Assembly (NCBI RefSeq): GCF_000176915.2
Contig: NC_014844.1
Location: 2,542,001-2,606,000, forward strand
Origin: Pseudodesulfovibrio aespoeensis Aspo-2
GTDB taxonomy: Bacteria; Desulfobacterota; Desulfovibrionia; Desulfovibrionales; Desulfovibrionaceae
Direction of reading: 5' to 3'
Length of the DNA: 64,000 nucleotides
Of the stretch, positions 1 through 64,000 are shown piece after piece (position 1 is the first letter of the stretch; the number at the start of each line of letters is the position of its first letter). Made by a program: the position numbers and the translations under genes. The notes under the pieces were generated by a model. The model was not told the origin of the DNA. It made no database searches and saw nothing but the letters and a program-made list of their open reading frames with translations.

Positions 1-142
1 TGAACTTGCCCTCGGCCTTGGGGTCGCTGGGGTTGAGATCGGGGTGGTACTTGCGGGCCAGCTTCTTGAAGGCCTTGCCGATCTCGTCCTTGGACGCGGA
101 CCGGGACACGCCAAGCAGTTTGTAGTAGTCTTTGTATTCCAT
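1..142 (-). CDS. DnaJ/CbpA-type co-chaperone, N-terminal J domain (partial)
   Basis: Only the first 47 codons are inside the window; the gene runs off the left edge. The translation opens [20 protein letters not shown] and continues through a helix ending in YHPDLNPS. This is a J domain with the HPD tripeptide that stimulates the ATPase of DnaK-type Hsp70. The J domain is at the extreme N-terminus, as in DnaJ and CbpA. The DYYKLLGV opening resembles CbpA-type proteins, but the zinc-finger region that separates DnaJ from CbpA is outside the window, so the subtype is open. It is divergent from the BON protein gene at 291. Confidence 0.85.
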
Positions 143-248
143 ACGGCAGCATGTTCCTTTGCTGGACAAAAAACATTTTATCGATTCGAGATTCTAAGGT
201 AATATGCTTTCACGACGTGTCAAGAAAGGAACCTCAGCCGGACCGACA

Positions 249-272
249 TTTTTTCCACAGTTTTTTCCACAG
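249..272 (+). repeat. Perfect tandem 12-bp duplication with DnaA-box-like cores
   Basis: TTTTTTCCACAG occurs twice, back to back, in the leader of the BON protein gene. Each copy holds TTTTCCACA, one base from the DnaA box TTATCCACA. The copies end 18 bases before the chosen start codon, upstream of its ribosome site. A regulatory role is only a possibility. Confidence 0.6.
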
Positions 273-290
273 AGACCCAAGGGAGGGCCC

Positions 291-848
291 ATGAATCACG
301 CCTCAAAAACCATTGCCTGCCTCGGACTCCTCGTCCTGGCCCTGGCCTGTGTCGCCTGGACCCCGTGGGGGGCCATATACGACAGCGCACGCGACGAACG
401 CAGCGTGGGCGACCAGGCGACGGACAAGAAGATATCCCTGACCATCAAGGGCGCCCTGGCTGATCGCGACGCGAAGATGGCCCTCAAGATACACGTCTAT
501 TGCTTCCTGCGCCACGTATACCTTGTCGGGGCCATTGACGACAGGGATTTTCAGGACTTTGCCGTGGACACTGCCAAGAAGACCGACGGCGTCACCCAGG
601 TCTACACCCATCTGGTCGGGGAGACCGATACCCTGACCGATGACCTGACCATAGCGGCCAAGGTCCGTGCGGCCCTCATTGCCGAGGAAAACCTGAGCTC
701 CACCCAAGTGGAGACCGAGGTCATGAACGGCGAGGTGGTCATGGTCGGCATGGTGCGCAGCGAGGACGATGCCCAACTGGCGGTCAGGATCGCCCAGGGC
801 GTGGATGGTGTGCGCAAGGTGACCTCGTACCTGATACCGCCGAAGTAG
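291..848 (+). CDS. Dual-BON-domain envelope protein (OsmY/DolP-like)
   Basis: The protein is 185 aa. It starts with a short basic segment and a hydrophobic stretch (CLGLLVLALACVAW), then two BON-type repeats, roughly residues 55-110 and 120-183. Each has the alternating pattern ending in a G-V-(T/R)-x-V turn. BON proteins such as E. coli OsmY and DolP sit in the periplasm or outer membrane and maintain the envelope. The ATG at 291 is preferred over the in-frame ATG at 204 because it has GGGAGG just upstream and puts the signal sequence at the N-terminus. A cysteine follows LALA, but the lipobox is not canonical, so lipidation is uncertain. A second dual-BON protein lies at 11450-12103. Confidence 0.75.
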   Translation: MNHASKTIACLGLLVLALACVAWTPWGAIYDSARDERSVGDQATDKKISLTIKGALADRDAKMALKIHVYCFLRHVYLVGAIDDRDFQDFAVDTAKKTDGVTQVYTHLVGETDTLTDDLTIAAKVRAALIAEENLSSTQVETEVMNGEVVMVGMVRSEDDAQLAVRIAQGVDGVRKVTSYLIPPK

Positions 849-922
849 CGAGAGACAGCGAACGCCCGGCAGCGGCCAGCCCCTGCCCGCGGTGCGCACC
901 ACCCTTTTCATATGGAGAGACC

Positions 923-2248
923 GTGCCCAACACCTGTGTCATGATCCTGCTCGACGGCCTGGGCGACCGGGCCCATGCCGAACTCGGCCACCGGACCCCG
1001 CTGCAAGCCGCCGAAACCCCGACCCTGGACCGCCTCGCCGCCATGGGCAGTGTGGGACTCTACCACGCTGGCAAGCTTGGCCGCCCCATGCCCAGCGAAA
1101 ACGCCCACTTCGCCATGTTCGGCTCGCCAAGCTCCGAGTTTCCCGGGCGCGGCCCGCTGGAGGCCATGGGAGCCGGGGTGGAGCTGGGGGACGACGCCAT
1201 TGCCATGCTCGCCCACTTCACCTGCGTGCTCAAGTCGCTGGAGAATCATCTCATCGTCAAGTACGACCGCATCTGCGGAACGCCCGACGAGATCAACGCC
1301 TATCACGAGGCTGTGGCCAATTATTCGAAAAACGGCATTGCCATAGATCTGCACCGCACCGGCGGCATGTCCAGCGTCCTGACCATGCGCGGCGATGTTT
1401 CGCCCTGCATCACGGACTCGAATCCCATGGCCGATGGCCGGTTCGTCTCGGCGGTCAGACCCATGGCCTCCCACGCCGACGACCCCGCCGCCGTGCGCAC
1501 CGCCGAGACCCTGACCGAATACCTGCGCTGGGCCTACAAGCGGCTGTGCGAGGTGCCGCAAAACAGGCTGCGCGTGCGCCAGACCCTGCCGCCCATCAAC
1601 GGGCTGGTCACCCAGCGGGCGGGCAGACTGACCCGCCGCGTATCCCTGCGCGACCGCTATGGCCTGTGCGGCCTGTCCATGGCCAGCGGGTTCATGTACA
1701 AGGGGTTGGCCGCGTTCCTGGGCATGGAGTTCCGCAGGATGCGCGACAGCCGTGATCCGGCCCGCGATATGGCCGAGCGCGTTGCCATCGCCGCCGAAAA
1801 CATCAACCGGTACGATTTCATCCACATCCACCACAAGGCAGCGGACAGGGCCGCCCACACCAAGAGCCCCAGAGGCAAGGCCAAGGCCATCGAGGCCCTG
1901 GACCGGGGATTGGGCGAGGCCATCGGCCCGCTGCTCGACAACGAGGACGTGCTGCTGGTGGTCACCTCCGACCACTCCACTCCCAGCTGCGGCCCGCTCA
2001 TCCACTCCGGAGAGCCGGTGCCGGTCCTGTTCGCGGGCAGCGGCGTGCGCCGGGACGCGGTGGCCGTCTTCGACGAGGTGTCCGTGGGCGGCGGCGCGCT
2101 GGGTCTCATGCGCGGAGACGAGATGATGCACATGATCCTCAACTACCTCGACCGCGCCCGCATGGAGGGCACCCACGACTCGCCCAAGGCCCAGGAGTTC
2201 TGGCCCGGCGACTACGACCCCTTCCTGGTCGGCCCCCAGACCGACTGA
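923..2248 (+). CDS. apgM: 2,3-bisphosphoglycerate-independent phosphoglycerate mutase, archaeal (ApgM) type
   Basis: This 441 aa member of the alkaline phosphatase superfamily should interconvert 3- and 2-phosphoglycerate in glycolysis and gluconeogenesis. The N-terminal metal-site motif (ILLDGLGDRAH) is followed by TPLQAAETPTLDRLA and a SENAHFAMFG segment, which are characteristic of the COG3635/ApgM branch rather than of the bacterial GpmI type. The C-terminal metal ligands are visible in VVTSDHSTPS and in the preceding HIHHKAADRAAH region. The start is a GTG with GGAGAG five bases upstream. Family members are typically about 400-430 aa. A bidirectional terminator separates it from the convergent rhomboid gene. 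Confidence 0.85.
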   Translation: MPNTCVMILLDGLGDRAHAELGHRTPLQAAETPTLDRLAAMGSVGLYHAGKLGRPMPSENAHFAMFGSPSSEFPGRGPLEAMGAGVELGDDAIAMLAHFTCVLKSLENHLIVKYDRICGTPDEINAYHEAVANYSKNGIAIDLHRTGGMSSVLTMRGDVSPCITDSNPMADGRFVSAVRPMASHADDPAAVRTAETLTEYLRWAYKRLCEVPQNRLRVRQTLPPINGLVTQRAGRLTRRVSLRDRYGLCGLSMASGFMYKGLAAFLGMEFRRMRDSRDPARDMAERVAIAAENINRYDFIHIHHKAADRAAHTKSPRGKAKAIEALDRGLGEAIGPLLDNEDVLLVVTSDHSTPSCGPLIHSGEPVPVLFAGSGVRRDAVAVFDEVSVGGGALGLMRGDEMMHMILNYLDRARMEGTHDSPKAQEFWPGDYDPFLVGPQTD

Positions 2249-2272
2249 CCCCCGGCCACGACGCATAAAAAA

Positions 2273-2310
2273 CAAGCCCGCACGCAAGACCGCGCGGGCT
2301 TGACCTTTTT
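2273..2310. terminator. Bidirectional rho-independent terminator (apgM / rhomboid)
   Basis: Nine-bp stem CAAGCCCGC / GCGGGCTTG (2273-2281, 2294-2302). T-rich tails lie on both sides: ACCTTTTT on the plus strand and TTTTTT on the minus strand. It sits between convergent genes. Confidence 0.85.
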
Positions 2311-2327
2311 CCGCTCCCTGCCCAGGG

Positions 2328-3059
2328 CTAAAGGTCCTCGAACTCGGCCTCGTAATCCTTGGAGGCGGGGTTGTAGCAGTAGCGGCAGTGACCGGGACGC
2401 CTGAACCAGTGGATGAGGACGCACCCGGCCAGGAAGCCGCCAACATGCGCCCACCAGGCCACGTTCATGGCGTTGTTCGCGCTGGAGATGAGCCCGGCGG
2501 CGAGCTGCGACAGGAACCAGACGCTCAGGAAGAGATAGGATGGAATCCGCAGGAACAGCGGGATGAAGATGATGGGCACCAGGGTCAGCACCCGGCCATG
2601 GGGATAGAGCATGATGTATGCCCCCATGACCCCGGCCACGGCCCCGGACGCGCCGATGACCGGCACTGGCGAGGACTGCTCGAAGACCATGTGCAGCCCC
2701 ACCGCGGCCAGCCCGCAGAGCAGATAGAAGATAACGAACCCGCCGTGGCCGGTCACGTCCTCGATGTTGTCGCCGAAAATCCAGAGCATCCACATGTTGA
2801 GGATGATATGCAGCCACCCGCCGTGCAGGAACATGTAGGAGACGAGCGGCCAGCCCGGTGAATCTGGATACCCGGCCCCGGCGGCCCAGACAGGCTCGAA
2901 GAACCGGACCGGGACCACGCCGTAGAGATGAAAGAGATGAGACGCGGCCCGCCCGTCGAGCCCCAGGCTGTAGAGAAAGGCGGCCACGTTCAGGATGATG
3001 ATCGCGGTGACGGCCACAGGCAGGGTCACCCTGGGCACGTTGTCCCGGATGGGGATCAC
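2328..3059 (-). CDS. Rhomboid-family intramembrane serine protease
   Basis: The protein is 243 aa with about six hydrophobic segments. The catalytic dyad is visible: serine in the GASG motif (VIGASGAVAGVMGAY) and histidine in WWAHVGGFLAG. The loop-1 region contains a long Trp/His-rich helix (HGGWLHIILNMWMLWIFGDN), typical of bacterial rhomboids. Rhomboids cleave membrane proteins within the bilayer. The start is a GTG at 3059 that overlaps the TGA of the upstream RluD-CoaE gene (GTGA), so the two are probably translationally coupled. A longer reading from 3131 would run through the acidic tail of that gene and lacks rhomboid character. The C-terminus carries a short CRYCYNP segment. Confidence 0.88.
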   Translation of the reverse strand: MIPIRDNVPRVTLPVAVTAIIILNVAAFLYSLGLDGRAASHLFHLYGVVPVRFFEPVWAAGAGYPDSPGWPLVSYMFLHGGWLHIILNMWMLWIFGDNIEDVTGHGGFVIFYLLCGLAAVGLHMVFEQSSPVPVIGASGAVAGVMGAYIMLYPHGRVLTLVPIIFIPLFLRIPSYLFLSVWFLSQLAAGLISSANNAMNVAWWAHVGGFLAGCVLIHWFRRPGHCRYCYNPASKDYEAEFEDL

Positions 3060-4822
3060 GCGTCGTCCTCCGACACCTCGTCCATGCCGTCCTCCCACGA
3101 TCCGTCGGGCGTCCCGACGTCGTCCGCGCAAGCGGTGGCCAGGCCCGTATCCATTTCAGCCTCCTGGTCCATGGTCGCGGCCAGTTCGGGCCAGAGCCGG
3201 TCGAGCCAGGCCGTTGTCTCGCCGACCCGCGCCCCGGCACGGTCCATGGCCAGCCCATGCAGGCGCGCGGCCTCGGACTCCAGGCGGTCAAGACCCTCGT
3301 CGTTGTCCAGGATCAGGTCGCAGGCGGCCAGCTTTTCCGCTTCCGGCCACTGCCAGGAATCGAACACGGCCAGGGTGTCGGCGTCCATGCCGCGCAGCTG
3401 CCGCAGCTCGCCGGTGCGTTTCGCGTCCGGGCAGCGCACCCCGGCCACGAGATCGACCGAGCCGTCCTTGTGCCAGCCGCCCTCGATCAGCAGGGGCACC
3501 TCGGCGTAGGCCACGGGCGCGTCGCGGTGGGACCGGAAGAACATCTCGACCTGGTGGCGGACCATGGGATGGATCAGGTCCATGACTTCGCGGCGCAGGT
3601 TCCCAGACTCTTTCATGGCCTCGAACAGCGCCTGCTTGTCCACCCCGCCGTCCTCACGCAGGTATGCGCCTCCAAACCGCTGGCCGAGCATGGACGCGCC
3701 GTCGCCGCCAGGGGCATAGAGCCCGGCCACGGCCTCGTCCGCGCTGAAGCAGGGCTGCCCGGCCCGGCGCAGGGAATCGAGCAGGGCCGACTTGCCGCTG
3801 CCCGGCATGCCCACGATGCCCACGCGCAGGCACTCGCGCGGCAGCGCGGCCAGGAGCGTGCAAAAATCCGCTGGCGGCCTGCGCCACAGGGTGACCCGCT
3901 CGCATGTGGCCGGATGACGGAAGGAAAGATGAAAGGCGTGGAGCATCTGGCGCGGAGCCAGCCCGGCCAGCCGGTCGGGCCTGCGGCTCCACTCGACATT
4001 CTCGCGCGGGCCATAGGCTGAGTCGCCCAGCAGGGGGTGGCCGATGTGGGCCATGTGGACGCGGATCTGATGGGTGCGGCCCGTGTGGATGCGCACGGCC
4101 ACGAGGCTGGCCAGTCCGCGCGGCCCGGTCCACAGGACGCGGTAGTCGCTCACGGCCTCGCGCCCGCCTCTGGCCACCACGGCCATGCGCGTCTTCTGGC
4201 TCGGATGCCTGCCCATGGGCGCGTCGATGGTCCCTGCGGGCTGCGCGGGCCGCCCGAGGACGACGGCCAGATAGACCTTGCGCACCCGGCGTCCGGCGAA
4301 ATCAGCGGCCAGCCGCAGCCTGTCTCCCTCGGTCAGGGCCACCACCATGAGGCCGGAAGTGTCCTTGTCCAGCCGGTGGACGATGCCGGGCCGTTGCCTG
4401 TCCATGCCCGAGATGTCGGAGGCCACGTCTGGCCAGCGGTGGAGCAGATGGTTGACCAGGGTCGGCCCCGGCTCGCCGGGCGCAGGGTGGGTGGTCAGCC
4501 CGGCCCGCTTGTCGATGACCGCCACGTGAGCGTCCTCGAAGACCACCTCCAGCTCGCCGGGCACGGCCTGGGCCGCGTCGTCCGAGGGCGCGACACCGGC
4601 GTCGCCGATGCGCAGGGTCTCGCGGCCCGCGAGCTTGTGTTTGCCCCTGGTCACGACCTCGCCGTCCACCAGGGCCAGCCCGGACTCGATCCACTCCTGT
4701 ACCCGCCCGCGCGACACGCCCTCGTCCGCCAGCTCGCGCGCCCAGAACTTGTCCAGCCTCAACCCGCAATCAGACGACGGGGCAACGCGCTCCCATGTCC
4801 GTTTTTCCGCTTCATTACTCAT
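3056..4822 (-). CDS. coaE: Fusion: RluA/RluD-family pseudouridine synthase - dephospho-CoA kinase
   Basis: One 588 aa open frame holds two unrelated enzymes. Residues 15-80 are an S4 RNA-binding domain. Residues 90-320 are an RluA/RluD pseudouridine synthase, with the catalytic aspartate in HRLDKDTSG (about D152) and the [13 protein letters not shown] motif. Residues 332-530 are a CoaE-type kinase, with P-loop GMPGSGKS (338-345), a CFSADE segment and DLILDN near the end. CoaE phosphorylates dephospho-CoA in the last step of CoA synthesis; RluD-type enzymes modify 23S rRNA. The final 50 or so residues are acidic and low in complexity. The chosen ATG at 4822 precedes the S4 domain; an alternative ATG lies 24 bases upstream. 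The stop overlaps the rhomboid start. Confidence 0.88.
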
Positions 4823-4897
4823 GCCCAAGGATATACCGGGAATCATTGGAAAGTAAAATCCATTTCCCGCGAGTTCCCGCCAGCGGGCAGTTTGGCC

Positions 4898-4926
4898 TTG
4901 ACCCAACCGGGCCTGAGGACTAGAAA
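4898..4926 (+). promoter_or_regulatory. Possible sigma-70 promoter for upp
   Basis: TTGACC, a 17-base spacer, then TAGAAA, about 70 bases before the upp start. The -10 element is weak, so this is a candidate only. Confidence 0.35.
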
Positions 4927-4996
4927 AGGAGAGTTTTACGCAATTGAAACATCCATCGATTCACACTCAAACCATACTGCAAGAAGGGGGAGTTCC

Positions 4997-5623
4997 GTGG
5001 CCCTACACGTGGTTGACCATCCGCTCATCCGGCACAAGGTCGGCATCCTGCGCAAGCACGACATTTCCACCAGCCGCTTCCGCCAGTTGGCGAACGAGAT
5101 CACCAGACTTTTGACCTATGAGGCCACCAAAGACTTCGAGACGGAAACAATCACCATCCAGGGCTGGGCGGGCGAGGTGGAGGTGGACTCCATCAAGGGC
5201 AAGAAGGTCACGGTGGTGCCCATCCTGCGCGCCGGGCTCGGCATGATGGACGGCGTGTTCGACATGATCCCCGGAGCCAAGGCCTCGGTGGTCGGCTTCT
5301 ACCGCGACGAGGAGACCCTGGAGCCGGTCCAGTACTACGTCAAGCTGGCCAGCCAGATGGAGGAGCGCACCGCGCTGATCCTCGACCCCATGCTGGCCAC
5401 CGGCGGCACGCTGAACGCCACCATCAAGCTGCTCAAGGACTCGGGCTGCAAGTCCATCAAGGGACTCTTTCTCTGCGCCGCGCCTGAGGGCATCAACCGC
5501 ATTCTGGGCGAGCACCCGGATGTGGACATCTACGTGGCCGCCGTGGACGAGCGGCTCAACGACATCGGCTATATCATCCCTGGTCTCGGAGACGCGGGGG
5601 ACAAGATATTCGGCACCAAATAG
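4997..5623 (+). CDS. upp: Uracil phosphoribosyltransferase
   Basis: The protein is 208 aa, the usual length for Upp. It converts uracil and PRPP to UMP in pyrimidine salvage. The PRPP-binding loop is seen in [12 protein letters not shown], and the uracil-binding C-terminus in [16 protein letters not shown]. The N-terminal [12 protein letters not shown] and the central PILRAGLGM are family signatures. The start is GTG at 4997, with AAGGGGGAG just upstream. Downstream lies a terminator and then the uracil permease gene, so uptake and salvage are paired. Confidence 0.95.
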
Positions 5624-5630
5624 GGAGCCG

Positions 5631-5658
5631 GGCACGCTACAGGGCGTGCCTTTTTTTT
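5631..5658 (+). terminator. Rho-independent terminator between upp and uraA
   Basis: Stem GGCACGC / GCGTGCC (5631-5637, 5644-5650) followed directly by eight T residues. It lies 8 bases after the upp stop and about 75 bases before uraA. Confidence 0.85.
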
Positions 5659-5731
5659 GGGGGAAGTCTTTGTCTGGGGCCACGGGACCGATCAGCCCGG
5701 CGGCCTCGCAACCATGAGGAGGAGTCGAGAG

Positions 5732-7102
5732 ATGCATGACGTTCATTCCACAGAGTACAGTTTCAAACCCAAGGACGCGCTGCTGGGCGCGCAGATGCTC
5801 TTCGTCGCCTTTGGCGCGTTGGTGCTGGTCCCGCTGCTCACGGGCCTTGATGCCAACGTGGCCCTGTTCACCGCGGGCGCGGGCACCCTGCTCTTCCAGG
5901 CCGTCACCAGGGGCAAGGTGCCGGTCTTCCTGGCGTCGAGCTTTGCCTTCATCGCGCCCATCATCTACGGCGTCCAGACCTGGGGCATCCCGGCCACCAT
6001 GTGCGGCCTCTTCGGCGCGGGCGTGCTCTATGTAGTCATCAGCCTTCTCGTGCGCATCTTCGGCGTGGGCATGCTGCGCCGCATCCTGCCGCCCGTGGTC
6101 ACCGGCCCGGTGATCATGGTCATCGGCCTGATCCTGGCCCCGGTGGCCGTGCACATGGCCATGGGCCGCACCGGCGACGGCTCGGCCTGGCTCGTGCCGA
6201 GCGCCACGGCCATGATCATCGCGGGCGTGGCCTTGCTGACCACCATTTTAGCCTCCCTGCTCGGCAGGGGCTGGATCAAGCTCATCCCCATCCTGCTCGG
6301 CATCACGGCGGGCTACGCCACCTCGCTGGTTCTCGACGCCACCGGCTTTGCCGCCGCCACCCAGGCCGCCTTCGACCCCGGCCAGCTCCCCAACTGGACT
6401 GCGCCGACCCTGGTGGACTTCAGCAAGATCGGCGCGGCTCCGCTGCTGGCCGTGCCCAACTTCGTCTTCCCCACCTGGAACCTCGAAGCCATCCTGTTCA
6501 TCGTGCCCGTGGCCATCGCCCCGGCCATCGAGCACTTCGGCGACGTGCTGGCCATCGGCAACATCTCGGGCAAGGACTACGTCAAGGACCCCGGCGTGCA
6601 GAACACCCTGCTGGGTGACGGTCTGGCCACCTCCCTGGCCGCGGCCCTGGGCGGCCCGCCCAACACCACCTACTCCGAGGTCTCGGGCGCGGTGGCCCTG
6701 ACCCGGGCCTTCAACCCCGGCATCATGACCTGGGCGGCCATCACGGCCATCGTCCTTGCCTTTGTGGGCAAGCTGGGCGCGTTCCTCGGCACCATCCCGA
6801 CACCGGTTATGGGCGGCATCATGATCCTGCTCTTCGGCGCCATCACGGTCATTGGCATCAACACCCTGGTGCGCGCGGGCAACGACCTGATGCTGCCGCG
6901 CAACCTGGCCGTCGTGGGCATCATCCTGGTGGTCGGCATCGGCGGCATGACCTTTGACATGGTCAGCGTCAAGCTGGGCGGCATCGGCCTTGCGGGTATC
7001 GTGGGCGTGGTCCTCAACCTCGTGCTGCCCTGCAAGAACTGCAACGACCCGTTGCCCGACGAGGTGTCCCCCTCGGCCCCGGATCACCACACCGACCTCT
7101 AG
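5732..7102 (+). CDS. uraA: Uracil permease (UraA / NCS2 family)
   Basis: The protein is 456 aa with about 12-14 hydrophobic segments, matching NCS2 nucleobase:proton symporters of the inner membrane. The family signature regions are present: [19 protein letters not shown] (the glutamate corresponds to the substrate-binding acidic residue of UraA) and the [17 protein letters not shown] segment. The ATG at 5732 follows a strong AGGAGGAG. The C-terminus ends in a short cysteine- and histidine-containing cytoplasmic tail. It follows upp in the same direction, but a strong terminator lies between them, so it may depend on read-through or its own promoter. Confidence 0.95.
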
Positions 7103-7126
7103 TCCCGAAACCTGACACACCTGACC

Positions 7127-7153
7127 GGCCAGGGGCGCACGCCGCCCCTGGCC
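7127..7153 (+). terminator. Hairpin terminator after uraA
   Basis: Perfect 11-bp GC-rich stem GGCCAGGGGCG / CGCCCCTGGCC with a 5-base loop, 25 bases after the uraA stop. The T-tract is weak (ATCATTT). Confidence 0.55.
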
Positions 7154-7227
7154 GCCATCATTTCAGGCCATCTTTGCATTGGACCCGAAAGCGCGAACCC
7201 GCTATGAGCCAGGCAAGGGAGATGACT

Positions 7228-8010
7228 ATGCGCGAAACCGTGACCGGACTGGTCCTGACCTTCAACGGCGAACGGCTGCTCGAAAAATGCCTCAAATCGC
7301 TCGACTTCTGCGACGAGCTGCTGGTGGTGGACTCCGACTCCACGGACCGCACCCGCGAGATCGCCCAGGCGTGCGGCGCGCGGATCATGGTCAACCCGTG
7401 GCCCGGCCCGGTGGCCCAGTTCAAGCTGGCCCTGGCCGAGATCAGGACCACCTGGGTCGTGTCCCTGGACCAGGACGAATACCTGACCGATGCGCTACGG
7501 GACTCCATTGTCAAGCGCCTCTCCATGCAGGAGCGCGTGGCGGGCTACTATGTCCCGCGCAGCTCCTTCTACTTCAACCGGTTCATGAAGCACTCCGGGT
7601 GGTATCCCGACTATCTCTTCCGCGTGTTCCGGGCGGGCAGGATGGAGGTCACGGCCAGCGGCGCGCACTACCATTTCACCCCGCTGGGCGAGACGGCCAG
7701 ACTGACGGGCGACATCCTCCATTATCCCTACGAGTCGTTCCAGCAGCACATGGAGAAGATCAACTACTACGCCGAGGAAGGCGCCAAGGCCCTGCGCGAC
7801 AAAGGACGCCGGGGCGGGCTCGGCCCGGCCCTGCTCCACGGGGCGGGACGCTTCGCCAAGCTCTACCTGCTCAAGCTCGGCCTGCTCGACGGCAGGGCCG
7901 GATTCTACAACGCCGCTGCCGGAGCCTATTACACCTTCCAGAAATACATCCGCATCGAAGAAACCGCCAAATGGGGCAGCCCGCCGGATGACCGACAGGA
8001 CGGCCAGTGA
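7228..8010 (+). CDS. Family 2 glycosyltransferase (WaaE/KdtX-like)
   Basis: This is a 260 aa GT-A fold glycosyltransferase. The N-terminal TGLVLTFNGERLLEKCLKSL and LLVVDSDSTDRT segments form the nucleotide-sugar site. The metal/catalytic region is VVSLDQDEYLTDAL, with a DxD-like DQDE. The later FPxL/YPxY features (HSGWYPDYLFRVFR and ILHYPYESFQQHMEKINYYAEEGA) resemble WaaE/KdtX proteins, which add a sugar to the lipopolysaccharide inner core. The ATG at 7228 is spaced properly from AAGGGAG; upstream ATGs at 7204 and 7222 are in frame and cannot be excluded. Acceptor specificity cannot be read from the sequence. Confidence 0.8.
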   Translation: MRETVTGLVLTFNGERLLEKCLKSLDFCDELLVVDSDSTDRTREIAQACGARIMVNPWPGPVAQFKLALAEIRTTWVVSLDQDEYLTDALRDSIVKRLSMQERVAGYYVPRSSFYFNRFMKHSGWYPDYLFRVFRAGRMEVTASGAHYHFTPLGETARLTGDILHYPYESFQQHMEKINYYAEEGAKALRDKGRRGGLGPALLHGAGRFAKLYLLKLGLLDGRAGFYNAAAGAYYTFQKYIRIEETAKWGSPPDDRQDGQ

Positions 8011-8011
8011 C

Positions 8012-8031
8012 GTTGATCCGTCAACTTTTTT
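8012..8031 (+). terminator. Short hairpin with T-tract after the glycosyltransferase gene
   Basis: GTTGA / TCAAC stem with a TCCG loop, followed by TTTTTT. The stem is short. Confidence 0.4.
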
Positions 8032-8108
8032 CAACCGCAGTATTCCACCCCGCCCGGTCTTGTGATTAATCCCACACTGCCGACCCGCATCCACACCCAG
8101 GAGGAACC

Positions 8109-8951
8109 ATGAACCTGTTCGACCCCAAGACCGTGCAGTCGCTCCTTGAGGAAGCCGTCACCCTTGTTTCCATTTACGGCCTCAACCTGCTCATCTCCAT
8201 CGGCATCTTTTTCGTCGGACGCATGGCCGCCAACAAGATCGCCGGACTCGCCAGGGCACTGATGCTCAAGGCCCGTGTGGACGACACCCTGCGTTCGTTC
8301 CTGCGCAACGTCATCTACTACGCCCTGCTGGCCGCGGTGGTGGTCATGGCGCTGGGGCAGGCAGGCCTCAACGTCACCTCGTTTTTGGCCGTTCTCGGCG
8401 CGGCTGGCCTGGCCGTGGGCCTCGCCCTCAAGGACTCTTTGTCCAACTTCGCGGCAGGGGTGATGCTCATCATGCTCAAGTTCTTCAGGCGCGGGGACTG
8501 GGTGAGCGTGGCCGGGGAGTCGGGCACGGTCCAGACCGTGAGCATCTTCAACACCATCCTGACCACCGCCGACAACCGGATGGTCATCGTGCCCAACGCG
8601 GCCATCCTGTCAGGCACCATCGTCAACGTCACGGCCAACGACACCCGCCGCGTGGATCTGGTCATGGGCATCGGCTACGGTGACGACCTGCTCAAGGCCA
8701 AGGAACTGCTCATGAAGATCCTCACCGACGACCCACGGGTGCTGACCATGCCCGCCCCGCAGGTGGAGGTGCTCGAACTGGCCGAATCATCCGTCAATTT
8801 CGCAGTCCGGCCCTGGGTCAAGACCCCGGACTACTGGGGTGTCTACTTCGGCATCACCGAGAAGGTGAAGCTCGTCTTTGACCAGGAGGGCATCTCCATC
8901 CCCTTCCCCCAGCGCGACGTGCACGTCTATCCTGTCGAGAAGCAGAACTGA
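8109..8951 (+). CDS. mscS: Small-conductance mechanosensitive channel (MscS family)
   Basis: The 280 aa length matches E. coli MscS (286 aa). Three N-terminal hydrophobic helices are followed by the pore-lining TM3 (VLGAAGLAVGLALKDSLSNF) with the Ala/Gly packing pattern of the family. Then come the beta domain (FFRRGDWVSVAGESGTVQ, VPNAAILSGTIVN) and the mixed C-terminal domain ending PFPQRDVHVYPV. Homo-heptameric MscS opens on membrane tension to release osmolytes. The ATG at 8109 has a strong AGGAGGAA site. Confidence 0.93.
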   Translation: MNLFDPKTVQSLLEEAVTLVSIYGLNLLISIGIFFVGRMAANKIAGLARALMLKARVDDTLRSFLRNVIYYALLAAVVVMALGQAGLNVTSFLAVLGAAGLAVGLALKDSLSNFAAGVMLIMLKFFRRGDWVSVAGESGTVQTVSIFNTILTTADNRMVIVPNAAILSGTIVNVTANDTRRVDLVMGIGYGDDLLKAKELLMKILTDDPRVLTMPAPQVEVLELAESSVNFAVRPWVKTPDYWGVYFGITEKVKLVFDQEGISIPFPQRDVHVYPVEKQN

Positions 8952-8955
8952 AAAA

Positions 8956-8973
8956 GGGAGCCGTACGGCTCCC
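8956..8973. repeat. Perfect palindrome after mscS, first of two similar hairpins
   Basis: GGGAGCCGTACGGCTCCC is self-complementary and starts 5 bases after the mscS stop. A near copy, with GCAA as loop, lies at 9125-9144. Both are followed by a TCGACAAA sequence. Confidence 0.7.
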
Positions 8974-9000
8974 TCAGAGTATCGACAAAGTCCACTCTGG

Positions 9001-9124
9001 CAGGCTGTTGAGAAAAGTTCGAGTGCTAGGCGCGAAAAAAAGGCAAGACCGACGCGTATATACAATACGCGAGGGTTTGCCTTTTTTGAAGCAACGACGC
9101 AATCGGGCCTTTGTCAGCAGCCTG
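9001..9124. repeat. 124-bp inverted-repeat element (REP/MITE-like) after mscS
   Basis: The outer arms are CAGGCTGTTGA (9001-9011) and, as reverse complement, CAGGCTGCTGA (9114-9124). Inside are a second pair (AAAAAAGGCAA / TTGCCTTTTTT) and a third (GCGTAT / ATACGC), so nearly the whole element can fold back. It has no open frame. It lies between two near-identical GGGAGCC hairpins, each followed by TCGACAAA. I infer a non-coding palindromic repeat, perhaps mobile; copy number elsewhere cannot be judged here. Confidence 0.6.
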
Positions 9125-9144
9125 AGGGAGCCGCAAGGCTCCCT
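9125..9144. terminator. Hairpin between mscS and lpxB
   Basis: Stem AGGGAGCC / GGCTCCCT with a GCAA tetraloop, followed by TTC. It can serve the plus-strand mscS transcript and, less well, lpxB. Confidence 0.5.
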
Positions 9145-9173
9145 TTCACTGTCTCGACAAAAACGGTTCGCGC

Positions 9174-10313
9174 TCACCCCTTGAGCGCCTCGAGATCGTC
9201 GAGAATGATCCTGGCGGCCCTGGCTGCGGCCCCCGGCTCGCCCACCATGGAGCGCAGCCCGGCCAGATCGCGCCTGACCGAGGCGAGCCTCTCGGGCGAG
9301 TCGATCCAGGAGGAGGCGGCAGCGGCCAGATGCGGGGCCGTGGCCCGGTCCTGGATGTGTTCGGGGTATATCTCGCGGTCCGCGATGAGGTTGGGCAGGC
9401 TGATGAACTTGACGCGGACGAGGAGTCGGGCCACCAGGGCCGAGAGGGCCGACACCTGATAGGCCACCACCACGGGCGTGCCGATGAGCGCGGTCTCCAG
9501 GGTGACTGTGCCGGATGCGGCCAGCATCATGGCGCAGGCGCGGAACGTCTCGTAGCGGGCGTCCGGCTCGACGATCTCCACCGGGATGTCGCTGTCCCAC
9601 AGGGCGAGCAGCCGCTCGCGCTCCATGCCCGGAGCGCGGACAATGACATAGCGCAGGTCCGGGTGTTTCTCCCGCAGCAGCCGGGCCGCCCCGGCAAACT
9701 CGGGCAGCAGGTTCGAGACCTCCCGGATGCGGCTGCCCGGCAAAAGCCCGATCAGGTTCCGGTCCACGGGCATGGCGTCGAGCCGATTGAGGGGCAGCAC
9801 GTCCATGAGCGGATGCCCCACATAGTCCACGTCCATACCACGCTTGCCGTAGAAATCCTTCTCGAACGGCAGGATGCAGATGACCCGGCGCACATGGTCG
9901 CGCAGGAACTCGGCCCGGCCCGGTCTCCAGGCCCACAGCTGCGGGCTGATGTAGTAATAGACCGGGATGCCGAGCCTCCTGGCTATTTTTGCGATGCGGA
10001 AGTTGAACTCCGGGCAGTCTATGAGGACCACGGCGCAAGGCTGGACCTGCTCAAGAGCGCGCCTGATGCGGCGCAGGAGCAGCAGGATGCGCGGCAGGCC
10101 GCCCAGGATCTCGGTGATGCCCACCAGGGAGATGAGGCTGGACGGATAGCGCACGTCCATGCCCTCGGCCTCCATGGCCGGGCCGCCCATACCGGTGAAG
10201 GAAATGCCGGGCCGGGCCTGGGCCAGCGCCTTGATCAGCTCGGCCCCGTGCAGGTCGCCCGATGCCTCGCCGACGCTCAGCCAGATGGGACCGTGTTGAT
10301 TTCCTGTCTGCAT
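9174..10313 (-). CDS. lpxB: Lipid-A-disaccharide synthase
   Basis: This 379 aa protein (family about 380 aa) is a GT19 glycosyltransferase. It condenses UDP-2,3-diacylglucosamine with lipid X to make the lipid A disaccharide on the inner membrane. Signatures are the N-terminal LSVGEASGDLHGAELI, the LIDCPEFNFRIAK strand, YYISPQLWAW, YVGHPLMD, LLPGSRIREV, and the C-terminal SGTVTLETALIGTPVVVAY. The ATG at 10313 is chosen because it puts the family N-terminus at the start; the upstream in-frame ATG lacks a ribosome site. The neighbour at 10442 is divergent. Confidence 0.95.
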   Translation of the reverse strand: MQTGNQHGPIWLSVGEASGDLHGAELIKALAQARPGISFTGMGGPAMEAEGMDVRYPSSLISLVGITEILGGLPRILLLLRRIRRALEQVQPCAVVLIDCPEFNFRIAKIARRLGIPVYYYISPQLWAWRPGRAEFLRDHVRRVICILPFEKDFYGKRGMDVDYVGHPLMDVLPLNRLDAMPVDRNLIGLLPGSRIREVSNLLPEFAGAARLLREKHPDLRYVIVRAPGMERERLLALWDSDIPVEIVEPDARYETFRACAMMLAASGTVTLETALIGTPVVVAYQVSALSALVARLLVRVKFISLPNLIADREIYPEHIQDRATAPHLAAAASSWIDSPERLASVRRDLAGLRSMVGEPGAAARAARIILDDLEALKG

Positions 10314-10441
10314 GCACGGTGAGTATCCCATGTGCGCCCCGGCTGCAAGGCGACCGCCCGATTGCCGTTCGACGGGGTTGCCAAGCGGGCATCGAGCGCG
10401 TAGGAACGGGCGCACACACGATTTCTCAAAGAGGATATCCC

Positions 10442-11362
10442 ATGACGCTGAAAGTCGGAGTTGTCGGTTTGGGCTGGATGGGCCGCGTCCATCTGCGCAA
10501 TTACACTGAAATGGCCGGTGTCGAGATCGTCGGCGTGGTCGACGTGGACCCCAAGGCGCGCGAGGAGGTCACGGCCCGGTTCGGCGTGACTGCCTTCGCC
10601 ACCCTGGATGAGCTGCTCGCGCACGAGCTGGACGCCATCAGCGTCTGCGTGCCCACGAGCCTGCATCACGAGACCGGCCTCAAGATCATCGCCAAGAAAA
10701 TCAACCTGCTCATCGAAAAACCCCTGGCCGCCACCGCAGCCGAGGGCGAGGAACTGGTCAAGCGGGCCGCCGAGCAGGGCGTGGCCCTCATGGTCGGCCA
10801 CGTGGAGCGGTTCAACCCGGCGGTGGCCAGGGTCAAGGAGCTGGTCGGCGACGACATCATCTCCATCCAGATCGAGCGCGTGGGTCCGTATCCGCCGCGC
10901 ATCCAGGACGTGGGCGTGGTCAAGGATCTCGGCTCCCACGACATCGACCTGATCCGCTACATCACCGGGTCGGAGTACAAATCGGTCTATGCCGTGACCT
11001 CCACCACCCTGGGCAAGCACGAGGACAGCGCGCTCATCACCGCCCAGATGGAGAACGGCGTGCTCGCCAGCATCTCCACCAACTGGGTCACCCCCTACAA
11101 GGGGCGCAAGATCCTGGTGGCCTGCGAGTCCAAATACATCGAGGCCAACCTGATCACCCAGGAGGTCAAGGAATACTCGGCCTTCTCCACCTACGACAAA
11201 AGCTACTCGGTGCGCGAATGGCCGCTCATGTTCCGCGAGCCGGTCAAGGAGGAGCTGACCCAGTTCCTCGCCGCCCTGCGCAACAACACCCCGGTGCCCA
11301 TCACCGGCGAGGACGGGCTGGCCGTGCTCAGGGTATTCGAACGCATCCTGCCCGGCGCATAG
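10442..11362 (+). CDS. Gfo/Idh/MocA-family NAD(P)-dependent oxidoreductase
   Basis: The protein is 306 aa. The N-terminal Rossmann fold shows GVVGLGWMGRVHLRNY, and the family sugar-dehydrogenase motif appears as LIEKPLAATAAEGEEL (EKP). A conserved GHVERFNPAV and DLGSHDIDLIRY (the catalytic H in the GxHxxD pattern) follow. Members oxidise or reduce sugars and inositol-like substrates; the substrate here cannot be assigned. It is divergent from lpxB. Genes of this family are often next to lipid A genes in related bacteria, so a role in nucleotide-sugar or envelope metabolism is plausible but inferred. The ATG at 10442 follows AGAGGA. Confidence 0.85.
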   Translation: MTLKVGVVGLGWMGRVHLRNYTEMAGVEIVGVVDVDPKAREEVTARFGVTAFATLDELLAHELDAISVCVPTSLHHETGLKIIAKKINLLIEKPLAATAAEGEELVKRAAEQGVALMVGHVERFNPAVARVKELVGDDIISIQIERVGPYPPRIQDVGVVKDLGSHDIDLIRYITGSEYKSVYAVTSTTLGKHEDSALITAQMENGVLASISTNWVTPYKGRKILVACESKYIEANLITQEVKEYSAFSTYDKSYSVREWPLMFREPVKEELTQFLAALRNNTPVPITGEDGLAVLRVFERILPGA

Positions 11363-11387
11363 CCGGATCAGGACACGCCAGAAAAAA

Positions 11388-11427
11388 GGCCCCGTCTCCC
11401 TGACACGCAATGCAGGGGGACGGGGCC
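11388..11427 (-). terminator. Rho-independent terminator for the 11450-12103 gene
   Basis: Fifteen-bp stem GGCCCCGTCTCCCTG / CAGGGGGACGGGGCC (11388-11402, 11413-11427) with one G-T pair. On the minus strand it is followed by TTTTTTC. Confidence 0.85.
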
Positions 11428-11449
11428 GTTGACTCGCTGCCTGTAAATA

Positions 11450-12103
11450 TCAGTTGCTTGCCACCCGGCTGGTTCCCGCTCCGGCCTGGGCCGAGGGCGC
11501 CACCGCAATGTAGTCCACCACGTCCCTGACACCCCAGACCTCGCCGGCAATGGCCAGGGCGGCAGTTTTTTGACTGTGGTCCGAGGTCGAGCCGATGAGG
11601 ATGGCGGTTCCCCGAATGACCTCGATGCGCAGATCGGCGTTTTCGAGCCGTTTGGTCGCGGCCAGCTTCTGGCTGACGGTGCGCAGGAGCGCGGCGTCGC
11701 TCTGGGCCTCGCGGACGGTGAGGCGCGGGTAAAACTTGCAGGTGATCAGCCGGACCCCTTCGAGGGTGCGGGCCGTGCCGAGCGCCTGATCGGCCTGGGC
11801 ACGGCTGTCGGTCTGGCCCACGAGATAGGCATGCCCATTGATGACATGGGCGGAAACCGTATGCACGCCGCCCAACCGCAGCCGCTCGCGCAGGCGGCGC
11901 TCAAGCATCCTGTCCGAATCGCACTGAATCTGTCCGCCCTCGACGCTCTCCTTGGGGAGATTGGCGTCGGCAAAGACCACGGCATCGTAGCCGGTCATGG
12001 CCCCGCCCGCCACCTGCACGGCTGGATACACGGCGCACCCGGCCAGGGCCATGCCCAGGCCGACGGCCAGAACGATGTGGAGCAGGTTCCGTTTCATGAT
12101 CAT
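11450..12103 (-). CDS. Dual-BON-domain lipoprotein (DolP/YraP-like)
   Basis: The protein is 217 aa. A signal peptide ends in a canonical lipobox (GMALAGC), giving an acylated N-terminal cysteine. After a linker come two BON domains, about residues 60-125 and 130-200, with LRERLRLGGVHTVSAHVINGHA and LAIAGEVWGVRDVVDYIAV patterns. E. coli DolP, with the same architecture, is an outer-membrane lipoprotein that supports envelope integrity. The start may be ATG 12103 or ATG 12097; neither has a strong ribosome site. It lies 105 bases downstream of the GT39 gene in the same direction. Confidence 0.8.
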   Translation of the reverse strand: MIMKRNLLHIVLAVGLGMALAGCAVYPAVQVAGGAMTGYDAVVFADANLPKESVEGGQIQCDSDRMLERRLRERLRLGGVHTVSAHVINGHAYLVGQTDSRAQADQALGTARTLEGVRLITCKFYPRLTVREAQSDAALLRTVSQKLAATKRLENADLRIEVIRGTAILIGSTSDHSQKTAALAIAGEVWGVRDVVDYIAVAPSAQAGAGTSRVASN

Positions 12104-12208
12104 GCACTGCGCCCAAGGCGGCTTGTCTAGACTTTATCTAATCAACCTGTGCCTCAAGTCGGCACCCTGGTCAAGTGATGATGCAAGAATTGTGCGCTTG
12201 GCCCGGCG

Positions 12209-13855
12209 TCACTCACGGACGGCCAGGACATAGACCATGCCCGCCATATCCTGCCTGTCGATGACCCGCAGTCCGGGCGGGCGGTCCGTCCACTCGTCCC
12301 AGTGCCTTTCGCGGATGACGAGCACTACCCTGCCCCGCCGCTCGATCAGGGCGGCCAGTTCGTCAAAATCGCCCGTCTCCTCGATGTCATGCTCGGCGTA
12401 GTAGGTGAAAATGCCTGAGTAGACCTTGTAGGCCAGGGGCGCGTAGCCCTGACGCACGTGTGCGCCGATCATCTGCCCCTGCCGCTTGGGGCTCATGGCG
12501 TCGTCCAGGGACGGGGCCACCATCAGCCCCACCGGATAGAGCCACAGGGTCACGGCCAGGGCCGACCAGAGCAGGCAGACCTTGCTCCCCCGGCGGCGCA
12601 GGAGCAGGAAGACCAGCCCGACGAACAGAAGCAGGCAACCGGAAAGGCCCAGCCCGCGCAGCGGCACCGGGAACGGCAGCAGGTCGCCCGCCACCAGCAG
12701 CCCCGCGCCAAGAACCAGCCACAGCCCGGCCACACAGGTCCAGAACCGGGCCGAATGCGCGCTGTCGAGCCGGGTCATGGCCTGGGCCGTAAGCAGGGCC
12801 ATGGGCGGAAACATGGGCAGGATGTAGATGAGCACCTTGCCGCTCAGGCTGGAGAGGAAAATGAAGGTGGCCCCGAACATGATCCACAGAAACACGGTCG
12901 GTCCGGCCTCGCGGCGAGAGGCCCAGTGGCCGCCCCAGGCCTCAAGGGAGAAGAGCCGCCTGACTGGGACCACCAGGGCGAAAAGCGACCACGGCAGCCA
13001 GGCCAGAGGCAGGGCGATGAAATAATAGGAGACCGGCTCGCGGTGGTGAAAGGTGGCGGTGGCCCGCTGGATGACATGCTTGCCGAGCACGGTGTCCATG
13101 AGAAACGACGGCCCCTCGACCATGACCACCCCGGCCACCCAGGCGGCGAGCATGGTCAGCATAACCAGAAGGCCCACGCCCATGGCCCGGCTGAAAAGCC
13201 TGCGCACCTCGCCCCTCCACAGCAGGTAGAGGGTCACGGTCAGGAGCGGGAGGAGGAAGCCGAGCGGCCCCTTGGTCAGGGTGGCCAGCCCGGCCAGCGC
13301 AAAGGCCAACACGGGCCAGGGCCCCTGGTCCTGCCCGGACAGCGCCTTGAACAGGCAGGCGTGGCTCAGGACGATCAGTCCGGCAAAGAGCAGGTCCATG
13401 CGCGAATAGTGGAACAGCCCGACCAGGAAAAAGGTGGAGAGCAGCATGAGCACGCAGGCCAGACACACGGACCGGTCAAAACCCAGCACCCGCGCCAGCA
13501 CATAGGCCGAAGCCAGGAAAAACAGGCCCGACAGGGCCGCGCCCAGGAAGAACACGGTGGGCATGTCTGCGGGCGTCAGCGTGTCGATCAGCCACAGGAA
13601 CCAGAAATACACGGGCGGCTTGTCCGGATAGGGCTGGCCGTTGAGGGAGAGGACCATCCATTTGCCGTGGCTGACGAGGTTCTGGTAGGCATTGGCATAG
13701 CGCACCTCGTCCGAAAACCACAGGGCGCGGTTGTTCAGGGTGAACCATGTCTGGGCGGTGACGCCGAGGATCATGGTCAGCCAGGGGTGGCCCGCCAGCG
13801 TGTACCAGAGCCGTTGCGCAAGCCCGACTGGCAGCTTCTTCTCCATGATACTCAT
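12209..13855 (-). CDS. ArnT-like GT39/PMT-family membrane glycosyltransferase
   Basis: The protein is 548 aa, close to ArnT (about 550 aa), with about 12 hydrophobic segments. The first periplasmic loop has the catalytic acidic pair in ALWFSDEVRYANAYQNL, and a PYPDKPPVYFW motif follows, as in ArnT-type lipid A glycosyltransferases. LATLTKGPLGFLLP and LPWSLF are further family segments. These enzymes move a sugar from an undecaprenyl carrier to lipid A or another envelope acceptor on the periplasmic side. The ATG at 13855 overlaps the TGA of the PAP2 gene (ATGA). Coupling to a PAP2 lipid phosphatase suggests lipid A phosphate removal or sugar capping. The transferred sugar is unknown. Confidence 0.82.
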   Translation of the reverse strand: MSIMEKKLPVGLAQRLWYTLAGHPWLTMILGVTAQTWFTLNNRALWFSDEVRYANAYQNLVSHGKWMVLSLNGQPYPDKPPVYFWFLWLIDTLTPADMPTVFFLGAALSGLFFLASAYVLARVLGFDRSVCLACVLMLLSTFFLVGLFHYSRMDLLFAGLIVLSHACLFKALSGQDQGPWPVLAFALAGLATLTKGPLGFLLPLLTVTLYLLWRGEVRRLFSRAMGVGLLVMLTMLAAWVAGVVMVEGPSFLMDTVLGKHVIQRATATFHHREPVSYYFIALPLAWLPWSLFALVVPVRRLFSLEAWGGHWASRREAGPTVFLWIMFGATFIFLSSLSGKVLIYILPMFPPMALLTAQAMTRLDSAHSARFWTCVAGLWLVLGAGLLVAGDLLPFPVPLRGLGLSGCLLLFVGLVFLLLRRRGSKVCLLWSALAVTLWLYPVGLMVAPSLDDAMSPKRQGQMIGAHVRQGYAPLAYKVYSGIFTYYAEHDIEETGDFDELAALIERRGRVVLVIRERHWDEWTDRPPGLRVIDRQDMAGMVYVLAVRE

Positions 13856-14475
13856 GCCTTGCTCCTGCACAGGGTGGAACCGGCCAGCACGATGGTGGCA
13901 AATCCGCTGAAGCTGCCGAGCAGCCAGCCGAAAAAGACATCCGTGGGATGATGCCAGCCGAGGTAGATGCGGGAAAAGCCCACCAGCGCGGCAGCCACGC
14001 CCAGGAGCGCGGTCAGCGTGCGGTTGCCGACCCTCAGCGAAAGAGGCAGCGACCAGCCCATGAACTCGGTGGTGTGGCCAGAAGGCAGGGAATGGTAGGT
14101 GCCCCGGCTGGTGACCGGATCAAACCAGACGCCCTGCCCCGGACGCGGGCGGCCCACGGTGTGCTTGATGAAGTGGACGGCCAGCGCGGCCACCACGGCC
14201 TGCACGGCCAGGAGGATGCATATAAAGCGCAGGGTGGCCCGGTCGCCGGAGCGCCACGCCCGCACGAGCATCCAGGCGTACACGGCATAGAAGACCGGGT
14301 TGCTCCAGTCGGTGATCAGCTTGAGGGTGAAGGCAAGGCCTGGATGCTCCGTGCTGTGCGTCCGAAAGAACTCGGCCACTGCGGCCTCGGTCGGGAACAC
14401 AAGCCAGATGACGGCCAGGATCAGCAGCAGCGGGGCCGAGATGACGGCCCATTGTCTGACAAAGGTGATGCGCAT
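13852..14475 (-). CDS. PAP2-superfamily lipid phosphatase (LpxE/PgpB-like)
   Basis: This 207 aa integral membrane protein has about six hydrophobic segments. All three acid-phosphatase motifs are intact: KHTVGRPRP, PSGHTTEF, and SRIYLGWHHPTDVFFGW. Such enzymes dephosphorylate undecaprenyl pyrophosphate, phosphatidylglycerol phosphate or lipid A on the periplasmic face. The gene overlaps the ArnT-like gene by 4 bases, so lipid A or undecaprenyl phosphate is the likely substrate; the sequence alone does not choose. The ATG at 14475 lies 9 bases downstream of the hypothetical gene. Confidence 0.88.
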   Translation of the reverse strand: MRITFVRQWAVISAPLLLILAVIWLVFPTEAAVAEFFRTHSTEHPGLAFTLKLITDWSNPVFYAVYAWMLVRAWRSGDRATLRFICILLAVQAVVAALAVHFIKHTVGRPRPGQGVWFDPVTSRGTYHSLPSGHTTEFMGWSLPLSLRVGNRTLTALLGVAAALVGFSRIYLGWHHPTDVFFGWLLGSFSGFATIVLAGSTLCRSKA

Positions 14476-14484
14476 GCGGGTCTA

Positions 14485-14886
14485 TTAGGCCATCCGGGCC
14501 GCTTGGGCAAGGTCGGCCTCTTCGGAGCCAAAAGACTCGAGCCCCGAAGAGTCGTCGCTGTCCAGGGCGTCGTCATTGTCCAGAGTGTCGTCGGACAGCA
14601 TATCCCGGTCCGCCTCCCCTAACCCGCCGGGCTTCAGGGGATGCGCTCCCGCGGCAACGCCCTGCGCTTCGAGCGGACAATAGGCTGCGTGGGTATACCT
14701 GACCCAGACATCCTCCCCGGCTCCGAGCTCGGCCAGGATGTCGGCCAGGGACCGGCCTTCCTGTTTCCAGTATTTGTAGGTGTGGTCGCCGCACTCAAAG
14801 GGGATGACCAGAGTGCCGTCCTCGTCCAGATAGGGCTGAGTCTTGTCCATCGCGTCCATGGTGTTCATGGGCGGGGACTCTTTCAC
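14485..14886 (-). CDS. Hypothetical protein with an acidic Asp/Ser-rich C-terminus
   Basis: I do not recognise a family. The protein is 133 aa from GTG 14886, or 127 aa from ATG 14868. The first 70 residues look folded (DEDGTLVIPFECGDHTYKYW, then LADILAELGAGEDVWVRYTH). The last 50 are low-complexity and acidic, with repeated LDSDD-like units. There is no signal peptide, so it is probably cytosolic. It ends 9 bases before the PAP2 gene, in the same direction and probably the same transcript. Confidence 0.6.
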   Translation of the reverse strand: MKESPPMNTMDAMDKTQPYLDEDGTLVIPFECGDHTYKYWKQEGRSLADILAELGAGEDVWVRYTHAAYCPLEAQGVAAGAHPLKPGGLGEADRDMLSDDTLDNDDALDSDDSSGLESFGSEEADLAQAARMA

Positions 14887-14969
14887 CTTTCCGGAAAAAA
14901 TTCAACAAAAGCCCGACAGGAGTTCCAGGCAGCGCGGCTGGCGATCCGCCCGACACGAGGCTGTGCCGA

Positions 14970-16751
14970 CTAGGCGACAGCCTGACCGGTGTCCTCGCCA
15001 CGCGCGGGCAGGCACACCAGCCGGTCGATCTCGCGGACCTTCTTGAGCACGCACCGGGCAATGCGCCTGAATTCGGGGTAATCCCGCGCCCGGTATTCCT
15101 TCCTGGCCCTGGTCAGCCCGGCCAGATCCACCGTTTCATTGTAGAGATAGGGCATGTAGAGGGGGTCCTGCTTCAGGAACAGTTCCACGCGGCCAAGGGC
15201 TTCGTGGATCTCGCCCTGGTTGGCGGCCACATTCTTGAAGAGCTTGCCCAGGTGTTTCTCGATGTTGCGCAGCGAGGTGGCCCACTTGGGGCCGCGCGGC
15301 TCAAATTGCACCGGGGTCATGGTGCCCCGGCTGGCCAGCAGTTCGCTCATGAACCGGGCCACGCCGCCCGGAGCCGAGGCCAGCAAACCCTCGCCGTAGG
15401 CGGTGTCCAGGTCGACCACGCGGGTTCCGGCGATGGGCACGCCGCCGCCGTAGACGTTGAAGACTGGCACAGAGGATTCCTTGAGGTCGTCCTCCAACTC
15501 GCGCTTGGCGGTCATGTACTGGACCGTGGTCAGGATCTCCTCGCCGTCCATGTTCCGGGTGGTCTGGTGATAGCTCTGACGGACCATGTTGGTAGTGTGG
15601 TTGTGGTGCCCGGCCGCGTGGGAGCGGTCCCTGAGCCAGGCGTAGTCCTGGCCGAGGAGGAGCATGTGGCTGACGCCGAGCCAGCGCAGCAGGCGCGAAA
15701 GGGTCACCGAGACGTTGCCGCCCGCGTCGAGCACGAGATCGTGCCCTTTCATGGAGTAGGTGCCCATGCCGCCCACGGTCCACAGGGGCAGGGTCGGCCC
15801 GGCGTAGCGGGCCACGGCCTCTGGGTTGACCTTGGTGGAATAGATGAGGGGCACGTCGCGGACAAAGTCGGGATCGAGCCGGGCAAAGAGGTTGAGCATG
15901 GACGCGTCGTAGTCGATGGCCACGCAGAAATGCGGCTTGATGCCCAGCGCCTGGAGCGTGGGCACGGTCTGCAGGGCGCAGGTGTAGAGGGCATGGCCCG
16001 GATTGTCGCGCAGCCTGGCTGCGGAATCCTCAAGGCTCGGTCCGGCGCCGAGGATGATCCCGCCGATGCCCGCGGCCCGGCCCTCCAGCCCCTTGATGGA
16101 CCCCTCGGCCATGGCCCGCCGGAAGTTGCGTATCTCGTTGCCGACCATCACGTCCTGGCGAAAGCGCAGGGTCGAGAGCTCCAGCGAGAAGTTCTCCAGC
16201 TTGTTGCGCATGAAGGTGCCCCAGCGGGCGTATTCCGGCCCCAGTTGCTGGCTGGGAATGTCGCACTTGAGATGGATCTGGCCGTAGATGAACTGGAGGT
16301 CGAGGTTTCTGACCACCTCGTGGATGTATTTCTCGTCCGGGATGAGGACATGGAATTTCTTGGACTCGAAAAACGGACGGTAGTCGGTCTGGCCCAGGCA
16401 GGCCAGGAGCATCTCGGGCCGAGGCTCCACAAGCATGACCTTGTGGGTGTCGGGCATGCCCTTGATGACATGGTTGACGCCGTATCCCAGGTTGCAGCCC
16501 ACGATGAAGGTGGCCGAGGTCTCGGGCTTGTCGCCGCCCACCCACGAAGTATAAAGGCCGGTGGGCGGCAGGCTCTCGAACATGCCCTTGCCGCTCTCCA
16601 TGCGCCAGTCATGGATGCCGTATTCGTTGATGAACAGGTTGTTGAGCAGCGCCTCCTCGCCAAAGGGGCGGGTGGAGAGCCACTGAAAGACGGGATGGCC
16701 CTGGGCCTGCAAATACTCGATGTTGTCCTTGAGGAAGGGATACGCGGTCAT
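14970..16751 (-). CDS. DUF115 / motility-accessory-factor (Maf) glycosyltransferase-like protein
   Basis: The protein is 593 aa. Residues about 210-420 form the DUF115/MptE-like domain: GIILGAGPSLEDSAARL, an FCVAIDYDASML strand, GGNVSVTLSRLLRWLG, and LLLGQDYAW. The N-terminal 200 residues match the Maf N-terminal domain (FIVGCNLGYGVNHVI, LVEPRPEMLL). Maf proteins add nonulosonic acid (pseudaminic or legionaminic acid) to flagellin in several bacteria. That role is plausible here, but no flagellar or sialic-acid genes are in the window. The ATG at 16751 has a GGACGAGG site. Confidence 0.82.
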   Translation of the reverse strand: MTAYPFLKDNIEYLQAQGHPVFQWLSTRPFGEEALLNNLFINEYGIHDWRMESGKGMFESLPPTGLYTSWVGGDKPETSATFIVGCNLGYGVNHVIKGMPDTHKVMLVEPRPEMLLACLGQTDYRPFFESKKFHVLIPDEKYIHEVVRNLDLQFIYGQIHLKCDIPSQQLGPEYARWGTFMRNKLENFSLELSTLRFRQDVMVGNEIRNFRRAMAEGSIKGLEGRAAGIGGIILGAGPSLEDSAARLRDNPGHALYTCALQTVPTLQALGIKPHFCVAIDYDASMLNLFARLDPDFVRDVPLIYSTKVNPEAVARYAGPTLPLWTVGGMGTYSMKGHDLVLDAGGNVSVTLSRLLRWLGVSHMLLLGQDYAWLRDRSHAAGHHNHTTNMVRQSYHQTTRNMDGEEILTTVQYMTAKRELEDDLKESSVPVFNVYGGGVPIAGTRVVDLDTAYGEGLLASAPGGVARFMSELLASRGTMTPVQFEPRGPKWATSLRNIEKHLGKLFKNVAANQGEIHEALGRVELFLKQDPLYMPYLYNETVDLAGLTRARKEYRARDYPEFRRIARCVLKKVREIDRLVCLPARGEDTGQAVA

Positions 16752-16763
16752 GCCTCGTCCTTT

Positions 16764-16820
16764 GTGTTCGCTTCGTGTCCGGGTCCGCGCACCGGCGCGG
16801 GGTGTTCGCTTCGTGTTCGG
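16764..16820 (+). repeat. Short direct repeat between the Maf and cysteine synthase genes
   Basis: GTGTTCGCTTCGTGTCCGG (16764-16782) recurs with one mismatch at 16802-16820, 38 bases later. It lies in the 171-base divergent intergenic region, which must also hold promoters for both genes. I see no clear promoter boxes there. Confidence 0.55.
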
Positions 16821-16922
16821 ACGGGAAATTGCACGATGCGTGCCAGTTGCACCTGGAATGTTTTTGCCATACGGTGCGTGGGTCGAGTGCGAATCCTTTT
16901 TCCGTTATTTCAGGGAAATGCC

Positions 16923-19238
16923 ATGAACAAAGATCTGCTTTCACTCATCGGCGGGACCCCGCTGGTGGAGATACGCCATCTCAACCCGAACCCGAACGTC
17001 AAGATTTTGGCCAAGCTGGAGGCGCAGAATCCCGGCGGGTCCATCAAGGACCGCGTGGCCGTGGCCATGATCGAGGCTGCCGAGCGGTCCGGCGAGCTGA
17101 CCAAAGACAAGATCATCATCGAGGCCACATCGGGCAACACCGGCGTGGGGCTGGCCATGGTCGCGGCCATCAAGGGCTACCGCATCAAGCTGCTCATGCC
17201 CGAGACGGCCAGCGAGGAGCGCAAGATGATCATGGCCGCCTACGGCGCACAGCTGGAACTGACGCCCGGCCACCTCTCCACGGACGGGGCCATCGAGCGC
17301 GCCTACCGCTACGCCCGCGAGGAGCCGGACACTTACGTGCTTATGGACCAGTTCAACAACCCCGCCTCCATCGACGCCCACTACCAAGGCACGGGCCTGG
17401 AAATCTGGGAGCAGACCGGCGGCGCGGTCACCCACTGCGTCATGGCGCTGGGCACCTCGGGCACGGCCATGGGCATTGCCAAGCGGCTGCACGAGATGGG
17501 CAAGGTCCATGTGGCTGCGGTGGAGCCCTACGCAGGCCACAAGATTCAGGGCCTCAAGAACATGCTCGAATCCTACCCGCCCGGCATCTACGACAAGACC
17601 TGGCTCGACGAGATCCTGCATGTGGACGACGAGACCGCCTTTGAATACTGCCGCAAACTGGCCAGGGCCGAGGGCATCTTTGCGGGCATGAGTTCCGGCG
17701 CGGCCCTGGGCGGGGCCATCCTCCTGGCCGAGCGGCTTCAGTCAGGTCTCATCGTGACCATCTTCCCGGACTCGGGCGAGCGCTACCTGAGCACCCACCT
17801 CTACCGCCAACAGGCGGGCAGCGGCATCACGCTTTTTGACATGGCCACGGGCGCGACCAAGCCCCTCAAGACCCAGGGGGGCCTGGGCCTCTACACCATG
17901 GGGCCGAACCTCGACAACCCGGACGGTCTCGACGCGTGGCGGCGGGTGGTGGTCCTCGACGTGCTGGCCCGCCACCTGCGCTCGCTCGGAGTGGAAACCC
18001 GCGCCGCCGTGGGATTGAGCGACATGGACGACCGCACCCTGACCGCAGCCCGGCACACCGACGCCGACCGGGCCGTGTTCGCAGCCGGGCTTCGCGCCCG
18101 GATCATGGAGCGCGCCCGCGACATGGGCGTGGCAGTGGCCGGGGGTGACGGTGCGGGCGTGGACTTCCCCCTCTCCTCAAACAGCGAGGGCAAGGCCCTT
18201 GAGCTGTGCCGCAAGCTGCTCGGCAAAGGGCTGGCCTACGAAAAGCTGCGCTCGGTCTACTTCGACATCTTCCGCGACAAGCGCTACGGCGAGATCGGAG
18301 CCATGGACATGGACAAGGTCTCGGGCGGGCGCACCGTGGACCTCGACGCCTACGTCAAGGACAATCCGCTGGACTTCACCCTGCTCAAACGCGCCACCCT
18401 GCTCGACCTCAAGCGCGGCGAGGTGCTGGAGACCGAATGGGGCAACGTGCGCCCGTCCTGGTTCCTGCAGCACGCGGCCACGGCCCTGACCAGCCTGCCC
18501 CGCATCGACGTGATGATCGGCAGCGAGAAACACCGCTTCCCCCACCTGGAAAATCTCCGGGCCATCTGGTCCGCTGCCGGGCGCGAGCTCCAGGCATGGC
18601 TGCTCAACCATCAGGCCACGGACTGCGCCGACGCGACCCTGACCACCGTGGCCGACACCCTGGGCGGATTCCGGGCGGCCCGGTTCTGGCTGCTCTCGTC
18701 CGCCTGCCGCAAGCCCCTGTGCGCCAGCAGCGACAACCTGGTCATGTGGGCGCGCAACTGGCGGCGGGTGCAGGAGGCCTTGGCGGCCCTGAGCGCGCCC
18801 CGGACCGGGGCGGCACCGTCGGGCGAAAGCGCGGGCAAAATCCCTGGCGAAGCCGATCAGGCCGTGTTCGACCTGCGCGCCGGATTCAAGACGGCCATGA
18901 ACGAGGACCTCGCCCTGCACCGCTTCTGGCCCGTGCTCTTCCGGTTCGTCAAACAGGTCAACGCCTGGGCCGCCGCAGGCGCGCTGACCGGCCCGGCAGC
19001 CTCGGCCTGCCTCGACGAGCTCCTGGCCGTGGACGCCATCCTCGGCATCCTCGACCACGCCCAGATGCCGCTCCCCCTGGCCGACCTGCCCATTGAGGTG
19101 CAGGGCATGCTGGCCGACCGCCAGAAGGCCCGCGAGGCCAAGGACTTCGCCGCCTCCGACGCCCTGCGCGACCAGATCGCCAACGCCGGATTCCGCCTGG
19201 AAGACACGGCAGGCGCACCAAGGGTGTTCAGGATGTAA
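16923..19238 (+). CDS. cysK: Fusion: PLP cysteine synthase - catalytically degenerate cysteinyl-tRNA synthetase
   Basis: The protein is 771 aa. Residues 1-305 are a complete O-acetylserine sulfhydrylase of the CysK/CysM fold: GGTPLVEI, PLP lysine in GGSIKDRVA (about K42), TSGNTGVGLA, GTSGTAMG and SGAALGG. Residues 320-771 align by pattern with class I CysRS: LYTMGPN matches MYVCGPT, GLSDMDDRT matches NFTDVDDKI, HRFPHLENLRAI matches the zinc-site helix, FWLLSSACRKPL follows, and a C-terminal DALRDQIANAGF anticodon-domain motif ends it. The zinc-binding Cys of MYVCGPT is Met, and the HIGH and KMSKS motifs are absent. Aminoacylation is therefore unlikely; a cysteine-sensing or regulatory role is my inference. 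The ATG follows CAGGGA. Confidence 0.87.
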   Translation: MNKDLLSLIGGTPLVEIRHLNPNPNVKILAKLEAQNPGGSIKDRVAVAMIEAAERSGELTKDKIIIEATSGNTGVGLAMVAAIKGYRIKLLMPETASEERKMIMAAYGAQLELTPGHLSTDGAIERAYRYAREEPDTYVLMDQFNNPASIDAHYQGTGLEIWEQTGGAVTHCVMALGTSGTAMGIAKRLHEMGKVHVAAVEPYAGHKIQGLKNMLESYPPGIYDKTWLDEILHVDDETAFEYCRKLARAEGIFAGMSSGAALGGAILLAERLQSGLIVTIFPDSGERYLSTHLYRQQAGSGITLFDMATGATKPLKTQGGLGLYTMGPNLDNPDGLDAWRRVVVLDVLARHLRSLGVETRAAVGLSDMDDRTLTAARHTDADRAVFAAGLRARIMERARDMGVAVAGGDGAGVDFPLSSNSEGKALELCRKLLGKGLAYEKLRSVYFDIFRDKRYGEIGAMDMDKVSGGRTVDLDAYVKDNPLDFTLLKRATLLDLKRGEVLETEWGNVRPSWFLQHAATALTSLPRIDVMIGSEKHRFPHLENLRAIWSAAGRELQAWLLNHQATDCADATLTTVADTLGGFRAARFWLLSSACRKPLCASSDNLVMWARNWRRVQEALAALSAPRTGAAPSGESAGKIPGEADQAVFDLRAGFKTAMNEDLALHRFWPVLFRFVKQVNAWAAAGALTGPAASACLDELLAVDAILGILDHAQMPLPLADLPIEVQGMLADRQKAREAKDFAASDALRDQIANAGFRLEDTAGAPRVFRM

Positions 19239-19266
19239 TGGGAAATTGGCGATCGAGAGCCAAGAA

Positions 19267-19298
19267 AAGGCCGCCGTTCCCACGAGAACGGCGGCCTT
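19267..19298. terminator. Bidirectional terminator (cysK fusion / proA)
   Basis: Thirteen-bp stem AAGGCCGCCGTTC / GAACGGCGGCCTT with a 6-base loop. It is followed by CTTTGTTGT on the plus strand and TTTTC on the minus strand, between convergent genes. Confidence 0.85.
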
Positions 19299-19320
19299 CT
19301 TTGTTGTCTGTGACCGCTCC

Positions 19321-20580
19321 CTACTCCCGCACCTGGCCCTCGCCCAGGAGGACGAACTTGGCGCTGGTCAGCTCGCGCACGCCCATGGGGCCGTAGGCGT
19401 GGAGCTTGGAGGTGGAGATGCCGATCTCGGCCCCCAGGCCGAGCTGGGCGCCGTCGTTGAACCGGGTGGAGGCGTTGGCCACCACCAGGGAGGCGTCCAC
19501 CTCGCGGACGAAGCGCATGCAGTGCTCGTAGTTCTCGCTGAGGATGGCCTCGGTGTGGTTGGAGCCGTGCTCGGCGATGAAGTCCAGGGCCTCGTCCAGG
19601 GAATCCACCACCCGGACGGCCAGGACCAGATCAAGGAACTCATACCCCCAGTCGCCCGGCATGGCCGGTTCGGCAGCGTCGCCGAGCAGGGGCAGAGAGC
19701 GCGGACACGCCTTGAAGCGCACGCCCTTGGCGGCCAGAACCTTGTCCACGCGGGGCAGGAGCACCCCGGCCACGTCGCGATGCACCAGCAGGCACTCCAG
19801 CGCGTTGCAGCCGCTCGGGTACTGGGTCTTGGCGTTGTCGATGATGGGCACGGCCCTGGTGATGTCGCAGGAGGCATCGGCAAAGAGGTGGCAGACGCCC
19901 TTGTAGTGCTTGAGCACCGGCATGGTGGCCTGCTCGGTCACGGCGCGGATCAGCCCCTCGCCGCCGCGCGGGATGACCACGTCGATGAAGTCCGAGAGCT
20001 TGAGCAGTTCGGCCACGGCCTCGCGGTCCGTGGTGGCAGGCACCTGGACCGCGTCGCGCGGCAGCCCGGCCTGCTCCAGGGCGCGGTGCATGAGCCCGGC
20101 CAGACAGGTGTTGGAATGGAACGCCTCGGACCCGCCGCGCAGGATGACCGCGTTGCCCGCCTTGAGGCAGAGGATGCCCGCGTCCACCGTGGCGTTGGGT
20201 CGCGACTCGTAGATCATGGCCACCACGCCGAGCGGCACGCGCATGCGGCCCACCAGCATGCCGTTGGGCCGTCTGGTCATGGACTCGATGCCGCCCACGG
20301 GATCGTCCATGGCCGCCACCTCGCGGCATCCGGCGATCATGGAGCGCAGCACCTTGTCGCTGATGGTCAGCCGCTGCACCCGCGCCTTGTCCAGCCCGCG
20401 CTCCTTGGCGGCGGCCAGGTCCAGGGCATTGGCCTCGGCAATGGCCGACGCTTCGGCCTCCAGCAGGTCGGCCAGCGCCACAAGCGCCCCGCTCCGGGCC
20501 TTGCCCGACGCCTTGGCCAGGGTCCGCGACGCGCGTCTGGCGCGCCTGCCCATCTCGATCATCTGTTGGCGGATATCCAT
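19321..20580 (-). CDS. proA: Gamma-glutamyl phosphate reductase
   Basis: The 419 aa protein matches the family length. It reduces gamma-glutamyl phosphate to glutamate semialdehyde with NADPH, the second step of proline synthesis. The catalytic cysteine lies in YPSGCNALECLL (family CNAxE). The cofactor region is VVAMIYESRPNATVDAGILC, and the VILRGGSEAFHSN segment is characteristic. The ATG at 20580 has CAGGGAGGGGG upstream. proB is not adjacent in the window. Confidence 0.95.
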   Translation of the reverse strand: MDIRQQMIEMGRRARRASRTLAKASGKARSGALVALADLLEAEASAIAEANALDLAAAKERGLDKARVQRLTISDKVLRSMIAGCREVAAMDDPVGGIESMTRRPNGMLVGRMRVPLGVVAMIYESRPNATVDAGILCLKAGNAVILRGGSEAFHSNTCLAGLMHRALEQAGLPRDAVQVPATTDREAVAELLKLSDFIDVVIPRGGEGLIRAVTEQATMPVLKHYKGVCHLFADASCDITRAVPIIDNAKTQYPSGCNALECLLVHRDVAGVLLPRVDKVLAAKGVRFKACPRSLPLLGDAAEPAMPGDWGYEFLDLVLAVRVVDSLDEALDFIAEHGSNHTEAILSENYEHCMRFVREVDASLVVANASTRFNDGAQLGLGAEIGISTSKLHAYGPMGVRELTSAKFVLLGEGQVRE

Positions 20581-20799
20581 GCCCCCTCCCTGAAGATTGT
20601 CGCTACCGCCCGCCAGACCAGCCCAGGTCCGCGCGGATTCACTGTGCTAACTCCCGTCCGGGCAAAAAGTCAAACCCGCTTCGCCCAGACGAACCACTCC
20701 CCCAAAGGGCCTGTTTGCGCATTTTGTCATTTGCCAGAGATGCAACCCGCAAAACGACCCCAAAAGGGGCTGAAAAGGGTGGTTGCGACAAAATAGGCT

Positions 20800-20828
20800 T
20801 TGACCTTTTTTACAATTTTGCTTATCTA
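20800..20828 (+). promoter_or_regulatory. Predicted sigma-70 promoter of the YfgM-like/iorAB operon
   Basis: TTGACC (20800-20805), a 17-base T-rich spacer, then TATCTA (20823-20828), about 70 bases before the first gene. The 316-base proA-to-TPR gap otherwise shows no gene. The surrounding DNA is visibly AT-richer than the coding regions. Confidence 0.6.
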
Positions 20829-20896
20829 GCCCTCTGCGTTGTCGAGACCCTAGTCCGGCGATCATACAGACACCCTTACGGAGGACATCGAAAGCA

Positions 20897-21550
20897 ATGG
20901 CTGAAAACAAGACCGCCGAACACACCACCCTTGAAGACATCGAGGCGCGTGTTCCCAACTCCCTGCATCCTGTCATCGAAGCCGCCTTCAAGCACAGCAG
21001 GCAGATCCTCGCAGGCGTGGTCGCCATCATCCTCGTGGCCGCAGCCTACGCGGCCTACAGCGGCTACACGGCACGGGCGCTGGCCAATGCCCAGACCCAA
21101 CTCGGCACCATCGTCATCGAGGCCGCGGGCCAGGACAAGATCGACAGGCTTGAGGCGCTGCTCGACTCCGCGCCCACCACGGCCCGGCCCGCCGTGTTCC
21201 TCGAACTGGCCCAGTCCGCCATGAACCTCGCGCAGTACGAAGCGGCTGCGGGCTACTGGGGCAGTCTGGCCGCGGAAGCAGACAACGAGATGCGGCTCAT
21301 CGCCCGCATGGGCCACGCCAAGTGCCTGCTCCTGGCAGGCAGGGCCAAGGAGGCCGTGGCCGAACTCAAGGATCTGGCGGGCATTGCCCCGGCAGATTTC
21401 ACCGCGCCGGTCTACCGCCAGCTCGCCGTGGCCGCCGAGGCTGCGGGCGACACCCCCCAGGCCCTGGAGGCTTACCGCAAGCTGGCCGAGCAGCAGGTGA
21501 CGGACAAGCCCTTCATCGACCACAAGATCGCCCAACTGGAAGCGAAATAA
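20897..21550 (+). CDS. YfgM-like membrane-anchored TPR protein
   Basis: This 217 aa protein has a cytoplasmic N-terminus of about 35 residues, one transmembrane helix (ILAGVVAIILVAAAYAAYSG), and a helical periplasmic part with TPR-like repeats (ARPAVFLELAQSAMNLAQYE, AKEAVAELKDLAG, DTPQALEAYRKLAEQQV). The layout matches YfgM/DUF2133-type proteins, which help periplasmic chaperones at the Sec translocon. It is first in a run with iorA (33-base gap), iorB and a sigma-54 regulator. The functional link to indolepyruvate metabolism is unclear. The ATG follows ACGGAGGA. Confidence 0.7.
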   Translation: MAENKTAEHTTLEDIEARVPNSLHPVIEAAFKHSRQILAGVVAIILVAAAYAAYSGYTARALANAQTQLGTIVIEAAGQDKIDRLEALLDSAPTTARPAVFLELAQSAMNLAQYEAAAGYWGSLAAEADNEMRLIARMGHAKCLLLAGRAKEAVAELKDLAGIAPADFTAPVYRQLAVAAEAAGDTPQALEAYRKLAEQQVTDKPFIDHKIAQLEAK

Positions 21551-21583
21551 ACCGGTTCCGCGAACCACGCACGGAGATATCCC

Positions 21584-23419
21584 ATGCCCCATCCCCTCCT
21601 GGCCGACACTCCCGGCCACATCGACCTTCTGCTCGGCAACGAAGCCATTGTTCGCGGAGCCGTGGAGGCGGGATTGCAGGTAGCCACCTGCTACCCTGGC
21701 ACCCCGTCTTCCGAGGTGCCCGACACGCTCTTTCGCCTCTCGCCCGAAGGCAAGTACGCCTTTGAGTATTCCGTCAACGAGAAGGTCGCCCTCGAAGTGG
21801 CGGGCGGAGCCACCCTGTCCGGCGCGCTGACGCTGTGCACCATGAAGCACGTCGGGGTCAACGTGGCTGCCGACCCGCTCATGACCCTGTGCTACACCGG
21901 CACGCCGGGCGGCCTGCTGCTGCTCTCTGCGGACGATCCGGGCTGCCATTCGAGCCAGAACGAGCAGGACAACCGCTATTACGCCCGGCTGGCAGGCATG
22001 CCGGTCCTCGAACCGGCCACGGCCCAGGAGGCCAAGGACATGACCCGCGACGGGCTGCTCCTGAGCAAAAAGCACGGCGCGCCCTTCATGCTTCGTACCA
22101 CCACGCGGGTCAACCACCTGCGCGGCCCGGTGGAGTTTGGCCCTGTGGCCGACCCCGGCACCCCGGAAGGATTCAAACGCAATCCGTCGAAGTTCGTGCC
22201 CATCCCGGCCTTTTCCCGGCCCATGCATGTGGCCCTGCTCGAGCGGCTCGAAGCCCTGCGCCAGGAGGCCGAGAACTCCCCCTACAACACCGTCACCGGC
22301 AGCGGATCGCTGGGCATCGTCTGTTCAAGCATCAGCCGCGCCTATGTGGCCGACGCCCTGGCTCAGTCCAGTCTGACCGGCAAGGTCAAGGTGCTTGGAC
22401 TCGGTTTTAGCCACCCGCTGCCCGAGACCCTGTGCCTCGATTTCCTCTCGTCGGTGTCCAAGGCGCTGGTGGTGGAGGAGCTGGAACCCATCCTCGAAAA
22501 CGACCTGCGCGTACTGGTCCAGAAAAACGGCCTGGATGTCGAGATTCTCGGCAAGGACGTGCTGCCCCGGTGCAACGAGTTCACCGTGACCATGGTCGAG
22601 GACGCCATCTATCGGCTCACCGGCGATGCGGCCCCGACGCGGGACGCCTGCCAGCCCGCCGCCCTGCCCATGCGGCCGCCCAACCTCTGCGCGGGCTGTC
22701 CCCACCGCGGCACCTACTTCGCCGCCCGCAAGGTCTTTGGCGATGACGCGGTCTACTCCTCGGACATCGGCTGCTACACCCTGGGGCTGCTGCCCCCGCT
22801 CCAGGCGGCGGACTTCCTGCTCTGCATGGGCTCTTCCATCTCGGCAGGCGGCGGCGCGGCTCTGGCCTCGGGCAAGACCGTGGTGGCCTTCATCGGCGAC
22901 TCCACCTACTTCCACTCCGGCCTGACCGGCGTGGCCAACGCGGTGTTCAACAAGCACAACGTGCTCATCGTGGTGCTGGACAACCGGACCACGGCCATGA
23001 CCGGCCACCAGCCCCACCCCGGCGTGGACAAGACCATCCTCGGCGACAACGACTCCCGGCTGGACATCGAGGCCTCGATGCGCGGACTTGGCGTGACCGA
23101 AGTGCGAGAGGTCAACCCCTTCAACCAGAAGAAAACCCAGGCCGCCTTCGAGGAACTCAAGGAAATGAAGGGCGTGCGGGTGCTCATCGCCAAGGAGCCT
23201 TGCCCGCTGTTCACCCGCCGGATCTACAAAAAAGTCGCGTCCCAGGTGGCCTATGTGGCCGAAAGCTGCACCGGCCGGTTCGAGTGTCTGGACACCCTGG
23301 CCTGCCCGGCCATGTACCGGGACGGCAACCGCGCAGCGGTCAATCCCATCCTGTGCAACGGCTGCATGCTCTGTCTGCAGGTGTGCGGACACATCAAAGC
23401 CAAGAAAAGGGACAACTAG
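21584..23419 (+). CDS. iorA: Indolepyruvate:ferredoxin oxidoreductase, alpha subunit
   Basis: This 611 aa subunit oxidatively decarboxylates aryl pyruvates (from Trp, Phe, Tyr) to aryl-acetyl-CoA, reducing ferredoxin. The N-terminal pyrimidine-type domain has CYPGTPSSEVPD and NEKVALEVAGGA. The TPP-binding domain has LCAGCPHRGTYFA, GDSTYFHSGLTGVANAVFN and VLDNRTTAMTGHQPHPG. The C-terminus is a ferredoxin-like domain. Its second cluster motif is intact (CNGCMLCLQVC). The first reads CTGRFECLDTLACP, so the second cysteine of the usual CxxC is arginine. The gene overlaps nothing and ends 1 base before iorB, so subunits are made together. Confidence 0.92.
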   Translation: MPHPLLADTPGHIDLLLGNEAIVRGAVEAGLQVATCYPGTPSSEVPDTLFRLSPEGKYAFEYSVNEKVALEVAGGATLSGALTLCTMKHVGVNVAADPLMTLCYTGTPGGLLLLSADDPGCHSSQNEQDNRYYARLAGMPVLEPATAQEAKDMTRDGLLLSKKHGAPFMLRTTTRVNHLRGPVEFGPVADPGTPEGFKRNPSKFVPIPAFSRPMHVALLERLEALRQEAENSPYNTVTGSGSLGIVCSSISRAYVADALAQSSLTGKVKVLGLGFSHPLPETLCLDFLSSVSKALVVEELEPILENDLRVLVQKNGLDVEILGKDVLPRCNEFTVTMVEDAIYRLTGDAAPTRDACQPAALPMRPPNLCAGCPHRGTYFAARKVFGDDAVYSSDIGCYTLGLLPPLQAADFLLCMGSSISAGGGAALASGKTVVAFIGDSTYFHSGLTGVANAVFNKHNVLIVVLDNRTTAMTGHQPHPGVDKTILGDNDSRLDIEASMRGLGVTEVREVNPFNQKKTQAAFEELKEMKGVRVLIAKEPCPLFTRRIYKKVASQVAYVAESCTGRFECLDTLACPAMYRDGNRAAVNPILCNGCMLCLQVCGHIKAKKRDN

Positions 23420-23420
23420 A

Positions 23421-24017
23421 ATGAACGACGTCAAGCCCATCCGCATATTCATGACCGGCGTTGGCGGCCAGGGCACCCTGACCGCCACCACCCTGCTGGC
23501 CAGGACCGTGCTCGCCGCTGGTCTGCCCGTCACCTCCGGCGAAATCCACGGCATGGCCCAGCGCGGCGGCGTGGTGGAATCCACCGTGCTCATCGGCTGC
23601 AAGTCGCCCAAGATCGGCCACGGCGAGGCGGACATCCTCATGGGCTTCGAGCCCATGGAGACAGTGCGCGCCCTGCCCTATCTGAAACGCGGCGGACTGG
23701 TCCTCTCCAGCACCGAGTTCATGCCCCCGCTCTCTGTGGCCATGGGCAAACAGCAGTGCCCGACCCTGGACGAGATCAAGGCCAGGGTGGCCGACTGCAC
23801 CGACCGGGCGTACTTCATGGCCTGCCAGACCATCGGCATCGAGGTGGGCGCGGTCCAGAGCGGCAACATCGCCCTGCTCGGCGCCCTGTGCGCCACGGGC
23901 GCGCTGCCCTTTGGCCCCGAAGCCCTCGAAGCGACCATCAGGGCCAACCTCCCCGCAAAGATTCAGGCCGTCAACCTCAAAGCCCTGGAACTCGGCATAA
24001 AAGCCCTCAACGCCTAG
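23421..24017 (+). CDS. iorB: Indolepyruvate:ferredoxin oxidoreductase, beta subunit
   Basis: The 198 aa gamma-domain subunit pairs with IorA in an (alpha-beta) complex. The fold signature is FMTGVGGQGTLTATTLLART, with SGEIHGMAQRGGVVESTV and the ADILMGFEPMETVRALPYL segment typical of 2-oxoacid:ferredoxin oxidoreductase gamma domains. The ATG begins right after the iorA stop. It lies 12 bases before the sigma-54 regulator gene. Confidence 0.93.
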   Translation: MNDVKPIRIFMTGVGGQGTLTATTLLARTVLAAGLPVTSGEIHGMAQRGGVVESTVLIGCKSPKIGHGEADILMGFEPMETVRALPYLKRGGLVLSSTEFMPPLSVAMGKQQCPTLDEIKARVADCTDRAYFMACQTIGIEVGAVQSGNIALLGALCATGALPFGPEALEATIRANLPAKIQAVNLKALELGIKALNA

Positions 24018-24029
24018 AGAAGTATTGAA

Positions 24030-25610
24030 ATGGCACACAAGAAACAGGACGACTCCGACCTCAGCTATCTGGTCACCCTCAAGACCATTCAGGACACCCT
24101 CAAGCGGGACGCCCCGCTTGAGGAATCGCTGAACCAGCTGCTCAGAATACTGGCCCAGGACATGGAGTATGTCCGGGCGTTCATGGTCATCATGGACCCC
24201 AAGACCGAAAACCTGAAGCTCTCGCTCACCTACAGCCCGGCCCGCTCCGACGACGTGACCTATTCGCCGGGCCGGGGCGTCATCGGTCGCGTGTTCAACA
24301 CGGGCGAGTCCATCACCATCCCGCGCATGTCCGACGACAAGGAGTTCCTGAACAAGGCGTTCGGACGCAGCGAAGAGGAACTTCGCAAGCTCGGCTTCAT
24401 CTGCGTGCCGGTCATCAACCGGGGCACGGACCACGAGGAAGTCATCGGCGCGCTCTCGGTGGACGTACCCCTGATCCCGGCCGAGGACCTCGACGCGCAC
24501 CGCCAGTTTCTCGAAGTGGTGGCGGGCATCATCGCGGGCCATGTGGCCCAGTTGCAGGAGGAGATGGCAACCCATAACCACCTGCTCACCCAGGGCATGA
24601 TGGCCGGCGGCCCGGACTCGACCCCGCCCAAGGACTTCGTGGCCGCCAGCAAGGCCATGCGCCTCGTGCTCAGGCAGTCGCGCCAGGTGGCCCCCAGCCG
24701 GGCCACGGCGCTGCTGCGCGGCCAGTCCGGCACCGGCAAGGAGCTGCTGGCCGAGGCCATCCATTCGGCCAGTCCCAGGGCCGACAAGCCGCTGATCAAG
24801 CTCAACTGCGCGGCCCTGCCCTCGGAGCTCATCGAGTCCGAGCTGTTCGGCCACCAGAAGGGCGCGTTCACCGGCGCATTCCAGACCAAGCGCGGCCTGT
24901 TCGAGGTGGCGGACCAGGGCACCCTGTTCCTCGACGAGATCGGCGAGCTGTCCATGGACGCCCAGGCCAAGGTGCTGCGCGCCATCCAGGAGAAGGAAAT
25001 CCAGCGCGTGGGCAGCGAGCAGACCATCACCGTGGACGTCCGGCTCATCTGCGCCACCCACCAGCCTCTGGAGGAGCTGCTCCAGAAGGGCAGGTTCCGC
25101 GAGGACCTCTACTACCGGATCAACGTCTTCCCCATCTTCATCCCGCCGCTCCATGAGCGGCGCGAGGACATCCTGCCCCTGGCCGAACATTTCCTGAGCG
25201 ATTTTTCCAGCGAGTACGGCAAGGAGGTCAAACGCATCTCCACCCCGGCCATTGAGCTGCTGGTCATGTACCACTGGCCCGGCAACGTGCGCGAGCTCAA
25301 GAACTGCATCGAACGCGCCGTGCTGCTGTGCGAGGAGTCGGTCATCCGCACCTACCACCTGCCGCCCACGCTCCAGTCCGCCGAAAGCTCGGCCACGGGC
25401 ATCAACCTCTCCTTTGGCGAGGCCGTGGCCAAGTTCGAACAGGAGTTGCTGGTGGATTCGCTCAAGAAGACCGGCGGCAACATGCTCCAGTCCGCCCGCG
25501 ACCTGCGCGTCTCCTACCGCATCGTCAACTACAAGGTGAAGAAGTACAACCTCGACGTGAAAAGGTTCTCGCAGACCAAGAAGAAGCCCAGGAAAAAGCT
25601 GGAGAACTGA
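24030..25610 (+). CDS. Sigma-54-dependent transcriptional activator with GAF domain (NifA-like layout)
   Basis: The protein is 526 aa. Residues 15-175 form a GAF domain (VRAFMVIMDPKTENLKLS, SPGRGVIGRVFNTGESI). The AAA+ domain from about residue 205 has Walker A GQSGTGKELLAEAIH, the sigma-54 contact loop GAFTGAF, Walker B GTLFLDEIGEL, and the RLICATHQPLEELLQKGRFR sensor region. The C-terminal Fis-type helix-turn-helix is at about 480-515. It follows iorB by 12 bases, so it may respond to a small molecule and control aryl-pyruvate or related genes. No sigma-54 promoter (TGGCAC-N5-TTGC) was recognised upstream of the operon. Confidence 0.9.
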   Translation: MAHKKQDDSDLSYLVTLKTIQDTLKRDAPLEESLNQLLRILAQDMEYVRAFMVIMDPKTENLKLSLTYSPARSDDVTYSPGRGVIGRVFNTGESITIPRMSDDKEFLNKAFGRSEEELRKLGFICVPVINRGTDHEEVIGALSVDVPLIPAEDLDAHRQFLEVVAGIIAGHVAQLQEEMATHNHLLTQGMMAGGPDSTPPKDFVAASKAMRLVLRQSRQVAPSRATALLRGQSGTGKELLAEAIHSASPRADKPLIKLNCAALPSELIESELFGHQKGAFTGAFQTKRGLFEVADQGTLFLDEIGELSMDAQAKVLRAIQEKEIQRVGSEQTITVDVRLICATHQPLEELLQKGRFREDLYYRINVFPIFIPPLHERREDILPLAEHFLSDFSSEYGKEVKRISTPAIELLVMYHWPGNVRELKNCIERAVLLCEESVIRTYHLPPTLQSAESSATGINLSFGEAVAKFEQELLVDSLKKTGGNMLQSARDLRVSYRIVNYKVKKYNLDVKRFSQTKKKPRKKLEN

Positions 25611-25630
25611 TCAGAGCCCGGCCTGACCAC

Positions 25631-25662
25631 AAGCCCCCGGACGCCAACGCGTCCGGGGGCTT
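25631..25662 (+). terminator. Terminator after the sigma-54 regulator
   Basis: Perfect 14-bp stem AAGCCCCCGGACGC / GCGTCCGGGGGCTT with a CAAC loop, followed by TCCATTG. The T-tract is weak. Confidence 0.7.
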
Positions 25663-25695
25663 TCCATTGTCCGGCCAAGTCTGCTACACCGGGGC

Positions 25696-27345
25696 ATGAC
25701 CAACGCAGCCCGCCTTGTCTCGCGCCTTGTCGAGCGCACCCGCGCCAGCGGATACCTGGCCCCGGACCATGCCCTGGCCGCCGCAGGCACCCTGCTCGAA
25801 GCGCGCCCGCTGACGCCTGTCCTGGCCGCCCTGGGCAGCGCGCTGATCCGCCACGCCGCGATCTTCGACCCCTTTGACCGCGACACCCTCCGGCTGGCCC
25901 GGGACGTGAACCACTCCCTCGGCCACCCGCCCATGGGCGAGTGGCTCGACCGGGCGCACCAACTGACCGATGCCGAGCCGGTGCCTGAAAACATCGATCT
26001 GCCAGACATGCAGGCCGCCTCTCCTGACGCGCTGATCGCCTACATGCAGGCCCAACCGGCCAACGCCTGTCGCTACCCGGCCCTGCTCGCCCTGTGGCGC
26101 TTAGGTGCGCGCGGGCAATTGCTCCGGGCCGTCGAGATCATGGCTGCCTCGCCGTCCGGGCTGCTGGCCGGGCCGGTCCTGGCCTGGGGCGCATACGGTG
26201 CGGGCGAGCCGCTCCTGGCCCGGATGCTGCTCGACGAATCCGTCCCGGCCTTTCCCGGCCTGAACCTGCGCGCCCGGCTGGCCCTGGACCAGGGGGACAT
26301 GGCGGCGGCCCGGCAGCACCTTGCCGCCTCCCTTGACGCCGAGCCCTTCCAGCCCGCAGTGATCGAACAACTGGCCGAGCTGGCCGAGTCCGGCCCCACG
26401 GCCCACCCCGGCCCGGACACCCGCATCTGCCTCTACTCCTGGAACAAGCCGGACATGCTGGCCCAAACCGTGGCCGCACTGGACCGGACAGACCTGGGCG
26501 AGGCGCGGATGACCATTCTGAACAACGGCACCACAGCCTGCCAGCCCGACGAGCTGGAGCGGCGCGTCAGGACTGGCGCGCAGCGACTGGCGCAGACGGG
26601 CAGGCTGGAGTTTGTCCACCTGCCGGTCAATGTGGGCGCTCCGGCGGCGCGCAACTGGCTGCTCTCGCTGCCGCAAGTGCGCGAGGCCCGGCTGGTGGCC
26701 TTTCTCGACGACGACGTGCTCCTGCCACCCCACTGGCTGACCCGGTTCGCGGCCACCCTGGCCCGCCACCCGGAAGGCGTGGCCGTGGGGGCCAAGTGCG
26801 TCAACCAGGGGGTGCGGACCATCCAGTACGCCTTCCGCACCTTCCATGAGATCGGGGAGCGGAAGATCCGGCTGACGCCCAACGCGCCCACCCTCATGGA
26901 CCTGGGCCAGTTCGACGCGGCCCGCCCCTGCCTGACGGTCATGGGCTGCTGCCACCTCTTTGCCATGGAGCGGCTGCGCAGGCTTCGGGTGCCGGATTTC
27001 GACGTGCGCTTCTCGCCCTCGCAGGTGGACGACATCGAGCACGATCTCCAGATATGGAAGGCGGGCGGGCAGGTGCTCTACGACGGCGGGGTCGAGGTGG
27101 TCCACCTCCAGGACACGGGCAGCGCGCGCACCAGGGCATCCCTGGCCCAGGCCTACGCCAACCACTACAAGATGGAGCACAAGTTCGACCACAGTGAACT
27201 GGCGCGCATGGACCGGGCCGTGATCCGGGCCGACAGGCTCCACTTTCTCCGCGCCCTGGACGCGGTCCTGCCCGTCCTGAACAGTCCGGCAGGCACGTTC
27301 TGGCGCATGGTCCGGCCACTCCTGCTTGAGGCCCTCGGCGAGTGA
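25696..27345 (+). CDS. GT2 glycosyltransferase with helical N-terminal half, paralogue A
   Basis: The protein is 549 aa. Residues 1-230 are alpha-helical and Ala/Leu-rich, with TPR-like pairs (ARLALDQGDMAAARQHLAAS). Residues 240-500 are a GT-A domain: ICLYSWNKPDMLAQTVAAL, ILNNGTT, the shared block LPVNVGAPAARNWLLSLP, the metal site FLDDDVLLPPHWL, and a GCCHLFAMERL / FSPSQVDDIEHD acceptor region. The C-terminal tail (KMEHKFDHSELARMDRAVI) is also shared with the paralogues at 28139 and 29851. The acceptor is unknown; a cell-surface or flagellar glycan is a guess. No clear ribosome site precedes the ATG at 25696. Confidence 0.82.
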   Translation: MTNAARLVSRLVERTRASGYLAPDHALAAAGTLLEARPLTPVLAALGSALIRHAAIFDPFDRDTLRLARDVNHSLGHPPMGEWLDRAHQLTDAEPVPENIDLPDMQAASPDALIAYMQAQPANACRYPALLALWRLGARGQLLRAVEIMAASPSGLLAGPVLAWGAYGAGEPLLARMLLDESVPAFPGLNLRARLALDQGDMAAARQHLAASLDAEPFQPAVIEQLAELAESGPTAHPGPDTRICLYSWNKPDMLAQTVAALDRTDLGEARMTILNNGTTACQPDELERRVRTGAQRLAQTGRLEFVHLPVNVGAPAARNWLLSLPQVREARLVAFLDDDVLLPPHWLTRFAATLARHPEGVAVGAKCVNQGVRTIQYAFRTFHEIGERKIRLTPNAPTLMDLGQFDAARPCLTVMGCCHLFAMERLRRLRVPDFDVRFSPSQVDDIEHDLQIWKAGGQVLYDGGVEVVHLQDTGSARTRASLAQAYANHYKMEHKFDHSELARMDRAVIRADRLHFLRALDAVLPVLNSPAGTFWRMVRPLLLEALGE

Positions 27346-27372
27346 CCCGCGCTGGTTGCGCCCCATGAAAAA

Positions 27373-27398
27373 GGGCGGCCCGGATTCCCGGACCGCCC
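27373..27398 (-). terminator. Terminator for the SLOG-like gene
   Basis: Stem GGGCGGCCCGG / CCGGACCGCCC with one mismatch and an ATTC loop. On the minus strand it is followed by TTTTTC. It may also stop the plus-strand glycosyltransferase transcript. Confidence 0.7.
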
Positions 27399-27420
27399 CT
27401 GCGTGGACTGGCGTCGCCCC

Positions 27421-27972
27421 CTACTTGAAGGAGCGGGCAAACAGATCGGCAATGGCCTTGCGGCCATTGTCCTCAAGAAAACGGGTGCCGGTGCCGGTGA
27501 AGTGCATCTCCGAGATGACCGGAGCGGTCACAGGCTCCCACTGGCCGGACTCCCACTTGAACCAACCGTTCTTCACCTGGCCGAAGACAAAGAGATCCTT
27601 GTTGCAGATCTTGGCGAATTCGGCGCCCCAGCCGGTGCCGCCCTTGACCGTGCCGTCCTCCTGGATGGTGCCGACAACGAACACCTGATGGGAGGACTCC
27701 ACTTGGTGCATGATGGTCTGCAACACCTTGCGCATCTTCTCCGCATTGGTGAACTTGCGGCTGAGAAGCTTGGAGACGTAGGTCAGGCTGACGTCCTTTC
27801 TGATCAGCTCCTCGTTGGTCAGCACGCGGATGCCGCGGGTGCGCTCGATCTTGTGTCCCTCGAAGGTGTAGTTGACCTCGGCCAGACCATACTGCTCGGC
27901 CAGTTGGCCGAATTCGGACTCCGCGCCCTGGGCGCCGCCGCTGAACAAGGTGTAGGATTCGAATTTGGACAT
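27421..27972 (-). CDS. SLOG-superfamily-like protein of unknown function
   Basis: The protein is 183 aa with no signal peptide or membrane segment. The N-terminus has a Rossmann-type glycine loop (TLFSGGAQGAESEFGQLAEQ). A later strand-loop (VFVVGTIQEDGTVKGGTGWG) followed by KDLFVFGQVKNGWFKW resembles the nucleotide/ligand-binding fold of the SLOG superfamily (LOG, DprA, YpsA relatives). I recognise the fold only by pattern and cannot assign a reaction. It has a strong AAGGAG site and its own predicted promoter and terminator, so it is a single-gene unit placed between glycosyltransferase paralogues. Confidence 0.6.
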   Translation of the reverse strand: MSKFESYTLFSGGAQGAESEFGQLAEQYGLAEVNYTFEGHKIERTRGIRVLTNEELIRKDVSLTYVSKLLSRKFTNAEKMRKVLQTIMHQVESSHQVFVVGTIQEDGTVKGGTGWGAEFAKICNKDLFVFGQVKNGWFKWESGQWEPVTAPVISEMHFTGTGTRFLEDNGRKAIADLFARSFK

Positions 27973-28050
27973 GGATTCTCCTTGGTATGAAGTCGAAAAT
28001 GTATGGCGGTGCGAGGTCGTGTCGGCACGGCCCTAGTTTCACTGGCGTTC

Positions 28051-28079
28051 ATTATGCACACGCTTGGCGGGCGGAGCAA
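28051..28079 (-). promoter_or_regulatory. Predicted promoter of the SLOG-like gene
   Basis: On the minus strand TTGCTC, a 17-base spacer, then CATAAT (five of six consensus bases), about 80 bases before the start codon. Confidence 0.45.
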
Positions 28080-28138
28080 TGACCTGTGCAACACTTTTTC
28101 CAGAAAATCCACTCCAATCTTGCCAGCGGACCGGCGGA

Positions 28139-29758
28139 TCACGCCCCGAGTGCGCGCATCTTGCCCGTCACGTCGGCCAGCAGGACACGGTCCATGAGCC
28201 CGGCCATGCGCTCGAATTCCTCGGGTGCGTACTTGCCCATGAGCTTGTGCATGTTGGCCGTGGCCCCGGCTGATTGCACGCCGCCCACGTCGCTCTGCGC
28301 GCCCGAGACGCGCCTGTGGGGAATGGCCAGGAACCCCTGATAGACCGCGTGGCCGCCGCCAAGGACCATGCGCAGGTCGCGCTCCAGGTCGTCGTACTGG
28401 GTGGGCGAAAAGCGCAGGTCAAACGGGCCGGTCTTGAGCAGCCTCGCCGTCCTGAACAGATGCACGCATCCGGTCACCGAGGCGCAGGGGCGGATGTAAT
28501 CCGCCTGCCCGAAATCCGCCTCCTGGAGCATGAGCGGCGCCATCAGCGCGCGCTCACGGCCCGCCGGGTCGGGCGTCAGGTTGTGCTCGCCGCACTGGAC
28601 CCTGGCCGGTCCGTCGAATTCGACCACCTTGCAGCCCCACACCCCGGCCTCCGGGTAGCGGCCCACGGCACAGCCCAGCCGCAGAAGCCAGTCCGGCGGC
28701 AGCGCGATGTCGTCGTCGATGTAGGCGGCAAAGTCGCTCTCCACCACCTCGGGCAGATGCATCAGCCAGTTGCGGGCAGCGGGCGCGCCCACGTTGACCG
28801 GCAGCCGGACCAGGGCGGCCCGGTCCGAGCCCACCCGGTCGATGAAGCGGCGCACCACCTCGGCGGTGGTGTCCGTGCTCCCGTTGTCGAGGATGCGCAC
28901 CTGCGCCTCGCCAAGCTCGGAACGGGCCAGGGAGTCGAGGGTCACGGCCAGATCGACCGCCTTGTTCCAGGAGTAACCAAGGACCATCACCCGCCCCGGC
29001 AGGGGGCGGCGGTCATGCGCGCCGTCCACGGCCAGTTCATAGAGGCGCAGCCACAGCCCCACGTGCCAGGGCCGGGCCAGGGCGCATTCACGCAGCAGCC
29101 CGGTCCCCATGTCGAGCCTGGACGAGCGCAGCCAGGCCGTGGCCAGCCGCTCGCGGACCAGAGGCAGAGGCAGCGTCGCTTCCAGATCGCGGTAGATTCC
29201 CGCTGCGGCCAGCCCGTCGCCGGACACCAGCAGGACGTTGGCCTGGGCATAGGCAAAGAGCGGGCCAAGCCCCTCGGGCGGCGCGAGCAGGATCGGGGTC
29301 AGGGCCGTGGACAGCGGCGACCAGTCGCCCCGGATGCGGCAGAATTCGTAAAGATGGTGCCACCAGAACAGGTTGCGCGGCGCGTGGCGCAACTGGCCGG
29401 TGATGCAGGCGAGCTGGTCCGCGGGTCGGCCTGCCATGGCCAGCCGGATTTCGGGCGTGACCTCGGCCTGCCAGTGGGCCATGACCGAGCGCAGGGCCGG
29501 GATCAGGACGCGCGGCAGGGCGGGCAGCCGCCCCAGGGACTCGGCCAGCAGCGCGGCGCACTGCCCGTCAAAGGGGTTCTCGCCCCAGGCAGCCAGGAGC
29601 AGGTCCGCCGCTATCCGCGAAAACACGTCGCCCGGTTCGCGGCTGTGGGCCAGGGCCGTGGCCGCAGTGGCGTGCAGATGCGCCTTGCCCGTGCAGCCCA
29701 GCAGCAGCGGGCGCAGCAGATCGCCCGGAAGACCGGCAAGATCGGTGGAATGTGCCAT
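28139..29758 (-). CDS. GT2 glycosyltransferase with helical N-terminal half, paralogue B
   Basis: The protein is 539 aa with the same plan as the genes at 25696 and 29851. A helical N-terminal half of about 245 residues is followed by a GT-A domain with VMVLGYSWNKAVDLAVTLDSL, RILDNGSTDTTAEVV, LPVNVGAPAARNWLMHLP and YIDDDIALPPDWLLRL. The acceptor-side block is SVTGCVHLFRTARLLK / FSPTQYDDLERDLR, and the tail KLMGKYAPEEFERM matches the paralogues. The ATG at 29758 is chosen (GGTGG upstream); an in-frame GTG lies 9 bases earlier. It is divergent from paralogue C, with 92 bases between. Confidence 0.82.
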   Translation of the reverse strand: MAHSTDLAGLPGDLLRPLLLGCTGKAHLHATAATALAHSREPGDVFSRIAADLLLAAWGENPFDGQCAALLAESLGRLPALPRVLIPALRSVMAHWQAEVTPEIRLAMAGRPADQLACITGQLRHAPRNLFWWHHLYEFCRIRGDWSPLSTALTPILLAPPEGLGPLFAYAQANVLLVSGDGLAAAGIYRDLEATLPLPLVRERLATAWLRSSRLDMGTGLLRECALARPWHVGLWLRLYELAVDGAHDRRPLPGRVMVLGYSWNKAVDLAVTLDSLARSELGEAQVRILDNGSTDTTAEVVRRFIDRVGSDRAALVRLPVNVGAPAARNWLMHLPEVVESDFAAYIDDDIALPPDWLLRLGCAVGRYPEAGVWGCKVVEFDGPARVQCGEHNLTPDPAGRERALMAPLMLQEADFGQADYIRPCASVTGCVHLFRTARLLKTGPFDLRFSPTQYDDLERDLRMVLGGGHAVYQGFLAIPHRRVSGAQSDVGGVQSAGATANMHKLMGKYAPEEFERMAGLMDRVLLADVTGKMRALGA

Positions 29759-29850
29759 GGTTACCACCTATGCGCCGCACTGCGAAAAGTCAACAGCGTG
29801 CCGCTGACGGGTGCGCGAAGCCCCTTTCGAAGCACCCGGATTTCTGCTAG

Positions 29851-31584
29851 ATGTCGGGCATCATGGACATGTCCGCATACCCCGAAGCCCTGCGCCCTCC
29901 CGCCACGCTGCCCCCCTGCGCCGGGCTCCAGCCCGCCTTCAGGCAGCGCTTCTCCGGCTGGCACCTGGGCATGGGCACGCCCGACACCCTGGCCGGGCTC
30001 CTCCGGGGACTGACCATGCTGGGCGCGGATGACCCCGGCTGCCGCAGCGCGGCCATGGGCATGGGACTGTGGGGCGCGCAGGCGCATCCCCTCTCGCCCG
30101 CCCTTGGCGCGACCATTGCGCCCGCCACCCTGTCTGCGCATCCCGGTCTGGCCGCGCTCATGACCAGGCTGGCAGCAGCGCCGCCCCTGGGCGACAGCGA
30201 TGCCGAGGCTGTCGCCGCCTGGCACACCCTGGCGCGAGGCAACGATTTGCCGCTCATCCTGCGTTTCCTGGCAGCGGTCATGCGCGACCGGGTCAAGGGG
30301 CTCTCCTGGCTGCGCCACTGCTGGCAGGATTTGATTTTTTTGAACCGGCCCGAGCTGGCCCAGGCCGCCCTGGACCTGATTGCCTGGGACGCGCCCGCCC
30401 AGCCGCTCAAGGCGCGGCTGATGGCCGAGCTGGCCTTCCACACCCGACCAGCCGACGAGGCACTCCCCCTGGTCGCGGGACTGGACCCGTCCCTGTGGGG
30501 ACTCTGGCGCGCCTGCGCGGGCGGCGAACTGCTGCTGCGTCTGGGAGAATCCGAAAAAGGCCGGGATGCCCTGACCATGCTCTGGCAGGCCATCCCCTGG
30601 CACGTCAACCTGACCCTCAAGCTGCACGACCTGTACGCGCCGACGCCCCTGGCAGACGAAGGCAGGGACGAAACCGCGTCGGTGGCCGTGCTCCTCTACT
30701 CGTGGAACAAGGCGGACCTGCTGGCCGACACCCTGGAGAGTCTGGCCGCCAGCCACCTGGGCCGGGCAGGCGTATTTGTCCTGGACAACGGGTCCACAGA
30801 CCGCACCCCGGAGGTGCTTGATCGGGCGCGCGGGCTGTTCGGGCCGCAGAATGGACACGCCCCGCTCAACGTCACCACCCTGCCGGTCAATGTGGGCGCT
30901 CCAGCGGCACGCAACTGGCTGCTCTCCCTGCCCGAGGTGCGCAAGACCGCCTGGGCCGCCTTCCTGGACGACGACGTGGTCCTGCCGCCAGACTGGCTGA
31001 CCCGGCTGCTCGACGCGGCACAGGGGCGTCGCGATGTGGGAGCCGTGGGCTGCCGCATCACCTCGGCCACCCCGCCCCACGGGCTCCAGTCGGCGGACTA
31101 CAACCTCTTTCCCCAGCCGCCCAGGCCGGTGCAACCGGGCGAGCTGCCCAGCCGGGTGCTGGTCTTCGACAACTGCGCCGGGTCACCGGACACGGGGTTG
31201 TTCACCTATGTGCGGCCCTGCCTCTCGGTCTCGGGCTGCTGCCACCTCGTATCCATGGCCGCCGTGGAGCGGGCGGGCGGGTTCGACCTGCGCTACACCC
31301 CCTCGCAATTTGACGACCTGGACCGCGACCTGCGCTCGGCCCTGGCCGGGATGCCCGCCGTGTACGCCGGGACCCTGGCCGTGCGCCATGTCCAGCATTC
31401 GAGCCTGGCCAAGGCGCAGACCGTGCGCCAGACCGGCCACGTCATGGGCAACAAGCTCAAACTCGACACCAAATATTCGGACGACGAACTGGCCGCCCTG
31501 GCCCGCGACAACGCCCGCCTCCTCTGGGACGACCTGGAGGCCAAGCACGCAGCCCTGGTTGGCCGGCTGGGCAACGGTGCGTAA
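29851..31584 (+). CDS. GT2 glycosyltransferase with helical N-terminal half, paralogue C
   Basis: The protein is 577 aa. The helical N-terminal half (residues 1-260) is followed by the GT-A domain: VLLYSWNKADLLADTLESL, FVLDNGSTDRTPEVL, LPVNVGAPAARNWLLSLPEV, FLDDDVVLPPDWLTRL. The SVSGCCHLVSMAAV / YTPSQFDDLDRDLRSAL block and the tail LKLDTKYSDDELAALAR follow. It is closest in pattern to paralogue A in the GT domain (YSWNK, SLP-V). ATGs at 29851, 29863 and 29869 are all possible; none has a clear ribosome site. A small conserved-looking protein gene follows 40 bases later. Confidence 0.82.
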   Translation: MSGIMDMSAYPEALRPPATLPPCAGLQPAFRQRFSGWHLGMGTPDTLAGLLRGLTMLGADDPGCRSAAMGMGLWGAQAHPLSPALGATIAPATLSAHPGLAALMTRLAAAPPLGDSDAEAVAAWHTLARGNDLPLILRFLAAVMRDRVKGLSWLRHCWQDLIFLNRPELAQAALDLIAWDAPAQPLKARLMAELAFHTRPADEALPLVAGLDPSLWGLWRACAGGELLLRLGESEKGRDALTMLWQAIPWHVNLTLKLHDLYAPTPLADEGRDETASVAVLLYSWNKADLLADTLESLAASHLGRAGVFVLDNGSTDRTPEVLDRARGLFGPQNGHAPLNVTTLPVNVGAPAARNWLLSLPEVRKTAWAAFLDDDVVLPPDWLTRLLDAAQGRRDVGAVGCRITSATPPHGLQSADYNLFPQPPRPVQPGELPSRVLVFDNCAGSPDTGLFTYVRPCLSVSGCCHLVSMAAVERAGGFDLRYTPSQFDDLDRDLRSALAGMPAVYAGTLAVRHVQHSSLAKAQTVRQTGHVMGNKLKLDTKYSDDELAALARDNARLLWDDLEAKHAALVGRLGNGA

Positions 31585-31624
31585 CTGCGGCTTCGGACCG
31601 CCAGTCAACCAAGGAAAGGGAATC

Positions 31625-31948
31625 ATGGAAGATGTCAGGGTATACGCCGATTTCCACCGCATTTCGCCGGAGCTGTTCGAGCGGATCAGGGACTCGATCC
31701 CCTTTGATCAGGTGGAATACGACGGCGACGTCCTGCGCCTGGACCACGAGGGCGTCTACCTGATGATCGACGATTTTCTGGAGCTGATCCGGGACGCGCT
31801 GCCCGAGGGCGGCTACGGACACGTGGAATACATCGACAACCTCGAATGGGTCGTCACCCGCTACACTATCACCCCTGGCAGGATCGACGAAAAGCGCGTC
31901 CTCGTGGACAACGTCCTCGACGCCCACATGCGCGACCACGGGATGTAG
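31625..31948 (+). CDS. Small acidic protein of unknown function
   Basis: I do not recognise this 107 aa soluble, acidic protein. It has mixed alpha/beta character (VRVYADFHRISPELFERIRD, YLMIDDFLELIRDAL, HVEYIDNLEWVVTRYTI) and no signal peptide or metal motif. The ATG at 31625 has a good AAGGAAAGGGAA site. It follows paralogue C by 40 bases and is convergent with the cold-shock gene. Confidence 0.65.
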   Translation: MEDVRVYADFHRISPELFERIRDSIPFDQVEYDGDVLRLDHEGVYLMIDDFLELIRDALPEGGYGHVEYIDNLEWVVTRYTITPGRIDEKRVLVDNVLDAHMRDHGM

Positions 31949-31968
31949 GCTGTCCGAACCGCCCGAAA

Positions 31969-32199
31969 TTACAGCAACGTCCGGCGCGCCCCTTCATCGG
32001 CCAGATGCACGTCCACGGCCTTGGGGGCGATCTCCTCGTCGGTCACGGCATAGCTGACGCGCTCGCCGGGCTCCAGGCTCTGGAATCCGTCGCGCACGAT
32101 CTCGGTGTAATGGACGAAGACATCCAGGCCGTCGTCGCCGGTGATGAAACCGAATCCCTTCTTGTCGTTGAACCAGGTCACTTTGCCTTCGCGCCGCAC
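31969..32199 (-). CDS. Cold-shock-domain protein (CspA family)
   Basis: The protein is 76 aa, a single OB-fold cold-shock domain that binds RNA or single-stranded DNA. GKVTWFNDKKGFGFI contains RNP1 (KGFGFI) and VFVHYTEI contains RNP2. The C-terminus is slightly longer than in CspA. The GTG at 32199 is preferred to the in-frame ATG at 32217: GGAGG lies five bases before the GTG, the ATG has no ribosome site, and CspA proteins begin near this point. Confidence 0.88.
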   Translation of the reverse strand: MRREGKVTWFNDKKGFGFITGDDGLDVFVHYTEIVRDGFQSLEPGERVSYAVTDEEIAPKAVDVHLADEGARRTLL

Positions 32200-32244
32200 G
32201 GGAACCTCCGGTTGCATGATCAGCGTGGAACGGGGTGAACCATC

Positions 32245-33834
32245 CTACCCCGTGACGGAACCCTTGGCAATGTCCGCGCCCCGGAAAGCGCTGCGCCACG
32301 ACTCGTATGCCTCGCGGCTGCCGGAAAAGGCCACTCGGCCTGCCTCAAGGACCAGCACCCGGTTGATGGCGTCGATCATGTCCCCGGCGTGGTGGGTGAC
32401 CAGGACAAAGGACAGACCCGCTCCGGACAGCCGCGCCAGCGACTGACGCATGAGGGCGCGCGAGGGCGCGTCCAGCCCGGTCAGCGGCTCGTCGAGCAGG
32501 AGCAGGTCCGGTCCCGGCGCCATGGCCCGGGCCAGGAACACCCGCCGCTGCTGGCCAAAGGACATGCGCCGCAAGGGACGGTCGGCCAGATCGACCAGCC
32601 CGACCCGGTTCAGCCACTCGCGGGCGGTGACCAGCTCGTCGTCGGTGGGCTCGTCGAACATGCCCACACTGCCCCGGAACCCGGAAAGCACAGTCTCCAG
32701 CGCGCTCACCGCCCAGCCCAGCTCCCGGCCATAGGCGGCCTGAAGCGCGGGCGAGACCACGCCCAGGCGCGGCCTGGCCTCGTCCATGGGCATGCCGCCC
32801 AACCGGCTGACGGTCCCGGCCCCGGCCTCGTCCGCATAGGGGGCCAACTCCGAGGTGATCAGCCGCAGCAGGGTGGACTTGCCCGCTCCATTGGGGCCGA
32901 CCACGGCCCAGCACTCGCCGGGCAGCACCTGCCAGTCAACGGCGTGCAGGATGCGCGTGCCGTCGCAGACCACGGAGACATTGTCCATGCGCACCAGGTA
33001 CGGATACCCGCCATTCGCGGATTGGGACTCCCCAGGCTCCGTGACCGGCAGGTCGCAGGCGGCCAGCCGGGGCGCGTCGTCGGCCAGTCCGCGCAGGGCG
33101 GCCTCCCGACCGCCTTCGGCCTTGATCCGACCGCCGTCGAGGATGGTGACATGTTCGACGCAGTCCGGCACGTCACCCGCCCGATGGGCCACGCAGACCA
33201 GGGTGGCCCGCGCCTCGGGGCTGGCCGACGCCGCGTCGAGCAGGCCAAGGATCTCCCGGCGCGTGGGCGCGTCCAGCCCCTCCAGGCATTCGTCGAGCAG
33301 GAGCACGTCCGGCCTGGCCGCCAGGGCGCGGGCGATGAGCACCATGCGCGCCTGCCCGGTGGAGAGCGTGCCCATCTCCCGGTCCGCGAGATGGCCAATG
33401 GACAGCTCGTCGATGATCGCGCCGGCCAAGGCCAGCTGGGCATCGGTAGGCTCGTCGTAGAGCAGCGGGGTGTCGAAGAATCCGGCCAGGATCACGGAGC
33501 GGGCCGAGGCGCGACGGGCGTGGAGAAAATAGAAATCCTGCATGTCCGACGAGACCAGCCCGATGCGCTGGCGCAGGCCGATGGGCGAGGATTGCGGACC
33601 GTGGCCAAAGTCAAAGATGCGGGATTGGCCTTGCGTTCTCCCCGCTGCCTGTCCCGCCATTTGGTCGGGCGCGATCTCGCCACGCAGGAGCTTGAGCAGC
33701 GTGGTCTTGCCCGAGCCGTTTTCGCCGATCACGGCGGCGTGGCGGCCACGCAGGAGTCGCCAGGAAACCGGGCCGAGCAGCCGGGTCTGGCCGCGCGTGA
33801 CCGAAGCTTCGGTCAGTTCAATGAGACAATGCAT
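32245..33834 (-). CDS. Dual-ATPase ABC protein (ModF-like)
   Basis: The protein is 529 aa with two ABC nucleotide-binding domains and no membrane segments. Domain 1 has Walker A GENGSGKTT, signature LSTGQ and Walker B VLLLDECLEGLD. Domain 2 has GPNGAGKST, signature MSFGQ and LLLLDEPLTGLD. Both H-loops are seen (VCVAHR, VLVTHH). The tandem layout and length match ModF, a protein of uncertain role linked to molybdate genes in E. coli. No molybdate transporter lies beside it here. It starts at ATG 33834 (AAAAGGGA upstream), divergent from the DUF362 gene. Confidence 0.83.
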   Translation of the reverse strand: MHCLIELTEASVTRGQTRLLGPVSWRLLRGRHAAVIGENGSGKTTLLKLLRGEIAPDQMAGQAAGRTQGQSRIFDFGHGPQSSPIGLRQRIGLVSSDMQDFYFLHARRASARSVILAGFFDTPLLYDEPTDAQLALAGAIIDELSIGHLADREMGTLSTGQARMVLIARALAARPDVLLLDECLEGLDAPTRREILGLLDAASASPEARATLVCVAHRAGDVPDCVEHVTILDGGRIKAEGGREAALRGLADDAPRLAACDLPVTEPGESQSANGGYPYLVRMDNVSVVCDGTRILHAVDWQVLPGECWAVVGPNGAGKSTLLRLITSELAPYADEAGAGTVSRLGGMPMDEARPRLGVVSPALQAAYGRELGWAVSALETVLSGFRGSVGMFDEPTDDELVTAREWLNRVGLVDLADRPLRRMSFGQQRRVFLARAMAPGPDLLLLDEPLTGLDAPSRALMRQSLARLSGAGLSFVLVTHHAGDMIDAINRVLVLEAGRVAFSGSREAYESWRSAFRGADIAKGSVTG

Positions 33835-33915
33835 GTTTCCATTGTCCCTTTTCGATCCCTGGTTGGCAACCCTTTTGCCTTGAATGGTCGGAGGGTTCCG
33901 GCCTATGCTGTGCCC

Positions 33916-34854
33916 ATGAGCGCAGAGACTCCCAAGGCCGCCGTGGCCATGACCCATGTGCCGGACTACGACCCGGCCCGGCTCGACACCGCCGTGGCCC
34001 GACTGCTCGAAACGAGCGGGCTGACGCTCGCGCCGGGCACTCGCGTGCTGGTCAAGCCCAACCTCGTGGCAGCCAGGAACGCCCGCCACTGCACCACCCA
34101 TCCCGAGGTGGTCCGGGCGGCCTGCGCCTATCTGCTCGACTGCGGGGCCAGGGTGACCGTGGCCGATTCCCCGGCCTTTGGCCCGGCCTCGCAGGTGGCC
34201 CGCGCCTCGGGGCTGGCCGAAGCCCTGGCCGGGCTGGGCCTCAGGGTCGCTGGCCTGGGCCGCCCCGCGCCCCTTGCTCTGACGCGAGGCGGGACCATCG
34301 GCCTCTCCCGCGACGCCCTGGAGGCCGAGGCCATCCTCAATCTGCCCAAGCTCAAGGTCCACTGCCAGATGGTCATGTCCGGCGCGGTCAAGAACCTGTT
34401 CGGCTGCGTGGTCGGGTTTCGCAAGGCCTTTGCCCACCACCACCTGGGCGCGGACCGGGACATCTTCACCGCCATGCTCATGGACGTGTACGCGGCCCTG
34501 CCCCGGACGCACCACCTGATGGACGGCGTCCACGCCCTGCACCGCGACGGCCCCACGGGCGGCGACCCTTTCCGGCTCGGCCTGCTGGCCGCGTCCGCAA
34601 GCGGCGTGGCCCTGGACACCGCCGCCTATGCCGTGCTCGGCCTCGCGCCCGGACACGTGCCGCTGTGGCAGGAGGCCGTGGCCCGGAACATGGCCGGGGC
34701 CGACCCGCGGGGGCTTGTCTATCCCCTGGACGCGCCGGACCGGTTCGACGCCGCCGGGTTCATGCTGTCGCCTGCACGCGCCCTGCAATTCGCGCCTTTG
34801 CGCCTGCTCCGGGGCCGGGTGCGCAGCCTGTTGAAACACTTCACCAATTCCTGA
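33916..34854 (+). CDS. DUF362-domain protein
   Basis: The protein is 312 aa. DUF362 signatures are VLVKPNLVAARNARHCTTHPEVVRA near the start (seen as VLVKPNLV and THPEVV) and ILNLPKLKVHCQMVMSGAVK in the middle, with the KNLFGCVVGFRKAFAHH segment after it. Many DUF362 proteins carry a ferredoxin domain; this one does not. Function is not established. It ends 41 bases before hypF and may be cotranscribed. The ATG at 33916 is chosen because the DUF362 fold begins just after it. Confidence 0.78.
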   Translation: MSAETPKAAVAMTHVPDYDPARLDTAVARLLETSGLTLAPGTRVLVKPNLVAARNARHCTTHPEVVRAACAYLLDCGARVTVADSPAFGPASQVARASGLAEALAGLGLRVAGLGRPAPLALTRGGTIGLSRDALEAEAILNLPKLKVHCQMVMSGAVKNLFGCVVGFRKAFAHHHLGADRDIFTAMLMDVYAALPRTHHLMDGVHALHRDGPTGGDPFRLGLLAASASGVALDTAAYAVLGLAPGHVPLWQEAVARNMAGADPRGLVYPLDAPDRFDAAGFMLSPARALQFAPLRLLRGRVRSLLKHFTNS

Positions 34855-34895
34855 TACCCCTTGCGCTCGCTCCTGCGGGACGGTACATTGCGGCC

Positions 34896-37223
34896 ATGTC
34901 CTTGCTCTTGCGTCACCGCTTCATCGTCACCGGGCAGGTGCAGGGGGTCGGATTCCGGCCCTTTGTCTATCGCATCGCCGCTGCCAACGCGGTCACGGGC
35001 ACGGTCAACAATTCGAGCCAGGGCGTGATCATCGAGGTGCAGGGCACGGCGGAGCAGGTGGAAACCTTTGGCTTTGACCTGACCGACAAGCTGCCGCCCC
35101 TGGCCCGAGTGGTCAGTCTGCACGCGGAACCCACAGACCCGGTGGCCGACGAAAGCGGCTTCACCATCCTCAAATCCACGGGCGGGGCAGGACATTCGGT
35201 GCTCATCAGCGCGGACGTGGCCACCTGCCCGGACTGCATGGCCGACATCGCCACCCCCGGCAACCGCCGCCACCGCTATCCTTTCACCAACTGCACCAAC
35301 TGCGGCCCGCGCTACACCATCACCCGCTCCATTCCCTACGACCGGCCCATGACCTCCATGGCCTGCTTCCCGCAGTGCCCACAGTGTCAGGCCGAATACG
35401 ACGACCCCATGGACCGCCGCTTTCACGCCCAGCCCAACGCCTGCCCGGCCTGCGGCCCGCAGGTGTGGCTGACCGACCCTGCCGGGACCACCCTGGCCAG
35501 GGGCGACGAGGCCATACGGATGCTGGCCGAGGCGCTGGCCCAGGGACGCCTCGCGGCGGTCAAGGGGCTGGGCGGTTTCCACCTGGTCTGCGACGCCGCG
35601 TCGGACAAGGCCGTGGCCGAGCTGCGCCGCCGCAAGCACCGGCCCGACAAGCCGCTGGCGGTCATGCTGGCCGACCTGGAAGCAGTGCGGCAGTTGGCCG
35701 TGGTAGTGCCCGCCGAAGAGCCGTGGCTGACCGGCATCCGCAGGCCCATTGTCCTGGCCGCCAAGCGCGAGCCGCTGGCCGTGTCCCCCCTGATCGCGCC
35801 AGACACGAATTTCCTCGGAGTGATGCTCCCCTACACGCCGCTCCACCACATCCTGCTCGACACCTTTGCCCAGGCGGGCGGAAGCGAGATTCCGGCCCTG
35901 GTCATGACCTCGGGCAACCTGTCGTCCGAGCCCATTGCGCTGGGCAACCGCGAGGCCCTGGCCCGACTGGGCGAACTGGCCGATCTTTTCCTGCTCCACG
36001 ACCGCGACATCCTCATCCGCACCGATGACTCGGTGGTGCGGGTCAACCCGGCCTCTGGCGGGCCGGTGCTGCTGCGCCGGGCGCGCGGCTTCGCGCCCGA
36101 GCCGGTCTTCCTGGCCGAGCCCGGCCCCACGGTGCTCGGCACCGGCCCGGAGCTGAAATGCACCCTGACCCTGACCAAGGGCGATCAGGCCTTCCCCAGC
36201 CAGCACATCGGCAACATGGCCAACCTCGAAACCCTCGCCTTCTATCGGGAAATTCTCGACCACATGCAGGACATCCTGCGCGTCAGGCCGGAGCTCATCG
36301 TCCGCGACCTGCACCCGGACTACATGACCAGCGCCCTGGCCGAAGAGCTGGGCCAAACCCTGGACATCCCGGTCATCAAACTCCAGCACCATGTGGCCCA
36401 CATCCACGCCGTGCTGGCCGAGAACAAGTTCACGGACCCGGTCATCGGACTGGCCCTGGACGGCACCGGCCTTGGCGAGGACGGAACCATCTGGGGCGGC
36501 GAATGTTTGATGGTCGATCCGGAAAGCCTGGAACACCAGCGGCTGGCGCACTTCTCCCACATCCGGCTGCCCGGCGGCGAGGCTGCGGTGCGGCAGCCGT
36601 GGCGCATCGCCCAGGCCGCCCTGTGGGAGCTGGGCGTGACCGCGCCGGGCGCGTACCCCTGGCCCTGGCTCGCCCAGTTCGAGCAGGAGAGCGCATTTCT
36701 GCCCCAGATGCTCACAAGGGGCGTCAACTCGCCGCGCACCAGCAGCTGCGGACGCCTCTTTGACGCCGTGGCCGCCCTGTGCGGACTGACCTCGGCCATC
36801 TCCTACGAGGGACAGGCCGCCATCCTGCTGGAAAAGGCGCAGGACATGACCGAGACCGGAGCCTACCCCTGCCCGCTCAAATCGGCTGATCCGGTCTCGC
36901 TGAACACCCTGGAGTTGGTGGCCGCAGCCCTCGACGACCTGGGCCAGGGCGTGCCGGTTGGCACAGTGGCCCGGCGCTTCCACCTGGGGCTGATCAACGG
37001 TTTGACCGAGATGGCCTTTGCCTTCTCCACCCTGCTCGACATCCACCACGTGGCCCTGTCCGGCGGAGTCATGCAGAACCTGACCCTGGCCGCCGAACTG
37101 CCGCGCGCCCTGGAACGCGCCGGGCTCATCCCCCTGGTCCACCGCCACCTGCCGCCCAACGACGGCTGCATCTCGCTCGGCCAGGCCGTCTGGGGCCAGC
37201 GTTACCTGCGGCTGCACGAATAA
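34896..37223 (+). CDS. hypF: Carbamoyltransferase HypF ([NiFe]-hydrogenase maturation)
   Basis: The 775 aa protein matches HypF. It converts carbamoyl phosphate into the thiocyanate precursor of the CN ligands of [NiFe]-hydrogenases, working with HypE. Domains are acylphosphatase (residues 1-90, TGQVQGVGFRPFVYRIA), two zinc fingers (CPDC with CTNC, and CPQC with CPAC, 105-185), a YrdC domain (GLGGFHLVCDA to NLSSEPIA, about 200-370) and a Kae1-like domain with the metal motif HHVAHIHAV. It lies about 8 kb from the Ech hydrogenase operon, its probable client. No other hyp genes are in the window. Confidence 0.96.
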   Translation: MSLLLRHRFIVTGQVQGVGFRPFVYRIAAANAVTGTVNNSSQGVIIEVQGTAEQVETFGFDLTDKLPPLARVVSLHAEPTDPVADESGFTILKSTGGAGHSVLISADVATCPDCMADIATPGNRRHRYPFTNCTNCGPRYTITRSIPYDRPMTSMACFPQCPQCQAEYDDPMDRRFHAQPNACPACGPQVWLTDPAGTTLARGDEAIRMLAEALAQGRLAAVKGLGGFHLVCDAASDKAVAELRRRKHRPDKPLAVMLADLEAVRQLAVVVPAEEPWLTGIRRPIVLAAKREPLAVSPLIAPDTNFLGVMLPYTPLHHILLDTFAQAGGSEIPALVMTSGNLSSEPIALGNREALARLGELADLFLLHDRDILIRTDDSVVRVNPASGGPVLLRRARGFAPEPVFLAEPGPTVLGTGPELKCTLTLTKGDQAFPSQHIGNMANLETLAFYREILDHMQDILRVRPELIVRDLHPDYMTSALAEELGQTLDIPVIKLQHHVAHIHAVLAENKFTDPVIGLALDGTGLGEDGTIWGGECLMVDPESLEHQRLAHFSHIRLPGGEAAVRQPWRIAQAALWELGVTAPGAYPWPWLAQFEQESAFLPQMLTRGVNSPRTSSCGRLFDAVAALCGLTSAISYEGQAAILLEKAQDMTETGAYPCPLKSADPVSLNTLELVAAALDDLGQGVPVGTVARRFHLGLINGLTEMAFAFSTLLDIHHVALSGGVMQNLTLAAELPRALERAGLIPLVHRHLPPNDGCISLGQAVWGQRYLRLHE

Positions 37224-37258
37224 CCAGCCTCTTCCGCCTGACCGACGACACGAAAAAA

Positions 37259-37280
37259 GGCCGGAACTCGCGTCCCGGCC
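37259..37280 (-). terminator. Terminator downstream of serA
   Basis: Stem GGCCGGAAC / GTCCCGGCC with one mismatch and a TCGC loop. On the minus strand it is followed by TTTTTTCG. It may also stop hypF transcription. Confidence 0.7.
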
Positions 37281-37305
37281 CTTGATATCTCCATGCTATT
37301 ACAGG

Positions 37306-38490
37306 CTACAAGGAGACCCGGCTCACGCCTTTGATGGCGGTCAGTGCTTCGCGCACCGCATCGCCCGGCTGGGTGTGGACGATGTACACGGTCTGGACCT
37401 GATCGCCCAGGCGGCGGGAGTTGTTCTCGCGGATGTTGACCCCCATCTCGCCCATGACCGTGCCGAATTTGCCGAACATGCCGGGCGTGTCCTCATGGGT
37501 GATGAAGATGGTGTAGACATCCGAGCCCTCGTCATCCACGGTCTGGCCGACGTTGACCGAGTTGTTGAACTCGCCGCGCCGCAAGTAGCCGGTGACCACC
37601 TCGGCGATCTCCAGGCCGGTGCGGATGCCCGCGTTGCGGGTGGACGCGCCCAGGTGGGCGGACAGGACGATGTTGTCCAGCTCGCGCAGCTTGCACTCAA
37701 AGGGCATGCCCTCGCGCTTGGGCTCTGTCTCGTAGCAGTCGAGCGCGGCCCCGGCGATGGTGCCGGTCTTCAGCGCGTCATACAGAGCATCCTCGCTGAC
37801 GTTCCTGCCGCGCGAGGCGTTGATCAGGAAGGCGGTGTCCTTCATGATCTTCAATTCTTCCTCTTTGATGACCGGCTCGGCGCCGCCGCAATGCAGGCTG
37901 ACGAAATCGGACCGCTCCAGCAGCTCGGGAACTGTGTCCACGTATTCAAGGGGGGCGTCGATGGAGCGGTACAGGTCAAAACCGATGACCTTCATGCCCA
38001 GCGCGCCCGCCTTGCCAGCCAGGGCCTGACCGATGCGACCGCAGCCGATGATGCCCAGCGTCTTGCCGAACAGTTCCACCCCGCTGAACCGCTTCTTGTG
38101 CCAGACGCCGTCCATGAGGGTGTGGTGGGCAAAGGGCACGCGCCGGGCGATGGCGAACATCAGGCCCAGGGCGTGCTCTGCCGTGGCGTTGGTGTTGCCG
38201 TTGGGCGCGAACTTGACGATGACGCCAAGCTCCTTGGCCGCTTCAAGGTCAATGTTGTCCGTGCCCACGCCGCCGCGGCCCACGATCTTGAGCCGACCGC
38301 CGTCGCGCACGCCCGCTTCGAGCACGGCGCGGGTGACCTTGGTGGCCGAGCGCACCAAAAGCGCGTCAAAGGAACCGATCTCGCTGATGAGGTCGTCCTC
38401 GTCGCGCTTCTCGGTCTCGATGGTGAATCCTTCCTTTTTCAGATACTTGACGGCCTCGTCCACCAGCCCGTCGTTGGCAAGTATGCGCAT
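37306..38490 (-). CDS. serA: D-3-phosphoglycerate dehydrogenase
   Basis: This 394 aa short-form SerA has a C-terminal ACT domain. It oxidises 3-phosphoglycerate to 3-phosphohydroxypyruvate, the first step of serine synthesis. The NAD site is LGIIGCGRIGQALAGK. Catalytic residues are Arg in INASRGRN, Glu in DCYETEP and His in LSAHLGAST. Residues about 320-394 form the ACT domain (YTIFITHEDTPGMFGKF), the usual site of serine feedback. The ATG has a GGGGGGAG site. It follows the aminotransferase by 15 bases, forming a serine operon. Confidence 0.93.
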   Translation of the reverse strand: MRILANDGLVDEAVKYLKKEGFTIETEKRDEDDLISEIGSFDALLVRSATKVTRAVLEAGVRDGGRLKIVGRGGVGTDNIDLEAAKELGVIVKFAPNGNTNATAEHALGLMFAIARRVPFAHHTLMDGVWHKKRFSGVELFGKTLGIIGCGRIGQALAGKAGALGMKVIGFDLYRSIDAPLEYVDTVPELLERSDFVSLHCGGAEPVIKEEELKIMKDTAFLINASRGRNVSEDALYDALKTGTIAGAALDCYETEPKREGMPFECKLRELDNIVLSAHLGASTRNAGIRTGLEIAEVVTGYLRRGEFNNSVNVGQTVDDEGSDVYTIFITHEDTPGMFGKFGTVMGEMGVNIRENNSRRLGDQVQTVYIVHTQPGDAVREALTAIKGVSRVSL

Positions 38491-38505
38491 GGCGTCTCCC
38501 CCCGG

Positions 38506-39648
38506 TTATTGAAGTTTCTTCAGTTCGGCTTCGAGCTTGCCGAGGTATTCGGCGAGCATGTCGGGCGTGATGTCGCCCATGTGGCCTACCCGGATGACCA
38601 GACGGCGGCCCTCGGCCTCAAGGGCGGCGTTGAGCTTGCCGTAGCCGGGATCCATCAGATACCCCTGCCCGCGCAAAGACTCCTTGACGCCCTTCTTGAG
38701 CTGGCCCGTGGTCACCCCTGCCGGACAGAGCACGGCAGACACCGTGGGCGAGCGATAGCCCTTGGGCGCGAACATCTCAAACCCGTCAAGTCTGGACACC
38801 CACGCCTCGACCATGCCCCGCATCTCGGCATGCCGGGCAAAGCGGTTGGCGACACCCTCCTCCTTGACGATGCGCTCCAGCTGCACGCACATCTGGTTGG
38901 CCAGGGTGCAGTTGGGAGTGGTCAGGGTCTGGTTCTTGCGGGCGCGCTCCAGCTGCTTGGTGATGTCCGTGGTGTGGCCCTTGCAGGTCACGGTCTTGGA
39001 CTTTTCCTCGGCCTCGCGGCTGATGAAGCCGATGCCGAACCCGGCGGGCAGGGCCAGGGACTTCTGGGTGGCCGTGGAGTACATGGCCGCCCCGGAGTTG
39101 GCGAGGTCCAGGTCCGCGCCGCCGAAGATGGACACGCCGTCCACCAGGGGCATGGCGCCGTGTTTGCGGATCAGGGCGCAGACCGCCTTCATGTCGTTGG
39201 TCACACCGGTGGAGGTCTCGTTGTGGGTGAAGGAGACCACGGCAGGCTTGAGCTCGACCAGCTTCTTTTCCAGCACAGCCATGTCGATGGCCTGCCCGTA
39301 GTCGAACTTGAGATTCTCGGCTTTTTTGCCGTTGGCCACGGCGATATTGTAGTAATGGTCGCCAAACGCGCCCACGGACACGTTGAGCAACGTCTCGCCC
39401 TCGGCCACCAGGGAGCGGATGGACGCCTCCATGGCCGTGGAGCCGGAGCCAAGGAACAGGACCGGCTCGTAGGCGGCACCCGCCCCGGCCAGTATCCTCA
39501 GATTCTCCCGGATGGGACCGAAACGCAGGTCGTTCTCGGTGTCGCGATGCCCGAACTCGGGCAGCAACGCGGCCTGCTTGACATCGTCCCGAATATAGGT
39601 CGGGCCGGTAATGAACAATTTCAAAGGCGCAAAATTCGGCTTATTCAT
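38506..39648 (-). CDS. Class V aminotransferase, probable phosphoserine (or serine-glyoxylate type) aminotransferase
   Basis: This 380 aa PLP enzyme is of the class V (SerC/AGXT) fold. It starts KLFITGPTYIRDDV, has the cofactor pocket GSGSTAMEASIRSLV and THNETSTGVTND, and the PLP lysine in STATQKSLALPAG. The operon with serA makes conversion of phosphohydroxypyruvate to phosphoserine the likely role. By pattern it resembles the archaeal/alanine-glyoxylate-like branch rather than E. coli SerC, so serine-glyoxylate or serine-pyruvate activity cannot be ruled out. The ATG follows GAAGGA. Confidence 0.85.
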   Translation of the reverse strand: MNKPNFAPLKLFITGPTYIRDDVKQAALLPEFGHRDTENDLRFGPIRENLRILAGAGAAYEPVLFLGSGSTAMEASIRSLVAEGETLLNVSVGAFGDHYYNIAVANGKKAENLKFDYGQAIDMAVLEKKLVELKPAVVSFTHNETSTGVTNDMKAVCALIRKHGAMPLVDGVSIFGGADLDLANSGAAMYSTATQKSLALPAGFGIGFISREAEEKSKTVTCKGHTTDITKQLERARKNQTLTTPNCTLANQMCVQLERIVKEEGVANRFARHAEMRGMVEAWVSRLDGFEMFAPKGYRSPTVSAVLCPAGVTTGQLKKGVKESLRGQGYLMDPGYGKLNAALEAEGRRLVIRVGHMGDITPDMLAEYLGKLEAELKKLQ

Positions 39649-39992
39649 GGATCGTGTCCTTCACTGAATTTAACGGAAAGGGAAAACCCCGACCACCGTT
39701 CCAAAAATGTCCCCGTTCATATAACGGGACCGGCCCAATGTCCAGACAGGCCACAATGTCGCTGATTATTCCCCTGCCACTCCAATTCCCAGAACATCAT
39801 TCTCTCCCCCACCAACCTCCCCACCATTCACTCCCAAAACCCCGCCCCCTTCCCAAAAAACTTCGGCCAGCCTGTCCCGAGGGGCAGGCTGGCCGATTCA
39901 TCTCTTCAGCGCCGCAGGTTCGCCTGGGGTCACAGGCTCCCGGCCCTTGACGGGTCCAGGGCAGCGCCCTGGCCGCCAGAGGCATTCCTCCC
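39649..39992. other. 344-base gene-free region between proS and the serine operon
   Basis: No supportable gene. It holds the leader of the aminotransferase gene (right-to-left), a pyrimidine-rich run at about 39790-39860, the terminator at 39865-39894, and a small CCAGGGC / GCCCTGG hairpin at 39957-39973. The proS transcript must cross the last two. Confidence 0.6.
39865..39894 (-). terminator. Terminator downstream of proS
   Basis: Stem GGCCAGCCTGTCCC / GGGGCAGGCTGGCC with one G-T pair. On the minus strand it is followed by GAAGTTTTTT. It lies about 100 bases past the proS stop. Confidence 0.75.
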
Positions 39993-41732
39993 CTACAATT
40001 CCAGCCCCCAGCGGCACCAAATCTCCTTGCGCCAGGCGGTGAACGCCTCGGCAAAGCCGTTGATGGGCAGTTCGATCTTTTCGCCGGTCTTGCGATCCTT
40101 GGCCTCGACGATGCCGCTTGCCAGCCCCTTGCCGCCCAGGACCAGCTGCATGGGGTAGCCGATGAGGTCGGCCTCGGCAAACTTGACGCCGGGACGTTCC
40201 TTGCGGTCATCAAAGCAGGCGTCCACACCAAGAACGCGGAGCTGCTCATAGAGCTCGGCCGCCTTGGCGTCCACGGCCTCGTCCTTGCCGCCCAGGGAGA
40301 TGAGCACGGCCTCGAACGGCGCGATGGAGGGCGGGAAGCAGCAGCCTGCCTCGTCGTTGTTCTGCTCGATGGCCGAGGCCACGATACGCGAGACCCCGAT
40401 GCCGTAGCAGCCCATGACCATGTATTGGGTCTTGCCGTTCTCGTCGAGGAAGGTGGCTTCCATCTTCTTGGAATACTTGAGGCCGAGCTTGAAGACGTGG
40501 CCCACCTCGATGCCCTTGGTGAACTCGATTTCGCTGCCGCACTCCGGGCAGGGATCGGTGGGTTCAATGACGCGCAGGTCGGCGAATTTCTCGATCTTGC
40601 AGTCGCGGCCCAGGGAGAGGTGGCGGACATGGGTGTCGGCACCGTTGGCTCCGGCCACCCAGTCGGTGGCGAGGCAGAGCTCGGCATCGGCGTAGACCGG
40701 CACGCCCTCGGCCAGCCCGACGGGTCCGGCAAAGCCCACGGGCGCGTTGGTGAGCTTGCGCACCAGGGCTTCGTCGGCCAGCTCGATCTCGTTGCCGCCC
40801 ACGATGTTGCGCAGCTTGACATCGTTGACTTCGCGGTCGCCGCGCACCAGGGCGGCCACGGGGTTGCCGTCCACCACAAAGAGCAGGGTCTTGATGAGCG
40901 TGTCGGCGGTGATGCCGAGAAAGGCGCAGACCTCGTCCACGGTATGCCGGTCGGGCGTCTCCACCTGCTCGATGGGCGGGCACGGGGCGTTGCACAGGCA
41001 CTCGCCCTGAGGCACGGCCACCTTGGCCTTTTCGAGATTGGCCCCGAACTGGCAGGATTTGCAGGAGGCGATGGTGTCCTCGCCGGTGTCGGCCAGGACC
41101 ATGAACTCATGGGAAAAATCGCCGCCAATGGCCCCGGAGTCGGCCTGGACCGGCTTGAAGCGAAGCCCGATGCGCGAGAACGCGGCCTTGTACGCCTCGA
41201 ACATGGCCCAGTAGGACGTCTCGGCCCCGGCCTCGTCGCGGTCAAAGGAGTAGGCGTCCTTCATGATGAATTCGCGACCGCGCATGAGGCCGAAGCGGGG
41301 TCGGATCTCGTCGCGGAACTTGGTCTGGACCTGATAGAGATTGATGGGCAGCTGCTTGTAGGACTTGATCTCGCCGCGCACGAGGTCGGTGATGACCTCC
41401 TCGTGGGTGGGTCCGAGACAGTAGTCGCGGCCATGGCGGTCCTTGAGGCGCAGGAGCTCCTTGCCGTAGTAGTCCCAGCGTCCGGTCTCCTGCCACAGGT
41501 CGGCGGGCTGGACCATGGGCATGGACACTTCCATGGCCCCGGCCCGGTCCATCTCCTCGCGCACGATGCGGGCCACCTTGTTGATGGAGCGCAACCCCAG
41601 CGGCAGGTAGTTGTAGATGCCGCTGGTCAGCTTGCGGATCATGCCCGCACGCATCAGAAGCTTGTGCGACACGACCTCGGCGTCTGCCGGGTCTTCCTTG
41701 AGGGTCGGGATGTAATAGCGGGAAAGACGCAT
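39993..41732 (-). CDS. proS: Prolyl-tRNA synthetase (bacterial type)
   Basis: The 579 aa protein charges tRNA-Pro. Class II motifs are visible: [20 protein letters not shown] (motif 1), [21 protein letters not shown] (motif 2, seen as [13 protein letters not shown]) and [17 protein letters not shown] (motif 3). Residues about 225-400 hold the editing insertion of bacterial ProRS ([21 protein letters not shown]). The C-terminal anticodon-binding domain follows. The ATG at 41732 comes 3 bases after the ispG stop, with AAGGAG inside the end of ispG. Confidence 0.95.
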
Positions 41733-41735
41733 GTA

Positions 41736-42806
41736 TTATGATCTCCTTTCGCGTAAGAACGCTTCGATTTCCTTCATGAATTCCGGCAGCAGGTTGGCAT
41801 CGCCCCGGACCTTGCGCACGACCTCGCCCCTTCTGAAGATGATGCCCAGGCCGCGGCCGCCCGCGATGCCGATGTCCGCCTCGCGCGCCTCGCCCGGCCC
41901 GTTGACCACGCAGCCCATGACGGCCACGGTAAAGACCTCCTCCACCCCGCGCAGGGCTTCCTCCACCTGCTCGGCCAGGGTGATGAGGTTGATCTCGGTG
42001 CGCCCGCAGGTGGGGCAGGAGATGATCTCCGGCCCGCGCTGGCGCAGGCCCAGGGCGCGCAGGATCTCGTAGGCCACGCCGATCTCGGCCACCGGGTCGT
42101 GGGTCAGGGAGACGCGCAGGGTGTCGCCGATGCCCTCCCACAGCAGGATGCCCAGGCCCACGGCGGATTTGACCGCCCCGCGCACCAGGGTTCCGGCCTC
42201 GGTGATGCCGATGTGCAGCGGGTAATCCACCCGCTCGGCCATGAGCCGGTAGGCGGCGATGGTGTTCAGCACCGACGAGGTCTTGAGCGAAATCTTGATG
42301 TCCGTGAAACCGCGCCGCTCCAGCATGGCCACATGGCGCAGGCCGGACTCGACCATGGCCTGGGGCGTGGGTCCGCCGTGGCGATGCAGCAGGTCTTTCT
42401 CCAGCGAGCCGCCGTTGACGCCGATGCGGATGGGCACCCGGCGCTCCAGGGCGGCGCGGACCACGATGTCCACCTTGGATTCGTCGCCGATGTTGCCGGG
42501 ATTGATGCGCAGGCCGTCCATGCCCGCCTCAAGCGCGGCCAGGGCCAGCCGGTGGTCGAAATGGATGTCCGCGATGAGCGGCACCGGGGAACTTGCGCGG
42601 ATGGCCGCAAGGGCGGCAGCGGCCTTGTCGTCGGGCACGGCCAGACGCACGATCTCGCACCCGGCCTCGGCCAGGCGGGTGATCTGGGCGACCGTGCTCA
42701 GGACGTCTCGGGTGTCGGTGTTGCACATGGACTGGACGCGGACCGGGTTCTCGCCCCCGATGCCGACGCCGCCGATGTCCACGGCCCTGGTCTGTTTTCT
42801 TTCCAT
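41736..42806 (-). CDS. ispG: 4-hydroxy-3-methylbut-2-enyl diphosphate synthase (flavodoxin/ferredoxin)
   Basis: This 356 aa enzyme of the MEP isoprenoid pathway reductively opens MEcPP to HMBPP. The TIM barrel begins VGIGGENPVRVQSMCNTDT and includes LIADIHFDHRLAL and LRINPGNIG. The [4Fe-4S] cysteines are in ISCPTCGRTEIN and MGCVVNGPGEA. The ATG at 42806 gives the usual family N-terminus. The frame is open back to 42893, but the extra residues look unrelated. No strong ribosome site is seen. It is first in the ispG-proS pair. Confidence 0.93.
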   Translation of the reverse strand: MERKQTRAVDIGGVGIGGENPVRVQSMCNTDTRDVLSTVAQITRLAEAGCEIVRLAVPDDKAAAALAAIRASSPVPLIADIHFDHRLALAALEAGMDGLRINPGNIGDESKVDIVVRAALERRVPIRIGVNGGSLEKDLLHRHGGPTPQAMVESGLRHVAMLERRGFTDIKISLKTSSVLNTIAAYRLMAERVDYPLHIGITEAGTLVRGAVKSAVGLGILLWEGIGDTLRVSLTHDPVAEIGVAYEILRALGLRQRGPEIISCPTCGRTEINLITLAEQVEEALRGVEEVFTVAVMGCVVNGPGEAREADIGIAGGRGLGIIFRRGEVVRKVRGDANLLPEFMKEIEAFLRERRS

Positions 42807-42853
42807 TGGGAGAGGGACATTACGCAATTTCCCGGCGCAAGCCAAGGGGCGCT

Positions 42854-42882
42854 TTGTCACCGTCCCGTCATGCGAATATAAT
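42854..42882 (+). promoter_or_regulatory. Strong sigma-70 promoter of the chemoreceptor gene
   Basis: TTGTCA (five of six), a 17-base spacer, then a perfect TATAAT at 42877-42882. The expected transcript leader is about 75 bases. Confidence 0.75.
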
Positions 42883-42964
42883 TGTTCTCGCATGAAAAAC
42901 GGCTAGAGTTTTAGGAGAACGGGTCTTTGGGCTCGCCCTCAAAATTCCCAAGGGGAGGAAATCC

Positions 42965-44926
42965 ATGCATCTTTCAATCCGAGCCAAAATCATCTCAACA
43001 GTGTCCGGATCGCTGCTGCTCCTGTGCGCCGCCATTCTCACGGTCAGCCTGAGCACCACCTACAGCGATTCACTACACTACAGCACCAATTCCGCCGAGG
43101 GTCAGTTGGAGCATATCGACGGAACCATTTCCATGTACATGCAGGAAGCGCTGAACAATACGGTCATGATGGCCAAGGATCCGCGCGTGCTCAGGATAGA
43201 CGAAATCCTGACCTCGTACATCGACAGGAAGGAGGACAGGGTTGATGTCACGCCCTGGCCAGAGGATACACTGGGTCGGGAGATTCGCGGTTTCTACCAG
43301 ATGATCCTTGGTTCCCACGCCAGCTACAAGGACTGTTATGTGGGCACGGCCAACGGCTCCTTCATCATCGGCGGCAACGATCCCATGCCCGGCGGCTATG
43401 ATCCGCGCGCGCGTCCCTGGTACAAGGAGGCGGCGGCCCAGCCGGATAAGGCCATTGTCTCCAAGGCGTATGTCTCCACCACTGGCGACGCCATGGTCTC
43501 CACGGCCAAGGCGGTCCAGGGGGATGGCAAGATAGTCGGTGTGGCGGCCATGGACATCTCCCTGTCGCAGTTGACCAAGCTGATCACCTCCATCAAGCTC
43601 GGCAAGACCGGCTATGTCATGCTCGTGCAGGACGACGGCGTGATCATCGCCGACCCAAAGAATCCTAACAACAACTTCAAGAACGTCAGCGAACTGCCAG
43701 ACACAGGGTACGCGGCTATTTTTGCCATGAATTCCGGCAGTATTGCTGAAACCCTTGGCGGCGTGGAGAGTCTGGCCGTGGTGCGGACCTCGCCCACGCT
43801 CAAGTGGAAGTTCATCGCCATCATCGAGACCTCCGAGATCACGGCCCCGGTCTGGGCCAACGGCCTGAGCGTCACCGGGCTGTCGCTGGCCGCGCTGATC
43901 GCCATCGCGGCGGCCATATGGTTCTACATGAACAGGCTGGTCAGCAACCCGCTGCGCAGCGTGGCGGACATCCTCGCCCTGGCCGCCGACGGCGACTACA
44001 CCACCCGGGCCAGGGCCGACCGCCAGGACGAGATCGGCGACATCATGAACGCCCTGAACACCATGTCGTCCAAGCTCTCCGAGGTAGTTGGCGAGGTCAT
44101 GGAAGGCAGTGCCAATGTGGCCTCCGGCAGCGAGGAGCTCTCCGGCACGTCGCAGGCGCTCTCCCAGGGGGCCACCCAGCAGGCTGCCGCGCTGGAGGAG
44201 GTCTCCTCGTCCATGGAGCAGATGGCGGCCAACATCCGGGCCACCACGGACAACGCCCACCAGACCGAATCCATCGCCAGGAAGGCGGCGGAAAGCGCCA
44301 GAATCGGCGGCACGGCAGTGGCCGAGACCGTGACCGCCATGAAAAAGATCGCGGAAAAAATCTCCATCGTCGAAGAGATTGCCCGCCAGACCAACCTGCT
44401 GGCGCTCAACGCGGCCATCGAGGCCGCGCGCGCCGGGGAGCACGGCAAGGGCTTCGCCGTGGTCGCCGCCGAGGTGCGCAAGCTGGCCGAGCGCAGCGGC
44501 ACGGCGGCCTCCGAGATCAGCGAGCTGTCGTCCAGCAGCGTCGAGGTGGCGGTCAAGGCGGGTGAGATGCTCGGCGACATGGTCCCGGACATCGAGAAGA
44601 CCGCCGAACTGATCCAGGAAATATCCGTGGCCAGCAGCGAGCAGAACACCGGGGCCGAGCAGATCAACGCCGCGCTGCAACAGCTCGATCAGGTGGTGCA
44701 GCAGAACGCGGCCGCGTCCGAGGAAATGGCCTCCACCTCCACGGATTTGGCCAACCAGGCCCACGGGCTGCAACAGGTGACCTCCTTCTTCAAGGTGGCC
44801 GGAAACGACATGGTTTCCCGGCCAAACGGACACGTCGGCAGGCTGACCAGCCGAGCTGCGGCAAAGCCCAAGCCCCTTCCATCAGGCGGCACGAGCCCGG
44901 ATGACACGGAGTTCGAGCGTTTCTAA
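42965..44926 (+). CDS. Methyl-accepting chemotaxis protein with an amino-acid-type dCache sensor
   Basis: The protein is 653 aa. One TM helix (13-35) leads to a periplasmic double-Cache domain (about 40-285), a second TM helix (about 300-322), a HAMP domain (323-378) and a cytoplasmic signalling domain. The hairpin tip is [20 protein letters not shown]. The sensor has YDPRARPWY, with Y145, R150, W152 and Y153, and D197 in AAMDIS. This spacing equals the amino-acid-binding motif defined for PctA (Y121, R126, W128, Y129, D173). An amino acid ligand is therefore predicted. No CheR-docking pentapeptide is obvious at the C-terminus (DDTEFERF). Confidence 0.95.
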
Positions 44927-44939
44927 ACGCGACACAGGA

Positions 44940-44971
44940 AACGCCCCGGCCTCATGCGAGACCGGGGCGTT
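44940..44971. terminator. Terminator between the chemoreceptor gene and echF
   Basis: Ten-bp stem AACGCCCCGG / CCGGGGCGTT with a 12-base loop. Tails are ATTCG on the plus strand and TCC after TTT on the minus strand, so it is moderate in both directions. Confidence 0.65.
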
Positions 44972-44993
44972 ATTCGTGGCAGGCGCTCAGGCG

Positions 44994-45434
44994 CTATTTC
45001 TTCTTGGACTCGGCCTTGTCGGCGTCGTCCGCCTTCGGCTCGGCCTCGGCCTTGGAGGTTTCAGCCTTGGGAGCGGTCTCGGCAGCCTTCTTCTTGGGCT
45101 TGGGCGGCTCGCCCTTCTCGACCATCATGGTTTTTTCGGTCAAGGGCTTGCGGTGCACGTCCTTCATGTGCAGGCACTTGGTCGGGCAGGTGTCCCGGCA
45201 GATGCCGCAGTAGACGCAGGCGTGGGGGTCGCAGGTCCAGAGCCCCTGCTCCTTGTCCACCTCGATGCACTGGCTGGGGCACTTGCGGGCGCAGGTGCCG
45301 CAGAAGATGCAGCCGTCGATGTCTATGTACAGCTCGCCCCGATAGTTGGGGAACGGGTCGCGGACAGTGAAGGGATACTGGCGGGTGGCCGGTTTCCTCA
45401 GCAGGTTCATGATGACTGTGGGTGTGAAGAGCAT
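44994..45434 (-). CDS. echF: Ech hydrogenase subunit EchF (2[4Fe-4S] ferredoxin-like)
   Basis: The 146 aa polyferredoxin subunit passes electrons between ferredoxin and the small subunit. Two complete cluster motifs are visible: CIFCGTCARKCP (about 42-53) and CVYCGICRDTCP (about 73-84). After residue 105 there is a low-complexity Lys/Ala/Glu tail (PKPKKKAAET and similar repeats), which EchF proteins do not need for cluster binding. It is the last gene of the operon, 12 bases after echE, with a strong AAGGAGGG site. Confidence 0.92.
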   Translation of the reverse strand: MLFTPTVIMNLLRKPATRQYPFTVRDPFPNYRGELYIDIDGCIFCGTCARKCPSQCIEVDKEQGLWTCDPHACVYCGICRDTCPTKCLHMKDVHRKPLTEKTMMVEKGEPPKPKKKAAETAPKAETSKAEAEPKADDADKAESKKK

Positions 45435-45446
45435 GTCGGTCCCTCC

Positions 45447-46526
45447 TTAACGTTCGGTGCAGCTGATGCACGGGTCGATGGAAAGGACGATGACCGGCAC
45501 GTCGGCCAGCTCGCAGCCGGGCAGCATGGCCAGCAGCGGCGGGATGTTGGCAAACGTGGGCGTGCGGATGCGCAGCCGGTCAAGGTGCTTGGTGCCATTG
45601 CCCTTGATGTAGTAGACGCACTCGCCGCGCGGCTGCTCCACCCGGGTGTAGACCTCGCCCTCGGGCGGGTTGCCCTTGACCTTGGCCGCCAGCTCGCCCT
45701 CGGGCAGCTTGGCAATGGCCTGGCGCACGAGGTCCATGGATTGCAGGGTCTCGCGGAAGCGGACCGTGGAGCGCGCCCAGCAGTCGCCCGAGGTCTCGAA
45801 CACCGGCTCGAAGTCGATCTCCGAGTAGCCGCCGTAGCCGAGCATGCGCATGTCCTGGGCCACGCCCGAACCGCGCAGGGTGGGACCGGCAGCGCCCAGG
45901 AGGTAGGCGTTCTCCTTGGAGAGCACGCCCACGCCCACGGTGCGGGCCTTGACCGTGTAGTCGTTCATGATGGTTTCCTGCAGGGCGCGGACTTCCTTCT
46001 CCACGATGTCGATCTCGCCCAGAATCCAGCGGATCTGATCGGACGAGAGGTCGGCGCGCACGCCGCCGATGACGTTCACGGACACGATGACGCGGCTGCC
46101 GGTGGTGGCCTCGTTGATGTCCATGATCCGCTCGCGGATCTTCCAGAACTGCATGAACAGGGACTCAAAACCAAAGGCATCGGCAAAGAGGCCCAGCCAC
46201 AGCAGGTGGGAGTGGGTGCGGTGCAGCTCGGACCAGATGACGCGCAGCATCTGGCCGCGCTTGGGCACCTCGATCTCCATGAGTTCCTCGATGGCCTGCG
46301 AGTAGCAGACCGCGTGGATCATGGAGCAGATGCCGCAGACGCGCTCGCAGACCTGGATCATCTGGTGGTAGTCGCGGATGTCGGCCAGCTTCTCCAGGCC
46401 GCGGTGGACGTAGCCCAGGGCCGGAATGGCCTCCTTGACGATCTCGTCCTCGACCTTGAGGGTCAGGTGGACGGGTTCGGGCAGGACGGGATGCTGCGGG
46501 CCGAAGGGAATAACGGTGATAGCCAT
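45447..46526 (-). CDS. echE: Ech hydrogenase large subunit EchE ([NiFe] site)
   Basis: The 359 aa NuoD-like subunit carries the catalytic [NiFe] centre. The N-terminal ligand motif is ERVCGICSMIH (RxCGxC) and the C-terminal one is IDPCISCTER (DPCxxC). The protein ends three residues after the last cysteine, so there is no C-terminal extension for a maturation protease to remove. This is consistent with what I recall of EchE and CooH. HypF, needed for its CN ligands, is encoded at 34896-37223. The ATG follows GGGGAGG. Confidence 0.95.
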   Translation of the reverse strand: MAITVIPFGPQHPVLPEPVHLTLKVEDEIVKEAIPALGYVHRGLEKLADIRDYHQMIQVCERVCGICSMIHAVCYSQAIEELMEIEVPKRGQMLRVIWSELHRTHSHLLWLGLFADAFGFESLFMQFWKIRERIMDINEATTGSRVIVSVNVIGGVRADLSSDQIRWILGEIDIVEKEVRALQETIMNDYTVKARTVGVGVLSKENAYLLGAAGPTLRGSGVAQDMRMLGYGGYSEIDFEPVFETSGDCWARSTVRFRETLQSMDLVRQAIAKLPEGELAAKVKGNPPEGEVYTRVEQPRGECVYYIKGNGTKHLDRLRIRTPTFANIPPLLAMLPGCELADVPVIVLSIDPCISCTER

Positions 46527-46538
46527 GTCAGCCTCCCC

Positions 46539-46907
46539 CTATTGCTTGGGCGCGATCTTGATGTTGGAGACCAGGGGAACCTGGGTCACCTCGGGATCAA
46601 GATAGAGCGTGCGGTTGAAGTCAAGGACCAGGCCGTCGAACTTGACGTCCCACTGGTCGCGGATCTCGTTCTCCACCAGCAGCGCGGCGAAATAGACGCC
46701 GGAGACGCTCGGGATGGAGGCGTTGCGCTTGACCGACAGGCGCAGGTGAACGGTGTCGAAGTCCTTGTCGAAATGATACAGGATGCCCAGCCCGTCCTCG
46801 CCAATCTGGTAGGTCGAGTACGTGACCAGCCTGTAGCCGTCGTTCTTCATCTTCATGACCTCGCCGACAACGGTGTCGATGGTCACTTCTATCACTTTAC
46901 CTTTCAC
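46539..46907 (-). CDS. echD: Ech hydrogenase subunit EchD (NuoC-like)
   Basis: The 122 aa protein lies between echC and echE, where echD sits in known ech operons. The sequence is compatible with a short NuoC-like accessory subunit (VTYSTYQIGEDGLGILYHFD, HLRLSVKRNASIPSVSGVY resembling the NuoC strand region). It has no cluster motifs. The start is GTG at 46907 with AGAGGTG upstream. Confidence 0.88.
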   Translation of the reverse strand: MKGKVIEVTIDTVVGEVMKMKNDGYRLVTYSTYQIGEDGLGILYHFDKDFDTVHLRLSVKRNASIPSVSGVYFAALLVENEIRDQWDVKFDGLVLDFNRTLYLDPEVTQVPLVSNIKIAPKQ

Positions 46908-46931
46908 GATATATCACCTCTTGCGGACAGC

Positions 46932-47375
46932 CTAGTCGGCTTCTTCCACTTTTTGAGCGAACTTGGCCAGGCCCACGACCACGCCGTCGATGATGGCCTC
47001 GGGCTTGGCCGGACAACCGGGGACATAGACATCCACGGGAATGACCTTGTCGACGCCGCCGACCACGTTGTAGGCGTCGCGGAACACGCCGCCGGTATTG
47101 CCGCACGCGCCGATGGCGATGACGGCCTTGGGCTCGGGCATCTGGTCGTAGATGTTCTTGAGCACCTTCTTGTTGCGGTGGTTGACCGTGCCGGTCACCA
47201 GCAGCACGTCGGCGTGCTTGGGGTTGCCCACGTTGATGATGCCGAACCGCTCCACGTCGTAGAGGGGGGTCAGGCAGGCCAGAACCTCGATATCGCAGCC
47301 GTTGCAGCTCCCGCAGTCAAAATGCATGATCCACGGGGACTTGGCGCGAGACTTCTTGATGAATGAACCGAACAT
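46932..47375 (-). CDS. echC: Ech hydrogenase small subunit EchC (NuoB-like)
   Basis: The 147 aa subunit binds the proximal [4Fe-4S] cluster next to the [NiFe] site. Cysteines are in HFDCGSCNGCDIEVL, IGACGNTGG and YVPGCPAKPEA, the complete NuoB-type pattern. It is read 3 bases after echB and 24 bases before echD. Confidence 0.95.
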   Translation of the reverse strand: MFGSFIKKSRAKSPWIMHFDCGSCNGCDIEVLACLTPLYDVERFGIINVGNPKHADVLLVTGTVNHRNKKVLKNIYDQMPEPKAVIAIGACGNTGGVFRDAYNVVGGVDKVIPVDVYVPGCPAKPEAIIDGVVVGLAKFAQKVEEAD

Positions 47376-47378
47376 AAC

Positions 47379-48227
47379 TTACCCCGCGTACAGCCAGATG
47401 AGGTTAACAACGGACATGCCCATGCCAAGCAGCCAGACACGCTTGAGCATCCAGCGCCAGGTCATGCGGGCCATGGTGTTGTCCACCAGGATTTCGAGCA
47501 TGTAGGTGCCGAGCAGCAGCACGGCCATCCAGACCACGTTGGTGGACCAGAAGAGCGCGCACAGGCCGAGCACCAGCACGGTCTCGTACCAGTGAGCGAT
47601 TTCGATCAGGGCCAGATACGGGCCGGAGTACTCGGTGAGCACGCCCTTGACCAGCTCCTGGTGCCCGTGGTGGGAGGTGGAGAAGTCGAACGGCGACTTG
47701 CGCAGCTTGATGGTCAGGGCAAAGCCCAGCGCCAGGTACAACAGCGGCATCTTGGCCAGCAGGGGCTGCTCCAGCTCCCACACGGCGCTGATGGAGAAGC
47801 TGCCGGTGACCAGATAGATGCCCACGAACACGAGGATGAGCACCGGCTCGTAGGCCAGTATCTGCATCAGCTCGCGCTGTGCGCCCACCTGGGAGTACGG
47901 CGACTTGGCGGACATGGCGCCCATGACCAGGAACACCGCGCCCACGGCCTGCACGAAGAAGATCACCAGCAGGTCGCCCTGGGCAAAGAAGAGCGCCACG
48001 GACACGGCAGCCGCGATCATGTACACCCAGGCGCAGAGGATCTGCCACTGGTTGACGACCATTTTTTCCTTACCGAGCAGCTTGGCCACGTCGTAGAAGG
48101 CCTGCATGATCGGCGGGCCCTGGCGGGACTGGAACCAGGCGGTGACCCGGCGATCCAGACCGGCGATCAGGCCGCCGAGAACCGGACCGGCCACAAGGCC
48201 GATGATGACGAGAATAAGCGTATCCAT
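47379..48227 (-). CDS. echB: Ech hydrogenase membrane subunit EchB (NuoH-like)
   Basis: The 282 aa integral membrane protein has about eight hydrophobic segments. It links the soluble arm to the ion pump. NuoH-like features are the RRVTAWFQSRQGPPIMQAFYD loop near the N-terminus (seen as FQSRQGPP) and the acidic cytoplasmic loop KSPFDFSTSHHGHQELVKG. The ATG shares its A with the echA stop (TAATG), indicating coupled translation. Confidence 0.95.
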   Translation of the reverse strand: MDTLILVIIGLVAGPVLGGLIAGLDRRVTAWFQSRQGPPIMQAFYDVAKLLGKEKMVVNQWQILCAWVYMIAAAVSVALFFAQGDLLVIFFVQAVGAVFLVMGAMSAKSPYSQVGAQRELMQILAYEPVLILVFVGIYLVTGSFSISAVWELEQPLLAKMPLLYLALGFALTIKLRKSPFDFSTSHHGHQELVKGVLTEYSGPYLALIEIAHWYETVLVLGLCALFWSTNVVWMAVLLLGTYMLEILVDNTMARMTWRWMLKRVWLLGMGMSVVNLIWLYAG

Positions 48228-50122
48228 TAGAGAGCCCCTCCCAGCATGAGCACGATCAAGGCGACCGCCAGCGCGTTGAAGATGGGCGTGAGCTTGCCTT
48301 CGGCGAACAGCTCGCCCAGGTACATATTGCCAGCCGAGAACGGAACCGGGCTGTTCATGGGACCGATGTAGGTGCCCTCGTCACCGGTGTTGGAACCGGA
48401 GAGATAGGGAGCCACGATCTTCACCTTACGGAAGCCCGACGCGGCCTTGACCGCGTAGAGCGCGCCAAGCCCCAGGACGATGAACAGCGGCACCACGGCA
48501 AAGGAGCCGGTGGCCGCGTCCAGGGAGCCGAAGCTGACGGTGAACGGCGGGGCGTCGAACATGGGGGCCAGCATGGAGTTGTAGATCCACGGCGAGGCCA
48601 GGGAGAGGAAGACCGCGCCCAGGCACAGGACCGTGAGCGGCATGCGGATCAGGCCCGCCTGCTTCTCCGGGGCCGCGCCCGCCTCGCGGGTGGCCATGAG
48701 CAGACCACCCCAGCGCGCCCAGTAGACCATGGTCAGGGCCGAGCCCATGGCCAGCATGACGATGACATAGATGTTGGCCGATGCGGCCTCCATGGCCATC
48801 CACTTGCTCATGAGCACGCCAAAGGGCGGCAGGAGCATGGTCAGGATGCCGATGATGGTGATGGTCGCGGTGCGGGGGAACTTGGCGTACAGCCCGCGCA
48901 TGTCCTCGATATCGCGCGAGCCGATGGCCTGCTCGATGGCGCCCACGCACAGGAAGAGCAGCGACTTGGAGATGGCGTGGAAGATGATCAGCAGCACCGC
49001 GGCGGTGATGGCCAGCGGGGTGTTGAGGCCCGCGCAGCAGATGATCAGGCCGAGGTTGGAGACCGTGGAATAGGCCAGGATCTTCTTGCCGTTGGACTGG
49101 CCGATGCACAGGGCGGCGCAGGCCAGGAAGGTGAACGCGCCGCACACGGCCACGCCGTCGGAGAGCAGCGTGCCCGAATAGGCCGGGGCAAACCGCAGGA
49201 CCACGTAGACGCCCGCCTTGACCATGGTCGAGGAGTGCAGCAGGGCCGAGACCGGGGTGGGCGCGACCATGGCGCCCAGCAGCCAGCTCTGGAACGGCAC
49301 CTGGGCCGCCTTGGTGAACCCGGCCAGACACAGGAAGCCGACGCCCGTGACCATCAGCGCGCCCTGGGGGCCGCCCGCCAGGATGGCGGAGATGTCGAGC
49401 GTGCCCACCTTGGAGTAGACCAGCATCATGCCGAGCACAAAGGCCAGCCCGCCCAGGGAGTTCATCCACAGGGCGCGCACCGAGTTCTTGACCGCGACCT
49501 CGGTGGCGTCGTGGCCGATGAGCATGAAGGAGCACAGGGTGGTCACTTCAAAGAAGAAGTAGAGCCACAGGATGTTGTTGGAGAGCACCAGCCCGTTCAT
49601 GGCGCCCAGGAAGAGCAGCAGGAAGAAGAAAAACTGCGGCTGGCGCGATTTCTTCAGGTGCAGATGCTCCTCGTGTTCCTTCATGTAGGGAATGGCGAAA
49701 ATGCAGATCAGGGAACCGACGATGGAGATAACCAGGACCATGATCAGGGAGAGCTGATCGCCGGCAAGCGCGGGGACCGCAGCGTGCTTGACCATGACCA
49801 GCTCGAACCAGACAAGAAGCGCGGCCTGGGCCAGGGTGAAGCCCTGGATCAGCAGGTTCCTGTGTTTGACACCATACATGAAAATGACGCCCAGCAAGGC
49901 GAAATCCAGGACTGTGACCAGGAAATCGCTGGGGATTCCAAGGACCGACCCCACGGTCAGTGGATCAAAGATCCCCTGCCCCAGCAGCGCCAGCGACGCA
50001 GCCGTGAGGACCGCGCCGGTGGCCAGCACGGTCAGCGTCCGCACGGCACTGGACCGCACGAAATAGCAGACCGCAGCAGCCACTGCGGGAAGCAGAATGA
50101 GAAGAAACAGCAAATTCGACAT
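48227..50122 (-). CDS. echA: Ech hydrogenase membrane subunit EchA (NuoL/MrpA-like antiporter)
   Basis: The 631 aa protein has at least 14 hydrophobic segments and belongs to the NuoL/M/N antiporter family. It is the proton- or sodium-pumping subunit of Ech, coupling ferredoxin oxidation with H2 formation to ion transport. Pump residues are seen in the helix with KAAQVPFQSWLLGAM and the HSSTMVKAGVYVVLR segment (the conserved lysines). It is the first gene of echABCDEF, all on the minus strand. The predicted promoter lies about 110 bases upstream. Confidence 0.95.
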   Translation of the reverse strand: MSNLLFLLILLPAVAAAVCYFVRSSAVRTLTVLATGAVLTAASLALLGQGIFDPLTVGSVLGIPSDFLVTVLDFALLGVIFMYGVKHRNLLIQGFTLAQAALLVWFELVMVKHAAVPALAGDQLSLIMVLVISIVGSLICIFAIPYMKEHEEHLHLKKSRQPQFFFFLLLFLGAMNGLVLSNNILWLYFFFEVTTLCSFMLIGHDATEVAVKNSVRALWMNSLGGLAFVLGMMLVYSKVGTLDISAILAGGPQGALMVTGVGFLCLAGFTKAAQVPFQSWLLGAMVAPTPVSALLHSSTMVKAGVYVVLRFAPAYSGTLLSDGVAVCGAFTFLACAALCIGQSNGKKILAYSTVSNLGLIICCAGLNTPLAITAAVLLIIFHAISKSLLFLCVGAIEQAIGSRDIEDMRGLYAKFPRTATITIIGILTMLLPPFGVLMSKWMAMEAASANIYVIVMLAMGSALTMVYWARWGGLLMATREAGAAPEKQAGLIRMPLTVLCLGAVFLSLASPWIYNSMLAPMFDAPPFTVSFGSLDAATGSFAVVPLFIVLGLGALYAVKAASGFRKVKIVAPYLSGSNTGDEGTYIGPMNSPVPFSAGNMYLGELFAEGKLTPIFNALAVALIVLMLGGAL

Positions 50123-50166
50123 GATGACCTCGTTTCAGAAGATTGACACGAGTACAACGGACACCA

Positions 50167-50193
50167 GAAAACGGTTCACCTCCAACCGTTTTC
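50167..50193 (-). promoter_or_regulatory. Leader hairpin of the ech operon
   Basis: Perfect 10-bp stem GAAAACGGTT / AACCGTTTTC with a 7-base loop, lying between the predicted promoter and echA. It has no T-tract, so it is not a terminator. It could affect message stability or be an operator; this is inference. Confidence 0.45.
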
Positions 50194-50233
50194 GGATACG
50201 AATGCACCAAACCCTTAGCCTAGTAACCAAGGG

Positions 50234-50262
50234 CTATTAGGGGAAGTTAATTGATTGGTCAA
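50234..50262 (-). promoter_or_regulatory. Predicted sigma-70 promoter of echABCDEF
   Basis: On the minus strand TTGACC, a 17-base spacer, then TAATAG. The DNA around it is notably AT-rich. The 331-base gap between the CysH-like gene and echA holds this promoter, the leader hairpin, and two small GC hairpins (50404-50420 and 50429-50443) just after the CysH-like gene that may end its transcript. Confidence 0.6.
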
Positions 50263-50453
50263 GACCCCTCCAGCGGAAAAGACGCGCAAAAGGAGAGCGT
50301 CTAACCTCCTTACTTTTTTGTAAAATTCGGATTAAGAATATCTGCGGTCTGGTCGTGAGCCCTGGGGGAGCGGTTGGCGGAAACGAATTTTTCCCGAATC
50401 GGACCGGGACTTTTTCCCGGCCCTGCGCCGGGGTACCACCCCGCGTTCTTATA

Positions 50454-51131
50454 TTAGAAATAGCCGAGGCTGGTCAGGGTGTGCAGGGCGCGCTCCTTGG
50501 CCTGGTCGCGTCCGCCGCGCTCGCCCTCGGCTGCACCGGGCAAGGCCGTGCACGGGCGGCAGCCCAGGGAGCGGTAGCCCTGGTCGTAGAGCGGGCAATG
50601 GGGCAGGTCGTAGCGGGCGTGGAAGGCCCAGATGTCGGTCTCGGTCCAGTCGAGGATGGGATTGACCATGACATGGGGCGGGTCCTGGCGCGGCTCCAGG
50701 GCGAGGCGGCCCGCCCTGTCCGGGTGCTCGTCGCGGCGGATGCCGGTGATGAGGTGGCTGGCCCCGGTCTGGCGCAGGGCGCGGGCCAGGGGCTCGATCT
50801 TGAGATCGCGGCAGCAGGCTATGACATCGCGGGCCACGGGGTAACCATCGAGCACCACGCCGGGCCGGGCAATGTGCAGGTCCACGCCCCACCGGGCGGC
50901 CAGCTGGTCGCGAAAGGCGATGATCTCCGGAAACTTGCAGCCCGTGTCCAGATTGATGGCCCGGACCGGCCCCAGGCCGTGGTGGTCCAGGAGCGCCTTC
51001 CAGATGAACAGGACCACGGTGGAATCCTTGCCCCCGGTCCAGGCCACGCGGATGCGGGCCGGGTCCGGCCCGGCAAGCAGCCCGGCTAGCAGGGTTTCAG
51101 TGGCGCGTATGGCGTCGTCCAGGCTGGGCAT
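50454..51131 (-). CDS. CysH-like PAPS/APS reductase-family protein without the catalytic ECGLH motif
   Basis: The protein is 225 aa with a PP-loop ATPase fold. The nucleotide site is AWTGGKDSTVV (about 30-40). The four cluster cysteines of APS reductase-type CysH are present: ACCRDLKIEPL (C106, C107) and LGCRPC (C191, C194). The context PLYDQGYRSLGCRPCT is a close match to the family. CysH enzymes end in a flexible ECGLH segment carrying the sulfur-attacking cysteine. Here the tail is LHTLTSLGYF, with no cysteine after C194. Reductase activity is thus doubtful; a related sulfur-transfer or nucleotide role is possible. Confidence 0.75.
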   Translation of the reverse strand: MPSLDDAIRATETLLAGLLAGPDPARIRVAWTGGKDSTVVLFIWKALLDHHGLGPVRAINLDTGCKFPEIIAFRDQLAARWGVDLHIARPGVVLDGYPVARDVIACCRDLKIEPLARALRQTGASHLITGIRRDEHPDRAGRLALEPRQDPPHVMVNPILDWTETDIWAFHARYDLPHCPLYDQGYRSLGCRPCTALPGAAEGERGGRDQAKERALHTLTSLGYF

Positions 51132-51218
51132 GGCTCCTCCAGCGTTGAGAGTGGCGGGAAAGGGTCAACCGCGCACGTTATAATTGCGCGCCGACGTTGA
51201 CTGCCATATATGGGTTGC

Positions 51219-51674
51219 ATGAGCCAAGACAAAATGCAAATCATCGACGACCTGATCCTGAGCCGGGAGCTGTGCGTGCTGGCCACGTCCGACGGCATCG
51301 AGCCGTACACTTCCCTGATGACCTACCTCTTCGACCACGCGTCCATGAAGTTCTTCTTCCTGACGCGCCGGGACTCGCGCAAGAGCCGCAACCTGCGCAA
51401 ATGCCCGCACGTGAGCCTGCTCATCGACAACCGCGACAAGCACCTGCCCAACTCGCCCGACACGGCCACGGCCCTGACCATCCAGGGGGTCTTCATCCCC
51501 ATCCGCAAGGACCAGACCGTGGACGCGATCATCAAGCGGTTCATCATGAAATACCCTTACATACAGGACTTCGCCACCCACCCGGACACCGAGCTTGTCC
51601 GCATCCAGGCCCGGACCGGCCTGCTCCTCCAGGGATTCGAGGACAAATTCGAGACCAAATTCGAGAAATCCTAA
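51219..51674 (+). CDS. Pyridoxamine 5'-phosphate oxidase-fold protein
   Basis: The protein is 151 aa with a split-barrel flavin-binding fold. It begins with a helix, then [21 protein letters not shown] (the typical N-terminal strands), [26 protein letters not shown], and [11 protein letters not shown]. This matches small PNPOx-like proteins that bind FMN, F420 or haem; the ligand is not evident. ATG 51219 is preferred; ATG 51210 is also in frame. A TATAAT at 51179-51184 could be its -10 element, but I see no good -35. It ends 51 bases before the tRNA gene. Confidence 0.72.
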
Positions 51675-51725
51675 AAAATCGCTTGACCTCACGGCCGCCT
51701 TGAGCATAAACAGGTCTTCCTTTGC

Positions 51726-51802
51726 GCGCCCGTAGCTCAGCTGGATAGAGTGCCGGACTACGAATCCGTAGGTCGCACGTTCGAATCGTGCCGGGCGCAC
51801 CA
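51726..51802 (+). tRNA. tRNA-Arg (anticodon ACG)
   Basis: The 77-base cloverleaf has acceptor stem GCGCCCG / CGGGCGC, D arm GCTC / GAGT, anticodon loop CTACGAA (anticodon ACG, decoding CGN after A-to-I editing), T arm GCACG / CGTGC with TTCGAAT, and an encoded CCA. The terminator follows 8 bases later. AT-richer accessory DNA begins on its 3' side. Confidence 0.95.
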
Positions 51803-51809
51803 CAAAATC

Positions 51810-51842
51810 AAGGGACTCAGGATAACACCTGAGTCCCTTTTC
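51810..51842 (+). terminator. Terminator after tRNA-Arg
   Basis: Twelve-bp stem AAGGGACTCAGG / CCTGAGTCCCTT with a 6-base loop, followed by TTCC. Confidence 0.85.
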
Positions 51843-52182
51843 CTGTTGCTGGGGGGGGAAGAAATGCTGATGGGACTAGGACTATAGCGCAACCTACATA
51901 ATAATTAAAACCACACATTCACGGCTTGTTTCCCGACCAAAATCTCCTGACCCATAGTTCGGCACCGTCTCAACGGCTACGATCTTTCAATCGCCTTGTA
52001 CGTGGGGTGTTTTTGCGGAATAACATCAACGTGATGTGGAAAAGTCCCACTACTTCCCCCGATATCACCAAATGGAACAGGGGAAATAGTCACAAATCAC
52101 ATATGGGTGTTGATCAACCCAATGATATAAGGTACGATTTTCAACAGCACAATCGGTACTCTGGGACCAGTGGAGGTGCGGC
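51843..52182 (+). other. AT-richer gene-free stretch after the tRNA
   Basis: These 340 bases are visibly AT-richer than the chromosomal backbone. No open frame here resembles an integrase or any known protein. The last 40 bases hold the ribosome site of the lipoprotein gene. I see no copy of the tRNA 3' end within it. Confidence 0.5.
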
Positions 52183-52893
52183 GTGCGTTTATGGTCTTTT
52201 GGTTTACTAATCCTTGTTGCTTTGTTTGCCTCTGGCTGTTTTGGAAATGGGTATAGGGGAAATGTAGACTCTTATTGCTCAACCCCAATTTATAATGGCA
52301 TGTCCTACGTCCTCCTCCCCGGCAACAAGGATATTTCAGTAGATGACCTTCAATTCAGAGAGTACGCCTCCTATGTGTCAAGGGCTTTGATAAGCAGAGG
52401 AATGCGCCCAGCTGAAGGCAATAGCCCAGCAGACTTAGCGATCTTCGTTGGATATGGCATAAGCGACCCCAAAGTTTCTACCATTACGCGATCAACCCCC
52501 GTTTGGGGGCAGACAGGGGTGAGTTCTTCTCATACATACGGGACATTAAACACATACGGCGACTATGGGACTTACCAAGGCACTACGATCTACACGCCTC
52601 AACATGGAATCAAAGGATACAGACAGATAACAGAGACTCACACCAATTATACTCGATATCTATTTCTGGATGCCTACGATCTAAAAGAATTCTTGAAATC
52701 AAAGAAAGAAGTTCAGGTCTGGAGGGTGACTGTCACTAGCTCCGGAGAAACAAACGACTTGCGTCATGCTATCCCCTTTCTTGTCGCTGGTTCAATGGAG
52801 CACCTTGGGACTAATACCGGGCAAAAGGTCGAATTCAAAGTTAGAGAAGGGTCTGACGAATTGCTACTCGTTAGAGGAGCACCTGCCCGTTAA
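52183..52893 (+). CDS. DUF4136-like lipoprotein
   Basis: This 236 aa protein has a signal peptide with a clean lipobox (LFASGC, Cys at about 19). The mature part has SYVLLPGNKDISVDDLQFRE, ALISRGM and SPADLAIFVGYGI, the pattern of DUF4136 lipoproteins, then a Thr/Tyr/Gly-rich stretch and a VWRVTVTSSG strand. The start is GTG with GGAGG eight bases upstream. Codon use is clearly less GC-rich than in the neighbours (many A/T third positions), suggesting recent acquisition. It stands alone between tRNA-Arg and the IS element. Confidence 0.72.
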   Translation: MRLWSFGLLILVALFASGCFGNGYRGNVDSYCSTPIYNGMSYVLLPGNKDISVDDLQFREYASYVSRALISRGMRPAEGNSPADLAIFVGYGISDPKVSTITRSTPVWGQTGVSSSHTYGTLNTYGDYGTYQGTTIYTPQHGIKGYRQITETHTNYTRYLFLDAYDLKEFLKSKKEVQVWRVTVTSSGETNDLRHAIPFLVAGSMEHLGTNTGQKVEFKVREGSDELLLVRGAPAR

Positions 52894-53083
52894 GTACCCC
52901 CCATCCACTCACATATAGAGCTTACTGCCATGAAAAATCATATTAACTCTCGCGGCAGCCTTCTTCCTCTTATTATAGCCGCCTACCCCAGCGATCAAGC
53001 CTCTTAAGGCTTAGAAGCTGACCAAGCGAGGGCTGCGGCTCTTCGAATCACGGAGCCGCTTCGGCGACTTGATTCGGGTGACC

Positions 53084-53959
53084 TTACCCCGCCGAGTATA
53101 CCACCCGTAAGTTTGGGTTCTGGCTGGTCCGGTTTTCTTCATTCATGGTTCTTCCGTATTCCTCTGGGGCCAATCCGCCAAGTGCGCTGTGTGGTCGGGC
53201 TGTGTTGTAGTCCTGCCTCCACGCCTCGAGGATGTCCCTAGCCTCTGCGAGTGACTGGAACGCATGGGCGTTCAGGCACTCCTCACGGAATTTGCCGTTG
53301 AAGCTCTCCACATGCCCATTCTCCATCGGCCTGCCAGGCCGGATGAATTCCAACTGCACCCCCACGCTGGTCGCCCACTGATCCAGGGCCCTACCCGTGA
53401 ACTCTGGCCCATTGTCAGAACGCAGATGCTTCGGGTATTCGCCGCGCTGGCGCAATTGCTCCAGCACCCGGACCACGCCCTCGCCCGGAATCGATGAGTC
53501 CGCTTCGAGCTTGGGGCAGCGGCGGTCCCACAGGTCAATGATCGTCAGCACCTTGATTCTGCGGCCATTGTCCAGGCTGTCACTCACGAAGTCCATGGCC
53601 CACTGCTCATTTGGGCCTGTGGGCGCGGGTTGGACCACCCGCAGGTGGCTCTGGCGCTTGCGCTTTGGCCGCAAGCGCAACGACAGTGCCTCTTCCCTGT
53701 ACAGCCGCTCAACGCGCTTGTGGTTCACCACCAGACCCTCGCGGCGCAGCAGCAGATAGAGTCGGGGGCATCCGAACCGCCTACGCTCCTCGGCTAGCTC
53801 GCGTAATCGCATGCGAAGATCCTTATCGCGATCTGGCGAAGGGACGCGCCGCAACGTCCTGCGATTGAGGTCGGTCAATTGACAAGCCCGCCGCTCGGAG
53901 TAGCCGTACACCTCAATAATCTGGCGTGCGGCATGACGGCGAAGGGCGGGCTCAGTCAT
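53084..53959 (-). CDS. IS3/IS407-group transposase OrfB (DDE)
   Basis: The 291 aa integrase-core transposase subunit has an HTH_21-like N-terminus (YGYSERRACQLTDLNRRTLR), then the rve domain. Catalytic residues are D in WAMDFVSDSLD, D in LRSDNGPEFTG and E in NGHVESFNGKFREECLN. The frame is intact. ATG overlaps the orfA TGA (ATGA), so translation is coupled rather than frameshifted as in most IS3 elements. Confidence 0.93.
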   Translation of the reverse strand: MTEPALRRHAARQIIEVYGYSERRACQLTDLNRRTLRRVPSPDRDKDLRMRLRELAEERRRFGCPRLYLLLRREGLVVNHKRVERLYREEALSLRLRPKRKRQSHLRVVQPAPTGPNEQWAMDFVSDSLDNGRRIKVLTIIDLWDRRCPKLEADSSIPGEGVVRVLEQLRQRGEYPKHLRSDNGPEFTGRALDQWATSVGVQLEFIRPGRPMENGHVESFNGKFREECLNAHAFQSLAEARDILEAWRQDYNTARPHSALGGLAPEEYGRTMNEENRTSQNPNLRVVYSAG

Positions 53960-54219
53960 TTTCGGCCCAGCACCTCTTTGAGCACCTGTATGTCAAGCGC
54001 CTGATCGGCCACAAGGCCCTTGAGGCGCCGATTCTCTTCCTCAAGCTGCCGCAACCGTCGGGCCTCGGATACCTCAAGGCCCGCGAATTTGCTGCGCCAC
54101 TTGTAGAACGTCGTGTCCGTGATGCCGATCTGGCGGCACAGTTCTGCCACAGGACGTCCAGCCTCCGCCTGCTTTAAAAGCCCGATGATCTGCTCTTCCG
54201 TGAACCTGCTCTTTCTCAT
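53956..54219 (-). CDS. IS3/IS407-group transposase OrfA (DNA-binding)
   Basis: The 87 aa protein has a helix-turn-helix (FTEEQIIGLLKQAEAGRPVA, then LCRQIGITDTTFYKWRSKF) and a C-terminal leucine-zipper-like coiled coil (LRQLEEENRRLKGLVADQAL). The ATG at 54219 has AAGGAG ten bases upstream and gives the family length; an upstream ATG at 54246 is in frame but lacks a site. Confidence 0.92.
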   Translation of the reverse strand: MRKSRFTEEQIIGLLKQAEAGRPVAELCRQIGITDTTFYKWRSKFAGLEVSEARRLRQLEEENRRLKGLVADQALDIQVLKEVLGRK

Positions 54220-54310
54220 CTTCGTGATCTCCTTTGCCGGAGTCACAAACTTATAGCTGGGATACCAAACGGGGGGAAGGTCACGGGAGCAGCCCCGATT
54301 GGATCAGATT

Positions 54311-54336
54311 CTTGGCCGTAGAGTGCTGCGGCCAAG
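54311..54336. repeat. Inverted repeat beside the IS element
   Basis: Perfect 8-bp arms CTTGGCCG / CGGCCAAG with a 10-base loop. Confidence 0.6.
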
Positions 54337-54357
54337 ATGGGAAAGGCCCTTTTCTTT

Positions 54358-54393
54358 GGTGACTTTCTTTTGGGCCAACAAAAGAAAGTCACC
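54358..54393. repeat. Perfect 15-bp palindrome
   Basis: Arms GGTGACTTTCTTTTG / CAAAAGAAAGTCACC with a GGCCAA loop. The sequence looks like a dispersed palindromic repeat; I recall similar TTTCTTTTG palindromes in other proteobacterial genomes, but cannot check here. Confidence 0.7.
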
Positions 54394-54484
54394 CCGCCGG
54401 GAGGGCAATCAAATAAACTGGAGGAGCGCCAGCGACGGCTCTTCCCTTCCTCTCCTCCCTTCCCCTCCCCGCTCCTTCTCCCCT

Positions 54485-54531
54485 TGATGCCGCGCGCGAA
54501 AATTAACTCTGAATTGCGCGATAATTGACCC
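54485..54531 (-). mobile_element. Possible right end of the Mu-like prophage
   Basis: Two similar units, GCGCGAAAATTAACTC (54494-54509) and GCGCGATAATTGACCC (54516-54531), match at 13 of 16 positions and start exactly 22 bases apart. TG dinucleotides at 54485 and 54488 could be the terminal base pair. They lie just outside the last prophage gene, where transposase-binding sites would be expected at a Mu-type end. The assignment is inferred from position and periodicity. Confidence 0.4.
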
Positions 54532-54576
54532 TGTCCCGGTGTTTCACAGTGTGCAAGAGCATTTCAAAAAAACTGA

Positions 54577-54607
54577 GGGTGCGCGTCAAGGAGATTGACG
54601 CGCACCC
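54577..54607. terminator. Terminator at the end of the phage late operon
   Basis: Perfect 13-bp stem GGGTGCGCGTCAA / TTGACGCGCACCC with a 5-base loop, two bases after the methylase stop. TTTT follows on the plus strand. On the minus strand a TTTTTTT run begins 5 bases later. Confidence 0.8.
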
Positions 54608-54609
54608 TT

Positions 54610-55407
54610 TTAGTCTTCGCAGAGGCCGAGGAGGCCGCGCTTGGGGGTGTAGTTCATGATCAGCAGTTCGTTGACCGGTTGGTTGCTTCCTCGGCTCACG
54701 GTGTAGAGGGTCTCGACCTCCTGCAGGGCGAAGAGGCTGAAGGTCTGGCGGATCTCGGGGGTGTCGTTGATGGACAGGAGAAAACGGCCCTTGAGCCCGG
54801 CGAGCTGGGCGGCCATGGCGGAGAAGTCCTCGCGGCTGAACAGCCCCTTGCCGTAGTCATCCTCGCAGCCCCAGTAGGGGGGATCGAGATAGAAGAACGC
54901 TCCGGCATCGTCATATCTGGCCAAGTAGTCATGCCAGGGCAGGTGCTCAATGACCACGTTGGTCAGGCGCAGGTGGACCTGCGAGAGCTCCTCCTCCATG
55001 CGTACCAGGTTGATGCGCGGGGGAGACGACTTGTCCACCCCGAACACCCCGTCCCTGCGCCCGGCAAAGGCGAGGCGCTGCGTGTAGTAGAAACGTGAGG
55101 CCCGTTGGATGTCGGTCAGGCCCCTGGCGTCCTGCTGGCGCTTGAAGTCGTCGAACAGCTCGCGGCTTGTCAGGAGCCATTTGAACTGGCGGCAGAACTC
55201 CTCCAGATGGTTTTGCAAAACGCGGTAGAAGGCAACCAGGTCGCCGTTGATGTCATTGAGGCTTTCGAGCCTGGTTTGCGGCTTGCGGAAGAAGACCCAC
55301 CCGGCCCCGGTGAATGCCTCGCCGTAGCGATCATGGGGCGGCATGAGCTTGATGATCCGGTCTGCGAGGCGGGACTTGCCGCCAAGCCATGGAATGGGCG
55401 AATTCAC
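54610..55407 (-). CDS. Phage DNA adenine methyltransferase (Dam/D12 class)
   Basis: The protein is 265 aa. The AdoMet-binding motif is SPIPWLGGKSRLADRI with EAFTGAGWVFFRK, and the catalytic motif IV is YLDPPYWG. This is an N6-adenine class alpha methyltransferase of the D12 family; its recognition site is not predictable here. The start is GTG with AAGGA upstream. It is the outermost gene of the prophage tail operon, beyond the tail fibres. In Mu, the DNA-modification gene mom sits at the equivalent place. Confidence 0.88.
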   Translation of the reverse strand: MNSPIPWLGGKSRLADRIIKLMPPHDRYGEAFTGAGWVFFRKPQTRLESLNDINGDLVAFYRVLQNHLEEFCRQFKWLLTSRELFDDFKRQQDARGLTDIQRASRFYYTQRLAFAGRRDGVFGVDKSSPPRINLVRMEEELSQVHLRLTNVVIEHLPWHDYLARYDDAGAFFYLDPPYWGCEDDYGKGLFSREDFSAMAAQLAGLKGRFLLSINDTPEIRQTFSLFALQEVETLYTVSRGSNQPVNELLIMNYTPKRGLLGLCED

Positions 55408-55518
55408 TTGTGTTCCTTTACTTTCTGGCCTTTGCCCTGCTAAGAAAACTCCACCCTGATCAGGGGAATGGAGCAGCTGGCTTTGGCCGGTGGACCGGTG
55501 GGCCTACACCGGACCAGT

Positions 55519-55538
55519 GGGGGCGTTGGCGCGCCCCC
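55519..55538 (-). terminator. Hairpin between the zinc-finger and methylase genes
   Basis: Seven-bp GC stem GGGGGCG / CGCCCCC in the 155-base gap. No T-tract follows, so it may reduce rather than stop transcription into the methylase gene. Confidence 0.4.
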
Positions 55539-55562
55539 GCCTGTTCCTCTTGTCATTATCCT

Positions 55563-55778
55563 TTATATATGCTCGGCCTCCTCCTGGCAGTCGCGGCAGA
55601 GGTTGCAGCCGGGGATGGCGATGAGCCGGGCCGGGGCAATGGGCTCGCCGCATTCGTGGCAGATGGCCACGCCGTCCACCATGGGTGCGCCGGGGCCGAT
55701 GCGGCGGTCTCTGTTAGCCAGGGCGGCGGCGCGCTCCAGGGCCTCGCATGCCTGGGCCATGTCGACGATGTCAGCCAT
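55563..55778 (-). CDS. Phage TraR/DksA-family C4 zinc-finger protein
   Basis: The 71 aa protein has a short N-terminal helix (MADIVDMAQACEALERAAAL) and a C4 zinc finger: CHECGEPIAPARLIAIPG then CNLCRDCQ. This matches phage TraR/YbiI-like proteins, which bind the RNA polymerase secondary channel and alter promoter choice. ATG at 55778 has GGAGTAGG upstream, 4 bases after the previous gene. It lies directly before the methylase gene, so it may set its expression. Confidence 0.87.
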   Translation of the reverse strand: MADIVDMAQACEALERAAALANRDRRIGPGAPMVDGVAICHECGEPIAPARLIAIPGCNLCRDCQEEAEHI

Positions 55779-55782
55779 GTGC

Positions 55783-56100
55783 CTACTCCACCGCCACGGG
55801 CAGCCCGTCCGCGCCCAGGGCGGTGCCAGCGGGCCAGCCGTAGTCGGCCATGAGCAGGGAGGGCACGTCCTCGGCAGGCACGGGCACGCCGCCCGCGTCC
55901 TGTTCGGCCTCGAATGCGGCCAGCACACGCCCGTCGTGCTCTGCCATCCAGGCATGGGTCTGCGGGTAGCCCAGGAACCCCTTGTGCTCGAACCGCTCCT
56001 CGTCGCGATTGGACAGCCCCCATATCTCGGGCAGCGGGTCGATGCCCGCCACCGGGGCGCGGTAGCCGAGGTCGGTCAGGGTGTATTGCGCGTAATTCAT
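55783..56100 (-). CDS. Phage protein of unknown function next to tail fibre genes
   Basis: I do not recognise this 105 aa acidic soluble protein. Its N-terminus (MNYAQYTLTDLGYRAPVAG) and Trp/Glu-rich middle give no family. Its position just after the two tail-fibre-like genes is where tail fibre assembly chaperones often sit, so that is a possible role. The ATG has GGAGG directly upstream. Confidence 0.55.
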   Translation of the reverse strand: MNYAQYTLTDLGYRAPVAGIDPLPEIWGLSNRDEERFEHKGFLGYPQTHAWMAEHDGRVLAAFEAEQDAGGVPVPAEDVPSLLMADYGWPAGTALGADGLPVAVE

Positions 56101-56109
56101 GGAGCCTCC

Positions 56110-56910
56110 TTATGCGGGGATGTAGCAAGGCCGCTTGGCCAGGGTGAGAGATTTTACAGTCTGGCCTCCTGAATAGTTGCTGCCATAGCTCAAAAACGAG
56201 CCGAGGATGCACTTATAAACTCCAGCGTTATAAGCCGTAATCTGGTTTGGCCCGGCAAAATCCTCCGAGAATTGATTGATTGAGAAAGTCAGGAAGTCGG
56301 TCAGCTTTGACGGGAATACCTCGTTGTCTTGAAGTATGCCTGCGAAGCATATGCCTTTGGCATAGTCCAAACTGGCGATGGTCATGTAAGGCTGGCCGGT
56401 GACGGGCCAGAGTTCATTGGTGGCAGGGAGTTTTAAACCAACCCCCAAGCCCGACACATTGTTTGACGAGCCTGCCGAGAGCGTAAATGTCGAGGAGTTT
56501 TTCAGCAGCCGCAAGTCCATGGCTTGAAAGCCAGCCGCGTCTTGGCCCAGCAGGTTGACCAGATATGCGTTGCTTCCAACCAGATTCTTGTGGCGCAGTA
56601 CCATGGACCATCCCAGTGGGGCCTGGGCAAAGGCGTTGTAAAACGCCATTGTCCCGTAAAACGATTGGAACGTCCCGTCTTGAATGGTTCGATAGGTGCC
56701 GTCAGAGCCGGGGTTGGCGTTTTGCGTTAGTACCAGGTCCGCGCCGGTCAGCCCGCCCCCCACGCCCACCTCGTTGGCTCCGGCTGCGCCGGTGAACTCG
56801 CAGACGTAGGTGGCGTCGTTCGCCCCATCCTCTGTCCATGGCAGCGGCACAAATTTATATTTGCCCTCAATGCCGCTCTTGCCCTGCCCGCCAAATGCCA
56901 ATCTGCTCAT
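56110..56910 (-). CDS. Phage protein, probable tail-fibre or receptor-binding component
   Basis: The 266 aa protein starts MSRLAFGGQGKSGIEGKYKF after a TAGGAGG site, 8 bases past the previous tail fibre gene. It is rich in Gly, Ala, Ser and Asn, with beta-prone segments such as YRTIQDGTFQSFYGTMAFYN and LSAGSSNNVSGLGVGLKLP. I cannot name a family. Composition and location suggest a distal fibre or adhesin domain. Its AT content is somewhat higher than in the neighbouring tail genes, as is common for receptor-binding modules that are swapped. Confidence 0.55.
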   Translation of the reverse strand: MSRLAFGGQGKSGIEGKYKFVPLPWTEDGANDATYVCEFTGAAGANEVGVGGGLTGADLVLTQNANPGSDGTYRTIQDGTFQSFYGTMAFYNAFAQAPLGWSMVLRHKNLVGSNAYLVNLLGQDAAGFQAMDLRLLKNSSTFTLSAGSSNNVSGLGVGLKLPATNELWPVTGQPYMTIASLDYAKGICFAGILQDNEVFPSKLTDFLTFSINQFSEDFAGPNQITAYNAGVYKCILGSFLSYGSNYSGGQTVKSLTLAKRPCYIPA

Positions 56911-56918
56911 AGAGCCTC

Positions 56919-57719
56919 CTACCAGCCGGTGACGGCCTGGTTGCACGTGTACTGTATCCAGATGCCCATGAGCTGGCAGTCCGCCGCCATGGGGGTGGCC
57001 CCGGCGTCCACGTCGCGCGTGATGCGCAGGTGGATCAGGTTGCCCAGGGCCGGTGTGCCCTCCACGGTCAGTTCGGCGGACGCGGGCGAGACATGGGCCG
57101 CGCCCACTGCCTGGGCCTGATCCGCAATGGTCACGCCCGCAGCCGCATATGCGGCGTCCAGGCTCTCGCCATCGCCCAGGGCCACGGCCTGGGCCACCAG
57201 GGTCATGTCCTCGCCAGCCGCTGCGCCCTCGCCCGGCGTCCAGATGGCCTTGAGTTTGATCGGCCCCCGATCCCACGCCTCGGGCATGGGGTAGGTGATC
57301 TCCACGCTTGCGTCCGCGTCGCCGGGCAGCGCCCGGTAGCCATACCGCTGCCCGTGGGTGGCGGTGGCGATCACCCCGCTGGCCGCGCCGCCGTCCTCGG
57401 TGGGCAGCAGCGCGCTGGCGTCGATGTAGTCGGTTTCGATGGTGGGGTGGGCCGCATATGCTTGGGTGCCTAGATGGCTGGCCGGGGCGTATTCGGTGTC
57501 GTCCTGGGCGGCCAGGATCAGCATTGCGATGGCCGTGGCCAGCTGGGTCAGGTCGCCGCTGTCGGGCTCGAGCCCGGCGGTGGTGATGACGTTGACTATC
57601 TCGCGCTGCGCGTGTTCGATGGCGGCGGCTGAAACCGCAGAGCCTTCAATGCCGGATGCCGGGACAGCGTCCACGTAGCTGTCGTCGGGTGCGCCGCCAA
57701 TGGGGGGTACGTACTGCAT
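56919..57719 (-). CDS. Phage tail fibre protein (N-terminal tail-fibre family)
   Basis: The 266 aa protein starts MQYVPPIGGAPDDSYVDA. The segment IVNVITTAGLEPDSGDLTQLATAI is a hallmark of phage tail fibre N-terminal regions, which attach to the baseplate. The C-terminal half (HLRITRDVDAGATPMAADCQLMGIWIQY) resembles a virion beta-sandwich. The ATG shares bases with the stop of the gp48-like gene (TGATG). It follows the baseplate genes as expected for the Mu gene S position. Confidence 0.75.
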   Translation of the reverse strand: MQYVPPIGGAPDDSYVDAVPASGIEGSAVSAAAIEHAQREIVNVITTAGLEPDSGDLTQLATAIAMLILAAQDDTEYAPASHLGTQAYAAHPTIETDYIDASALLPTEDGGAASGVIATATHGQRYGYRALPGDADASVEITYPMPEAWDRGPIKLKAIWTPGEGAAAGEDMTLVAQAVALGDGESLDAAYAAAGVTIADQAQAVGAAHVSPASAELTVEGTPALGNLIHLRITRDVDAGATPMAADCQLMGIWIQYTCNQAVTGW

Positions 57720-58318
57720 CACTCCTCCTCGTATGCGAAGATCAGGGTTGTGTGGGCCGGGGCCAGGCGGGACAGGATGCATTCCAGGTCCTCGGCCGTG
57801 GCGATGGCCCCGAGCTTGTCGCCGCAGGCGGATGCCCCGGCGCGGAAAAAGGTCACGCGCGGCCCGTGGACGCGCATCCTCCACGTGTGGCGGATTGTCG
57901 GCGCACCGTTCAGGGTGTCGCCGCAACGGGACAGGCCGGTGATGAACGGGCGGAACTCATCAATGGTCACGGCGTAGCCAAGCCCCTCGGCCAGTCTCTG
58001 GAAATAGGCGCGGCTTTGCCCGCCCCGAGCCGTCCACACCGAAACCACGCGACTGCGCCGCTCCTGCAGGGTGGTGGCCGCGCCGGTGCAACCATCGGGC
58101 AGGCCGCAGACCCGCTCGTAGTCGGAGAGCATCTCCAGAGCGGTGCGCGGATCCGCCTCGTCGAGCAGGTTGTCTGCCCGCGCGTCGACGTCGGCCATGC
58201 CGTCGGCCAGGGCGCGCAAGAGGCGCACCCAGACGCTGCCCAAATCCTGAGGCATGGCCGTGCCCACAGGGGCCAGCGCCATCAGCTGCGCGAGATAATC
58301 GTCAGACGACAGGGCCAC
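57719..58318 (-). CDS. Mu gp48-like baseplate/tail protein (YmfQ, DUF2313)
   Basis: The 199 aa protein has the YmfQ pattern: LMALAPVGTAMPQDLGSVW near the start, then LLDEADPRTALEMLSDYERVCGLPDGC, RRSRVVSVWTARGGQSRAYFQRLAEGLGY, and a C-terminal ILSRLAPAHTTLIFAYE. In Mu it is a baseplate wedge component after gp47. The start is GTG overlapping the gp47 TAG (TAGTG). Confidence 0.88.
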   Translation of the reverse strand: MALSSDDYLAQLMALAPVGTAMPQDLGSVWVRLLRALADGMADVDARADNLLDEADPRTALEMLSDYERVCGLPDGCTGAATTLQERRSRVVSVWTARGGQSRAYFQRLAEGLGYAVTIDEFRPFITGLSRCGDTLNGAPTIRHTWRMRVHGPRVTFFRAGASACGDKLGAIATAEDLECILSRLAPAHTTLIFAYEEE

Positions 58319-59373
58319 TAGATGTCCTCCCAGGTGGTGGTGCCGAGCACGGCGATCTCGCCGGTGGCGTGGGTGACATTGGCGGACGGGCTGACCAGTA
58401 CGTGGTCGGATTCTCCAGCCGCGACGGACACGGCCTCGCGCAGGCGGCTGATGAGGATGGTGCCGCCCGGCTCGGCCTCGCGCAGCAACAGATCGGCCAG
58501 CTCGGCGGCCACCGCCGCCCGGACCGCCGCCGTGTTGGGGACCAGGGCAATACGCGGATTGAGAGGCACCGGGATGGGAGCCACGGCATAGACGTCAGCC
58601 GTGATCGGGCGCACGCCGTCCAGGTGATCCTGCAGGGCGGCAATCGTTGCGCTGGCGGGAATGCCGTCATCGGTCACGCCGTCCGTCATGGCCCGCACCG
58701 TGACCGTGCCGGACCCCATCTCCTTCGGGTAGACCCAGGCGCGGGTGACGCCCGGCACCTCCAACGCCCAGGCCTTGTAATCGAAATCCGCGCCGCCATG
58801 CGGGGCCTGGCGAATCCGGGCCAGCAGCCGGGCCAGCAGGGATTGATCAGGCTCGGCGTCCGCTCCGCCGGTCACCTCGCTGCTCACGGCAGTCGAAACC
58901 ACCCCGGCCACGGGGCTGGGCAGGGACAACATTGTCCCGGCAGCCAGGTTGCCGTCCGCGCCGGTCACGGACGCCTGAATGTCCAGCGTGGCCGCTCCGT
59001 CTGCGAGCACGGCCTCGGACACGACATTGTACTCGGCCCCATCTGCCCGGCGCAGCACGGTCCCGGCGGGCACCACTGCCCCGGTCGTGCCGGATACCGT
59101 GGCCGTGCCCGTGGCCGTGGATGCGCCGGTGCGCTCCACGCCCCAGATGAACGCCCCTCGCTCCATGATCTCGGCGTCCGCCGTATCGGGCATGATCTGC
59201 CTGGATATCCAGTCCAGGTAGCCATAGAGGCCGTGCCGCCCGGCGGCGTCCATGCGGGCCAGCACGCCAAGCACGCTGCGCCGCAGTAGCGACACGGCTC
59301 CGCCGAGCCGTGAGGTGATGGTGGCGGAAGATCGCGCGATGAGCGTGTCCAGGGTCGGTCTGTCAAATGGCAT
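58318..59373 (-). CDS. Mu gp47-like baseplate protein J
   Basis: The 351 aa protein is a baseplate J family member. It begins MPFDRPTLDTLIARSSATI and has GAFIWGVERTGASTATGTAT with VVPAGTVLRRADG, LARLLARIRQAPHGGADFDY, and VTRAWVYPKEMGSGTVTV, all characteristic. The ATG has GGGAGG upstream and overlaps the gp46 stop (TGATG). Confidence 0.92.
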   Translation of the reverse strand: MPFDRPTLDTLIARSSATITSRLGGAVSLLRRSVLGVLARMDAAGRHGLYGYLDWISRQIMPDTADAEIMERGAFIWGVERTGASTATGTATVSGTTGAVVPAGTVLRRADGAEYNVVSEAVLADGAATLDIQASVTGADGNLAAGTMLSLPSPVAGVVSTAVSSEVTGGADAEPDQSLLARLLARIRQAPHGGADFDYKAWALEVPGVTRAWVYPKEMGSGTVTVRAMTDGVTDDGIPASATIAALQDHLDGVRPITADVYAVAPIPVPLNPRIALVPNTAAVRAAVAAELADLLLREAEPGGTILISRLREAVSVAAGESDHVLVSPSANVTHATGEIAVLGTTTWEDI

Positions 59374-59813
59374 CACGCCTCCCAAAGGGTTGCAAAGGTG
59401 TAGACGGCGTCCGAGCCGTCTGTGCGCTCGATAACCACGCGCAGGCCGAGCACGCCGGTGCGGACAAACGACGCCTCGACCCGGACGGCGCGGGCCACGC
59501 CGTCGTCGAGCATCCAGGCCAGAGCCTCCTCGGCATAGGCGCGGGCGCGGACCAGCACGCGCGGCAGCTGTTTCTCGCGGCTCAGGAGCCACAGCCGCGA
59601 GCCATACTTGTCGCCGATGATGTCCGGGTAGGTGTCGCCCCACCAGCCGCGCCGGTCGCCGGTGCCGTCCGGGATGACGTCGTCCGCCTCGGCCCGCCGG
59701 TCTATGAACAGCGACAGGACCACGGCGGTCTGCAGGCCGTCGTCCCGGACCAGGTCGAGACCCTCCAGGGCCAGGTCGGCCCCCATCTCCTTCCAGATTA
59801 GCCGTACGTCCAT
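59373..59813 (-). CDS. Mu gp46-like baseplate protein
   Basis: The 146 aa protein matches the phage GP46 family: LQTAVVLSLFIDRRAEADD, RRGWWGDTYPDIIGDKYGSRLWLL, then AYAEEALAWMLDDGVA. It is a baseplate wedge component (T4 gp25-like). The ATG is in a TGATG overlap with the gp45 gene stop. Confidence 0.92.
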   Translation of the reverse strand: MDVRLIWKEMGADLALEGLDLVRDDGLQTAVVLSLFIDRRAEADDVIPDGTGDRRGWWGDTYPDIIGDKYGSRLWLLSREKQLPRVLVRARAYAEEALAWMLDDGVARAVRVEASFVRTGVLGLRVVIERTDGSDAVYTFATLWEA

Positions 59814-60364
59814 CACTGCTCCTGATACGGCCCGCCGGTGACGCCGCCGCTGTCGCCGGGATGGGTGTGCCCGTTGTAAACCTCGCGCATGCCGCGCACG
59901 GTCCGGGTGTTGCCTGTGGTGGTCTGGTCGAGGATGTCTCCGGCGGCGCGAATGCCTCCGGTCGTGATCACCTCGGGGGTGTCGAGGATCAGCCGGGTGG
60001 CGGCCTTGAGCGTGACGATGCCGCCGCGCCCGAAATGGATGCGGTCGCCCTCGTCGGTGTACAGGGCCACCTCGCCGTTTTTGAGGCCCTTGAGGCGATA
60101 GCGGCGATCGTCCACGGCGATGAGCACCGTGTTGGAGCGCTGCCCGCCGACGGACAGGGCGATGCCCTCGGCACCGGGATGCGGCACCGAGGTGAACCCG
60201 TACTCCTGGAATCGCTCCAGGCCGTCCATGACCTCGCCAGCCAGCAGCCGGGCCTGCATTGCCTGCATCAGCGCGCCATCGTCGGTCAGGGTGATCACCG
60301 CCCTGGTCACCACCATGGACAGGCGGCGGCGGATGGGTGCCAGGAGTTTGGAGAGTGCGCGCAT
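59813..60364 (-). CDS. Mu gp45-like baseplate spike protein (V family)
   Basis: The 183 aa protein is a baseplate assembly protein V / cell-puncturing spike. N-terminal helix and OB-like domain (VPHPGAEGIALSVGG, RYRLKGLKNGEVALYTDEGD) are followed by repeating beta strands (LILDTPEVITTGGIRAAGDIL) and a C-terminal tip NGHTHPGDSGG whose histidines likely bind an iron ion, as in Mu gp45. The ATG overlaps the stop of the gene P homologue. Confidence 0.92.
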   Translation of the reverse strand: MRALSKLLAPIRRRLSMVVTRAVITLTDDGALMQAMQARLLAGEVMDGLERFQEYGFTSVPHPGAEGIALSVGGQRSNTVLIAVDDRRYRLKGLKNGEVALYTDEGDRIHFGRGGIVTLKAATRLILDTPEVITTGGIRAAGDILDQTTTGNTRTVRGMREVYNGHTHPGDSGGVTGGPYQEQ

Positions 60365-61404
60365 CACATCAATCCCTCGTCTTCGTCGGGCTCGGGCAGG
60401 GCCAGCAGGGCAAACGCCTCGGGCGGGCACACGGTCAGCTCGGCCAGCTCGCCCTGGCCGGACAAGATCAGCGACACGCCCGAGATGAGCAACGTCTGGT
60501 CCACCCCGATAAAGGCGTCCCGGAGCGTGACCAGCCGGTTGGGAGCCCACAGCCCGCCCGCGTGGGACCAGCCGCGCACGGTCACGGTCATGGTCCGGCC
60601 ACGGCCATAGCGGACGTTGCGCTCCCACTGGGCGCGCTCCGCAGCCGCTGCCGGGTCGATCTGCTCCTCGGCCAGCACGGTCAGCGGACGGTGGCGGCCC
60701 ACGCCCTTGTCGCGGGCCTGGCCTGCGGGCTGGGCTGCGGACTCGCCAAACCAATCATCCGAGCCGGACGACTGGCCCTTGACCGTGTAGACCGAATAGC
60801 GGTCGCGCCCGGAAAAGCGCGCGCCGCACGACAGGATGTTGGTCCCCAGGACCAACGGGGTGGAGACCCGCGAGGACGAAACCCGCGACAGGACCAGATT
60901 GCCCAGGCCGTCCGAGAGCAGGAGCACGGCGCGGACCCTGGCGGCGGCCTCCAGTGTCTCGTAGACTGAGTCGCCCTCGTTGTTCTTGAGGCGCTGGAAA
61001 GCGGCGGCGCACGGGGCTTCGATCTTCACCCCGATGCCGTATGGCGCGCACAGCTCGCGGGCCACGCCCGGTAGGGTGCGCCCGGAGAATTGGATCGACG
61101 GGGCCGAGCAGTCCACCAGGTCGCCGGTGGCGTCGCGGCCGGACACGGTGACCGTGTGCGATCTGGCGTCGTAATCCACGGACACGTCGTCCACGTGGCC
61201 GGTGATGACCGGCGCGCCGTCCACCAGCACAGAGCAGGTCATGCCCGGCCTGATCGGGCGGACGACGTCCTGCCCGGCCCATCGCTCGGACACGGCCAGC
61301 TCGAAGGAGCCCGCCACCTGCTCCATGGACCTATTGATGGTGATGGAGGTCCAGCCGCCATACAGCGTGCCGTCGACCTTGAGCCGCACGTCATGATCAG
61401 GCAT
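60364..61404 (-). CDS. Mu gp44-like baseplate hub protein (gpP)
   Basis: The 346 aa hub protein resembles late control D / gpP proteins: GGWTSITINRSMEQVAGSFEL, RPGMTCSVLVDGAPVITGHVDDV, TVTVSGRDATGDLVDCS and LPGVARELCAPYGI. It connects tail tube and spike. The start ATG at 61404 overlaps the N gene by 8 bases; the first residues (MPDHDVRLKVDG) match the family N-terminus. Confidence 0.9.
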   Translation of the reverse strand: MPDHDVRLKVDGTLYGGWTSITINRSMEQVAGSFELAVSERWAGQDVVRPIRPGMTCSVLVDGAPVITGHVDDVSVDYDARSHTVTVSGRDATGDLVDCSAPSIQFSGRTLPGVARELCAPYGIGVKIEAPCAAAFQRLKNNEGDSVYETLEAAARVRAVLLLSDGLGNLVLSRVSSSRVSTPLVLGTNILSCGARFSGRDRYSVYTVKGQSSGSDDWFGESAAQPAGQARDKGVGRHRPLTVLAEEQIDPAAAAERAQWERNVRYGRGRTMTVTVRGWSHAGGLWAPNRLVTLRDAFIGVDQTLLISGVSLILSGQGELAELTVCPPEAFALLALPEPDEDEGLM

Positions 61405-62593
61405 CGACCAACACCTCCAGGGGCATGCCGCCGGGTACGGCTCCAGGCCGCCTGACCCGGTTGCGGGCCACGATATCCTCGGCGCGCCCGGCGTCGCCGT
61501 ATATCTTGTGGGCCACGACCAGCGCCGGGATGGTGGAGGTCGGTGTCCACGTGCCCAGCCGGGCAAGGTCCGCGCCACGGGCGGTGATGTCCACAACCAT
61601 GGCCGTGCGCAGGTCGGTCAGGGCCAGATAGACGGCGTCCGGGGCTGATGCGGCAGTCGTGTCCAGGGCATCGGCCAGCGAATCGCGCAGGGCGGCGGCC
61701 TGGTCGTAGCTCTCGTACTCCAGCGTGGCGCTGCCCCTGGCCGCCTCCACCAGCGCGGCGCGGCGCACCAGATCGGTCACGGCCTGATCGTTGGCAGCGG
61801 CTTGTATCCGGCCCGGCGTTGCGGGCACGACGGTGGACGGAGTGGCCCCGGAGTAGAGACTGGCCAGGGCCGACTGGGCGGACCATCCGACAGTGCCTCC
61901 GGAGGAACTGCCCAAAAAAGAAATCAGCCCCAACAGGCGGGAGGCCAGGGATTGCGGCATGCCGACCAGAGAGGTCACGTCGCCATGCAGGGCGGTGGCC
62001 TGGGCGAACAGCGTGGAGGCCGACATGGCCGGGAGGGCCGCCAGCTCGGCGGCGCTGCGGATGGAGGCCACACCCCTGCGCACCGACACGATGCCGGACT
62101 CGCGCACCCACTCCGAAAACTTGGAGGTGGACCAAGTCTCGGCAAAATCCTCTTGCAGTGTCAGCCCGGCCTGATCCGCCTGCGCGCCGACCGCCCAGGA
62201 GGTGTCACGGACCGAATCCGGCTCGGCGCTGTCGCCGGTCTCCACAAAGGACACCTTGAAGCGCACCAGGCCGCCCTCGCGGGTGGACTCCTGGCGCGAG
62301 AACTCGGCCACGGCCACACGCCTGGAGCCGAGATAGGGATGAACCAAGGTGGCTGGCCCGCCCTCCTCCAGCGCACCCATGAGCTCGTCGGCACGCGACA
62401 GGTAGTCCGCTCCGAGCAGATAGCACTCCACACTGTACATACGGCCCTTGCGGCCCATGTCCTCGGCGTAGGGCAGATCGCGCAGCGGATACTCGTGCTG
62501 GACCAGCCTGCGCCCGCCGGTGAGGGTGTGTGCCTCGACGAAAAAGGCGACGCCCCGGAAGGAGGCGTCATGCAGCATGTCGCGCCAGCTCAC
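61397..62593 (-). CDS. Mu gp43-like tail/DNA circularization protein N
   Basis: The 398 aa protein starts MSWRDMLHDASFRGVAFFVE, the DNA_circ_N pattern, with GGRRLVQHEYPLRDLPYAEDMG and ARRDRP-like linkers. The rest is helical and Ala/Ser-rich. In Mu it is a tail component between tape measure and hub. The start is GTG in a GTGA overlap with the tape measure stop. Confidence 0.88.
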   Translation of the reverse strand: MSWRDMLHDASFRGVAFFVEAHTLTGGRRLVQHEYPLRDLPYAEDMGRKGRMYSVECYLLGADYLSRADELMGALEEGGPATLVHPYLGSRRVAVAEFSRQESTREGGLVRFKVSFVETGDSAEPDSVRDTSWAVGAQADQAGLTLQEDFAETWSTSKFSEWVRESGIVSVRRGVASIRSAAELAALPAMSASTLFAQATALHGDVTSLVGMPQSLASRLLGLISFLGSSSGGTVGWSAQSALASLYSGATPSTVVPATPGRIQAAANDQAVTDLVRRAALVEAARGSATLEYESYDQAAALRDSLADALDTTAASAPDAVYLALTDLRTAMVVDITARGADLARLGTWTPTSTIPALVVAHKIYGDAGRAEDIVARNRVRRPGAVPGGMPLEVLVDA

Positions 62594-64000
62594 CGGCCCA
62601 CCCCCGGCATGTAGGGGCCGGTGTCCACGTCGACATTATCGAAACCGCGCTGATTGACCCGGCTGACCTTGACACGGTCATCCGTGACCGTGATGTCGAG
62701 GGTGGCCTTGGCCGGTTCCGCGCCGGTCCACTGGCTCAACAGCTCACCAAGCCGGTCGCCCACGTTGCCGCCAGCCCAGGCCCCGGCCAGTCCACCGCCG
62801 ATGCCGCCGACCGCCGCGCCGATGGCCGTGCCGAGTCCCGGCACGATGCTGCCCAGGGCCGCTCCCAACTGTGCCCCGGCCACGGCTCCGCCCCAGCCGC
62901 CCAACCCGCTGCCCACTGCACCGCCGCTGGCCTGGATTTTTTGCCCGGTCGACAGCTCGTCGTCTGTCCAGGCGTTGTAGAGACCGTACCCCGTGCCAGC
63001 CAGCGCCAGCGCGCCCCCGGCGCGACCGGCCCACTTGCCAGCGCCGGATATGGCACCGCTCAATCGCGCCCCACGACTGGCCACTGAACGACCGGTTTTG
63101 GTCGAGCCGCCGCCCATCTCGCCCGGCAGCAGCGACATCTTGGAATTGACCACGTACACGGGCAGCGGCAGCTTCATGCCACCCAGGCCAGCCGCCCCAG
63201 CGGCTCCGGCCAGCCCGCCGCCCCGGCCAAACAGGGACCGCACCCCGGTATACGCCTTGCGGGCCATGACCAGTGCGCCCAAGCCAGCCGCCCCATAGCC
63301 GAGCACGGACATGGCCGTGTCCGCGCCCTCCGAGCCCAGGGTGTCCAGCGCGCTGGCCACGGCCCTGATAGGCGTGGCCAGATTGCTGTCCGCAAACTTC
63401 GACCACGCTGTGTACAGGGATGTCAGAGCTGCAGAGGCATCCTTGGCGGCGCGTGCTGAGTCAGACAGAGACGTTGTCCCGTCTCCCTGGACCTCCATGA
63501 ACTTCTGCAGGTTGTCTAGCGACCCGGTCCGTTTGAATTCACCTGCAGCCTGGTTGAATGCCCTGATTGCCTCGGCGTCGAAAATCTTGGCCAGAGCGCG
63601 GGTGGAGCCATCGGCCTTTTTGATGACCTCTTCCATGATCTCGTTGACGGGGCGCAAAATATCGTCATCACCCCAGACCTTGACGCCTAACCGGGCAAGG
63701 TCTTTCAGCTTGCGCGGGTCCGTCATGGTGCGCATCACTGCCTCGAACGCAGTAGCCGCCTGCTCTGACGAACCTGTACCCATACGGATCATCTGGAGGG
63801 CCGCACCCATCTCGCGCAGAGCTTGCGCGCCGGTTCGCCCTGTCGCGGTATAGGCCGTGATCACACGAGGGCCAAGCGCGGCGAGATTCTGCATGGTGAA
63901 CGCACCCATCTTGCCCTGCTCGTTCAAAGTGTCGAACGCCTCCAACACCTCCCGAGAAGAGGCAATGCCCATCTTCTGGAACTCGGCAAAGAGCTCGCCG
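62590..64000 (-). CDS. Phage tail tape measure protein (partial)
   Basis: The frame is open to the right edge of the window, so the true start lies outside. The visible 469 codons give the C-terminal part. It has helical TP901-type tape-measure segments (GRTGAQALREMGAALQMIRM, SSEQAATAFEAVMRTMTDP, KIFDAEAIRAFNQAAGEF), then a Gly/Ala-rich membrane-active region (LGTAIGAAVGGIGGGLAGAW). It corresponds to Mu gp42. The order tape measure-N-P-45-46-47-48 is the Mu order. Confidence 0.88.
   Translation of the reverse strand, partial: GELFAEFQKMGIASSREVLEAFDTLNEQGKMGAFTMQNLAALGPRVITAYTATGRTGAQALREMGAALQMIRMGTGSSEQAATAFEAVMRTMTDPRKLKDLARLGVKVWGDDDILRPVNEIMEEVIKKADGSTRALAKIFDAEAIRAFNQAAGEFKRTGSLDNLQKFMEVQGDGTTSLSDSARAAKDASAALTSLYTAWSKFADSNLATPIRAVASALDTLGSEGADTAMSVLGYGAAGLGALVMARKAYTGVRSLFGRGGGLAGAAGAAGLGGMKLPLPVYVVNSKMSLLPGEMGGGSTKTGRSVASRGARLSGAISGAGKWAGRAGGALALAGTGYGLYNAWTDDELSTGQKIQASGGAVGSGLGGWGGAVAGAQLGAALGSIVPGLGTAIGAAVGGIGGGLAGAWAGGNVGDRLGELLSQWTGAEPAKATLDITVTDDRVKVSRVNQRGFDNVDVDTGPYMPGVGR

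Follow-up and report, generated by a model that had tools for sequence, protein, structure and literature searches.

The stretch of DNA analysed here (the window, 64,000 nucleotides of the Pseudodesulfovibrio aespoeensis Aspo-2 chromosome) contains an open reading frame whose 771-residue product joins a CysM-like cysteine synthase to a full-length half with the fold of cysteinyl-tRNA synthetase (CysRS). The coordinates of both halves and of the features discussed below are collected in Table 1. Pfam searches assigned PALP to residues 7-283 (232.4 bits), tRNA-synt_1e to residues 318-554 (68.9 bits, cut-off 27) and CysS_C to residues 721-761 (25.4 bits, cut-off 23). The first-pass annotation had proposed a complete cysteine synthase fused to a CysRS without catalytic signatures, and the reading frame, the Pfam assignments and the alignment bear this out; the synthase is complete as proposed, over about 296 residues and not 305. 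The two halves were never seen apart: in 59 genomes, every one of the 33 sequences closely related to the synthase half is located in a fused frame.

Table 1. Features of the fused gene, in window coordinates
Feature	Residues	Position	Strand	Details and source
Fused open reading frame	1-771	16923-19238	+	ATG at 16923, 771 codons, stop 19236-19238
Cysteine synthase half, CysM-like	1-296	16923..17810	+	K42 (PLP lysine), TSGNTG 69-74, GTSGT 177-181
Residue aligned with E. coli CysM R210	K212	17556..17558	+	Alignment; Lys in 194/194 rows
Junction between halves	297-316	17811..17870	+	
CysRS-like half: dead class I Rossmann (catalytic) region	318-554	17874..18584	+	Pfam, AlphaFold2 model
Replacement of first zinc Cys	M326	17898..17900	+	Other three places: H517, H541 (kept), L545
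HIGH place, now GLDA, and family-specific Arg	335-338, R341	17925..17945	+	Alignment
Most conserved block of CysRS-like half	436-518	18228..18476	+	YEKLRSVYFD, TVDLxxY, NPxDFTLLKR, WGNVRPSW
Region of deleted KMSKS loop	about 565-575	18615..18647	+	Alignment
Helical bundle	583-720	18669..19082	+	Model
C-terminal anticodon-binding domain (CysS_C)	721-765	19083..19217	+	Pfam, profile, model
Equivalents of E. coli CysRS R423, R427, W432, D436	R733, R737, F742, D746	19119..19160	+	Alignments

The C-terminal half was modelled by itself because the 50 best Foldseek matches of the full-length model were all cysteine synthases and close PLP relatives. The resulting AlphaFold2 model (pLDDT 92.9, pTM 0.92) has as its best PDB match 1u0b_B, a CysRS with bound tRNA-Cys (TM 0.77/0.78, rmsd 5.2). 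The E. coli CysRS structures 1li5, 1li7 and 1u0b were aligned across nearly the whole length of this half (E 8.6e-30, and 3.3e-55 in a profile search). According to the model, the C-terminal half carries the CysRS fold over its full length, and structure prediction and alignment agree on the fold that the first-pass annotation had assigned to it. With the NCBIfam cysS model (TIGR00435) the window protein scores 113.2 bits, below the cut-off of 340. The most conserved block contains the family-specific R490 and the inserted Y477; in the model, loop 469-480 has a pLDDT <50.

The loss of HIGH and KMSKS was also correctly noticed at first, no intact site being found on alignment. Among 188 aligned fusions, both HIGH histidines are present in one and the second is replaced in 182, exact KMSKS occurs in none, and the ATP-site GGG is found in a single protein versus 26 of 28 canonical CysRS. 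The place of R341 is occupied by Arg in 188/188 fusions versus S, A, C or T in 28/28 canonical enzymes. HIGH, KMSKS and the zinc set are jointly intact in none of the 188. In the window protein three of the four zinc ligands are lost (C/C/E to M326/H517/L545), H541 being kept. The zinc-site loss, which the first-pass annotation had seen as a Cys to Met replacement, holds for this protein and not as a defining trait, since all four ligands of the zinc (cysteine) site are complete in 51 of the 86 fusions outside the Desulfovibrionales-type clade, and in 0/102 within it. KMSRS is retained in 17 of the 188, 11 of them with a complete zinc site. Judged from the alignment, the loss of catalytic signatures is graded, not uniform, and zinc-site completeness changes 6 times on a tree of 82 rows and 8 times on a quick tree of 216 rows.

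The KMSRS-bearing proteins could be taken as members that still activate cysteine and charge a tRNA, or another amine like MshC, the more so as 14 of 18 genomes outside Desulfovibrionaceae have a fused half that scores above the cysS cut-off (up to 457 bits). We consider such residual ligase activity very improbable in view of the nearly general replacement of the second HIGH histidine, the alteration of GGG in 187/188, the invariant Arg after HIGH and the lack of any of the signatures in the window protein. MshC and CysRS*, which are likewise CysRS-derived, are both described as active, and CysRS* is presented as devoid of the anticodon domain. MshC structures are matched by the C-terminal half, and the MshC chains, of 413-414 residues, cover only profile positions 7-309 of 467. 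The fusion is their mirror image: its catalytic signatures are lost and its anticodon domain is retained, CysS_C being present in the window protein.

The first-pass annotation had suggested that the fusion may be known in Desulfovibrionaceae annotations; a limitation to that family is not supported, the fusion being present in 146 of the 395 genomes sampled from the phylum. In the phylogenetic tree the fused rows form one side of a 100/100 branch, so that the fusion looks like the product of a single origin. For the CysRS-like part, dN/dS values of 0.14-0.31 were obtained from seven of eight pairs (those with computable dS). The 41 codons of the anticodon domain gave 0.34, 0.28 and 0.21 in the three closest pairs, versus 0.30, 0.26 and 0.25 for the remainder of the C-terminal half, and are thus overall no lower. 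Decay of a recent gene fusion was rejected in view of the one origin, the phylum-wide spread and the purifying selection. These features also speak against a C-terminal half that is a ligand-free structural or dimer-forming remnant, as do the new invariant residues R341, R490 and Y477 and the invariant anticodon residues; the free divergence of the Rossmann and helical parts (mean identity at canonical columns 0.27-0.37 in the Desulfovibrionales-type rows) would fit such a remnant, which we nevertheless hold to be quite unlikely. The search beyond the phylum covered the best 80 of at least 551 matches. Spread to archaea was rejected, since the gene in the sole Methanococcoides record shares 93% DNA identity with a deltaproteobacterial one over 2238 bases, which indicates contamination or a very recent transfer.

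The second, normal cysS gene anticipated in the first-pass annotation is present in the window's genome (542 bits). Of 70 fusion genomes, 68 gave a second CysRS match, canonical in type where listed, and a separate cysS above the cut-off was found in 18/18 fusion genomes outside Desulfovibrionaceae; the idea that the fusion is the cell's only CysRS was rejected on these grounds. Three draft genomes (G083, G109 and G195), however, gave no separate cysS above the cut-off, probably owing to gaps. No neighbouring gene recurs phylum-wide; locally, a divergent MptE-like gene accompanies the fusion in Desulfovibrionaceae and a reading frame without known function in Desulfobacterales. Rfam at gathering scores detected only one tRNA within the window and the leader folds no more strongly than shuffled sequences (z 0.40), so these checks lend no support to regulation through a conserved operon partner, a leader RNA or a T-box.

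In E. coli CysRS, R423, R427, W432 and D436 are described as contacting the anticodon base G34 (PMC12684709). With Arg or Lys allowed at 427 and any aromatic residue at 432, this R-(R/K)-aromatic-D set is retained in 185/188 fusions, and the equivalents of R423, D436 and R439 in all 188. In the 102 Desulfovibrionales-type fusions, mean identity at canonical-conserved columns reaches 0.84 in the anticodon domain versus 0.27-0.55 in other regions, an excess with a permutation p of 0.002 that rests on 8 conserved columns treated as independent. W482 of the same domain is absent in 102/102 of these rows. The helical bundle retains only 0.37 of its conserved residues and the net charge of the C-terminal half is near neutral, so that the remaining parts of the tRNA may be bound only weakly. 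The anticodon-domain residues could also be retained for folding alone.

The synthase half scores 346 bits with the NCBIfam subfamily model cysKM (TIGR01136, cut-off 344.15), and falls below the cut-offs of both equivalog models, cysM (TIGR01138, 337.9 versus 394.2) and cysK (TIGR01139, 307.1 versus 350.95). The PLP lysine K42 and S70-G74 are retained in 194/194 rows (174 distinct) and T181 in 193, and from these catalytic residues the half is predicted to be an active cysteine synthase. The fusion is the sole cysteine synthase match in 14 of 51 fusion genomes, namely 7/33 in Desulfovibrionaceae, where it alone exceeds the synthase cut-off in those seven, and 7/18 elsewhere in the phylum.

The basic residue expected of O-phosphoserine sulfhydrylases at the place of CysM R210 is present as K212, and PMC3805590 links this position to the choice of O-phosphoserine in some organisms. 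The CysM enzymes of P. aeruginosa and C. jejuni are both described as using O-acetylserine only, and a basic residue at this place is thus insufficient proof of O-phosphoserine use. At E<=1e-20, a threshold that also missed cysE in 4/14 control genomes, no cysE match was found in 13 of the 14 fusion-only genomes. The only control carrying both the fusion and CysK was the window's own genome, in which cysK is present with an adjoining cysE-like gene. Taken together, the missing cysE matches and the Lys at the R210 place point tentatively to O-phosphoserine, which would be the acceptor substrate of the fusion in place of O-acetylserine.

A PLP enzyme, probable use of O-phosphoserine and probable binding of tRNA-Cys also occur together in a synthase that would convert serine phosphate on tRNA-Cys, as archaeal SepCysS does. 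Only this co-occurrence favours the idea, which appears scarcely credible with a normal CysRS in 18/18 genomes and with retention of the TSGNTG asparagine loop, which we take to be the holder of the substrate's free carboxylate. The SepRS-SepCysS-SepCysE proteins are unrelated to the fusion. That system likewise brings together O-phosphoserine, tRNA-Cys and a cysteine-forming enzyme (PMC5424206), but in it the conversion of phosphoserine takes place on the tRNA, whereas the fusion genomes have a normal CysRS and the fusion's synthase retains the loop for free amino acids.

The loss of the catalytic signatures, combined with an anticodon-reading part that related bacteria retain, suggests that tRNA-Cys itself adjusts how much cysteine is produced. 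We give even chances to the fusion being a cysteine synthase whose CysRS-derived C-terminal half became a tRNA-Cys-binding regulator, a reading based on alignments and models. The C-terminal half would still bind tRNA-Cys via its GCA anticodon and would signal this binding, or whether the tRNA is charged, to the synthase half, whose rate would change in response, so that cysteine would be made when uncharged tRNA-Cys builds up. The fuller proposal is more tentative, and we regard it as possible but somewhat doubtful: a phylum-wide, O-phosphoserine-dependent synthase under direct allosteric control by tRNA-Cys, its GCA read through a dead CysRS, which would have separately invented a use for the ingredients of the archaeal tRNA-dependent route (O-phosphoserine, a PLP enzyme and tRNA-Cys).

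A tRNA-binding synthetase-like domain that switches an attached enzyme, as proposed for the fusion, has a parallel in Gcn2, whose HisRS-like domain binds uncharged tRNA according to PMC4335047; that protein is from yeast, its domain is of class II and the switched enzyme is a kinase, not an amino-acid synthase. HisZ, described in PMC9437257 as a HisRS paralog without adenylation activity and a regulatory subunit of ATP-phosphoribosyltransferase, resembles the fusion in that an adenylation-dead synthetase paralog is attached to a biosynthetic enzyme of its own amino acid. The fusion shares with it a signature-less paralog that stands beside a normal synthetase and is tied to a pathway enzyme. 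HisRS homology is absent, the C-terminal half being a CysRS, and unlike the class II HisZ the fusion is of class I, is covalent, retains the G34-reading residues and involves the last enzyme of the pathway, where HisZ-HisG involves the first.

The same comparison raises the possibility that free cysteine is bound by the dead synthetase, which would then inhibit the synthase with no role for tRNA, as HisZ is described to act for histidine. The zinc ligands, which bind the thiol in CysRS, are complete in many fusions outside the Desulfovibrionales-type clade, as such a sensor would need, but in none within it, window protein included; completeness changes repeatedly on the trees while the anticodon set persists, and that set would be superfluous for a pure amino-acid sensor. 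We therefore judge this reading unlikely for the family. The first-pass annotation had suggested sensing of cysteine or Cys-tRNA, and the two can now be weighed separately: cysteine sensing via the zinc pocket is unlikely in the window protein because three of its four ligands are lost, while its anticodon-reading residues are retained. Control of a cysteine synthase by an attached protein is also known from the CysK-CysE complex. Its partner is serine acetyltransferase, however, which is the enzyme sought in the cysE searches described above.

The fusion itself and its retained anticodon domain would equally suit a scaffold, in which the C-terminal half places the synthase by tRNA-Cys or by the normal CysRS and channels cysteine with the rate unchanged; the conserved block 436-518 could then serve as the contact surface. 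This is improbable in our estimation, as one would expect the synthase to set its cysteine free, the normal CysRS exists as a protein of its own in 18/18 genomes and no nearby partner gene recurs across the phylum.

If regulation by tRNA-Cys is correct, it would explain how sulfate reducers living in high sulfide keep cysteine output in step with protein synthesis. The fusion would also be, to our knowledge, the first bacterial case of a tRNA itself tuning the synthesis enzyme of its own amino acid, and hence a tRNA-gated biosynthetic enzyme. The 188 aligned proteins form a natural series in which the synthetase has been dismantled to varying degrees (HIGH, KMSKS, zinc) with the tRNA-reading residues retained, and this makes selection on synthetase paralogs directly testable. 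Automatic annotation can miscount some of these fusions as a second cysteine-tRNA ligase, as the cysS scores above the cut-off outside Desulfovibrionaceae illustrate.

The fusion gene lies in the window as one open frame (see table). With NCBIfam profiles it scored 346 bits against cysKM, barely above the cut-off of 344.15, and stayed below the cysM and cysK equivalog cut-offs; the synthase half is nearest to CysM, matching the E. coli protein 2bhs at E 8.4e-75. The C half was aligned with E. coli CysRS (1li5/1li7/1u0b) across almost its full length. AlphaFold2 models reached a pLDDT of 90.0 and a pTM of 0.84 for the whole protein, and 92.9 and 0.92 for the C half alone. The top PDB match of the latter was 1u0b_B, a CysRS complexed with tRNA-Cys (TM 0.77/0.78, rmsd 5.2, 493 alignment columns including gaps). 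The gene is solitary, with a divergent MptE-like gene upstream and, downstream, a convergent aldehyde-dehydrogenase-family gene which we take to be probably proA.

Coordinates of the fusion gene, its domains and the RNA gene of the window
Feature	Position	Strand	Source
Fusion gene, single open frame, 771 codons	window 16923-19238	+	
PLP cysteine synthase	residues 1-296		
CysRS match	residues ~301-771		
tRNA-synt_1e	residues 318-554		Pfam
CysS_C	residues 721-761		Pfam
tRNA-Arg, anticodon ACG; sole RNA gene detected in the window	window 51726-51802		

The Aspo-2 genome also carries a separate normal cysS (542 bits, 485-aa frame) and a cysK (438 bits), so that the fusion adds to these another cysteine synthase and another, dead CysRS. 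The same arrangement was widespread: full-length relatives of the C half with at least 42% identity were found in 70 of 149 family genomes (in two pieces in G061), and in 68 of these 70 there was an additional match, canonical wherever its type is listed; the drafts G083 and G109 lacked one. In these two drafts and in a third, G195, the fusion is present and no cysS exceeded the curated cut-off, which probably reflects assembly gaps. Across the phylum, profile matches at E<=1e-75 occurred in 146 of 395 genomes and 97 of 246 genera, and the listed frames all had at least 740 aa, the length required by a fusion. Of 91 matching frames that were read, 87 were full fusions. Among the best 80 of at least 551 matches, named records came from Pseudodesulfovibrio, Solidesulfovibrio, Desulfohalobiaceae, Desulfobacterales, Desulfarculus, Syntrophaceae and others, taxa placed by NCBI mostly in Thermodesulfobacteriota. 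A record labelled Methanococcoides (L136) holds a fusion gene with 93% DNA identity to a deltaproteobacterial one, and is either contamination or a very recent transfer.

The catalytic signatures were compared in 188 fusions and 28 canonical CysRS, the latter all from this phylum. HIGH, KMSKS and the zinc site were never found jointly in a fusion. Both HIGH histidines are retained in a single one (L198), which lacks KMSKS and one zinc ligand, and the second histidine in 6; the residue after HIGH, canonically S/A/C/T, is Arg in all 188 (R341 in the window protein). Exact KMSKS is absent from all of them, KMSRS is present in 17, 11 of which have a complete zinc site, and the ATP-site GGG is kept in 1/188 fusions versus 26/28 canonical enzymes. 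All four zinc ligands occur in 51 of the 86 fusions outside the Desulfovibrionales-type clade versus none of the 102 inside. As read from these alignments, the losses are graded across the fusions. Outside the family, the fused half exceeded the cysS cut-off in 14 of 18 genomes, with up to 457 bits, so that residual activity may be possible there. In a carefully built tree with 60 fused and 22 canonical sequences, all fusions fell on one side of a branch with 100/100 support; zinc-site completeness requires 6 changes on this 82-row tree and 8 on a quickly built one with the full 216 rows. Because the base of the fused clade lacks resolution, the order of the losses is inferred. A divergent free-standing CysRS (L191, genome G426) has HIGN in place of HIGH and a long branch away from the other canonical rows.

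The residues reading the anticodon were largely kept. In the E. coli complex, according to PMC12684709, R427, D436 and W432 contact the anticodon base G34 and R423 belongs to a water network; R733, R737, F742 and D746 of the window protein are aligned with R423, R427, W432 and D436. Equivalents of R423, D436 and R439 are present in 188/188 fusions and of D451 in 187/188, and the R-(R/K)-aromatic-D set in 185/188, or 175/188 if Arg is required at 427. Over 130 columns conserved among 27 canonical CysRS, of which the anticodon domain holds 8, the 102 fusions of Desulfovibrionales type had a mean identity of 0.84 in this domain versus 0.33, 0.55, 0.27 and 0.37 in four other regions (permutation p 0.002, columns assumed independent); in the other 86 fusions it was 0.91 versus 0.54-0.63 elsewhere. 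Against a tRNA-binding reading count the absence of the anticodon-domain W482 from all 102 Desulfovibrionales-type fusions, the weak conservation of the helical bundle and the near-neutral net charge of the C half.

The fusion is the mirror image of MshC and CysRS*, the CysRS paralogs named in the consulted part of the review PMC9437257: CysRS* is described there as lacking an anticodon domain, whereas the fusion keeps one, and MshC chains (413-414 residues) match profile positions 7-309 of 467 only. In genome G626, a third frame resembling cysS (G626:C1:2100534-2101781) contains an internal TAG and covers profile positions 1-404 only, and is therefore apparently without anticodon domain; it may be a CysRS*, a type of protein known from Desulfobacterales.

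Within the fused half, conservation is highest in blocks of the stretch 436-518. Means over 20 residues from 440 were 0.73, 0.64, 0.79 and 0.68 in fusions versus 0.73, 0.62, 0.76 and 0.82 in live CysRS; by this sequence measure, conservation over most of the stretch is about equal. The family-specific R490 and the inserted Y477 each occur in 188/188 fusions. Loop 469-480 combines high conservation with a model pLDDT <50, and the synthase loop at ~201-220, which contains K212, also has lower certainty (block means 66 and 56); judging from the models, both may become ordered upon binding. Ordinary CysRS also has a flexible surface loop (PMC11580382, in part). Both halves are under purifying selection. 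When the gene was paired with 8 near relatives, dN/dS was 0.07-0.17 for the synthase half, 0.14-0.31 in 7 of the pairs for the CysRS-like part, and 0.06-0.34 in 6 of them for the 41 anticodon codons, for which the three closest pairs showed no lower value.

The synthase half is tightly linked to its partner. In 59 family genomes, all 33 close relatives (at least 66% identity) lay inside fused frames, and the next matches, at most 49% identical, were separate frames of CysK type. Catalytic lysine K42 and S70-G74 are conserved in 194/194 rows (174 distinct), T181 in 193. The fusion was the sole cysteine synthase match in 7 of 33 family fusion genomes, and in all 7, including single-contig G051, a profile search placed it alone over the cysteine synthase cut-off; outside the family this was the case in 7 of 18 genomes (E<=1e-30). 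Among these 14 fusion-only genomes, 13 were without a cysE match at E<=1e-20, whereas G013 had a weak one under the cut-off. Applied to 14 control genomes, this threshold gave a match in 10 and none in 4. In the same kind of search the Aspo-2 cysE-like gene, ~400 bases beyond cysK on the same strand, gave E 2.5e-50 (171.7 bits, under its cut-off of 210.65). Where serine acetyltransferase is absent, O-acetylserine is not expected. Lys212 is aligned with CysM R210, a position linked in some organisms to the choice of O-phosphoserine (PMC3805590, in part), and the substrate of the fusion is likely O-phosphoserine. Against this, the CysM of both P. aeruginosa and C. jejuni is described as using O-acetylserine and not O-phosphoserine.

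The most economical reading is that the protein is a cysteine synthase carrying its own sensor of tRNA-Cys. The C half would bind tRNA-Cys, which would then act on the synthase in a direction that we infer. In E. coli CysRS, according to an excerpt of PMC9976931, the anticodon domain is connected with the catalytic core by a communication path, so that the ancestor may already have been able to relay a bound anticodon. Each half of the idea has a precedent among synthetase paralogs, in HisZ, a regulator of the pathway leading to its cognate amino acid (PMC9437257, in part), and in Gcn2, which senses uncharged tRNA (PMC4335047, in part). Among the matches listed from the open full-text literature, no paper on the fusion was found, and the parts consulted of PMC2922099, PMC5424206, PMC9437257 and PMC11580382 do not mention it; within that literature it is not described.

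At nine Desulfobacterales-type loci, the fusion is followed by a same-strand ORF, overlapping its end by 1 base in at least six; the 288-aa product of one (L152:6395-7258) had no Pfam match. Genome G260 carries, besides an intact fusion elsewhere, a second copy (L262, G260:C8:24300-28000) with the CysRS-like part in a 503-aa frame and only a fragment of the synthase in another.
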